Assembly (NCBI RefSeq): GCF_019683595.1
Contig: NZ_JADGHZ010000022.1
Coordinates: 1 to 35,698 of the forward strand
DNA from: Sphaerobacter sp.
Lineage (GTDB): Bacteria; Chloroflexota; Chloroflexia; Thermomicrobiales; Thermomicrobiaceae
Length of the DNA stretch: 35,698 bases
Direction: 5' to 3'
Position 1 is the first letter of the stretch. Each line of letters opens with the position of its first letter. Positions 1 through 35,698 of this stretch are shown here, in pieces. Position numbers and translations under genes: made by a program. The notes under the pieces were generated by a model. It did no database searches. It was not told where the DNA came from and saw only the letters and a list, made by a program, of their open reading frames with translations.

Positions 1-69
1 CCCCCCCCCCCCCTCGGGGCGGCGGGGGGGGGGGGGGGGGGGCGGGGGCCCCCCCCCCCCCCCCCCCCC
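1..69. repeat. Homopolymeric C/G block at the window start
   Basis: The first 69 bases are almost only C and G: a C run, a short mixed GC stretch, a G run of about 19 with neighbouring G-rich bases, then a C run of about 21. The G and C runs could fold on each other. No coding or RNA signal is visible. Such a block is more typical of a contig end or low-quality sequence than of a functional element, but the sequence alone cannot settle it. Confidence 0.7.
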
Positions 70-488
70 GGCTCCGCTCAGGAGGAGAGGGACCTAGCGA
101 CGCTCCTGGCGCAGGTGCATCACGAAAACTCGTCGACCGCCCATCACAGGCGGCTCGATGGGCGCCGGCACCCCACCGCGCCGGCTCACCCGTACGAGTG
201 ACCGGCAACGTGTGCCGGTGATTCGCGGGCGACGAGCCACCCCCACAGCGTCACGCTCATGCCGTTCCAGACGTGAGCGAACCTAGGTGTCCCGCCCCCA
301 CCGGGCGCGCCGGCTCGTACGGCGCCAATCGCCCAACGCGGTAAGGTGGGCAGTCCCCCTCCACAACACACGCCGCACCTTCCCAGACTCCCGGCTAGTG
401 ACGAGCGCGTTGGTGCGCTCCCCGCCGGGATCAGCCTGCCTGCGGCTACGCGAGAGAAGATTGTGCGGCGGCCTCGCGTGACCGCATG
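70..488. other. Intergenic stretch without a convincing gene
   Basis: I find no gene here that I can defend. Long open frames exist on both strands but are Arg/Pro/Gly/Ala-rich, as expected by chance at this G+C, and show no family motifs. One rightward frame runs out of the C/G block and stops at 199-201; it encodes about 43 residues including an EERDLATLLAQ stretch and could be the tail of a gene lost at the left edge. No tRNA-like cloverleaf, SRP, RNase P or tmRNA core was recognised. Confidence 0.5.
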
Positions 489-497
489 TGGTACGAT
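489..497 (+). promoter_or_regulatory. Candidate extended -10 promoter for the stand-alone IF-1 gene
   Basis: TGG followed by TACGAT (492-497) matches the extended -10 pattern TGn-TAnnnT seen before several other genes in this window. No -35 is recognisable. Transcription would begin near 504 and give an untranslated leader of about 260 nt before the ATG at 764. Confidence 0.4.
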
Positions 498-763
498 TAC
501 GTCGTGTTCTTGCCTTCTCGCCCCTCCGGCACGTGCAACACCTCGATAGGTGCCGGTGCGGGCAGCGGCCGGTCCCGGTCGTGGGCGAGGATTCCGCACC
601 ACGCGGCTGGCAGAGACTCCCATAGCAGTCCCGGTCCACGTGATGCGATACAGCCACGAGGCGTGCGCGCGCCGTAGGCCGCACCCCGCCGCTGGTGTGG
701 GTCCAGGGGCTACGTGCCCGAGGCAGGCTGAGGTTTGACCGCGCGAGCAAAGAAGGAGGATTC

Positions 764-1039
764 ATGGCACGACCAACACAACGACGAGGTGGCGCGCAGG
801 CGCCAGCACGCGGGCCGCGCCCGAGCAACCCCGACGCCATCACCGCAGAGGGCCGGGTCGTCGAGGCGCTGCCCAACGCGATGTTCACCGTTGAGCTCGA
901 TAACGGGCATACTGTCCTCGCTCATCTGGCGGGGAAGATGCGCAAGCACTTCATCCGCGTGCTCCCAGGCGACCGCGTGGTCGTCGAGCTATCACCGTAC
1001 GACCTGACCCGGGGTCGCATCACCTACCGCTACCGCTAG
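764..1039 (+). CDS. infA: Translation initiation factor IF-1, N-terminally extended paralogue
   Basis: 91 residues. Residues from about 26 on form the single OB fold of IF-1, which binds the ribosomal A site with IF-2 and IF-3 during initiation. Landmarks are [34 protein letters not shown] and the very conserved [13 protein letters not shown] end. Compared with the usual 72-73 residues it has about 18 extra N-terminal residues that are Arg/Pro/Ala-rich and probably disordered. The ATG at 764 is chosen because AGAAGGAGGA lies just upstream (751-760). A second, normal-length infA is present at 22943-23164, so this is an extra copy outside the ribosomal cluster. The two share the core but differ at many positions. 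Whether it is a specialised or a back-up factor cannot be told from sequence. Confidence 0.93.
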
Positions 1040-1072
1040 CGGCAGTTTCCCCAAATCCCCATCCGGCACGCA

Positions 1073-1111
1073 GGGCGGCATGGTCCGTCACGGTCCGCTC
1101 TGATGCCGCCC
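1073..1111 (+). terminator. Hairpin after the IF-1 paralogue, likely terminator
   Basis: A perfect 9-bp inverted repeat, GGGCGGCAT (1073-1081) and ATGCCGCCC (1103-1111), with a 21-nt loop lies 33 bp past the infA stop and before the pspA promoter. No T-run follows, so it would be a U-less terminator or only an RNA-stabilising structure. Confidence 0.5.
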
Positions 1112-1141
1112 ATACCGCCGCCCAATCGGACTGGCGGTTCG

Positions 1142-1170
1142 TTCCCATGCCGGCAGGATGCGGCTATAAT
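1142..1170 (+). promoter_or_regulatory. Promoter for pspA-pspAA
   Basis: A consensus -10 TATAAT (1165-1170) has TTCCCA (1142-1147) 17 bp upstream as a possible -35. Predicted transcription start is near 1177, leaving a leader of about 53 nt. No obvious sigma-54 (GG-N10-GC) element is visible, so PspF-type control is not indicated. Confidence 0.6.
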
Positions 1171-1229
1171 GACCGCAACGACTCACCGGCGCCCGCAGTG
1201 CGATGCGCACTGAGTAGATTGGACGGACG

Positions 1230-1970
1230 ATGGGTTTGCTATCCCGATTCACCACCCTCATCAAGGTCAAGGTGAACCGGCTGCTCGGTGCGGCCGAGGA
1301 TCCGCGTGAGACGCTCGACTACTCCTACGAGCGCCAGTTGGAGATGCTCCAGCAGGTCAAGCGCGGCGTCGTCGAGGTCGCGACGTCCAAGCGGCGGCTG
1401 GAGCTCCAGAAGGCCAAGCTGCAGGAGAGCGTCAACCGGCTCAACGATCAGGCTCGGCAGGCCGTCGCGGTTGGACGAGATGACCTGGCACGCGCCGCAC
1501 TCGAGCGTCGCGCCATGATCCAGCAGCAGTTGGCGGACCTGGATCAGCAGGCGGCGCAGCTCGACCAGGAGCAGGCGAAGCTGGAGCAGGCTGAGACCCG
1601 GCTCCGGATGAAGATCGAGTCCTTCCGCACGCGCAAGGAAGTGGTCAAGGCCCAGTACTCGGCAGCCGAGGCCCAGGTGCGTATCGGTGAGGCGGTGACC
1701 GGACTCTCCGAGGAGTTGGCCGACGTCGGTTTGGCTCTCGATCGCGCCCAGGAGAAGACCGAGCAGCTCCAGGCTCGCGCCGGAGCCATCGACGAGCTGA
1801 TCGCTTCCGGTGCCTTGGAGGACTTCACCACCTCCGGGCGTGACGCGATCGATCGCGAACTGGCGCAGATTACCGTGCGGGAAAGCGTCGACGCTGAGCT
1901 GGCGGCGCTCAAGGCGGAGCTTGGTGCGCCCGAGCAGCCGAAGACACTCCCAGAGGGAGGTCAGCAATGA
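1230..1970 (+). CDS. pspA: PspA/IM30 (Vipp1) family membrane-stress protein
   Basis: 246 residues, close to the family's usual 220-260. The N-terminal MGLLSRFTTLIKVKVNRLL is an amphipathic helix typical of PspA/IM30. It is followed by the family signature around residues 23-35 (AEDPRETLDYSYE) and by a long Gln/Glu/Ala/Arg-rich coiled coil to about residue 190. PspA/IM30 proteins are ESCRT-III-like; they form oligomers on the inner face of the cytoplasmic membrane and limit proton leakage and membrane damage. The gene overlaps the next one, pspAA, by 4 nt (ATGA at 1967-1970), so the two are translationally coupled. HtpX and PspAB just downstream on the other strand support an envelope-stress role. 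The Shine-Dalgarno before 1230 is weak (GGACGGACG). Confidence 0.93.
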   Translation: MGLLSRFTTLIKVKVNRLLGAAEDPRETLDYSYERQLEMLQQVKRGVVEVATSKRRLELQKAKLQESVNRLNDQARQAVAVGRDDLARAALERRAMIQQQLADLDQQAAQLDQEQAKLEQAETRLRMKIESFRTRKEVVKAQYSAAEAQVRIGEAVTGLSEELADVGLALDRAQEKTEQLQARAGAIDELIASGALEDFTTSGRDAIDRELAQITVRESVDAELAALKAELGAPEQPKTLPEGGQQ

Positions 1971-2245
1971 TCGTGCGGATCGCGACCGAGGGCCAATACC
2001 AGATCGACAGCGCCTACCTCGACAAGTTGAATGCAATCGACAACGACCTCGTGGAGGCGATCGCCGCAGGCGACCAGGAGCGCTTCAAGGCGCTGCTCAA
2101 CGAGCTGCTCGCCCTCGTGCGCGAACACGGCACGCCGGTCCCCCCGGAAGAATTGGTGGAGTCCGAGATCGTCCTGCCGCCTCCCGACACGACGTTCGAA
2201 GAGGCCAGCGAGATGTTCATCGGCGACGGGCTGGTTCCGGGATAG
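1967..2245 (+). CDS. pspAA: PspA-associated protein PspAA
   Basis: 92 residues, small and acidic. It begins MIVRIATEGQYQID and continues with a helical segment (DKLNAIDNDLVEAI, then ERFKALLNELLALVREHG) and a PPEELVESEIVLPPPD strand region. This matches the PspAA family, a short partner usually encoded directly after PspA in actinobacteria, Chloroflexota and archaea. It has no signal peptide or membrane segment, so it is expected in the cytoplasm with PspA. The start overlaps the pspA stop (ATGA). Its biochemical role is not established; the assumption that it modulates PspA rests on conserved pairing. Confidence 0.82.
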   Translation: MIVRIATEGQYQIDSAYLDKLNAIDNDLVEAIAAGDQERFKALLNELLALVREHGTPVPPEELVESEIVLPPPDTTFEEASEMFIGDGLVPG

Positions 2246-2280
2246 ACGCCGACCGCACCACATGCATGACAGGAATACAC

Positions 2281-2307
2281 AAGGGGAGCCGCGTTTGCTG
2301 GCTCCCC
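2281..2307. terminator. Bidirectional hairpin between pspAA and pspAB
   Basis: GGGGAGCC (2283-2290) pairs perfectly with GGCTCCCC (2300-2307) over a 9-nt loop. On the plus strand TCCCTTGTTCTTGG follows, and on the minus strand TTGTGTATTCC follows, both fairly T-rich. It lies between two convergent genes, as expected for a shared terminator. Confidence 0.65.
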
Positions 2308-2321
2308 TCCCTTGTTCTTGG

Positions 2322-2346
2322 TCGGATCAGCGTCACTGTGATCCGA
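2322..2346. terminator. Second hairpin in the convergent pspAA/pspAB gap
   Basis: TCGGATCA (2322-2329) and TGATCCGA (2339-2346) form a perfect 8-bp inverted repeat with a 9-nt loop, 14 bp after the first hairpin. Read leftward from pspAB it precedes the first hairpin, so the two could act in tandem. A protein-binding palindrome is the alternative. Confidence 0.4.
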
Positions 2347-2426
2347 TACGTAGATCGGGGCAGGGCGGAAGCTCACGACCCGCACTCCCCACATGATGGG
2401 CGCCGGTGTTCCGACTGTCGCTCGGC

Positions 2427-2999
2427 TTAGAACGGAATGTCCCAAATGGGGTACCAGCGCTCGAGCTCCGGCTCGACCGGCAGCTCCCGTTCCATCGCGC
2501 TGCCCATCCGCAGCTCGAGCGCGTTGTCGCGGGCGCGGTTTCCACGCGGGACGAAGGGGTAGAAGCGTCCCCGCTTGTAGTTGTAGATCCAGTACACGTG
2601 CTGCCCCTCGGCCGTGGTGAAGCCGAAGACGCTCGCGAGGAGCTGCTCGCCGAACCCGTTGGCGACCAGCTCTTCGCTCACGATGTGGATCGTCGCCACC
2701 AGATCCTCGAACTCGGGATCCTGCAGGATGATCCAGCGGAAGTTGTACTGGTCGGTCTTCGTCTCGAAGCGTGACCCGGTGTCGCGGGTGCTGATCTCGA
2801 GGAGCGCGTTCAAGTCGACGCTCATGCGCTCGAAGTAGTTGGACTCCACCGGCTTGAAGGTGATCCCGGCTCGGTCGATCGCCTTCAGACCGAGCTGCAT
2901 CTCCAGCGTCACCAAGGCCGTCGAGATAGCGAACAGGCGCTCGTTCTTCGCCGGAAGGGGTCGCGCGCGTCCTAGCAGCGCGTCCAGGAACCGCCTCAC
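2427..2999 (-). CDS. pspAB: PspA-associated protein PspAB
   Basis: 190 residues, usual for PspAB. Recognisable stretches are an LALVTLEMQLGLK-like N-terminal helix (ALVTLEMQLGLK), the middle TRFE/DQYNFRWIILQDPEFEDLVATIH region, and the C-terminal YWIYNYKRGRFYPFVP followed by the ELPVEPELERWYPIWDIPF end. No membrane span or catalytic motif is visible, so it should be cytoplasmic. It begins with GTG at 2999 and overlaps the htpX stop (GTGA), so it is co-translated with the membrane protease. The same htpX-pspAB pairing is known in actinobacteria. Its molecular function is unknown; a role linking HtpX and PspA responses is inferred from context only. Confidence 0.8.
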   Translation of the reverse strand: MRRFLDALLGRARPLPAKNERLFAISTALVTLEMQLGLKAIDRAGITFKPVESNYFERMSVDLNALLEISTRDTGSRFETKTDQYNFRWIILQDPEFEDLVATIHIVSEELVANGFGEQLLASVFGFTTAEGQHVYWIYNYKRGRFYPFVPRGNRARDNALELRMGSAMERELPVEPELERWYPIWDIPF

Positions 3000-3925
3000 A
3001 GCCCCTCCATCTCCCGCGACAGCCGCCGCAGCCGCTCCAGCCGGTTCTCCAGCGACGGGTGCGTCGAGAAGAGCTCAGCCAGGGACTGGCCCTTGGCCGC
3101 CGGGATGATGAACAGTGCGTTCATCCCCTGCACCTCGCGCAGGTCACGGTCGGGGATGCGTTCCATGACGCCGCTGATCTTGATGAGCGCCGACATCAAC
3201 TGCGACGGTGCGCCGGTAATGATCGCCGCACCCCGATCCGCGGCGTACTCCCGGTAGCGCGAGAGGGCGCGGATCAGGAAGTAGCTGATCACCCAGACGA
3301 GGATCGACGCGAGGTAGACCAGGGCGATCGCGCCGCCACCGCCATCGCGCCGGTCGCCACGCCGGCCGCCAAACCCGCCGTACATGCCGCCCCAGAACAG
3401 CCAGCGCATCAGCAACTGCGCGACCACGGCGAAGAAGGTGGCCAGCGTCATCACCATGACGTCGCGGTTCCGGATGTGGCTCAACTCGTGCGCCAGCACT
3501 GCTTCGAGCTCGGGCGGGTCAAGCCGCTCCAGCAACCCCTGGGTCACCGCCACGACGGAGTTTTTGGGGTTGCGGCCCGTCGCGAAGGCGTTGGGCACGC
3601 GGGACGGGGAGATGGCAACACGTGGCTTGGGCAGGTCGGCGATCTGCGCGAGGCGATCGACCATCGCGTGCAGTTCCGGCGCCTCTTGCGGGGACACCTC
3701 GCGGGCGCCCATCGTCATGAGCGCAATCTTGTCCGACGCGAAGTACTGAACTCCCAGCAACGCAGCCGCGATGACGGTCATGGTGACGAAGTCGACCCCG
3801 GCATACCACAGCACCGCGATGAAGCCGAGGTAGACGGCCGCCAGCAAGAACATGACGATGAACATGCGGACGGAGAGTTCAGTGTCCCGGCCCCAGCGGG
3901 CCATTCGACCTACAGTGCTTGCCAC
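2996..3925 (-). CDS. htpX: HtpX membrane zinc metalloprotease (M48)
   Basis: 309 residues, slightly longer than E. coli HtpX. Two hydrophobic spans lie near residues 21-40 and 47-62. The catalytic HELSH zinc motif is at 146-150, preceded by the substrate-groove region PNAFATGRNPKN (111-122). Two more hydrophobic segments follow, then the EYAADRGA motif that gives the third zinc ligand. HtpX degrades damaged or misassembled membrane proteins at the cytoplasmic side together with FtsH. The GTG start at 3925 is preferred because GAGG lies 6 nt upstream; an in-frame ATG at 3904 is the alternative. A Gly/Arg-rich GGFGGRRGDRRDGGGG loop between the later membrane spans is unusual. The gene is first in a leftward operon with pspAB. 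Confidence 0.95.
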   Translation of the reverse strand: MASTVGRMARWGRDTELSVRMFIVMFLLAAVYLGFIAVLWYAGVDFVTMTVIAAALLGVQYFASDKIALMTMGAREVSPQEAPELHAMVDRLAQIADLPKPRVAISPSRVPNAFATGRNPKNSVVAVTQGLLERLDPPELEAVLAHELSHIRNRDVMVMTLATFFAVVAQLLMRWLFWGGMYGGFGGRRGDRRDGGGGAIALVYLASILVWVISYFLIRALSRYREYAADRGAAIITGAPSQLMSALIKISGVMERIPDRDLREVQGMNALFIIPAAKGQSLAELFSTHPSLENRLERLRRLSREMEGL

Positions 3926-3968
3926 GTTGTTCCTCGCTTTATGTTAGGCACCGAGCCACCTCACCTGA

Positions 3969-3974
3969 ATTATA
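3969..3974 (-). promoter_or_regulatory. -10 element for htpX-pspAB
   Basis: The minus strand reads TATAAT, a perfect consensus -10. No clear -35 is present 16-18 bp upstream. The leader to the GTG at 3925 would be about 37 nt. It is back to back with the promoter-like box at 4031. Confidence 0.55.
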
Positions 3975-4030
3975 CCCGTAGCGACGAGGCCGACGCGGCG
4001 AGGATGCGCGCGATCATCGCCCGGAGGCGG

Positions 4031-4036
4031 TATACT
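4031..4036 (+). promoter_or_regulatory. -10 element for the ABC transporter cluster
   Basis: TATACT on the plus strand in the 172-bp divergent gap between htpX and the first ABC gene. No good -35 is seen. The predicted leader to 4099 is about 55 nt. Confidence 0.45.
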
Positions 4037-4098
4037 GGTGGTCATCCAGCGCGCTTTCGCCTCGCTGGTCCGAGAACGAAATGTCCGAAGGGTGGGCG

Positions 4099-5058
4099 AT
4101 GGAACCGCACCGCGATGAACCCGTCATCATCTGCCGCGGGCTGCGCAAGGCGTATGGCTCCGTTGTCGCGCTGGATCACCTCGACCTCGAAGTGCCGCCG
4201 GGCGCCATTGGGCTGCTTGGCCCGAACGGCGCCGGCAAGTCCACCCTCATCAAGCTGCTTCTCGGCCTGATCCGTCCGACCGAGGGCGAGGCCAGCGTCC
4301 TGGGGTTCGACACCGCGCGCGACGGGATCCAGGTCCGCCAGCGCACCGGCTATATGCCCGAGTCGGATTGCCTGCCGGGCGATGTGACCGCCGCTGATTT
4401 CGTCGGCCATATGGCGCAGATGTCGGGGCTTCCCGCGCGGGCCGCGCGCCTCCGGGCGGCCGAGGTGCTGTACCACTGCGGCGTCGACGAGGAGCGCTAC
4501 CGCCTCATCCGGGAGTTCTCGACCGGCATGAAGCAGCGGGTCAAGCTGGCACAGGCCATCGTCCACGACCCCGATCTGGTCTTCCTCGATGAGCCGACGA
4601 ACGGCATGGACCCGCAGGGCCGGGAAGAGATGCTGGAGCTCATCAACCGGATCCACCGCGAGATCGGGATCACCGTGCTGCTCAGCTCCCACTTGCTCGA
4701 TGATGTCGAGCGAGTCTGCGACTATGTCTTGTTGGTTGCTCAGGGTCGGCTGGTGCAACACGGCCCGGTCCGTGAGCTGATCGCGGGGGCTGGCGACATC
4801 CTGGTAGAGGTCGACGGCGACGCGGCTCGCTTCCGCGAGGCGCTCGTCGCGCGCGGCGCGACCGTAACGGCGAGCGACGGCATGCTCGCCGTGAAGCACA
4901 CCGATGATCTGGTCTTCGACGTGATCCGGGATACGGCTGCCGACCTCGATGTTGCCCTCCGCGGGCTGCGGATCCAATCGCGCTCGCTTGAGGACGTCTA
5001 CGTTCAGCAGGTACTGGCGGTCAACGGAGGGAGCGACGGTGTCGAGCGTGCCGGGTGA
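4099..5058 (+). CDS. ABC transporter ATP-binding protein (ABC-2 type exporter)
   Basis: 319 residues. Walker A GPNGAGKST is at about 41-49, a variant signature STGMKQ at about 141-146, Walker B LVFLDEP at about 160-166, and the H-loop in LLSSHLLDDVE. After the nucleotide-binding domain comes an accessory region of about 90 residues (ILVEVDGDAARFREALVARG onward), common in DrrA/CcmA/NatA-like exporter ATPases. It energises the membrane subunit encoded just downstream, whose gene starts 20 nt inside this one. The ATG at 4099 is chosen because GAAGGGTGGG lies close upstream; an in-frame ATG at 4081 would add six residues. The substrate is unknown: drugs, lipids, polysaccharides and bacteriocin-like peptides are all handled by this family. 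Confidence 0.9.
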   Translation: MEPHRDEPVIICRGLRKAYGSVVALDHLDLEVPPGAIGLLGPNGAGKSTLIKLLLGLIRPTEGEASVLGFDTARDGIQVRQRTGYMPESDCLPGDVTAADFVGHMAQMSGLPARAARLRAAEVLYHCGVDEERYRLIREFSTGMKQRVKLAQAIVHDPDLVFLDEPTNGMDPQGREEMLELINRIHREIGITVLLSSHLLDDVERVCDYVLLVAQGRLVQHGPVRELIAGAGDILVEVDGDAARFREALVARGATVTASDGMLAVKHTDDLVFDVIRDTAADLDVALRGLRIQSRSLEDVYVQQVLAVNGGSDGVERAG

Positions 5059-5953
5059 GGCCGGCGCCGCCCAGTCCGGCGCGCGCTACGGCGAGGTCTT
5101 CGATCGTGGCTACCAGCACTACGAGGGACGCCGGGAGGGTCGCGCACACGCGGTGCGCGCGCTTACCTTGTACTCGGTTCGTGGTGCTCTGGGCATCAAG
5201 AAGCGCTGGACAGCCAAGATCATCCCGATCTTCATCTACGCCGCCTCGTTCCTGCCGGTAGCGGTCATCATCGGCATTCGCGCCTTTGTGGGCCCGGTGG
5301 CGGAGGGGTTCAACTACAGCAGCCTGTACGTCGCGCTCTCGCCCCTGCTCCTGATCCTCGCTGCGGCGGCCGCGCCGGAGATGCTGTGCGACGACCGGCG
5401 GGAGAACGTCCTCCCGCTCTACTTCTCACGGGCCATCACCCGTGGCGACTACCTCCTGGCCAAGATCGCCGCGCTCGGCATCCTGCTGGGCTCGATCGCG
5501 ATCCTCCCGCCCCTGCTCTTGTTCATCGGCAACACGTTGCTAGCCGAGTCTCCGCTCGGCTACCTGCGTGATCAACCCGACGAGGTGGGCCGGATCCTGG
5601 CCACGGGTACGCTGCTGTCTATCTTCTACGCCGCCATCGGGCTGGTCATCGCGTCCTTCACCGCCCGTAAAGGGGTGGCGGCAGCCATCTACATCGGGTT
5701 CATCACCATCGAGACGGCCATTGTCGAAGCGCTCGCGAACGCGATCACGGCATCGTGGCGGGATTTCCTCGACCTGATCAGCCTCGGCAACGTGCCCGAC
5801 CGGATCATCAACTGGGTCTTCGGCGGCACATCGGCGGTCGGCGCTCCGCCGGTCGGGGCGCCGCTCCAGGGCTGGCTGTACCTGTTCGTCGTGGCTGGCG
5901 TGGCCGTCATCTGCGGCGTCGTCATGTACCAGCGCTACCTGGCCGAGGAATGA
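5039..5953 (+). CDS. ABC-2 type transporter permease
   Basis: 304 residues with about six hydrophobic spans: IIPIFIYAASFLPVAVIIGI, LYVALSPLLLILAAAAAPEM, ILLGSIAILPPLLLFIGN, LLSIFYAAIGLVIASF, AIYIGFITIETAIVEAL, and a C-terminal WLYLFVVAGVAVICGVVMY. Between spans two and three is LPLYFSRAITRGDYLLAKI, the cytoplasmic coupling region typical of ABC-2 subunits. The GTG at 5039 is chosen over more upstream starts because GGAGGG (5026-5031) precedes it and the earlier in-frame sequence only overlaps the ATPase gene. The long hydrophilic N-terminus (about 60 residues, with a DRGYQHYEGRREGR stretch) lies in the cytoplasm. It probably pairs with the ATPase at 4099-5058. Confidence 0.85.
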   Translation: MSSVPGEAGAAQSGARYGEVFDRGYQHYEGRREGRAHAVRALTLYSVRGALGIKKRWTAKIIPIFIYAASFLPVAVIIGIRAFVGPVAEGFNYSSLYVALSPLLLILAAAAAPEMLCDDRRENVLPLYFSRAITRGDYLLAKIAALGILLGSIAILPPLLLFIGNTLLAESPLGYLRDQPDEVGRILATGTLLSIFYAAIGLVIASFTARKGVAAAIYIGFITIETAIVEALANAITASWRDFLDLISLGNVPDRIINWVFGGTSAVGAPPVGAPLQGWLYLFVVAGVAVICGVVMYQRYLAEE

Positions 5954-5984
5954 CGCACTCGGGCGGACCGAAAGGCACGGCACG

Positions 5985-6962
5985 GTGGTAGAAGTCCAAC
6001 AGCAAGCCGAAGAGCAGAGGCCAGCCGCTGGGTACGTGCCCCCGGACGGCCCGCGGACGATCGAGGTCACCGAGGTCTCGAAGTGGTACGGCGACGTCGT
6101 CGCCGTCTCGAACGTGTCGTTCGCGATCGGCCCGGGTGTCACCGGCCTCCTGGGACCGAACGGAGCCGGCAAGTCGACCATCTTGAAGATGCTGGCCGGG
6201 CTCCTCGCCCCGTCGATGGGAACCGTGCGTGTGCTCGGGGAGCCGGTGCGCGCCAATCCGCGTCTCTACCGGCGCATCGGCCTTGTGCCCGAGCAAGAGG
6301 TGGTCTACCCCTTCCTCACCGGCAGGGAGTTCGTCCGACTCAACGCCATCCTTCAGCGGCTGCCCGATCCGGACGCCGCAACCGCCGAGGCGATCGCGCG
6401 GGTGGAGATGACGGCTGCCGCCGATCGCCCGGTCGGCGGCTATTCGAAGGGGATGCGCCAGCGAATCAAGGTGGCCGCGGCCCTGGTTCATCAGCCGGAC
6501 GTGCTGATATTGGACGAGCCGCTGACCGGCACCGATCCGCTGCAGCGCCTCCAGCTCATCAAGCTCATCCGGGCGCTCGGCGCAGAAGGCCGCACGGTGA
6601 TCGTGTCGTCCCACATCCTGCACGAGGTCGAGCGCCTGGCCGACCAGATCCTGGTGCTGGTCAACGGGAAACTGGCGGCAGCGGGAGACTACCGCGCTAT
6701 CCGCGACAAGATCGACGAGCACGCCCGCCGGGTTCGCGTGCGTGCCGACGACCCGCGCACCCTGGCGGCGGCGTTAATCCGCCTTCCGGCGCTTGAAAGC
6801 GTCCGTGTCGACGGCGATGCCGTCCTGATCGAGACCGGCGACGTCCGCGACCTCTACCGCGCCGTGCCGAAGGTCGCGCGAGAGCTAGGCATCCGGCTGT
6901 ACGAGGTCGCGGCGCTTGACGACTCCCTGGCCAGCGTTTTCGCCTACGTGACCGCACGCTAG
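5985..6962 (+). CDS. ABC transporter ATP-binding protein (second of the cluster)
   Basis: 325 residues, GTG start. Walker A GPNGAGKST is at about 57-65, a variant signature SKGMRQ at about 154-159, Walker B LILDEP at about 174-179, and an H-loop in IVSSHILHEVE. It has an N-terminal Gln/Glu-rich leader of about 25 residues and a C-terminal accessory domain of about 90 residues. It resembles the first ATPase of the cluster in domain layout but differs clearly in sequence, so an old duplication is likely. It lies 31 bp after the first permease and 24 bp before the second. Whether the four proteins form one heteromeric exporter or two separate ones is not evident. Confidence 0.9.
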   Translation: MVEVQQQAEEQRPAAGYVPPDGPRTIEVTEVSKWYGDVVAVSNVSFAIGPGVTGLLGPNGAGKSTILKMLAGLLAPSMGTVRVLGEPVRANPRLYRRIGLVPEQEVVYPFLTGREFVRLNAILQRLPDPDAATAEAIARVEMTAAADRPVGGYSKGMRQRIKVAAALVHQPDVLILDEPLTGTDPLQRLQLIKLIRALGAEGRTVIVSSHILHEVERLADQILVLVNGKLAAAGDYRAIRDKIDEHARRVRVRADDPRTLAAALIRLPALESVRVDGDAVLIETGDVRDLYRAVPKVARELGIRLYEVAALDDSLASVFAYVTAR

Positions 6963-6986
6963 ACCCCGAGGAGGGCGAAGAGCAGC

Positions 6987-7724
6987 ATGTCGATCACCCA
7001 CCGCGCGCCGATCCTGTGGCTGACACTGCGCCAGTTCCGCGCCGGTCGCGCGATCCTTCTGGTCGCCCTGTTCGCCGCCACACCCGTCCTCTTCGCAGCT
7101 ATCTTCCGCTGGAGCAGTGCGACGGGAGACGCGACCGAGTTCCTGTCCAACTTCTTCCTGGAGATCCTGGCGCCGACGATCCTGCCGCTGGCGACCTTGA
7201 TCCTGGCAACCAACGCCCTCGGGAATGAAATCGCCGACCGCACGCTTGTCTACATCGTCCTCAAACCGGTCGCGCGGGGACGCTTGATCGTCGAGAAATT
7301 CATCGCTTCGACGCTTGTGACGGTCCTTGCCTTCACCTTCGGGCTGGTAGCCACCTGGGCCGTCGCGACCGGGGGGAGCGGATCAGGGCGCCTGCTGGGC
7401 GCCTTGCTGGCCGGAACCCTGGCCGGGGTCGCCGCCTACGGTGCGCTCTTCCTGCTGATCAGCCTGCTGGTTCCGCGTGCCCTGCTTGTGGGGATCATCT
7501 ACGTGCTGATCTGGGAATCGGCCCTGGCGCGGTTCATCCCGGGTATCAAGATGCTGAGCGTGCGGCACTTCGCCCAGTCGGTCTTCGTCCGGATCCTCGA
7601 CAACCCGGCCATTCGCCTGGATCGCGCGTTGCAACTCTCCTCCGCCACGATCGTCCTCGTGGTGCTGGTCGTCGCCGCGCTCGCGCTCGCCACCCTCCGC
7701 TTGCGGCAGATGAACCTCCCCTGA
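6987..7724 (+). CDS. ABC-2 type transporter permease (second of the cluster)
   Basis: 245 residues, strongly hydrophobic, with about six membrane spans: AILLVALFAATPVLFAAIF, LAPTILPLATLILATNALG, FIASTLVTVLAFTFGLVATW, LLGALLAGTLAGVAAYGALF, LLISLLVPRALLVGIIYVLI, and VLVVLVVAALALATL at the end. Between spans two and three, DRTLVYIVLKPVARGRLIVEK matches the ABC-2 pattern of a subunit that couples to the ATPase. GAGGAGG lies upstream of the ATG at 6987. It is probably the partner of the preceding ATPase (5985-6962). No terminator is visible before the next gene. Confidence 0.85.
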   Translation: MSITHRAPILWLTLRQFRAGRAILLVALFAATPVLFAAIFRWSSATGDATEFLSNFFLEILAPTILPLATLILATNALGNEIADRTLVYIVLKPVARGRLIVEKFIASTLVTVLAFTFGLVATWAVATGGSGSGRLLGALLAGTLAGVAAYGALFLLISLLVPRALLVGIIYVLIWESALARFIPGIKMLSVRHFAQSVFVRILDNPAIRLDRALQLSSATIVLVVLVVAALALATLRLRQMNLP

Positions 7725-7792
7725 TAGGCTGCCGGCAACACGCCCGCGCTCCCTGCCGTCCCTGGTCTGTACTCTCCGGAGTGTGGTGCCCG

Positions 7793-9484
7793 ATGCCGTC
7801 GCTCTCGCTCCGTGGCCCGGTTTTCCTTCACCGCCGGCGGTACGCGGAGATCATCACCGTCCTCTCGCGCCATGGGTTGGGCTGGCTCCTCTACCAGTTC
7901 GGCCTCAGCACGCTCGTACCACTGGAGCGATTGCCGCTCCGCCGCGGCAGGCAGGTTCCGCGCCACACGCAACCCGAGCACCTGCGCCTCGCCCTTGAAG
8001 AACTCGGCACGACCTTCATCAAGCTTGGGCAGATCCTCTCGACGCGCGAGGACTTGCTCCCGCCGGAGTATGTGGCCGAGCTGAGCAAGCTGCGCGAGCA
8101 CGTGCCGCCCGTCCCCGCCGAGATCATCATCGCCACCATTGAGGAGTCGTTCGGCCGCCCGCTGTCGGACCTCTACAGCGAGTTCGACCCCAACCCGATC
8201 GCCGCCGCGTCGATCGGGCAGGTCCACGCGGCGCGCCTCCCGGGCGGGACGCCGGTGGTCGTCAAAGTCCAGAAGCCCGGTATCGCGGCGCAGGTCGAGG
8301 AAGACCTCGCGATCCTGATGCAAATGGCGCGCTTCGCCCAACGCCGCGCCCCGCTGGCCGAGGCGTACGACCTCGTGGCGCTGGTCGACGAGTTCGGCTG
8401 GACGCTCCGCAGCGAGTTGGACTACCTGCGCGAGGGCCGCAATGCCGACCAGCTTCACCAGTACTTCGCGGGATCCCAGTACGTCGTGGTCCCGAAGGTC
8501 TTCTGGGAGCACACAACGTCTCGCGTCATCACCTTGGAGCGGCTCGACGGCATCCACATCGACGACATCGCCGCGCTCGACAGCGCCGGGATCGATCGCC
8601 GGCGGCTGGCACGCAACGCGGCGAACCTCATCCTCGATCAGGTCTTCGTGCACCGCATGTTCCACGCGGACCCACACCCCGGCAACTTTGCCGTCCTGCC
8701 CGACGGTCGCATCGCCGCGTTCGACTTCGGCATGATCGGCCGCATCGACGACGAGACCCGAGATGCGCTCCTCAGCGTCGTTCTGGCCGCGGTGAACCAG
8801 GACGCCGACGGGCTGGTGGACGGGTTGGCTGCGCTGTCGGTCGTAGGCCGCGGCACGGACCGCGATGGGCTCCGCCGCGATATCCAACACCTGCTGGACC
8901 GTTACTATGGGGTGAGCCTGAGCGAGTATCGCTTCAACGAGATTTTCCAAGACCTGATGGAGATGGTGCGCCGTCGCCGCCTCCAGCTCCCGGCCGAGCT
9001 GAGCCTGCTGCTGAAGACACTCGCGATGTATGAGGCACTGGGCCGGAAGCTGGACCCGGATTTCGAGCCGTTCGCCGTCGCAGAGCCCTACGTGCGGCGG
9101 GCCGTGCTGGAGCAATACCTGCCGCAGACCTGGGTCCCGCAGTTGTTCGCCGCGGGCGACGATGCGATGCGACTGCTCACCACCCTCCCCCGCCGCGCCA
9201 ACCGGCTCCTGACCCGCGCCGAGCACGGCGATCTGGAGGTGGCGATGCGGGTAATCGGGATCGAGGAGATGACGCGCCAAGCGCACCTGCTGGTCAACCG
9301 CCTGATCGGCGCCATCCTCATCGCCGCCAGCCTGGTAAGCCTGGGACTCCTGCTGACCGTCTACCACCCGCCGTGGCTGCTGACCTGGCTAGCTCCGGTA
9401 GTCGGTGTCGGCGTCCTCGTGATGCTCGTTCTCGGACTCGTCCTCGCCCTCCACGCCGGCCGGAACGGTCGCCGCTTCCGGTGA
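7793..9484 (+). CDS. UbiB/ABC1/ADCK family protein-kinase-like ATPase
   Basis: 563 residues. Family landmarks appear in order: the KxGQ motif KLGQILSTREDLLPPEY (from about 77), the Ala-rich loop AAASIGQVHAA (about 137-147), the VK lysine strand VVVKVQKPGI (about 156-165), the catalytic-loop-like HADPHPGNF, and the DFG-like AFDFGMIG. Two C-terminal hydrophobic spans (from LIGAILIAASLVSLGLLL and from LTWLAPVVGVGVLVMLVL) anchor it in the membrane. UbiB-type proteins are ATPases needed for isoprenoid-quinone synthesis or lipid handling, not ordinary kinases. No quinone-pathway gene is nearby. The ATG at 7793 is chosen because GGAG lies 11 nt upstream; a GTG at 7781 is possible but too close to that site. 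Confidence 0.93.
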   Translation: MPSLSLRGPVFLHRRRYAEIITVLSRHGLGWLLYQFGLSTLVPLERLPLRRGRQVPRHTQPEHLRLALEELGTTFIKLGQILSTREDLLPPEYVAELSKLREHVPPVPAEIIIATIEESFGRPLSDLYSEFDPNPIAAASIGQVHAARLPGGTPVVVKVQKPGIAAQVEEDLAILMQMARFAQRRAPLAEAYDLVALVDEFGWTLRSELDYLREGRNADQLHQYFAGSQYVVVPKVFWEHTTSRVITLERLDGIHIDDIAALDSAGIDRRRLARNAANLILDQVFVHRMFHADPHPGNFAVLPDGRIAAFDFGMIGRIDDETRDALLSVVLAAVNQDADGLVDGLAALSVVGRGTDRDGLRRDIQHLLDRYYGVSLSEYRFNEIFQDLMEMVRRRRLQLPAELSLLLKTLAMYEALGRKLDPDFEPFAVAEPYVRRAVLEQYLPQTWVPQLFAAGDDAMRLLTTLPRRANRLLTRAEHGDLEVAMRVIGIEEMTRQAHLLVNRLIGAILIAASLVSLGLLLTVYHPPWLLTWLAPVVGVGVLVMLVLGLVLALHAGRNGRRFR

Positions 9485-9494
9485 GGCGCCGGAT

Positions 9495-9523
9495 CACCTC
9501 CGCGGCGGGTCCGCGATCAGGTG
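9495..9523. terminator. Hairpin between convergent ubiB-like gene and rhodanese
   Basis: CACCT (9495-9499) and AGGTG (9519-9523) enclose CGCGG (9501-9505) and CCGCG (9511-9515), giving a two-part stem with a small bulge and a 5-nt loop. It occupies most of the 49-bp gap between two convergent genes. There is no T-run. Confidence 0.45.
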
Positions 9524-9533
9524 TGGGCATCCG

Positions 9534-9878
9534 TCACCGGCCGCGCGTCGTCGGTAGATTCGCCTTGGTCCAGGCGATGATCCCGCCGGTGATATTGGCG
9601 GTGCGCTCGTGCCCGCGCTGCCGGTAGAAGTCTGTCGCGTACGCGCTGCGATTCCCCGACCGGCACAGGAAGAGCACCTCGCGATCGGACGGGATCGTCT
9701 CCACCTGCTCATCCAGCTTGCCCAGTGGAATCACCATTGCGCCGGGCACCGCGACCTCCGCGACTTCATCCGGCTCGCGCACATCCACGATCACGGCGTC
9801 GCCGCGCGATGCCCGCTCCCACGCCTGCTGAGGATCGATCTCGGGAACAACAGGCCGTTTTCCGGTGACGATCACCAT
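9534..9878 (-). CDS. Single-domain rhodanese-like sulfurtransferase
   Basis: 114 residues, one rhodanese fold. The VIVDVREPDEVAEVAVPGA stretch is the first conserved block. The active-site loop is CRSGNR with Cys72 as nucleophile, followed by the RSAYATDFYRQRGHERTANITGGIIAW block that ends the domain. Such proteins carry persulfide sulfur on the active Cys and hand it to acceptors such as thiosulfate/cyanide, thioredoxin or biosynthetic partners. No signal peptide or membrane span, so it is cytoplasmic. The physiological acceptor is not indicated by the neighbours. GAGAGG lies upstream of the ATG at 9878. Confidence 0.92.
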   Translation of the reverse strand: MVIVTGKRPVVPEIDPQQAWERASRGDAVIVDVREPDEVAEVAVPGAMVIPLGKLDEQVETIPSDREVLFLCRSGNRSAYATDFYRQRGHERTANITGGIIAWTKANLPTTRGR

Positions 9879-9917
9879 CGATGTATCCTCTCAGTGCGCT
9901 TGGTTTGACGTCTACGA

Positions 9918-9926
9918 AGTGTACCA
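9918..9926 (-). promoter_or_regulatory. Extended -10 promoter for the rhodanese gene
   Basis: The minus strand reads TGG-TACACT, a good extended -10, with no convincing -35. The leader to the ATG at 9878 would be about 33 nt. Confidence 0.5.
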
Positions 9927-10263
9927 GTCGATTTACACCATGCGTGACCCGACGGTGTTGAGTGATGCCGGAGGGAAGCCCATCCCTTTCTCCTCCCCTC
10001 GCCGCCGTTCTTGCGACCACGTGTGCGAGCTCAGCCAGCCACAGGGCGCAGCCGCCCTCCCCACCCGCGACCTACTCGTGACCCCGCTTGACGCGGTTCT
10101 CTCCGTTACCGCTCGGAACCACGCCGGCGCCACGCGCATTCCCGGCGCCAGTTGCGCACCACGCCGGCTCGCCGACAATACCGATGGCAACGCGGGCGCG
10201 GGCTAACCGTGCCCCAGCCTCCGACGTGGCGATGAGCAGGGGTGCTCCGGCGGGCTCATGCGC
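9927..10263. other. Divergent intergenic region, no gene seen
   Basis: About 340 bp between the rhodanese promoter and the acyl-CoA dehydrogenase promoter. Open frames on both strands have no recognisable family features and look like chance frames. It contains the repeated element CCACGCCGGC (twice, about 45 bp apart) and two GGCGCC sites near 10130-10155. I see no further structured element. Confidence 0.4.
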
Positions 10264-10269
10264 TATAAT
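10264..10269 (+). promoter_or_regulatory. -10 element for the acyl-CoA dehydrogenase-like gene
   Basis: Perfect TATAAT on the plus strand. No -35 match at 16-18 bp spacing. Predicted leader to the ATG at 10354 is about 78 nt. Confidence 0.5.
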
Positions 10270-10353
10270 GGCGCGCCCCTCCTCTCCCCAGAGTGGCGCA
10301 GGAATCGGGCGCAAGGCGGGCGACAGCGCGACTTCCGGAGGAGCGAAACGGCC

Positions 10354-11538
10354 ATGGAGGAATACCAGGAACTGGCGGCGCGCGTCCGCGCCTTCGGCGA
10401 GCGGGTGCTCGCCCCCACCATCGAGGATGAGTTCCGCGAGGGCCGGTTCAATGCTCGGGCAATTCCCGCCATGGCGGAAGAGGGCTTCCTCGGATGGAGC
10501 CTGCCACCCCAATACGGCGGCCTGGGGTACGACTACCGCGCCCTGGCCGTCCTCTGCGAGGAGTTGGGTCGGATCGACACCGCCCACCAGATCACCGTGA
10601 CCGTCCACCTCGCCCTCGTCGGCCTGGCGATCCTGCAGTGGGGCACAGAGGAGCAACGCCGCTACTGGCTACCGCGCCTCGCGCGCGGGGAGCGCATCGC
10701 CACCTTCGCCCTGACCGAGCCGGGCGTAGGGTCGGACGTTGGCAGCCTCATCGCCAGCGCACGCCGCTGCGGCGACGGGTACGTCTTGAACGGGGAGAAG
10801 GCCTGGATCAGCCTCGTCGACGAAGCCAACCTCTTCCTGGTCTTCGCCACCGTCGACCGCTCCCGTCGCCATCGTGGCATCACGGCGTTCCTTGTCGAGC
10901 GTGGGACTCCCGGGCTCAGCACGACGTCGTACCACGGCAAGCTCGGTATCCGGGCCGGGAGCACGGGGAGCGTGGTGTTGCAGGACGTGCAGGTCGGGGA
11001 GGACGCACTGCTCGGCCTGGAGGGCGAGGGCTTCGCCGTCGCCATGTCGGCCCTGGGCAACGGTCTGTACACCGTGGGGGCCGGCGCCGTGGGGGCGGCC
11101 CAGGCCGCGCTCGACGCCACCGTCGCGTTCCTGCGCGAGATTGACCCGGACGGCACTGGCCCCGCGCGGAGTCAGTGGGTCCAGCAGCGCGTCGCCCGCA
11201 TCGTCTGCGCCGTCGAGCGCGGTCGCCTCCTTATCCACCGGGCGGGCGCGCTGAAGAACAAGGGGGTGCCGAACGCGCGGGAAACGGGCCTGGCCAAGTG
11301 GCAAGCGACCGAAGCCGCCTATCAAGCCTGCCGCGACGCGCTCGAGATCCGCGAGACGCTTGGTCCGCCGCCCTACGAGCCGTTCGAGCGCCTCTTGTGG
11401 AACGTCAAGGGGAGCGTGATCTTCGGCGGGACGAGCCAGATCCACACCGGCATGCAAGCCGGTTATGCACTCGGCTACCGGCAGGAGCGACTGCCGCGCT
11501 GCCCCGCCCCCACGGCCGCGGACCTCGCTGCCCGGTGA
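10354..11538 (+). CDS. Acyl-CoA dehydrogenase-like flavoprotein lacking the canonical base
   Basis: 394 residues, the normal length for the family, with the three-part fold: an N-terminal helical domain, a middle beta domain with FALTEPGVGSDVGS and GEKAWIS (FAD and substrate contacts), and a C-terminal helical domain ending IFGGTSQIH. Acyl-CoA dehydrogenases oxidise acyl-CoA to trans-2-enoyl-CoA, passing electrons to ETF. In medium-chain types the catalytic Glu sits in the YEGT motif; here that position is Gly358 (IFGGT). The alternative Glu used by isovaleryl- and long-chain-type enzymes also seems absent (SALGNGLYTVGAG at the equivalent helix). The start at 10354 follows GGAGGAG at 10336-10342. 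No electron-transfer or beta-oxidation partner is adjacent, and the substrate is unknown. Confidence 0.9.
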   Translation: MEEYQELAARVRAFGERVLAPTIEDEFREGRFNARAIPAMAEEGFLGWSLPPQYGGLGYDYRALAVLCEELGRIDTAHQITVTVHLALVGLAILQWGTEEQRRYWLPRLARGERIATFALTEPGVGSDVGSLIASARRCGDGYVLNGEKAWISLVDEANLFLVFATVDRSRRHRGITAFLVERGTPGLSTTSYHGKLGIRAGSTGSVVLQDVQVGEDALLGLEGEGFAVAMSALGNGLYTVGAGAVGAAQAALDATVAFLREIDPDGTGPARSQWVQQRVARIVCAVERGRLLIHRAGALKNKGVPNARETGLAKWQATEAAYQACRDALEIRETLGPPPYEPFERLLWNVKGSVIFGGTSQIHTGMQAGYALGYRQERLPRCPAPTAADLAAR

Positions 11539-11704
11539 CGCCGGCGATCGCCGCCGATAACGGGGCATCCGGTCGATAACGCCGGGAGCTCTGTATGTCC
11601 CAATCGTCGGCGTCGGCACCGCCTCCAGTGGTGAGACACGCCCCTTCGAGGACCGCGATCGGCGTCGTGCCGGCCGCAGGCGGAGCCGAATGCACGCCCG
11701 AGGA

Positions 11705-11713
11705 TGGTACACT
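11705..11713 (+). promoter_or_regulatory. Extended -10 promoter for the DUF983 gene
   Basis: TGG-TACACT (hexamer 11708-11713). Transcription would begin about 11720, immediately before a leader hairpin (11724-11743). No clear -35. Confidence 0.5.
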
Positions 11714-11723
11714 TGGAGATCGT

Positions 11724-11743
11724 AGAGGACGCACTGGTCCTCT
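11724..11743 (+). other. Leader hairpin before the DUF983 ribosome binding site
   Basis: AGAGGAC (11724-11730) pairs perfectly with GTCCTCT (11737-11743) around the loop GCACTG, three nt before the Shine-Dalgarno GAGGAGG (11746-11752). The right arm is C/T-rich and could also pair with that Shine-Dalgarno, giving two alternative states. Confidence 0.4.
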
Positions 11744-11760
11744 TCGAGGAGGATGGGTGA

Positions 11761-12189
11761 ATGCCTGATCGTGCGACGGCCCTGCGCGTACTCCTGCGCG
11801 GCTGCCTCCGCCGCTGCCCGAATTGCGGTGATCCGGGCCCCTACCGCTGGTGGTGGAAGATGCGGTTGCGCTGCCGCAAGTGCGGGATTCATTTCGAGCG
11901 CGAAGAGGGGTATTGGACCGGCGCGATGGCGATCAACCTGATCTTCACGGAGCTGGTCTTCGCGGTGATCATGATCGCCGCCGTCATCGAGACCTGGCCG
12001 GACGTGCCGATGCTCCCGTTGCTCCTGGTCGGCCTGGCCGTCAACGCCGTCGTTGCCGTGACGTTCTACCCGATCGCCCGCACTATCTGGATCGCGATCG
12101 ATCTGCTCCTCCACCCGCTCGAGGCCGACGAGGTCCGCGAGACCACAGAACTCCGCCGCCTTCGCGACCAGACGACCGCCCACGTGTAG
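11761..12189 (+). CDS. DUF983 zinc-ribbon membrane protein
   Basis: 142 residues. The N-terminal part has two CxxC pairs, Cys19/Cys22 (CPNC) and Cys38/Cys41 (CRKC), forming a probable zinc ribbon. The DUF983 hallmark FEREEGYWTGAMAINL follows. Two to three membrane spans come next: about 55-77 and about 83-115. The charged C-terminus is cytoplasmic. The family's function is not known; it is small, bacterial and often near cytochrome-oxidase or lipid genes, neither of which is seen here. GAGGAGG lies 8 nt before the ATG at 11761. It converges on malQ, with only 10 bp between the stops. Confidence 0.87.
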   Translation: MPDRATALRVLLRGCLRRCPNCGDPGPYRWWWKMRLRCRKCGIHFEREEGYWTGAMAINLIFTELVFAVIMIAAVIETWPDVPMLPLLLVGLAVNAVVAVTFYPIARTIWIAIDLLLHPLEADEVRETTELRRLRDQTTAHV

Positions 12190-12199
12190 CGCGGGGGCG

Positions 12200-13708
12200 C
12201 TATGGTCCCGCCCCTGCCGCACGACCGTACGTGTCCGTGAGGGAGGCAAGGCGGTGCGCGCGTTCTGGAGTGAGCGCATCCTCACGGACGCGCCACGCCC
12301 AGTTACCGCTCGCCGTGCCGGGAACGTTCATCCGCGCCTCACTGCCCAACTCCAGTACATCCTGCAGCGGGACCACCGCTGCGTTCGCCACCGACATGAA
12401 CGCGAGCCGGATCAGATCCCACACGATGTCATGGCCGTCCGTCCCCAGGTAGCGGAGGGCGTGCTCCCGCTCGTGCGGCGGGCACGTCCGGAACCAACCG
12501 AGCGTCGTGTCGTTGTCGTGCGTGCCGGTGTAGACGACCGTGTTCGGCTCGTAGTTGTGCGGGAGGTAGGGGTTGTCGCTTCCACTGCCGAACGCGAACT
12601 GCAACACGCGCATCCCCGGGTAACCGAGCTGCTCTCGCAGCTCATGGACGTCCGGCGTGATGACCCCGAGGTCTTCCACGATGATCGGGACTGGACCTAA
12701 TTCACGCTGCAGTCGCTGGAAGAAGTCCAAACCCGGTCCGGGTACCCACGCGCCGTTGATCGCCGTCTCTTCTCCCGCCGGGATCTGCCACCCGGCAGCG
12801 AACCCCCGGAAGTGGTCCACCCGCACGAGGTCGACGAGCTCGCGTACCCGGCGGAACCGGTCGATCCACCAGCGGTAGCCGGTTGCGGCCAGCGCATCCC
12901 AGCGATAGCACGGGTTACCCCAGAGCTGACCGGTCGCGGAGAAATAGTCGGGCGGGACCCCGGCGCGCATCGTCGGTTGGCCCGCCTCGTCCAAGGTGAA
13001 GAGATCCTGGTGCGCCCAGACATCGGCGCTGTCGTGCGACACGTAGATGGGGATGTCTCCGACGATTCGGATGCCCCGCTCGTTGGCGCGCTGCTTCAGG
13101 GTGTGCCACTGGCGATCGAAAACAAATTGGAGGAAGGCCTGAAAGCGGACGTCGCGATCCAGTCGCTCCCGCCACTGAGCGAGCGCCTCCGGCTCGCGGC
13201 GGACCAGAGCCGGCTCCCAGCGGTACCAGGGCAGGCCGTCGTGGGCGGTACGCAGCGCGGCGTAGAGGGCATAGTCGGCCAGCCAGTCCCCCTCGCGGTG
13301 CCAGAAGTCTTCATAGGCGGCGTGCAACTCCCCGGCGCCGGCCGCCTCGAAGCGCTCGAATGCGCGCGCGAGGGCTGGCATCTTGACGCTGGCCGCCCCG
13401 GCGAAGTCGGCGCGCTCTGGATCCGAAGGCAGCGGGGGCGGCACCTCGTCAGCGGTCAGCAGACCCCACTCGACCAGCGGCGACAGCGCGATCAGTAGTG
13501 GGTTGCCCGCGAACGACGACCGCGCGTCGTACGGGGAGTCTCCAGCGCCAGGAGGCCCAAGCGGCAGGATCTGCCACAGGCCCTGCTGCGCTTCGCCCAG
13601 CCAGTCGATGAACCGCGCTGCGACGTCACCGAGGTCGCCGACCCCGTGCGGTCCTGGGAGCGATGTCGGATGGAGAAGGATCCCTGACGTCCGGCCAGTC
13701 ACTACCAC
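12200..13708 (-). CDS. malQ: 4-alpha-glucanotransferase (amylomaltase, GH77)
   Basis: About 502 residues, the length of the short bacterial amylomaltase group. It transfers alpha-1,4-glucan segments between malto-oligosaccharides in glycogen and maltodextrin metabolism. Visible motifs: the N-terminal SGILLHPTSLPGPHGVGDLG and QILPLGPPGAGDSPYD, the nucleophile Asp298 in VRVDHFRG, the acid/base Glu345 in IIVEDLG, and the third carboxylate Asp398 in GTHDNDTT. The residue spacing matches the Thermus enzyme. The GTG at 13708, with AGAAGGCGGG upstream, is preferred to a GTG at 13753 that would add 15 low-complexity residues. No other glycogen gene is nearby. Cytoplasmic. Confidence 0.94.
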   Translation of the reverse strand: MVVTGRTSGILLHPTSLPGPHGVGDLGDVAARFIDWLGEAQQGLWQILPLGPPGAGDSPYDARSSFAGNPLLIALSPLVEWGLLTADEVPPPLPSDPERADFAGAASVKMPALARAFERFEAAGAGELHAAYEDFWHREGDWLADYALYAALRTAHDGLPWYRWEPALVRREPEALAQWRERLDRDVRFQAFLQFVFDRQWHTLKQRANERGIRIVGDIPIYVSHDSADVWAHQDLFTLDEAGQPTMRAGVPPDYFSATGQLWGNPCYRWDALAATGYRWWIDRFRRVRELVDLVRVDHFRGFAAGWQIPAGEETAINGAWVPGPGLDFFQRLQRELGPVPIIVEDLGVITPDVHELREQLGYPGMRVLQFAFGSGSDNPYLPHNYEPNTVVYTGTHDNDTTLGWFRTCPPHEREHALRYLGTDGHDIVWDLIRLAFMSVANAAVVPLQDVLELGSEARMNVPGTASGNWAWRVREDALTPERAHRLASLTDTYGRAAGAGP

Positions 13709-13796
13709 GTTGGTCCCGCCTTCTCGCTGCGCGGCCCCACCGCCGACCCCCACGCCGGAATGATGCCATGGCGTGCCGTTGTGGAGCGGCGTCGAC

Positions 13797-13802
13797 TACA
13801 AT
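13797..13802 (+). promoter_or_regulatory. -10 element overlapping the endonuclease III start region
   Basis: TACAAT at 13797-13802 overlaps the first in-frame ATG (13801). If it is the promoter, transcription begins near 13809 and the message would start at or next to the ATG at 13810, that is, leaderless. No Shine-Dalgarno is visible before 13810. Confidence 0.4.
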
Positions 13803-13809
13803 GGGGATC

Positions 13810-14544
13810 ATGGAGTACCGAGCGACCGCGCAGTCAGCCGTCGACGGCAGTGAGCGTCGCAGGCGAGCCGCCGAGATCACGCGCCGTCTGCGCGTGACCC
13901 ACGCCGTAGGCCCCTGGCAGCCATCGGGCACGCCCCTCGAGGAGCTGGTGCAGACGATCTTGTCGCAGCACACCTCGGACGTCAACTCGGCTCGCGCCTA
14001 CGCTGAGCTCCGGCAACGCTTCCCGACGTGGGAAGAGGTCGTGGCTGCGCCGGTGGACGAGGTGGCCGACGCGATCCGCAGCGGCGGGCTGGCACGACAA
14101 AAAGCGCCGCGCATTCAGGCTGCTCTTGAGGCTGCCCTGAACTCGGGCGAGAATCCGCCGCTGGCATCCCTCTTCACCTTGCCGCTTCCCGAAGCGAAGC
14201 GCCGCCTCACGAGCCTGCCGGGGATCGGCCCGAAGACTGCGGCCTGCGTCCTCCTTTTCGCCTGCGGGCGCCCCGCCTTACCGGTCGACACGCACGTCTA
14301 TCGGGTCTCCCGGCGGGTCGGGTTGATCGATCCCGGCGTCAGCGAAGCCGCCGCGCACGACCGGTTGGAACCCCTCCTGAGCCCGGAGGACGTCTACCCG
14401 TTCCACGTCGGCCTGATCCGGCACGGACGCCGGGTCTGCAAGGCCACCCGCCCGCGATGCGACGAGTGCTGCATCCGCGACCTCTGCGACTACTGTCAGG
14501 CAGGGTGCCACGATACGCGTCAGGACGCCGCGGCGGGAACGTGA
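13810..14544 (+). CDS. nth: Endonuclease III-type DNA glycosylase/AP lyase
   Basis: 244 residues from 13810. The HhH-GPD fold is clear: the helix-hairpin-helix LPGIGPKTAAC carries the catalytic Lys142, and Asp160 in PVDTHVYRVSRR is the second catalytic residue. The [4Fe-4S] loop is complete near the C-terminus with spacing C-X6-C-X2-C-X5-C. The SQHTSD motif replaces the SAQATD seen in E. coli Nth, as in many thermophile and actinobacterial homologues. It removes oxidised pyrimidines and cuts the abasic strand in base-excision repair. The start could also be the ATG at 13801, but that codon lies in a -10-like box. There is an extra Cys-rich tail (DYCQAGCHD) after the cluster. Confidence 0.93.
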   Translation: MEYRATAQSAVDGSERRRRAAEITRRLRVTHAVGPWQPSGTPLEELVQTILSQHTSDVNSARAYAELRQRFPTWEEVVAAPVDEVADAIRSGGLARQKAPRIQAALEAALNSGENPPLASLFTLPLPEAKRRLTSLPGIGPKTAACVLLFACGRPALPVDTHVYRVSRRVGLIDPGVSEAAAHDRLEPLLSPEDVYPFHVGLIRHGRRVCKATRPRCDECCIRDLCDYCQAGCHDTRQDAAAGT

Positions 14545-14557
14545 CGCGGCACATCGG

Positions 14558-14566
14558 TGTTATGAT
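14558..14566 (+). promoter_or_regulatory. Extended -10 promoter for the phosphatase-MBL-peptidase operon
   Basis: TGT-TATGAT (hexamer 14561-14566), 14 bp after the endonuclease III stop. No good -35. Leader to the ATG at 14622 is about 50 nt. Confidence 0.5.
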
Positions 14567-14621
14567 GAGTAGCACAGGCGGACCGTTACCCCGCGTTGTG
14601 GCCACTCAGAGGGGGACACCG

Positions 14622-15275
14622 ATGGGCACTGAGATTATCTTCGTGCGACATGGAGAGACCGCCGGAAACCTGGACGGGCGCCTGCACGGCCGCACCGACC
14701 TGCCACTGACCGAACGAGGGCGGCTGCAGGCCCAGCGGGTCGCCGAGCGGCTCGCCGATCTCGCGGACATCCGCGCGATCTACAGCAGCCCACTCCAGCG
14801 AGCGCGTGCCACAGCGGAGACGATCGGGCGACGGCTCGCCCTGACACCCACACTGCTCGACGACCTCATGGAGTTGAATTTCGGTGATATGGAGGGACAC
14901 ACCCTCCAGGAACTCCGGCAGCAGCACCCGGACCTCTACGCCCGGCTGATGGACAGCCGGGATCTCGATGCAGGATTCCCCAACGGCGAAACACGGCGGG
15001 AGTTCCACGCCCGCGTTGGGCGCGCCCTCGACGCCTTCCGTGAGATGTACGCCGGGTCGCGGTTGGTGATCGTGAGCCATCTCATGGTCATTGGTTCCGG
15101 GTTGGCGCAACTCCTGACCGGCGATCCCAACAAGTGGGACAAGTTCATGGTCGCCAACTGCAGCGTCACGCACGTTGAGATCGCGCCATCTGGGGCCGTG
15201 ACACTCCACTGCTGGAACGACATCTCGCATCTCGGCAAGGCAACGGAGGGAACCGGATGGACCTTACCGTCCTAG
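14622..15275 (+). CDS. Histidine phosphatase family protein (phosphoglycerate mutase-like)
   Basis: 217 residues. The RHG motif lies in FVRHGETAGN with the phospho-acceptor His10. The GRTDLPLTERGRLQA and IYSSPLQRARATAETI blocks and a second catalytic His in VIVSHLMV are all typical of the branch-1 phosphatase/mutase fold. Members include cofactor-dependent phosphoglycerate mutase and phosphatases of alpha-ribazole phosphate or glucosyl-3-phosphoglycerate; this one is too short and divergent to assign. GAGGGGG lies 7 nt before the ATG at 14622. The next gene starts 19 nt inside its 3' end, so the two are translationally coupled. Cytoplasmic. Confidence 0.9.
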   Translation: MGTEIIFVRHGETAGNLDGRLHGRTDLPLTERGRLQAQRVAERLADLADIRAIYSSPLQRARATAETIGRRLALTPTLLDDLMELNFGDMEGHTLQELRQQHPDLYARLMDSRDLDAGFPNGETRREFHARVGRALDAFREMYAGSRLVIVSHLMVIGSGLAQLLTGDPNKWDKFMVANCSVTHVEIAPSGAVTLHCWNDISHLGKATEGTGWTLPS

Positions 15276-16063
15276 GCGGCGCGGCCGCCTGCCCTAACCC
15301 GGCACAGGGGTGCGCCGGCTACCTCGTCACGCACGAGGGCATGCGCGTAGTCCTCGACTGCGGGCCCGGTACCCTCCCCGTCCTGCGCGATCTCGCCGAC
15401 GTGCGCACGCTGGACGCGATCATCATCTCCCACCTCCACGCCGACCACACCCTCGATCTCGTGCCGTTGCGCTACGGGTTGAAGTACGGGCCGGGTTCGA
15501 ACGATCGTCGCTTGCCCGTTTATCTCCCGCCGGGCGGGTTGGCCTTCCTCGATCGCATCGCGGCAGCGCTGGCGACCGACGGTGAGCCCTCCGGCGACTT
15601 CTTCGAGTCGGTGTACGCGCTCGCCGAGTACGATGCTGCGAGCGAGCTCACCATCGGCTCATTGACGATCCGATTTCACCCCACGCGGCACTCGATCCCG
15701 TGCTGGGCGATGCGCATCGAGGACGGCCAGCACGTGCTCGCCTACCTCGCTGACACGGCCCACTCCCCAGACCTCGCGCACTTCGCCCACGGGGCCGACC
15801 TTCTGGTCTGCGAGGCAACCCTGGACGACCCGGAGATCGGCGGTACAGTGGGGCATCTTACCGCGCGGCAGGCCGGCGAGATGGCAGCGGCAGCCGAGGC
15901 CCGGACCCTGCTCCTCACCCACTACTGGGCAGAGTTGGGGCGCGAGCGGCTGCGCGCTGAGGCGATGGAGGCGTTCGGCGGCCCGGTCGAGGTCGCCACG
16001 CCCTATGCAACGTTCACGGTCGGTCCGCGCAACGCCGGTGACGGGAGCAGCGCCCGTGAGTGA
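15257..16063 (+). CDS. Metallo-beta-lactamase-fold hydrolase (RNase Z-like group)
   Basis: 268 residues. The HLHADH zinc motif is at residues 59-64 (His59, His61, Asp63, His64), preceded by VVLDCGPGTLPVLR. Further ligands are His in FHPTRHSIPCWAMRI, Asp in LAYLADTAHSPDL and His in LLLTHYWAEL. The layout resembles the ElaC/RNase Z and AHL-lactonase-like branch, but the flexible exosite arm of true RNase Z is not evident, so a tRNA-processing role is unlikely. The substrate is unknown. It overlaps the upstream phosphatase by 19 nt and the downstream peptidase by 8 nt. GGAGGGA lies before the ATG. Confidence 0.88.
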   Translation: MDLTVLGGAAACPNPAQGCAGYLVTHEGMRVVLDCGPGTLPVLRDLADVRTLDAIIISHLHADHTLDLVPLRYGLKYGPGSNDRRLPVYLPPGGLAFLDRIAAALATDGEPSGDFFESVYALAEYDAASELTIGSLTIRFHPTRHSIPCWAMRIEDGQHVLAYLADTAHSPDLAHFAHGADLLVCEATLDDPEIGGTVGHLTARQAGEMAAAAEARTLLLTHYWAELGRERLRAEAMEAFGGPVEVATPYATFTVGPRNAGDGSSARE

Positions 16064-17000
16064 CCACGGATGGGAGCCATTCGCAATCGCCGGGTTCCGC
16101 GTGGGGCACTGGACGCATCCCAGCGGCGCGACCGGCTGCACGGTGATCGTCGCCGACGCGCCTGCGCTGGCGGTCGCCGACGTACGCGGCGGTGCACCGG
16201 GAACTCGTGAGGTCGCGTTGCTCGAGCAGGGGCGATTGGTCCAGCGCGTCGACGCTGTCCTCCTCACCGGTGGAAGCGCTTTCGGTCTCGCTGCCGCCGA
16301 CGGGGTCGTGAAGTGGCTGCGTGAGCGAGGCCGCGGCTTCCCAACCGCCAGCATCCCGGTGCCCATCGTCGCGGGTGCCGTGATCTTCGATCTCCATGGC
16401 CCGACGCCGCCGCTTCCGACGGCAGACTCCGGCTACGAGGCAGCCGCCAATGCGGTGCCCGACGGGTGGATCTCGGGTCGCGTCGGTGCCGGGAGCGGGG
16501 CGACCGCCGGCAAGGCTGCGGGACGCGATCGCGCGACATCCACCGGGATCGGCTCTGCGTGTGTTCACACAGAGCTCGGCACACTCGGCGCGCTCTTCGT
16601 GGTCAATCCCTTCGGTGATGTGGTCGATCCCGACACCGGAAGGATCCTCGCCGGAACGCGCGGCGACGAGCCTGGTACCTGGGCCGATACCGAGCAGGTC
16701 ATCCTGCGTGGCCGATCGCCCAACCAGGGCTCGGGATTGAATACGGTCATCGGGGTGGTCGCCGTCGACGGGGAGATGGACCGCGACGCACTGGTGCGGG
16801 TGGCGGTCGCCGCGCACGACGGAATCGCCCGCGCGGTTCGTCCGGCCCATACCCTTTTCGATGGAGATGTCGTCTTCGTCCTGGGACGCCGGGAGGGCTC
16901 GCCGCCCGACCACGCCGTGCTGACGTGGTGTACGGCGGCGCAGCGTGCCGTGGCCGAGGCTATTGTCCGGAGTGTCCGCCGACCTGACGGCAAGGGATGA
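16056..17000 (+). CDS. P1 family peptidase (DmpA/BapA-like, S58)
   Basis: 314 residues from the GTG at 16056, which has GGGAG 8 nt upstream and sits in the 8-nt overlap with the MBL gene. Family signs: the N-terminal FRVGHWTHPSGATGCTVI, the VLLTGGSAFGLAAADGVVKWL block, SGRVGAGSGATAGKAAGR, and STGIGSA, the region holding the nucleophilic Ser at the autocatalytic cleavage site, followed by LGALFVVNPFGDVVDPDTG. The family is made as a precursor that cuts itself into two chains. Members are D-aminopeptidases, beta-peptidyl aminopeptidases or putative amidases; this one is of the short, poorly characterised kind. No signal peptide is visible. Confidence 0.88.
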   Translation: MSDHGWEPFAIAGFRVGHWTHPSGATGCTVIVADAPALAVADVRGGAPGTREVALLEQGRLVQRVDAVLLTGGSAFGLAAADGVVKWLRERGRGFPTASIPVPIVAGAVIFDLHGPTPPLPTADSGYEAAANAVPDGWISGRVGAGSGATAGKAAGRDRATSTGIGSACVHTELGTLGALFVVNPFGDVVDPDTGRILAGTRGDEPGTWADTEQVILRGRSPNQGSGLNTVIGVVAVDGEMDRDALVRVAVAAHDGIARAVRPAHTLFDGDVVFVLGRREGSPPDHAVLTWCTAAQRAVAEAIVRSVRRPDGKG

Positions 17001-17016
17001 TTCGATACGAGGGACG

Positions 17017-17025
17017 TGTTACACT
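17017..17025 (+). promoter_or_regulatory. Extended -10 promoter for the TIM-barrel gene
   Basis: TGT-TACACT (hexamer 17020-17025), 17 bp after the peptidase stop. No clear -35. Leader to the ATG at 17102 is about 70 nt. Confidence 0.5.
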
Positions 17026-17101
17026 GGGAGCGGATATCCCGAGCGGGCCCTCATAGCCGACCCTCAGTGGAGCGGTCATCGTCGGACCGAGGTCGTTCTG
17101 T

Positions 17102-17968
17102 ATGGAGATCCTCGTCTCTACAGGGTCGCTCACCGGCATCCCGCTGCGGTGTGCCTTCGACTTGGCTCGCCGGGCCGGCGCCGATGGCGTGGAACTGATG
17201 CTCACCAGTCGCCTAGTCCGTGATGGACCGGAGCGGATTCAGGCGTTGGAGCACCAGACCGGCGTTCCGGTCCGCGCGGTACACACCGTTATGCGCCTGC
17301 GTGATCCCTCCCTTGAACGGGCGGCCGAAGACATCCTCATCTCGGCACACTTCGCACATCGCCTGGCCAACTGCGATGCGCTCGTGGTCCACCTCCCCAG
17401 CGCCCCGACGTTGCATGCGCCCGGCACGCGCATCTGGTTCGACGCGATCGATACGGCGCTCACCGTGACGGAGCAAGGGCGCGCACGCATTGCTATCGAG
17501 AATACCGGGCGGCTGCGACGCTCCGATCCAGAGCCATTCCTCGATCATCCAGACCGGCTGCTTCGGTTCGCCCAGGAGTGGGGCGTCGCGATCACCTACG
17601 ACACCGCCCACGCCGCCAGCCAGGGATGGGACGTGCTCGAGGTCGCTGCGCCGCTTGCTCCCCATCTCGCCAACGTCCACCTGAGCGACTATGGGAGACG
17701 GACGTTCCCCGTGGGCCTCGCGAACGCCCTCCTGCGCGACCATCAGCTCCCCGGCACCGGTGTTCTCCCCCTCGGCGACGTGCTGGACAGATTGGTTCGT
17801 GCAGGATACGACGGCCTCGTCACGCTGGAATTGAGCCCCGTCGCCCTCCGGGTACCCTGGTTCCCGTCCACCGAGCGGCGGCTGGCCGCGGCCATCGGTT
17901 ATTGCCGCGCGGCTATCTTCGCGGCGCTCCGGACCGGTCAGACCACGCACCATCCGCGTCGCCCATAA
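17102..17968 (+). CDS. Sugar phosphate isomerase/epimerase-like TIM-barrel protein
   Basis: 288 residues of the AP-endonuclease family 2 / xylose-isomerase-like barrel. Candidate metal ligands line up at strand ends: Glu133 (IAIENTG), Asp167 and His170 (ITYDTAHA), His193 (NVHLSD) and Glu243 (VTLELSP). This pattern is shared by sugar isomerases, epimerases and endonuclease IV; the short length and lack of Nfo-specific motifs argue against DNA repair. The substrate is unknown. It begins with MEILVSTGSLTG, and a weak Shine-Dalgarno precedes it. The last gene before the convergent ribosomal block, it ends 6 bp before the shared hairpin. Confidence 0.85.
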   Translation: MEILVSTGSLTGIPLRCAFDLARRAGADGVELMLTSRLVRDGPERIQALEHQTGVPVRAVHTVMRLRDPSLERAAEDILISAHFAHRLANCDALVVHLPSAPTLHAPGTRIWFDAIDTALTVTEQGRARIAIENTGRLRRSDPEPFLDHPDRLLRFAQEWGVAITYDTAHAASQGWDVLEVAAPLAPHLANVHLSDYGRRTFPVGLANALLRDHQLPGTGVLPLGDVLDRLVRAGYDGLVTLELSPVALRVPWFPSTERRLAAAIGYCRAAIFAALRTGQTTHHPRRP

Positions 17969-17973
17969 CCAAA

Positions 17974-18000
17974 CGAGGCGCCGGCATGGCCGACGCCTCG
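17974..18000 (-). terminator. Terminator closing the ribosomal-protein block
   Basis: CGAGGCG (17974-17980) pairs with CGCCTCG (17994-18000) and an inner CGGC/GCCG pair extends the stem after one mismatch, leaving a 3-nt loop. Read leftward it is followed by TTTGGTTATG, so it fits a factor-independent terminator for rpsI. It can also stop the convergent TIM-barrel transcript, though without a T-run. Confidence 0.7.
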
Positions 18001-18030
18001 GAGTGCGCGTGTGTGCGTGTAAAACGCCCG

Positions 18031-18474
18031 CTAGCGCTTGGTGTACTGCGGCGCCTTGCGGGCCCGCTTGAGCCCGACCTTCTTCCGCTCCTTCACCCGC
18101 GCGTCGCGGGTCAGGAGCCCAGCCCGGCGCAGCACCGGCCGCAGCTCGGGATCGTGCCGCAGCAGCGCCCGCGCGATGCCGTGCCGCACCGCGCCCGCCT
18201 GGCCGCTCAACCCGCCGCCTCGAACGCGAACGCGGACGTCGAAGCGGTCAAACGTGTTGGTCAGCCGCAGCGGCTCGGAAATGATGAGCTGATAGATGTC
18301 ACGGCCGCCGAAGTACTCGCGCGGCTCCTTCTTGTTGACCGTGATGCGGCCGTTGCCGGGGTACAGCCGGACCTGGGCAACGGCGGTCTTCCGCCGGCCA
18401 ACCCCGTAAAAGTAGCGCGGCCGATCACCGGTCGCCTGATTCTCCGCTGGTGCCGTGCTCGCGGTTGCTTCCAC
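18031..18474 (-). CDS. rpsI: 30S ribosomal protein S9
   Basis: 147 residues. The core starts at [20 protein letters not shown], preceded by about 22 low-complexity residues, and ends in the basic [12 protein letters not shown] tail whose last residues reach the P-site tRNA. S9 binds 16S rRNA in the small-subunit head. It is the last gene of the leftward block, 16 bp after rplM, with which it is almost always paired. The N-terminal extension ([16 protein letters not shown]) is longer than in E. coli and probably disordered. Confidence 0.97.
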
Positions 18475-18490
18475 CTGGTTCGCCCCTCCT

Positions 18491-18925
18491 CTAGCCCTCG
18501 ATTCGGAGTTCCGTCGGGCGCTGCGCCTGGTGCGGATGCTCGGGCCCGGCGTACACCTTCAGCTTCTTGAACATCTTCTCGCCGAGCGCGTTCTTGGGCA
18601 GCATGTTGCGCACCGCCCGCTCCACCGGCCGCGTGGGATGCTTGGCGATCAGGTCTGCGAACCGGGTCTGCTTGAAGCCGCCCGGGTAACCGGAGTGCCG
18701 GTAGTAGATCTTGTCGCGCTCCTTGTTCCCGGTCACCTTCACCTTCGCCGCGTTGATGACGATGACGAAGTCACCGGTGTCCATGTGCGTGGCGAAGGTC
18801 GGCTTGTGCTTGCCGCGGAGGATCGTCGCCACCTGGGAAGCGAGCCGCCCCAGCGTCTTGCCCTCCGCGTCGACGATGTACCATTGGCGCTCGATCTCGG
18901 AGGCCTTTGGCGAATACGTCTTCAT
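18491..18925 (-). CDS. rplM: 50S ribosomal protein L13
   Basis: 144 residues. It starts at [20 protein letters not shown], with GGGAG 9 nt upstream; a more upstream in-frame start at 18976 would overlap no gene but lacks conservation. Landmarks: KTLGRLAS near the start, [27 protein letters not shown], and the [29 protein letters not shown] block. L13 binds 23S rRNA early in large-subunit assembly. It follows truA by 37 bp and is cotranscribed with rpsI. Confidence 0.97.
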
Positions 18926-18962
18926 CACCCTCAACTCCCGTGTTGCCTGCGGCGTCATCCGA

Positions 18963-19778
18963 TTACTCGGCGCCATCCGGGTCGTCGTCGTAGGCGACCC
19001 GCCAGAGAACGAGACCCTGCGCCGGGGCCGGCGCCTCGCCGCGACGGCGGTCCCGGCCGGCTAGCAACTCTCGTGTCCACTCGATCGGCCGGTCACCCCG
19101 GCCGACCGCCACCAGGCTCCCGACAATGTTCCGCACCATGTGCGGCAGAAAGCCGTCGGCCCGAATTCCGAACTCAAGCAGTCGCCCGCTGCGGTCGTCA
19201 CGCTCGAACGGCTGGTCCACAACTCGCCAGCCAGCCAAGGATACCGTACGCGTCGTGTCGACGCCCGATCCCGGTACCCCGACCCCGGCACCCGCGACCG
19301 CCGCGAAATCGTGCCGCCCGACGAACGCCGCGGCCGCGGCGTTCATCGCGGCGAGGTCCAACGGCGTCCGGACGACCCAGACGCGGTCCCGCATCAGCGT
19401 CGGTACCGGTCCCTCCCAGACGAAGTACCGGTACTCCCGCCAGCGAGCGGCGAACCGGGCGTGAAAGCGCTCGTCGACCTCTTTGGCCCCATACACCACG
19501 ACATCGTCGGGAGTCAGGGCCATCAACGCCCGCGCCAACTCGTCGGCCGAGCGCGCCCACCGGATGCGGAGGCTGGCGACCTGCCCGACCGCGTGGACTC
19601 CGCGATCGGTGCGCCCCGCCAGCGCGACCCGGATCGGCTCCCCGGCCAGGCGCTCGGCAGCCGCTTCGAGCACCCCCTGCACCGTCCGGACGCCCGGCTG
19701 ACGCTGCGACCCGAAGAATGCGCCGCCGTCGTAGCCGAGATCCACCCGGAAGGTGCGAACGGCGATCGGCTGCCCCAT
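18963..19778 (-). CDS. truA: tRNA pseudouridine(38-40) synthase TruA
   Basis: 271 residues. The catalytic Asp58 lies in [14 protein letters not shown]. Other family blocks are [14 protein letters not shown] near the start, [13 protein letters not shown] in the middle, and [19 protein letters not shown] near the end. TruA converts uridines 38-40 of the anticodon arm to pseudouridine. It sits between rplQ (20-bp gap) and rplM, the arrangement known from many Gram-positive and related genomes. It begins at the ATG at 19778. Confidence 0.95.
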
Positions 19779-19798
19779 CGCCGCCCCGCGCCCGGGCC

Positions 19799-20152
19799 TT
19801 AGGCGACGAACTCGATCACCGCCATCGGCGCGCCATCGCCGCGCCGTGGCCCGAGCTTATAGATGCGCGTGTAGCCGCCCGCCTGCCCCTCGAAGCGCGG
19901 TCCAAGCACCTCGAACAGCTTGGCCACAGCGCGCTCGTCACCCAGGCGCGCCATCAGCAGCCGCCGCCGGTGCTCCGTATCCTCGCGCGCCATGGTGACG
20001 TACTTCTCGACGATCGGGCGGACCGTCTTGGCCTTCGCCTCGGTCGTCGTCATGCGCTCATGCAGGATGAGTGAGATCGCCAGGTTGCGGAAGAGCGCCT
20101 TCCGCTCCTTGGTCGAACGACCGAACTTCCGTCCGGCGACCCGATGCCTCAT
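19799..20152 (-). CDS. rplQ: 50S ribosomal protein L17
   Basis: 117 residues. It starts MRHRVAGRKFGRSTKERKAL and has FRNLAISLILHERMTTTEAKAKTVRP, all diagnostic for L17; the C-terminal PMAVIEFV ends the protein. L17 lies near the peptide exit tunnel. The ATG overlaps the rpoA stop (ATGA), so it is translationally coupled to the RNA polymerase alpha subunit, as is usual for this pair. Confidence 0.97.
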   Translation of the reverse strand: MRHRVAGRKFGRSTKERKALFRNLAISLILHERMTTTEAKAKTVRPIVEKYVTMAREDTEHRRRLLMARLGDERAVAKLFEVLGPRFEGQAGGYTRIYKLGPRRGDGAPMAVIEFVA

Positions 20153-21168
20153 TCGTTGGTCTCCTCCACCTGACTGGAGAGCGCAGCCTCGGCGTCCTCA
20201 GCCGCCTCTCCCTCGGACGCGGCCTCCTTCTCCTTCGCCGCATCCATCGCGAGCGTGTAGCCGTGCTCAGCCAGCCGCTCCCGGAGCTCCTGCAGCGAGC
20301 GAGGACCAAAGTTGCGGATCGACAGCAACTGCTCCTGCGGAAGCGAAAGCACCTGTCCGACGCGCTCGATCTGCCGGCTCCGCAGCGCGTTGAGCACGCG
20401 CGGCGACAGCCCGAGCTCCGCCAGCGGCCGGTTGTCGACGATACTCGGCGTCGTGTCCTCTTCCTCTTCCGGCTCGCTCGGCTCGCGGTTGAAGTCCGCG
20501 ATCAGGCGGGCATGATCGACCAGGATCTGGGCCGCCTCGCTCAGCGCGTCAGCCGGTTCGATCGTCCCATCGGTGATGATCTCAATGATGAGCCGGTCGT
20601 AGTCGGTCATCTGGCCGACGCGGGTGTGCTCGACCACGTAGTTGACCTTCTCGATCGGCGTGAAGATCGCGTCGACCGGGATCTCACCGATCGTGTAGAT
20701 CTCCTGCATCTCGGCCGGCTGGTAACCGCGGCCACGCGCGATGACCAGATCCATCTCCAGCCGCGCGTCGTCGTTGTCCAGCGTCGCGATGATGTGCTCG
20801 GGGTTGACCACCTCGACGTCGCCGGGCCAGTCGATATCGCCGGCGCGGACGACTCCCTCACCCTGGGCATACAGGCTGGCACGGCCCTCGCGGAACGACT
20901 CGGTCAGCGCCTTCAGTCGCACCCGCTTGAGATTGAGCACGATCTCCGTCACATCCTCGCGCACGCCTTCGATCGTCGAGAACTCGTGCCAGACATCGGC
21001 GATACGCACCCGCACGATGGCCGTGCCCGGGAGTGACCGGAGCAGGATGCGCCGGAGGGCGTTCCCGATGGTGATGCCATAGCCGGGCTCCAACGGCTCG
21101 ATCTCGAAGCGGCCGTAGTTGACCCCGGCGTGGGTCTGTTGAACTCTCGGTCGGGCTATCTCCAACAA
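20149..21168 (-). CDS. rpoA: DNA-directed RNA polymerase subunit alpha
   Basis: 339 residues. The N-terminal domain (to about 230) has the dimer and assembly signature GYGITIGNALRRILLRSLPG. After a flexible Glu-rich linker (SEPEEEEDTTP), the C-terminal domain has LSPRVLNALRSRQIERVGQVLSL and IRNFGPRSLQELRERL, the helix-hairpin-helix that contacts UP elements and activators. A tail of about 30 acidic/Ala-rich residues (KEKEAASEGEAAEDAEAA) follows; it is longer than in E. coli. It starts with TTG at 21168 (a second TTG follows), with AGAGGAGG 9 nt upstream. The next gene, rplQ, overlaps by 4 nt. Confidence 0.97.
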   Translation of the reverse strand: MLEIARPRVQQTHAGVNYGRFEIEPLEPGYGITIGNALRRILLRSLPGTAIVRVRIADVWHEFSTIEGVREDVTEIVLNLKRVRLKALTESFREGRASLYAQGEGVVRAGDIDWPGDVEVVNPEHIIATLDNDDARLEMDLVIARGRGYQPAEMQEIYTIGEIPVDAIFTPIEKVNYVVEHTRVGQMTDYDRLIIEIITDGTIEPADALSEAAQILVDHARLIADFNREPSEPEEEEDTTPSIVDNRPLAELGLSPRVLNALRSRQIERVGQVLSLPQEQLLSIRNFGPRSLQELRERLAEHGYTLAMDAAKEKEAASEGEAAEDAEAALSSQVEETNE

Positions 21169-21202
21169 GCGAATCAGCCTCCTCTGGGCATCCCCAGTGC
21201 GG

Positions 21203-21233
21203 GCGGGGCCGTCGGGCCAGGCAGCGGCCCCGC
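21203..21233 (-). other. Perfect hairpin between rpsD and rpoA
   Basis: GCGGGGCCG (21203-21211) and CGGCCCCGC (21225-21233) form a 9-bp all-G/C stem (loop 13 nt) in the 82-bp rpsD-rpoA gap. No T-run follows on the minus strand. It could be a processing, stability or attenuation site. Confidence 0.45.
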
Positions 21234-21250
21234 TGCGCCAGGTTCAATGG

Positions 21251-21895
21251 TTATCGGCTGTAGAACTCGACGACCAACTGCTCGTTGAACGGCGGTCGTT
21301 CGATCTGGTCCGGCGTCGGTGCGTTGATGATCCGGCCGCTCAACGACGCCATGTCGCGCGAGATCCACTCGGGCACCTGCTTCGAGCCCGCCGTCTCGGC
21401 CACAATCTTGAAGTACTCGCGCTCGCGGCTCTGCGGCCGCACCGCGACCACATCGCCCGGCTTGACGATGAACGACGGGATGTTCGTCTTCCGCCCGTTG
21501 ACCGTAAAGTGGCCGTGGCGGACCAACTGCCGCGCCTGGGCGCGCGAGTCGGCGAATCCGAGCCGGTAGACGACGTTGTCCAGGCGCATCTCCAGGATCT
21601 GGAGCAGGTTCTCGCCCGTGACACCACCGCGGCGCTCGGCTTCCTCGAAGTGACGCCGGAACTGCCGCTCCATGATGCCGTACATGCGGCGGATCTTCTG
21701 CTTCTCGCGGAGCTGCAGACCGTACTCCGACGGGCGCCGCGTGCGCTTCTGACCGTGCTGCCCCGGCGGGAAGTTCTTGGCCGGCTGCCGCTGAACGATC
21801 GGGCACTTCGGGCCGAGACAGCGCTCGCCCTTCAGAAAGAGCTTCATGCCCTCGCGGCGGCAGATCCGGCACACGGGACCGGTGTACCTTGCCAT
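21251..21895 (-). CDS. rpsD: 30S ribosomal protein S4 (zinc-binding form)
   Basis: 214 residues. The N-terminus has Cys9, Cys12, Cys26 and Cys31 (CRIC ... CLGPKC), the four-Cys zinc site of the C-plus form. The S4 RNA-binding domain holds [25 protein letters not shown] and [22 protein letters not shown]4 nucleates assembly of the small-subunit body and in other bacteria represses its own operon. It lies 38 bp after rpsK; a strong hairpin separates it from rpoA. Confidence 0.97.
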
Positions 21896-21933
21896 TCGTC
21901 CTCCTCAGCCCAGTAAGCCGTACTGGACTCGGC

Positions 21934-22344
21934 CTAGACGCGCCGCCGCTTCGGCGGGCGGCAACCGTTGTGCGGAACCGGCGTAATGTCAGAGATCGAC
22001 AGCACCTGCATGCCGGCGGCTTGCAGCGACCGGATGGCCATCTCCCGGCCGGCGCCGGGCCCCTTGATGAACACGTCGACCTGCCGCATGCCGTGGTCCA
22101 TCGCCTTCCGCGCCGCGTTTTCGGCGGCCACCTGGGCGGCGTAGGGCGTGCTCTTCCGCGATCCCTTGAAGCCGGAGGAACCCGCGCTCGCCCATCCGAC
22201 CACGTTGCCGGCCTGGTCGGTCAGGGTGACGATCGTGTTGTTGAAGGTGGACTGAATATACGCCCGCCCCCGGGGGATATTCTTCTTATCCCTCCGGCGC
22301 GGACGCGCCGACCGCCCTCGACCCGTTCGCCGTCGATCCGCCAT
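21934..22344 (-). CDS. rpsK: 30S ribosomal protein S11
   Basis: 136 residues. The core contains [21 protein letters not shown], the [16 protein letters not shown] block and the [21 protein letters not shown] stretch; the end [17 protein letters not shown] is diagnostic. A basic Arg-rich N-terminus of about 20 residues precedes the core. S11 forms part of the platform near the mRNA exit and P site. It follows rpsM by 58 bp. Confidence 0.97.
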
Positions 22345-22402
22345 TGAGTTGCTGTCCTCCCTCTGCTGGTTCCCTGTTGCCTAGCGGCTATGCGCGCGCA
22401 GC

Positions 22403-22777
22403 CTAACGCCCGCGCTTGCGAACACCGATGGCCCGCTTCGGACCCTTGCGGGTGCGCGCGTTGGTCCGGGTGCGCTGCCCGCGCACCGGGAGCCCGCGGC
22501 GATGCCGCAGCCCGCGGTAGCAGCCGATGTCCATCAGCCGCTTGATGTTCATGTTGATCTCGCGCCGCAGGTCCCCCTCGACCACCATCTCCTTCTCGAT
22601 GATGTCGCGGAGCCGGCCGACCTCGTCGTCCGTCAGATCCCGCACGCGGGTATCCGGCGACACACCCGTGCGCTCCAGCAGCTTCTTGCTGGTCGACAGC
22701 CCGATGCCGTAGATATAGGTCAGGGCGATCTCGACCCGCTTTTCCCGGGGGAGGTCTACACCCGCGATTCGAGCCAT
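22403..22777 (-). CDS. rpsM: 30S ribosomal protein S13
   Basis: 124 residues. [26 protein letters not shown] is the typical start; the helix-turn-helix region and [19 protein letters not shown] are intact, and the tail [13 protein letters not shown]... reaches P-site tRNA. S13 connects the head to the large subunit through bridges B1a/b. It is 15 bp after rpmJ. Confidence 0.97.
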
Positions 22778-22792
22778 CAGCGTCCGTCCTCC

Positions 22793-22906
22793 CTACCCCT
22801 GCCGCTGCTTGTGCTTCGGGTTCGTGCAGATGACCCGCACCACCCCGCGGCGCCTGATGATCCGACAGTTGTCACACCGGCGCTTCACCGATGCCGTTAC
22901 CTTCAT
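22793..22906 (-). CDS. rpmJ: 50S ribosomal protein L36 (zinc-binding form)
   Basis: 37 residues, read directly from the minus strand: start ATG at 22906, stop TAG at 22793-22795. It begins [20 protein letters not shown] and ends in [12 protein letters not shown]. The zinc ligands Cys11, Cys14, Cys27 and His32 are all present, so it is the zinc-containing form. L36 binds helices of 23S rRNA at the base of the L7/L12 stalk region. It is in its usual place between infA and rpsM. GGAGAGAC lies upstream of the start. Confidence 0.95.
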
Positions 22907-22927
22907 GTCTCTCCACCTCTCACACGC

Positions 22928-22942
22928 TGGGCGCCACGCCCA
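22928..22942 (-). other. Short hairpin after infA
   Basis: TGGGCG (22928-22933) and CGCCCA (22937-22942) give a 6-bp stem with a 3-nt loop directly after the infA stop codon. No T-run follows, so read-through into rpmJ is expected. Confidence 0.3.
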
Positions 22943-23164
22943 TTACGTGCGCAGTCGATACGTGATGCGGCCCCGCGTCAGATCGTACGGCGACAACTCG
23001 ACGCGGACGCGGTCCCCAGGTAGGATGCGGATGAAGTTCAACCGCAGCTTGCCCGAGATGTGGGCTAATACCTCGTGCCCGCTGTCCAACTCCACACGAA
23101 ACATGGCGTTCGGCAGGGGCTCTGTGACGCGACCTTCGACCTCGATGACATCCTTCTTTGCCAC
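22943..23164 (-). CDS. infA: Translation initiation factor IF-1
   Basis: 73 residues, the standard size. From the GTG at 23164 the protein reads [21 protein letters not shown], then [22 protein letters not shown], ending [18 protein letters not shown]-1 occupies the A site of the small subunit during initiation. The GTG is preferred because GAGGTG is 7 nt upstream; an in-frame GTG at 23188 would add eight residues that match nothing in the family. It is in the canonical infA-rpmJ-rpsM-rpsK-rpsD-rpoA order. A paralogue is at 764-1039. Confidence 0.96.
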
Positions 23165-23228
23165 CGAACCACACCTCAACCCGCGCACGCGAAAACCGGC
23201 GGACCGCGTGTGTGCGCCACAAAGCGGG

Positions 23229-23259
23229 ATTATACCACACTTTCCGCCGGTGCGGTCAA
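23229..23259 (-). promoter_or_regulatory. Promoter for infA-rpmJ-rpsM-rpsK-rpsD-rpoA-rplQ-truA-rplM-rpsI
   Basis: On the minus strand TTGACC (23259-23254), a 19-bp spacer, then TGG-TATAAT (hexamer 23234-23229). The extended -10 is perfect. It lies at the 3' end of map, whose TAA stop (23232-23230) is inside the hexamer. Start of transcription would be near 23222, giving a leader of about 58 nt. Confidence 0.7.
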
Positions 23260-23994
23260 CAGCACCGGCTCATCCTCCGTCACGAGCACCGTGTGCTCGT
23301 AGTGAGCGGCTAGCGCCCCGTCCGCCGTCACCACCGTCCAGCCGTCCGGCAGCACCCGGGTCCGAGCCGACCCCGGGGTGAGCATCGGCTCGATCGCGAG
23401 CGTCATCCCTGGCCTCAGCCGCAACCCGGTCCCCGGCCGCCCGTAGTTGAACACGGTCGGTTCCTCGTGCATGGCGCGCCCGACTCCGTGCCCGGTGTAC
23501 TCGCGGACAACTGCGAACCCGTGCGCCGCGGCGTATGAATCGATCGCCGCACCGATATCGCCCAACCGCTTCCCGGCGACCGCGGCGGCCGCACCGGCAC
23601 GGAAAGCGCCTTCGGTCGCCGCGATCAGCCGCCGGGCCTCGTCACTGACCTGACCGACCGGCAACGTGATCGCAGCGTCGCCGTGGTAGCCATCGATGAT
23701 CACCCCGACGTCGATCGAGATGATGTCTCCCTCGACCAGAACCCGGTCTCCTGGAATGCCGTGGACGATCTCCTCGTTGACCGAGGCGCAGATGCTGGCC
23801 GGGTAGCCGTGGTAACCAAGGAAGGACGGTTTCCCACCGCGCGCGGTGATGAGCTCATAGGCCAGCCGGTCGAGTTCCCGCGTGGTGATCCCGGGCGCTA
23901 CCCGCTCGCGCATCAGGTCGAGCACCTCGGCCACGACGAGTCCCGCTGCGCGCATCAAACCGATCTCGCGGGCCGACTTCAGCGCGATTGCCAT
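23230..23994 (-). CDS. map: Methionine aminopeptidase, type I
   Basis: 254 residues. The five metal ligands are present: Asp95 and Asp106 ([17 protein letters not shown]), His169 ([13 protein letters not shown]), Glu202 ([10 protein letters not shown]) and Glu233 (YEHTVLV). It removes the initiator methionine from new proteins. No N-terminal zinc finger, so type Ia. The adk stop and map start share one base (TGATG). Its stop codon lies in the infA promoter. Confidence 0.97.
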
Positions 23995-24683
23995 CAGCTC
24001 GCCTCGACCCGCGACCGCAGCGCGGCCAGAATGGCCTCAGTGACCGCCTCGATCGGCTGGTTGCCGTCGATATTGACCAGCAGGCCGGCCTTCGCGTAGT
24101 GCTGCAGCACCGGCTCCGTCTGCTCGTAGTAGATCGACAGGCGACGCTCAACCGCCTCCGGCGTGTCGTCGCTCCGCTGGTACAACTCGCCGCCGCAGAC
24201 ATCGCAAACGCCCGGCTGCTTCGGCGGGTTGAACACCTTATGGTAGGTCGCCCCGCAGTTACGGCAGACCAGGCGCCCGCTCAGCCGCTCGATCAGCACC
24301 TCACGCGGCACCGCGATGTGGATCACCGCCGCGATCGAGTCGCCCCGGGCCGCCAGCGCCGCGTCCAGCGCCTCGGCCTGGGCCTGGTTGCGCGGGAAGC
24401 CGTCGATCAGCGCGCCGTGCGCCTCCGGTCGCTCGGTTGCCAGTTCGTCAAGCCGTTCGGTCAGCATCCGCAGGGTGAGGTCATCGGGAACGAGAGCGCC
24501 GCGGTCGTAGTAGCTGCGAATCTCCCGCGCCAGCTCCGTATCGCTGGCCATGACCTGCCGAAACAGGTCGCCGGTGGCGACGTGGACCAGTCCGAGCCGC
24601 GGCGCGACGATGGCCGCTTGTGTCCCTTTACCCGCACCCTGCGGGCCCATGATGACGACGTGTCGTGCGCCGTCTTTACCCAT
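23994..24683 (-). CDS. adk: Adenylate kinase with zinc-binding LID
   Basis: 229 residues. The P-loop is GPQGAGKG (13-20), followed by the AMP-binding helices (GDLFRQVMASDTELA) and LIDGFPRN. The LID holds four Cys, Cys140, Cys143, Cys160 and Cys163 (CRNC ... CDVC), the structural zinc type common in thermophiles and Gram-positives. It catalyses ATP + AMP to 2 ADP. It is 14 bp after secY and overlaps map by one base. The sequence starts MGKDGARHVVIMGPQGAGKG, slightly longer than usual. Confidence 0.97.
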   Translation of the reverse strand: MGKDGARHVVIMGPQGAGKGTQAAIVAPRLGLVHVATGDLFRQVMASDTELAREIRSYYDRGALVPDDLTLRMLTERLDELATERPEAHGALIDGFPRNQAQAEALDAALAARGDSIAAVIHIAVPREVLIERLSGRLVCRNCGATYHKVFNPPKQPGVCDVCGGELYQRSDDTPEAVERRLSIYYEQTEPVLQHYAKAGLLVNIDGNQPIEAVTEAILAALRSRVEAS

Positions 24684-24697
24684 GACGCGCCCTCTCC

Positions 24698-25996
24698 TCA
24701 GCGGAGGAAGCCTTCGTAGTTCCGCATCATCAACTGCGCCTCAAGCTGGCGCATGGTGTCGATGGCGACACCCACCACGATCAGCAGCGACGTCGCGCCC
24801 AGGAAGAGCGTCGTGACCCCGGTGATCTGAGCCGCGATGTACGGGAGCACCGCCACCACACCGAGCGAGAGCGCGCCGACGAGGGTGATGCGCATCAGCA
24901 CCCGCGTCAGATAGGCGTCCGTGTTCTTCCCCGGCCGGACGCCTGGGATGAAGGCGCCCTGCTTCTGGAGGTTCTCCGCGATGTTCTGCTGCTGGAACAG
25001 CACCATCGTGTAGAAGTAGGTGAACGCCACCACCATGGCGAAGTAGATCACCTGATAGAGCAGCCCGTTCGGGTTGAAGGCGGTGGCCACGGAGGTCGCC
25101 AGGTTCCGCACCCAATCCCGGTCGGAGGTCTGCAGGAAGTTGGCGATCATCCCCGGGAAAACCATGATGCTGATGGCGAAGATCAGGGGGATCATCCCGG
25201 CGGAGTTGACCTTGAGCGGGATGTAGGTGCTACCGCCGCCATACACCCGCCCGCGGCGGATGCGCTTGGCATGCTGCACCGGGATGCGGCGCACCCCCTC
25301 GTTCAGGAGCACGATGCCGACGATCGTGATGAGGCCGATCAGCACGAAGCCGATGGTGCCCATCACGTTCTGCGTCGCCGTCCCACCCCCGATGAGATTC
25401 GCCACCGAGCGGGGCAGGCTGGCCACGATGCCGCCGAAGATGATGATGGAGACGCCGTTCCCGATCCCGTTCTCCGTGATCAACTCACCCAGCCAGACCA
25501 GGAAGACGGTGCCCGCCGTCATGACGAGCAGGACGGAGATGCTGCGAAGCGCGGTGTCGGCATCGAACAGCCCGAAGTCCCTCAACACCCCGGCGTTGGC
25601 CATCAACACCGCCTGACCGTAGCCTTGCAGCAGCGCCAGCGGCACGGTCAGCCAGTGGGTGTACTGGTTGATCCGGTTCCGCCCCTGCTGTCCCTCCCGC
25701 GACAGCTCCTCCAGGCGCGGGATGATCGGCGTCAGGAGCTGCATGATGATCGACGCCGTGATGTACGGGTAGACGCCCAACGCCAGGATCGAGAAGTTCT
25801 TCAGCGTGCTCCCGGAGAACAGGTTCAGCATGCCCAGGAGCTGGTTCTGCTCCAGGAGCTGCTGCAACGCCTGCCGGTCCACGCCGGGCACGGGAATCGT
25901 CGCGATGAAGCGGAACAGGACCAGGATCCCGACGGTGAAGAGGATCTTGCGTCGAAGGTCGGGGATCCTGAAGGCGTTGATGGCTGCTTCGAGCAT
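24698..25996 (-). CDS. secY: Preprotein translocase subunit SecY
   Basis: 432 residues, the usual size, with ten hydrophobic spans. Family landmarks: [19 protein letters not shown] at the start, TIPVPGVD, the [28 protein letters not shown] plug region (GALPYITASI-type), and [20 protein letters not shown] near the end. SecY is the protein-conducting channel in the cytoplasmic membrane. Its ATG shares one base with the L15 stop (TAATG), so L15 and SecY are translationally coupled. Confidence 0.97.
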
Positions 25997-26436
25997 TAGC
26001 TAATGGCCTCCACGGTGCCGCCGGCGGCCTCGATCTTCTCGCGGGCGCTCTTGGAGAACTTGTGCGCGCGCACGGTCAGCGGTCGGGTCACCTCACCGTC
26101 GCCCAGGATCTTCACCGGGTACTCAAGGCCGCGGGTTACACCGCGCTCGTAGAGCACCTCAGGGGTGATCGGGCCGTCGATGTCCAACTCGTTGAGCCGG
26201 CCGACGTTCACCACCTCATAGACCGTCTTGAAGATATTGACGAAGCCGCGGCGGTAGCTCAGGCGCTTGTAGATCGGGTTCTGGCCACCCTCGAAACCGC
26301 GGCGCACGGTGCCGCGCGCCTTCTGGCCCTTGGTACCGCGCCCGGCAGTCTTCCCCTTGCCGGACCCGTCACCACGGCCGACGCGGGTCCGCTCTTTCCG
26401 CGATCCCGGCGCGGGCTTCAGATCGTGCAACTGCAT
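25996..26436 (-). CDS. rplO: 50S ribosomal protein L15
   Basis: 146 residues. The start [41 protein letters not shown] is typical of L15, as is [19 protein letters not shown]. The extended N-terminus threads through 23S rRNA domain II and the C-terminus is globular. It lies 49 bp after rpmD and overlaps secY by one base. Confidence 0.96.
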
Positions 26437-26485
26437 CGGGTTTCACTCCTCTAGCTGTACGCCCTCGCGGGCCGGGGCGGAGAGG

Positions 26486-26683
26486 TTACGACTCCTCTTC
26501 TTCGCCCTCGATCCGCACCAGGTGGCGCACCTTATAGATCATGCCGCGCACGGACGGGTTGTCCGGCTTTTCCAGCGTCTGGTTCAACCGCCGGAACCCC
26601 AGCGCCCGGATCGTGTCCTTTTGATCCCGGCTGTACCCGATTGCGCTCCGGTAGTAGGTCACCCGGATCGTCTTCTGGCTCAT
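26486..26683 (-). CDS. rpmD: 50S ribosomal protein L30
   Basis: 65 residues. [32 protein letters not shown] is the family core, followed by [16 protein letters not shown] and an acidic EGEEEES tail. Found only in some bacteria; its presence here is usual for the spc cluster. It overlaps rpsE by 4 nt. Confidence 0.95.
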
Positions 26684-27222
26684 GCCTGCACCGCCTGCTC
26701 CCGGCGACGCAGCCGCTCCGGCGGGATGCCACGCCGCTCCGCCACCTGCTCGACCGACTCCAGGCTCTTCAGGGCGAGGAGAGCCGCCTGGGTGACGTTG
26801 ATCGGGTTGTCGCTTCCCAGCGACTTCGCCAGGATGTCCTGGATGCCGGCAGCCTCGACGACCGCACGCACCCCTGCCCCGGCGATCACGCCGGTACCCG
26901 GCGCCGCCGGCTTGAGCAGCACTCGCGCCGCTCCGAACTTGACCTCAACCTCATGGGGAATGGTCCGTCCCGCCAGCGGCACCCGGATCATGTTCTTCCG
27001 AGCCGCGTCCGCCGCCTTGCGGATGGAATCCGGCACTTCAGCCGCCTTGCCCAGCCCGACGCCAACGCGGCCATTGCCGTCGCCGACCACCACCAGGCTG
27101 CTGAAGTTGAACCGCCGGCCACCCTTCTGCACCTTGGCGACGCGGTTGATCTGAACGACCCGCTCCTGAAACTCGGGTGCGTCGTCGCCGCGGGGCCGCC
27201 TGCCGTCTGTGCGTCTTTCCAT
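26680..27222 (-). CDS. rpsE: 30S ribosomal protein S5
   Basis: About 180 residues from the ATG at 27222; a GTG at 27246 would add eight residues. The core holds [76 protein letters not shown] and [19 protein letters not shown]5 is at the decoding region and takes part in fidelity and mRNA unwinding. Its stop overlaps the rpmD start (ATGA). Confidence 0.96.
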
Positions 27223-27264
27223 GTCTCTATGCCGCTCTCTCCCCACGGGCTGCGTGCCCGCTGT

Positions 27265-27642
27265 TTAGAATTCTAGCCCAGCTTCGCGCGCCGCTTCGGC
27301 CAGGGCACGGACCCGCCCGTGGTACTTGTAGCCACCCCGATCGAAGACGACGCGGGTGATGCCCTTTTCGCGGGCTCGTTCACCGACCACCGTGCCGACG
27401 ATGCGGGCTTCCACAACCTTGGGATGCTCCTCCGGGAAGCGCTCGCGCACCGCCTTCTCCAGGGTGGACGCCGCCACCAGCGTGTGACCGACCGTGTCGT
27501 CGATCACCTGCGCGTAAATGTGCTCGTTGCTCCGGAACACGTTGAGCCGCGGCCGCTCCGGCGTCCCGCTCACCTTGGCGCGCACCCGCAGGTGGCGCCG
27601 CTTCCGCGGGGAAAGGGTCCGCTTGTACTCGTACTTGCCCAT
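27265..27642 (-). CDS. rplR: 50S ribosomal protein L18
   Basis: 125 residues. [21 protein letters not shown] and [14 protein letters not shown] are the diagnostic stretches, with [26 protein letters not shown] at the end. L18 binds 5S rRNA with L5 and L25. It is preceded by an unusually long 106-bp gap that holds a strong hairpin. Confidence 0.97.
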
Positions 27643-27683
27643 CCGAGTCGTGACTCCTTTGAACGGGTATCAGCCCGAGATGC

Positions 27684-27724
27684 CCACCGAGCGGCGTCCC
27701 ATGCCGGGGCAGCGCCGCCGGTGG
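27684..27724 (-). other. Strong 12-bp hairpin between rplF and rplR
   Basis: CCACCG and GCGGCG (27684-27689, 27691-27696) pair with CGCCGC and CGGTGG (27713-27718, 27719-27724), leaving one bulged base and a 16-nt loop. On the minus strand it lies in the rplR leader, 40 to 80 nt before its start. No T-run follows. It may be a regulatory or RNA-stability element. Confidence 0.55.
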
Positions 27725-27748
27725 CTACCCGAACCCACCCGCATCGTG

Positions 27749-28294
27749 CTACTTGCCGACCTTTCCGGCCTTACCGGCCTTGCGGCGCACGCGCTCGCCC
27801 AGGTAGCGCACACCCTTGCCCTTGTAGGGCTCCGGCGGGCGAATCCGGCGAATCCGCGCGGCGATCTCGCCAACCAGTTGCTTGTCGATCCCCTGCACGC
27901 CGATCCGGGTCGGGGACTCCAGCACGAATGTGATCCCCTCCGGCGGCTCGACCCGGACCGGGTGGGAGAAGCCCAGCGACAGCACGAGGGTCTTACCCTC
28001 AAGCTGTGCGCGGTACCCCACGCCCTGGATCTCCAGGTCCTTGCGGTACCCCTGCGTGACGCCGTGCACCATGTTCGCCACCAGCGTCCGCGTCAGCCCG
28101 TGCAGCGCACGGAACTGGCGCTCGTCCGACGGCCGGCGCACCAACAGCGTCCCGTTTTCGCGCTCGAAGCGCATGGCGGGGTGCACCCGCTGCTCCAACT
28201 CCCCCTTCGGCCCCTTGACGCGCACCACCCCCGGATCGATCTGGACTTCGACGCCCGCCGGGATCGGGATGGGGAGATTGCCTATCCGTGACAT
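27749..28294 (-). CDS. rplF: 50S ribosomal protein L6
   Basis: 181 residues. [58 protein letters not shown] and the C-terminal [20 protein letters not shown] are all L6 signatures. Its two repeated domains bind near the base of the L7/L12 stalk and the sarcin-ricin loop. The Lys-rich tail [12 protein letters not shown] is longer than in E. coli. Confidence 0.97.
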
Positions 28295-28330
28295 CCTGCT
28301 TCCTCCGTAGCTCGACAGGCCCGCGCGTCG

Positions 28331-28729
28331 CTAGAAGACGGTGCAGAGCACCTCGCCGCCGATGCCGCGGCGCCGAGCCTCATGCCCGGACATCACGCCC
28401 TGCGGGGTGCTGACGATGGCAATGCCGAGGCCGTTGCGCACCCGCGGAATCTCGTCCTTCCCGGCATAGACGCGCAGCCCGGGCTTGGAGATCCGGCGCA
28501 ACTCCCGAATGGCGTGCCGGCGATCCCGCGTGTACTTGAGCTTGATCGTCAGCACCGGGTATGGCCGGCGCTCCTCGACCCGGAAGTCCTCGATGTAGCC
28601 CTCTTCCTTCAAGATCCGGGCGATCGCCACCAGGATCTTGCTGGACGGCATGGAGGTCTCCGGCTTGCGCGCCATGCCCGCGTTGCGAATTCGCGTGAGC
28701 ATGTCTGCAATGGAATCGTTGATCGTCAT
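28331..28729 (-). CDS. rpsH: 30S ribosomal protein S8
   Basis: 132 residues. It starts [20 protein letters not shown] and ends [31 protein letters not shown], both diagnostic. S8 binds the central domain of 16S rRNA and in E. coli represses the spc operon. It is 28 bp after rpsN. Confidence 0.97.
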
Positions 28730-28757
28730 CGTCCGTCGCTACTCCGCTCGCCGTCCA

Positions 28758-28943
28758 TTACCAGCTCGACTTGGTCACGCCGGGCAGCTTGCCGCTCGCG
28801 GCCAGCTCACGGAAGCAGATCCGGCAGACGCCGAACTTCCGCATGTAGGCGCGGGAGCGCCCGCACAGCTTACACCGGTTGACATGCCGCACCGGGTACT
28901 TGGGCGGCTTCATCGCCTTGACGATGAGTGCCTTTCTCGCCAT
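28758..28943 (-). CDS. rpsN: 30S ribosomal protein S14, type Z
   Basis: 61 residues, the short zinc form. Ligands Cys24, Cys27, Cys40 and Cys43 (CKLC ... CRIC) are intact. [24 protein letters not shown] is the typical start and LPGVTKSSW the typical end. Located in the 30S head. It is 17 bp after rplE. Confidence 0.97.
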
Positions 28944-28960
28944 TTCTCCTCCGACTCTCC

Positions 28961-29506
28961 CTACGACTCGCGGAACGGCATGCCCAGCAGCGCGAGGAGT
29001 CGGCGGCCCTCCTCGTCGGTCTTCGCCGTGGTCACAATCGTCACTTCCAGGCCGCGTACCTTGTCGATCTTATCGTAGTCGATCTCCGGGAAGACCAACT
29101 GCTCACGCAGCCCCAGGGTGTAGTTGCCACGGCCGTCGAAGGAGCGCGGCGATAGCCCTCGGAAGTCCCGGATTCGCGGCAGCGCCGTCCCGATCAGCCG
29201 GTCGAGGAACTCATAAGCCCGGTCGCCGCGCAGGGTGACCATGACGCCAATGGGCATCCCGGCGCGCAGCCGGAAACCGGCGATCGAGCGCTTCGCCCGC
29301 GTCACGACCGGGCGCTGTCCAGAAATGGTGGCCAGGTCGTCGGCCGCAGCGTCCAACGCGCGCCCGTTGTGAATCGCCTCGCCCAGGCCGATGTTCAGAA
29401 CAATCTTCTCCAGGCGGGGCACCTCATGCACATGCCGGTACCCAAACTCCGCCATCAACGTGGGTACGATCTCGTTGCGATAGAGTTCCCGAAGGCGTGC
29501 TGCCAT
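28961..29506 (-). CDS. rplE: 50S ribosomal protein L5
   Basis: 181 residues. [43 protein letters not shown]-type (here [16 protein letters not shown]), [24 protein letters not shown] and the C-terminal [13 protein letters not shown] are L5 signatures. L5 binds 5S rRNA and makes bridge B1b to S13. It is 37 bp after rplX. Confidence 0.97.
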
Positions 29507-29543
29507 CTCGTATCCTCACCTCACCCGGCGACCGGGCTCCCGG

Positions 29544-29870
29544 CTACCTCGGCCGCGGAATCACCGCGTCGCACTTCTTGCAGTACCGGACCTTCTCGCC
29601 CGACTCGGTGAACCGGAACCCCACCCGAGTCGCCTTGTCGCACGACGGGCAGATGAGCATCACCTTCGAGACGTGCAACGGGGCCTCGACCTCGATGATG
29701 CCCCCCGGGCGACCCCCGGGGATCGCACGCTGGTGCTTCTTGACCCGATTCACACCCTCGACGATCACCCGGTCGACGCGCGGCATGTTCTGCCGCACCC
29801 GGCCCCGGGCACCCTTATCTCGTCCGCGGATGACCAGCACTTCGTCGCCGGTCACGATCTTCTCGGCCAT
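29544..29870 (-). CDS. rplX: 50S ribosomal protein L24
   Basis: 108 residues. The KOW motif is at the N-terminus (GDEVLVIRGRDKGARGRV), and the centre has INRVKKHQR-like VNRVKKHQRAIPGGRPGGIIEVEAPLHVSKV. Two CxxC pairs (CPSC and CKKC) near the C-terminus suggest a zinc ribbon, as in many bacterial L24. L24 starts large-subunit assembly. It follows rplN by 27 bp. Confidence 0.97.
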   Translation of the reverse strand: MAEKIVTGDEVLVIRGRDKGARGRVRQNMPRVDRVIVEGVNRVKKHQRAIPGGRPGGIIEVEAPLHVSKVMLICPSCDKATRVGFRFTESGEKVRYCKKCDAVIPRPR

Positions 29871-29897
29871 GACTCCTCCCTCGCTCTCTCGCTCACC

Positions 29898-30266
29898 CTA
29901 GAGCACTTCTGGCGCAAGGGAGACGATCCGCATGAACTGCCGATCCCGCAGCTCGCGCGCAACCGGGCCGAAGATGCGGGTACCGCGCGGGTTGCCCTGC
30001 TGGTTGATCAGGACCGCCGCGTTGTCGTCGAACTTGATGTGCGTCCCGTCCGGCCGACCATACTCCTGCGCCGTCCGGACCACGACCGCCCGGACGACGT
30101 CACCCTTCTTGACGGCCGAGTTTGGCTGTGCCGACTTCACCGTCGCCACGATGACATCCCCGACCGATGCATACTTCCGGCCCGAGCCTCCCAGCACACG
30201 GATGCAGAGGATCTCTCGCGCGCCGGAGTTGTCGGCGACCTTGAGCCTGCTCTCCTGTTGGATCAT
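29898..30266 (-). CDS. rplN: 50S ribosomal protein L14
   Basis: 122 residues, the standard length. [37 protein letters not shown] is the classical N-terminus, with [32 protein letters not shown] in the middle and IVSLAPEVL at the end. L14 lies on the intersubunit face with L19. It is 35 bp after rpsQ. Confidence 0.97.
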
Positions 30267-30301
30267 CGCGCCTTTCCTCCTCCTCGCCGCCGAGCCGCGG
30301 G

Positions 30302-30589
30302 CTAGATCTCCTGGGCCCGTTCGAGGATCTCGCGGACGATCCAGCGCTTGGTCTTGCTCAGGGGGCGCGTCTCCTCGATCAGCACCACATCGCCGACCTT
30401 GCAGCGGTTGTGCTCATCATGCGCCTTGAACTTGCTGGTCCGCCGGATCGTCTTCCGGTACAGCGGGTGGCGGCGAAGGTAGTCCACCGACACCACGACC
30501 GTCTTGTCCATCTTGTCCGAGACGACCCGGCCGACCTTCGTCAATCGGCGCCGTGGCCTCGTCTCGCTTGCGGTCTCACTTGCCTGCAT
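30302..30589 (-). CDS. rpsQ: 30S ribosomal protein S17
   Basis: About 95 residues. [24 protein letters not shown] is the OB-fold start, and [31 protein letters not shown] is the diagnostic second half. The ATG at 30589 leaves about ten extra residues before the conserved core; a GTG at 30622 would add 11 more. S17 binds the 5' and central 16S domains. It is 42 bp after rpmC. Confidence 0.95.
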
Positions 30590-30631
30590 GGTCCGGTCTG
30601 CCCGTCCTTCCCCGCCGAACACGGCGCGGCG

Positions 30632-30853
30632 CTACGACTGCGCCTGCGCCTTCTCCATCTCGGCGGCTATGCGTCGCTCGGTCTGAATCGTCTTAATCCG
30701 CGCGATGTCCCGCTTGATCTGCCGGATCCGCGCGGTGTTGGTCAGCTTGCCGATTGCCTCATCAAAGCGCAGATCGCGCCATTCGGAGCGCAGCTCATCG
30801 AGTTTCTGCATCAGCTCCGCGTCGCTCATTGCACGGATTTCAGCCGGCTTCAT
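30632..30853 (-). CDS. rpmC: 50S ribosomal protein L29
   Basis: 73 residues. [30 protein letters not shown] is the typical antiparallel-helix protein that sits at the tunnel exit beside L23, contacting SRP and trigger factor. [13 protein letters not shown] closes the fold. The ATG overlaps the rplP stop (ATGA). Confidence 0.96.
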
Positions 30854-31302
30854 GCCTCGTCACCTCCGGTTCCGCTCTCCGTCCCGGCGGCGACGACCTC
30901 GCGGCGCACGACGCGGCACTTCATCGGCATCTTGTGGATGGCGCGGCGCAACGCCTCGAGGGCGAGCTCCTCGCGCACGCCGCCGAGCTCGAACATCACC
31001 CGGCCCGGCTTCACCACGGCCACCCAGTATTCCGGGTTGCCCTTGCCGCTCCCCATGCGCGTTTCGGCCGGCTTCTGCGTGACCGGCTTGTCCGGGAAGA
31101 TCCGAATCCAGACCTTCCCACCACGACGCACGTAGTTGGTGATCGCGCGGCGGGCCGCCTCGATCTGCCGGCTGGTCACCCACGCCGGCTCGAGCGCCTG
31201 GATCCCGTACTCACCGAACACGACCGTGTTGCCGCGCGAGGCCTTGCCGGTCATCCGACCGCGCTGGACCTTCCGGTGCTTCACCCGCTTCGGCATCAAC
31301 AT
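30850..31302 (-). CDS. rplP: 50S ribosomal protein L16
   Basis: 150 residues. [73 protein letters not shown] and [18 protein letters not shown] are diagnostic. L16 helps form the A site and the peptidyl-transferase centre. The C-terminal acidic [11 protein letters not shown] tail is unlike E. coli. It overlaps rpmC by 4 nt and follows rpsC by 39 bp. Confidence 0.97.
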
Positions 31303-31341
31303 GGCTGTGCTTCCTATCTCCGCCGTCCGTCAGCGCGGCCG

Positions 31342-32016
31342 CTACTCCGCCGTGGCCGCCAGTTCGGGCAACTCCGCCCCACTGCGCGCCTCCGGCATGA
31401 CGTCACCCCGATACACCCACACCTTGACGCCGATGCGCCCGTACGTCGTGTGGGCGTGGACGACCGCGAAGTCGATGTCCGCCCGGATGGTGTGCAGCGG
31501 CACACGACCCATCATCTCCGTCACGGTGCGGGCCATTTCGGCACCGCCCAGGCGCCCGCTGAGGCGGATCTTCACGCCCTTGGCGCCCTTGCGCATGGCC
31601 TGGGTTGCCGCGTGCTTCATCGCGCGCCGGAACGACACCCGCCGGGAGATCTGCTCCGCGATACTCTCCGCGATCAGGCGCGCGTCCAGCTCTGGATCCT
31701 TGATCTCCTCGATCTTCAGGTGGACCTTCTTGCCCACCTGCTGCTCGATGAGCTGGCGGATCCGCTCGACGTTCGCGCCCTGCTTGCCGATGACGATGCC
31801 GGGCTTCGACGTGTGGATCGTCACTTCGATCCGGTTGGCCGCGCGCTCGATCTCGATGCGCGAGATCCCGGCCCGGGTCAACTCATCGTTAATCAGCCGC
31901 CGGATCGTCAGATCCTCATGCAACTGCTCGGTGTAGTTCCGCTCGGCGTACCACTTCGACTCCCAGTCGTGCACGATGCCGAGGCGGAAACCGATGGGAT
32001 GTACCTTCCGTCCCAA
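31342..32016 (-). CDS. rpsC: 30S ribosomal protein S3
   Basis: 224 residues. [28 protein letters not shown] at the start, a KH domain with the GxxG loop in [18 protein letters not shown], and the C-terminal [33 protein letters not shown] and [13 protein letters not shown]3 is at the mRNA entry channel with helicase activity. It starts 1 bp after the rplV stop. Confidence 0.97.
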
Positions 32017-32017
32017 G

Positions 32018-32362
32018 CTAGGCCCCCTTCTCCATCTCGTCGACGATAACGGTAATGTGCGCCGTGCGCTTGAGACGTCGGTTCACCCGACCCCGGGCCC
32101 GCGCCCGCCAGCGGCGATACGTCGGCCCCTCGTCGGCGTAGATCCGCTTGATGTAGAGCCGGTCGGGGTCCAGATCGTGGTTGTGCTCGGCATTCGCCGC
32201 GGCCGACTTCACCACCTTCGCCACGTACTCGGCGGACTTGTTCGGCACGAACCGCAGGATCGCCAGCGCGTCGGGCACTGACTTGCCGCGGACCATGTCG
32301 ACGACCAGCCGCGCCTTTCGCGGCGACACCCGGAGCCCCCGTGCTTTGGCCATGACCTCCAT
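32018..32362 (-). CDS. rplV: 50S ribosomal protein L22
   Basis: 114 residues from the ATG at 32362, which has GGGGAG about 8 nt upstream. [26 protein letters not shown] and the C-terminal beta-hairpin region [25 protein letters not shown] are diagnostic. The hairpin lines the peptide exit tunnel. It is 30 bp after rpsS. Confidence 0.97.
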
Positions 32363-32392
32363 GTGCCGTCTCCCCTTTGCCGCCCTCGACGC

Positions 32393-32677
32393 CTAGCGCC
32401 GGCGGGACGAGCGCTCGGCGTCCTTGCCGTGGCCGCGGTAGGTGCGGGTCGGCGCGAACTCCCCGAGCTTGTGGCCCACCATCTGCTCCGTCACGAAGAC
32501 CGGCACGAAGCGGCGCCCATCGTGGACCGCCACGGTGTGCCCGATCATCTCCGGGAAGATGGTCGAGTCCCGCGCCCACGTCCGGATCACCCGGCGGTCG
32601 CCACTCGCGTTCGCCTGCTCGATCTTCTCCCGCAGCTTCGGATCGATGTATGGGCCCTTCTTCGACGACCTACCCAA
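32393..32677 (-). CDS. rpsS: 30S ribosomal protein S19
   Basis: 94 residues. [77 protein letters not shown] are diagnostic. S19 lies in the 30S head with S13. It follows rplB by 30 bp. Confidence 0.97.
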
Positions 32678-32707
32678 TGTGCTCCTCCGTTCCGCCGCGC
32701 ACGTGGG

Positions 32708-33538
32708 CTAGCGCCCCTTGCCCCGGCGGCGCACAATGAACTTGTCCGTCTTCTTGTTGCGCCGCGTCCGGTACCCAAGCGTCGGCTTACCCCACGGCGT
32801 TCGCGGCTGGCCGCCGATCGGCGCCTTGCCCTCACCACCGCCGTGCGGGTGGTCGGCCGCGTTCATGGCCGCACCGCGCGTAATTGGCCGCCGGCCCAGA
32901 TGCCGCGAGCGACCGGCCTTGCCGATCCGCACGTTCTCGTGGTCGACGTTGCCAACCTGGCCCAGCGTCGCCATGCAGTTCAGCCGGATCATGCGGACCT
33001 CGCCCGAGGGCATCCGCACCTGGGCGTAGCCGTCCTGCTTGGCCATGATCTGCGCCGCGACCCCGGCGGACCGCACCAACTGCCCGCCGCGGCCGGGGTA
33101 CAACTCAATATTATGGATCGGCGTGCCCGTCGGGATGTCGGACAGCGGCAGCGCGTTGCCCACCCGGATCGGCGAGCCGGAACCCGACTGCACGATGTCG
33201 CCGACCTTCAGGCCCAGCGGCGCCAGGATGTACCGCTTTTCCCCGTCGACGTAGTGGAGGAGTGCGATACGCGCCGAGCGGTTCGGGTCGTACTCGATCG
33301 CGGCCACCTTAGCCGGAATCCCGAACTTGTTCCGCTTGAAGTCGATGCGCCGGTAGAAGCGCTTGTTGCCGCCGCCTCGCCCGCGGGCGGTGACCCGCCC
33401 CTGGTTGTTGCGCCCGGCATGCTTCTTCAGCGGCTCGAGCAGACTCTTTTCGGGCTCCCGCTTGGTGATCTCCTCGAAGGTCGAGACCGTCATATTCCGG
33501 CGGCCGGGCGATGTCGGCTTGTACCTGCGAATTCCCAT
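32708..33538 (-). CDS. rplB: 50S ribosomal protein L2
   Basis: 276 residues. The ATG at 33538 ([19 protein letters not shown]) has GAGGAG 8 nt upstream; upstream in-frame sequence to 33634 is not conserved and overlaps rpl[49 protein letters not shown], and the C-terminal [22 protein letters not shown] with the conserved His are all present. L2 is essential for peptidyl transfer and subunit association. Confidence 0.97.
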
Positions 33539-33570
33539 GGCTGTTCTCCTCGCTAGCCTGCCCGTCGCCG

Positions 33571-33870
33571 TTAGAGCTGACCGAACAGGTCGATCGTCTG
33601 GCCCTCCTTGAGGGTCACGATCGCCTTCTTCCAATTCGGGGTGCGGCCCACGCTCGCCGGCCGACCCCGCCGCGCGCGTCGCCGCTCCTTGCCGCGGACA
33701 TTTATCACGTTCACGGCGACGACCTCGACGTTAAAGGTCCGCTCGACCGCGTCCTTGATCTGGATCTTGTTCGCGTCGCGCGCCACCTCGAACGTGTACT
33801 GCCCCAACTCCATCAGCCGGGTGTTCTTCTCGGTGATCAGCGGGCGACGCAAGACGTCCTGGTATTCCAT
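33571..33870 (-). CDS. rplW: 50S ribosomal protein L23
   Basis: 99 residues. It starts [64 protein letters not shown], a typical L23 sequence. L23 sits at the tunnel exit and docks trigger factor and SRP. It is 11 bp after rplD and 32 bp before rplB. Confidence 0.96.
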
Positions 33871-33881
33871 CCCTGCACCCC

Positions 33882-34511
33882 TTACTGCGCCCAGAGCCGG
33901 TGGATGACGTCCACCGCCTCGCGGGTCAGCAGCAGCCGCTCGTACTTGAAGACGTCGCGCATGTTGACGTACTGAGCCGGCAACACCCGCACGTTCTCCA
34001 GGTTGTCCGCGCCGCGGCGCACGTTCTCGCGCGGCTCATCAACCAGGATCAAGGTCGAGCGAGCGTCGCCCTTGGGCAGGCGCGCCAACGTCTGGATCAT
34101 GGCCTTGGTGCGCGGCTCGATCTCCGTGAGCCCCTCGACCACCACGACCTGATCCGCCTTCATCTTGGCCGACAGCGCCGACCGGATCGCCAGGCGGCGC
34201 ATCTTGCGCGGCATCCGCTGCGTGTACTTGCGCGGGTGCGGGCCGAAGACGACTCCACCGCCGCGCCACAGCGGCGAGCGGATGCTCCCGTGCCGCGCGC
34301 GGCCGGTGCCCTTCTGGCGCCACGGCTTGCGACCACCACCGCGCACCTCGCCGCGCGTCTTCGTATCGTGGGTTCCCAGCCGGGCATTGGCCATCTGGCG
34401 CACATACGCCTGGTGCATCACGGGCACGTTCGGCTCGATACCGAACACCGAGTCGGCCAACTCGACCTGCCCTGTCTCCTGCCCGGTGACATCGTAGACC
34501 GGAACTTGCAC
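33882..34511 (-). CDS. rplD: 50S ribosomal protein L4
   Basis: 209 residues. [18 protein letters not shown] at the start, the extended loop [54 protein letters not shown] reaching the tunnel, and [23 protein letters not shown]. In E. coli L4 represses the S10 operon. It follows rplC by 20 bp. Confidence 0.97.
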
Positions 34512-34531
34512 GGCTCGTCGCTCCTCTTCCT

Positions 34532-35182
34532 CTACGACGCCGCCGCGGCAGCGCGCTCGCGATACTTGACCGCCCGCCGCACGATCACCAACTGGCCATT
34601 CGCGCCCGGAACCGAGCCGCGCACGAGCACGACGTTGCGCTCCGGGTCGACGCGGACCACTTGCAGGTTCTGCACGGTGACCCGCTGGTTCCCCATGTGG
34701 CCCGCCATGCGCAGCCCCTTGAAGACACGCCCCGGGGTCGCGCTCGCACCGATCGAACCCGGTGCGCGCTTCCGGTCGGACTGGCCGTGCGTGGCCGGCC
34801 CACCGCCGAAGCCGTGGCGCTTCATCACGCCGGCGAAGCCGCGGCCCTTGCTCGTCCCCGTGACGTCGACTCGCTCCCCTTCCTTGAAGACGGAGCAGTC
34901 GATCACCTGCCCCACGGAAAACTCTTCAATGTTGTCCGCCTTCACCTCCCGGAGGTACCGGGGCTGGGCGCCGGACGCCCGCAGGTGGCCACGCTCGGGC
35001 TGGTTCAGCCGCTTCTTGTGGCCGAAGCCGAGCTGCACGGCTTCGTAGCCGTCACGCTCCCGCGTCTTGACCTGCGTCACCACGCATGGCCCGACCTCGA
35101 GCACGGTGACAGGGATCACCTGTCCCGCCTCGTCGAAGATCTGGGTCATGCCGAGTTTTCTACCCAAGAGGCCATGGATCAT
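34532..35182 (-). CDS. rplC: 50S ribosomal protein L3
   Basis: 216 residues. [38 protein letters not shown], the [51 protein letters not shown] extension that reaches the peptidyl-transferase centre, and [16 protein letters not shown] are diagnostic. The Gln in HGQS (site of methylation in E. coli) is present. It is separated from rpsJ by 76 bp with two small hairpins. Confidence 0.97.
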
Positions 35183-35203
35183 TGGCTCTCTCCCGATCAG
35201 GAC

Positions 35204-35259
35204 GCGGCAGAAGACGGTTGCCCGCCCGCTGCCGCATGCAGAGCATGATTACCCATGCT
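35204..35259 (-). other. Two small hairpins between rpsJ and rplC
   Basis: GCGGCAG (35204-35210) with CTGCCGC (35229-35235), loop 18 nt, and AGCATG (35242-35247) with CATGCT (35254-35259), loop 6 nt, fill the 76-bp gap; the second touches the rpsJ stop codon. No T-runs follow. Function is not evident. Confidence 0.35.
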
Positions 35260-35579
35260 TACAGCTTAATCTCGATATCCACGCCCGCCGGCAAGTTCAG
35301 CCGCATCAGCGCCCGGATCGTCGCGTGGCTCGGCTCGAGCACGTCGATCAGCCGCTTGTGCGTGCGGATCTCGAACTGCTCCTGCGAGTCCTTGTCGATG
35401 AACGGCGACCGGATCACGCTGAAGCGCTCGATCCGCGTCGGGAGCGGCACCGGGCCCGACACCTTGGCGCCGGTCGACTCGGCCGTATCGACGATCTTCG
35501 CCGCCGACTGGTCGAGGATCTTGTGATCGTACGCCTTGAGGCGGATCCGGATTTTCTGCGTCGGGCGTCGCGTCGCCAT
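35259..35579 (-). CDS. rpsJ: 30S ribosomal protein S10
   Basis: 106 residues from the ATG at 35579. [98 protein letters not shown] is a complete S10 (NusE), also a transcription-elongation factor with NusB. GGGGGAGA lies upstream; an ATG at 35585 would add two residues. It is the first gene of the S10 cluster, 19 bp after tuf. Confidence 0.97.
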
Positions 35580-35598
35580 CGTCATCTCCCCCAGACCT

Positions 35599-35698
35599 TT
35601 ACTCGATGATCTCGGTGACGACGCCGGCGCCCACCGTGCGACCACCCTCGCGAATGGCAAAGCGCAGCCCCGCCTCGATCGCCACCGGCTGGATCAGC
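35599..35698 (-). CDS. tuf: Elongation factor Tu, C-terminal end (partial)
   Basis: Only the last 33 codons are inside the window, read leftward from the right edge to TAA at 35599-35601. The translated end contains [16 protein letters not shown] and [12 protein letters not shown], the diagnostic third-domain end of EF-Tu. It is truncated by the window edge, not by a mutation. EF-Tu brings aminoacyl-tRNA to the ribosome. The order tuf-rpsJ is the usual str-S10 junction, so rpsL, rpsG and fusA are expected beyond the edge. Confidence 0.93.

Follow-up and report, generated by a model that had tools for sequence, protein, structure and literature searches.

A gene context that joins PspA-PspAA to PspAB and a membrane metallopeptidase is the closest described relative of the locus analyzed here, being named in the available text of a 2024 PSP survey (PMC11237479; example AAZ55047.1); the four-gene combination is, in other words, already published and is not new here. 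The window, i.e., the whole stretch of 35,698 nucleotides under investigation (Sphaerobacter sp., Chloroflexota), harbors the same four components, with PspAA accompanying PspA and PspAB accompanying the metallopeptidase. The available part of PMC11237479 was found to contain no orientation of the genes, no HtpX motif and no use of the name HtpX; the prevalence of the tail-to-tail orientation, the pairing of PspAB with HtpX and a PspAB-correlated HtpX motif are what the present survey adds. An occasional SHOCT-like gene, mentioned in the same part of that paper, was not found beside the window locus.

Other known systems are more distant. The proteobacterial pspF-pspABC system has PspA in common with the locus, but no PspB or PspC was identified in the module, no PspF is adjacent to it, and no sigma54-like site lies upstream. 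PspA is likewise shared with the mycobacterial clgR-pspA-pspM-pspN cluster, whereas no ClgR, PspM or PspN gene was identified at the window locus. As for the Bacillus liaIHGFSR operon, a PspA-family protein is common to both, with a weak match to the LiaH model (20.7 bits vs. a cut-off of 380), but neither LiaI/LiaF nor LiaRS was detected among the scanned neighbors. The genome does contain an unlinked PspC-LiaF pair; the LiaF-like protein and two PspC proteins are all encoded on other contigs. Lastly, ordinary HtpX, which we take to be the M48B family, shares the zinc-site residues with the window HtpX, but the latter adds an N-terminal D-x2-L-x2-R-M extension and D261-x-R263, and belongs to a separate clade. 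The features of the locus are the following:

1142 to 1170, forward strand: pspA promoter-like site TTCCCA-17-TATAAT (promoter scan; -10 box kept in the family genomes)
1196 to 1212, forward strand: inverted repeat CAGTGCG-ATG-CGCACTG between the promoter and the pspA start, candidate hairpin or operator (from the sequence)
1230 to 1970, forward strand: pspA, PspA/IM30, bacterial ESCRT-III-like membrane coat (PF04012, 79.9 bits, gathering cut-off 33.9, residues 2-231)
1967 to 2245, forward strand: pspAA, 92 aa (PF22743, 123 bits, gathering cut-off 27, full length)
2282 to 2308, forward strand: terminator-like hairpin 3' of pspAA (passes the terminator scan)
2322 to 2346, no strand assigned: another inverted repeat, TCGGATCA...TGATCCGA, lacking a T tail (from the sequence)
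2427 to 2999, reverse strand: pspAB, 190 aa, predicted alpha+beta ferredoxin-like (PF22742, 260.9 bits, gathering cut-off 27, profile positions 2-189 of 189)
2996 to 3925, reverse strand: htpX, predicted M48 membrane metalloprotease (PF01435, 135.4 bits, cut-off 20.3)
3137 to 3160, reverse strand: HtpX codons 256-263 (RIPDRDLR), containing the PspAB-correlated motif D261-x-R263
3969 to 3974, reverse strand: htpX -10 box TATAAT with a poor -35 (from the sequence; -10 box kept in the family genomes)

The profile searches placed all four genes of the PspA-PspAA/metallopeptidase-PspAB system within one neighborhood, each above its curated cut-off, and the tail-to-tail meeting of pspA-pspAA (forward) and htpX-pspAB (reverse), which the initial annotation had read from the sequence, was confirmed. 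PF04012 is matched only once in the whole genome, by pspA, and the PDB relatives of its product are PspA/Vipp1; the htpX product also exceeds the NCBIfam NF002669 cut-off (465.7 bits vs. 341), with the zinc-site residues H146-E147-x-x-H150 and E226 being common to the PspAB-linked and the ordinary HtpX groups. Inside each gene pair, the second start lies within the preceding stop (overlap of 4 nt), while the stops of the two arms are 181 nt apart, with the terminator-like hairpin between them. The neighbor profile scan revealed that infA and ABC transporter genes adjoin the module. Taken as a whole, the locus probably maintains the envelope as a module of the phage-shock type; its two coupled arms would be the PspA-PspAA coat and the protease HtpX, assisted by PspAB.

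The co-occurrence of the two arms was surveyed in 400 Chloroflexota genomes, of which 74 contain PspAA, 72 PspAB, and 65 both (PspAB without PspAA in 7, PspAA without PspAB in 9). The neighborhood conservation that the initial annotation had proposed to check is far beyond chance (Fisher p 2e-56, kinship ignored). Tail-to-tail is the arrangement of 39 of the 41 close PspAA-PspAB pairs (Chloroflexota, 11 families), and the gap between the stops is 40 nt or less in 26/51 tail-to-tail pairs, 8 of the 26 overlapping (L027, on the same contig as L051, was left out of this count, and G188, with a weak PspAB, of the counts in general). The two arms are far apart or on separate contigs in 24 of the 65 Chloroflexota genomes, a share of which is explained by contig breaks. 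Where PspAA is unlinked to PspAB, it is beside or fused to PspA in 33/35 regions; moreover, PspAA is present in 9/10 genomes tested via the named loci, 7 of these 9 having no PspAA on the PspAB locus itself. One operon-like row of the same four genes was disclosed in 6/8 Actinobacterial plasmid regions (8 of 16 records were used, L209/L216 and L212/L214 being near-copies), so the particular layout is not essential, and a one-strand gene order also occurs in Methanoperedens L041 and in family f32.

Passive inheritance is possible for tail-to-tail neighbors, and the four genes might be neighbors by descent only, with no joint function; this is hardly credible, however, given that the same genes recur both tail to tail and as one operon, two layouts that are incompatible, and are jointly present even when unlinked. 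The prevalence of the orientation and the number of short or overlapping gaps might also suggest that the layout itself is a control device, in which overlapping 3' ends give rise to double-stranded RNA or to polymerase collision balancing the arms, and regulation by overlapping 3' ends is known in general (available text of PMC7154746). This appears quite improbable in view of the one-strand orders just mentioned, of the 181 nt and the terminator-like hairpin between the stops in the window, and of the many genomes in which the arms are apart. Furthermore, the shared orientation may stem from common descent: on the HtpX tree, tail-to-tail vs. one-strand among the linked rows requires only 2 changes, and tail-to-tail vs. 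everything else 11.

Concerning expression, the pspA site is the only sigma-70-like match in positions 600-4300 (shuffles mean 0.3), and both promoters display a good -10 and a weak -35 box. The -10 boxes of both arms (TATAAT or TATACT) recur in 16/16 family genomes, including the window (expected 0.58 and 0.45); at the sequence level, this supports a promoter for each arm, in agreement with the initial annotation. Its two hairpins fared less evenly. The one at 2282-2308 passes the scan and resembles hairpins visible by eye in both sister genomes, even though the scan by itself is not beyond chance (1 found vs. shuffles mean 1.5), whereas the repeat at 2322-2346 lacks a T tail and was not seen in the two sisters. 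The window has no Rfam match at gathering scores.

No PspF was found next door, as had been claimed: PF00158 is unmatched on the contig of the window, and the one strong sigma54 activator of the genome, which is of the NtrC type and includes a receiver domain, is encoded on another contig. The pattern TGGCACG-N4-TTGCW, allowing up to 3 mismatches, does not occur in the proper orientation in the regions preceding pspA and htpX (45 sigma54-like matches across the window vs. 51.5 expected), and sigma54 control of the two promoters was rejected since neither has a site. The scanned neighbors of the locus include no identified transcription factor, and the ten recurrent flanking gene groups scanned in relatives yielded no identified regulator either (two of them being without any match).

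In activator-dependent promoters, a good -10 box is often combined with a weak -35 box. Both promoters might thus be bound by a dedicated stress regulator whose gene lies elsewhere, e.g., at the dyad 1196-1212, whose exact sequence is unique in the genome; this is somewhat unlikely, considering that no exact copy of the dyad exists in the sister G073 (third of the genomes in this genus), that the region upstream of htpX in the window has no copy with one mismatch or none, and that the ten scanned flanking gene groups yielded no candidate. The sister G029 has one exact dyad with the center inverted. As a shared operator, the dyad was rejected, being a single exact site without an exact copy in one sister. 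Hence, of the proposal that control is not the classical one, the part that stands is that neither PspF nor another regulator was identified at the locus; on the other side are the ordinary-looking -10 boxes of both arms and the unlinked PspC-LiaF pair of the genome, and the failure to identify a local regulator does not show that control is of a non-classical kind, as one may act in trans.

The HtpX of the window belongs to a clade set apart from 20 ordinary Chloroflexota HtpX with a branch support of 100/100. In all 69 Chloroflexota genomes having this high-scoring HtpX (400 surveyed), PspAB lies directly downstream on the same strand, as it does in 22/23 named loci. In archaea, the clade was found in 183/275 genomes, 108 with PspAB and 75 without; HtpX does not need PspAB, since the clade exists without it in the latter 75, and the exclusiveness of HtpX to PspAB holds in the Chloroflexota sample but fails in archaea. 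Archaeal PspAB directly adjoins HtpX in 80 of the 102 genomes with listed HtpX rows (6 of the 108 PspAB genomes, without such a row, were left out).

It might be argued that PspAB is a partner of PspA, adjoining htpX for joint expression only, with HtpX an independent protease: the name PspAB derives from PspA neighborhoods (available text of PMC11237479), and the co-occurrence of PspAB with PspAA across genomes is strong. PspAB keeps to HtpX, however, even when it is separated from PspAA or occurs without it (of the 72 Chloroflexota genomes with PspAB, 31 lack a nearby PspAA, which is on another contig in 23, in some owing to contig breaks, far away in 1, and not present in 7), and the occurrence of the D-x-R motif in HtpX follows that of PspAB, which makes this alternative unlikely. 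Judged by its gene neighborhoods, PspAB has HtpX as its probable main partner.

The comparison of 37 PspAB-linked HtpX sequences revealed 76 conserved columns; 20 HtpX of the same clade that have no PspAB have lost only 5 of these, and residues 256-263 account for four of the 5. The DLR form was predicted before new archaeal HtpX were fetched, among which it is present in 6/6 PspAB-adjacent and 0/8 PspAB-less sequences. In G692, which has two paralogues, the PspAB-adjacent HtpX carries DLR and the other does not (MKKR); in three genomes whose PspAB does not adjoin HtpX, 3/4 sequences have DLR and one DMR. All 8 Actinobacterial HtpX have DLR, and none of the 20 ordinary ones has the motif. After removal of 5 repeated sequences and of one that is identical to a training row, the 59 other linked loci give 53 distinct HtpX, 45 with DLR and all 53 with D-x-R (DFR, DIR or DAR in 8); the 30 that are less than 90% identical to every training row include 22 with DLR and 30 with D-x-R. 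DFR also occurs in 1/37 training rows. D-x-R, i.e., DLR relaxed after the variants were seen, is thus present in 109/109 distinct HtpX from genomes with PspAB vs. 0/49 from those without it, the strict form failing in ten of the 109. On the tree, the match between motif and partner amounts to 2 independent contrasts, both agreeing, a number with which a sign test cannot reach significance. Judging from the sequences, the residues around D261-x-R263 may be the spot where PspAB and HtpX touch.

The N-terminal extension of HtpX, present in 58/59 other linked loci, 8/8 Actinobacterial and 0/20 ordinary sequences, was rejected as a PspAB docking site. Since PspAB-less archaeal HtpX retain it (12/20 exactly; D, L and R in 20/20), D-x2-L-x2-R-M marks the clade and not the partner.

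The fold searches with PspAB and PspAA returned nothing specific among the matches listed, the best for PspAB (model pLDDT 86) being a designed ferredoxin-like protein with Z 7.7; the CesT/YbjN-like fold, guessed from the PspAB sequence, was absent among them, and when the PspAB alignment was searched against PDB sequences, all E values exceeded 0.6. In the part of the literature searched, no study linking PspAB to HtpX was recognized; nine papers in which both strings occur concern, judged by title, other subjects and are mostly enterobacterial. In enterobacterial papers, "pspab" presumably matches pspABC.

According to the proposed mechanism, PspA would coat and reshape the damaged membrane, with PspAA, as its dedicated partner, presumably tuning assembly or recruitment, while HtpX would cut damaged or unassembled membrane proteins. 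PspAB would be a cytosolic partner of HtpX, either an adaptor or an activity regulator, acting on the cytosolic catalytic domain around D261-x-R263. The arms would be co-inherited because, in this proposal, one and the same damage to the membrane calls for patching as well as for the removal of damaged protein; in the family of the window, each arm would have a housekeeping-type promoter, the two being tail to tail. We infer the physical contact between PspAB and HtpX, the direction of control and the substrates. It is an evenly balanced proposition that one HtpX clade has PspAB as its dedicated cytosolic cofactor, which docks on or gates the protease via D261-x-R263, that the protease regulated in this way is tied to an ESCRT-III-like membrane coat, the two arms forming a repair system common to archaea and bacteria, and that the motif decays once PspAB is lost, with the remainder of the protease being retained.

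We know of no established adaptor for HtpX, nor of an assigned function for PspAA or PspAB. If PspAB is the partner of HtpX, a membrane protease and a membrane-remodeling coat join into a single system that can be tested through a prediction on two residues; it would span thermophiles, haloarchaea and Actinobacteria, which are open to study with laboratory strains, and the present name PspAB would seem to point at the wrong partner.

The overlap of 4 nt inside the gene pairs recurs in other genomes: with start codons assigned by a simple rule and some loci sharing one genome, it was counted in 29/84 htpX-pspAB pairs and in 36/40 pspA-pspAA pairs.

Profile searches recovered all four genes where the initial annotation had placed them, each above its curated cut-off:

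1230-1970, plus strand, pspA
1967-2245, plus strand, pspAA
2427-2999, minus strand, pspAB
2996-3925, minus strand, htpX

In each of the two arms, which meet tail to tail, the stop codon of the first gene contains the start codon of the second (pspA with pspAA, htpX with pspAB). PspA is the sole match to PF04012 in the 3.89 Mb genome, and the closest named locus is that of Sphaerobacter sp. Bu17, whose PspAB is 88% identical and on which the assignment to Chloroflexota rests. HtpX should be catalytically active, since the HExxH motif (residues 146-150) and Glu226 are present. By sequence, PspA matched PspA/Vipp1 assemblies, and HtpX a single solved relative, a 107-residue HtpX fragment (3cqb). 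The AlphaFold model of PspAB (22 sequences; pLDDT 86, pTM 0.83) predicts an alpha+beta, ferredoxin-like core, whose best fold match (Z 7.7, 87 residues, rmsd 2.5) was a designed protein, at a Z level deemed uninformative; the PspAA model (pLDDT 84) gave no notable match in the fold search. Elsewhere in the window, the contig end (1-69) consists of C and G runs, probably a sequencing or assembly artefact, and the minus strand at 20152-25996 encodes RNA polymerase alpha, an M24 (map-like) peptidase, and SecY, resembling a ribosomal-protein region unrelated to the module.

The module is real, and its combination has been described previously: PMC11237479 already presents the four genes as a set. 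As far as the literature was searched, the link of an HtpX clade to PspAB, the D-x-R motif of HtpX, and the layout counts are new, and PspAB as a partner of HtpX represents the best new handle on the module.

The association of PspAA and PspAB suggested in the initial annotation recurs in a neighbourhood survey of Chloroflexota, archaea, and Actinobacteria. In the class sample (101 genomes), PspAB was found in 17 genomes and PspAA in 18, with PspAA tail to tail beside PspAB in 17/17 PspAB genomes. The phylum sample (400 genomes) yielded 72 genomes with PspAB, 74 with PspAA, and 65 with both; in 39 of the latter, spanning 11 families, the two genes are close and tail to tail, in two (both of family f32) close on one strand, in one 509 kb apart on one contig, and in 23 on different contigs, some of these through contig breaks. 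When tail-to-tail pairs from every source are pooled (51), the stops lie no more than 40 nt apart in 26, and eight of these (four archaeal) overlap. Outside Chloroflexota, Methanothrix-type archaea and Limnochordaceae show the tail-to-tail layout at their named loci, and a Methanoperedens locus (L041) carries all four genes on one strand. On Actinobacterial plasmids, 6/8 regions show an operon-like row pspA-pspAA-htpX-pspAB and the other two htpX-pspAB with no PspA in the region (for L210 and L211, unannotated members of the eight, genes were called from the profile search). The occurrence of the same gene set in two layouts argues for function rather than chance. In family f54 (L129, L132, L134, L136, L141, and relatives), a PspA-PspAA fusion lies tail to tail with htpX-pspAB, and on the opposite side htpX stands head to head with a second PspA gene. 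In several genera of family f1 (L052 5422-6276 and relatives), an additional protease gene, ClpP-like of SDH type (serine protease), adjoins the module, divergent from pspA. In two Streptomyces plasmids (L212, L214), the four-gene row is embedded amid heavy-metal transport or mercury-reductase genes.

Scores against the HtpX model NF002669 fall into two groups in the 400 Chloroflexota genomes: the 341-bit cut-off was exceeded in 69 (lowest 351.6; next 258.6 among the matches listed), and in 69/69 PspAB lies immediately downstream on the same strand. Three PspAB genomes have no HtpX over the cut-off: in G156, PspAB is at a contig end; G183 has HtpX pieces at both ends of its single contig; and G188, whose locus was left out of the fetched set, has a weak PspAB. 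In a tree of 57 HtpX sequences, a 100/100 branch separates 37 PspAB-linked copies (Chloroflexota, Bacillota, Thermodesulfobacteriota, and archaea) from 20 ordinary Chloroflexota copies, keeping the two types apart even in the two genomes (G151, G208) that hold both. PspAA mirrors PspAB: among 35 PspAA regions unlinked to PspAB, 23 are next to PspA, 10 are fused to it, and two are neither, one of them at a contig end. A tandem pspAA duplicate is present in G148 (L102 1586-2227), and a lone second PspAA, with no PspA nearby, in G176 (L180 2898-3164).

Seventy-six HtpX columns are at least 90% conserved in the PspAB-linked set, and five of them (G238, R256, D261, L262, R263) drop to 30% or less without PspAB. 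The strict prediction DLR (261-263) was fixed before 20 new archaeal HtpX were fetched; it was found in 0/8 PspAB-less and 6/6 PspAB-adjacent copies, while in G692 the PspAB-adjacent copy reads RDLR and the other MKKR, and four copies from three genomes with unlinked PspAB gave three DLR and one DMR. Among sequences already in hand, hence not blind, DLR occurs in 8/8 Actinobacterial HtpX and 51/59 other linked loci, the latter having D-x-R, a relaxation chosen after the variants were seen, in 59/59; as distinct sequences outside the training set, these become 45/53 and 53/53, the training rows giving 36/37 and 37/37. Over distinct sequences, D-x-R is present in 109/109 with PspAB (DLR in 99/109) versus 0/49 without (20 ordinary copies, 28 from PspAB-less archaea, and one non-adjacent paralogue). 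Motif and partner agree in 105/105 rows of a tree; in these sequences, the correlation is exact but statistically thin, because the tree requires only two changes, i.e., two independent contrasts.

The archaea furnish counter-evidence, in the form of this HtpX clade without PspAB. In the Methanoperedens archaeal phylum (275 genomes), high-scoring HtpX was found in 183 genomes and PspAB in 108, all with a strong HtpX match (102 over the cut-off among the matches listed, the remaining six with best E ≤ 1.7e-122); since the 183 include all 108, 75 genomes carry high-scoring HtpX without PspAB. The two genes are adjacent in 80 of the 102 genomes having HtpX among the matches listed. The 29 sampled copies of this kind (28 from PspAB-less genomes and the non-adjacent G692 paralogue) form one group within the clade (SH-aLRT 82-83), a grouping that fits PspAB having been lost once.

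The idea that each arm has its own promoter is supported by a conserved putative -10 box: an exact TATAAT/TATACT occurs upstream of pspA and of htpX in 16/16 family genomes each (window counted), versus 0.58 and 0.45, respectively, expected from first-order Markov sequences. The -35 boxes of these genomes are weak on both arms, weakest for htpX, and such housekeeping-like promoters would leave room for a trans-acting activator. The hairpins proposed between the arms stand in part: a terminator-like one was seen by eye in both sister genomes, and other genera differ or have none. The middle region is unconserved, stop-to-stop distances ranging from overlap up to 2.8 kb. No local regulator was identified among the neighbours scanned, nor any transcription factor among the eight identified of 10 recurrent flanking gene groups; flanking genes vary from family to family, and MerR, ArsR, or metal-sensing regulators lie at least one gene away in three Actinobacterial regions. 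That control of the module is not classical, as first suggested, is plausible.

On stressed membranes, PspA assembles into ESCRT-III-like coats; HtpX is a membrane protease facing the cytosol. The two gene pairs are tightly coupled and co-inherited, each with a promoter box in the window. The best explanation, and in our judgement a reasonably probable one, is a PspA-PspAA coat arm joined to an HtpX-PspAB protease arm, with PspAB acting at D261-x-R263. PspAA would most likely modulate the PspA coat, and PspAB would most likely bind the HtpX catalytic domain near this motif, delivering substrate or gating activity; both arms might be kept together, membrane damage demanding coat and protease alike.

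Between the pspA promoter and start, positions 1196-1212 form a perfect 7-bp inverted repeat; in the sister genome G029 the entire 17-mer is inverted within near-identical surroundings, a pattern as expected from loop inversion. Apart from the module, the same genome as the window encodes a PspC protein with a LiaF-like protein next after it (L152 2684-3768); the few genes scanned around this pair included none of a two-component system. A second PspC match lies on another contig (L153 1452-1775).
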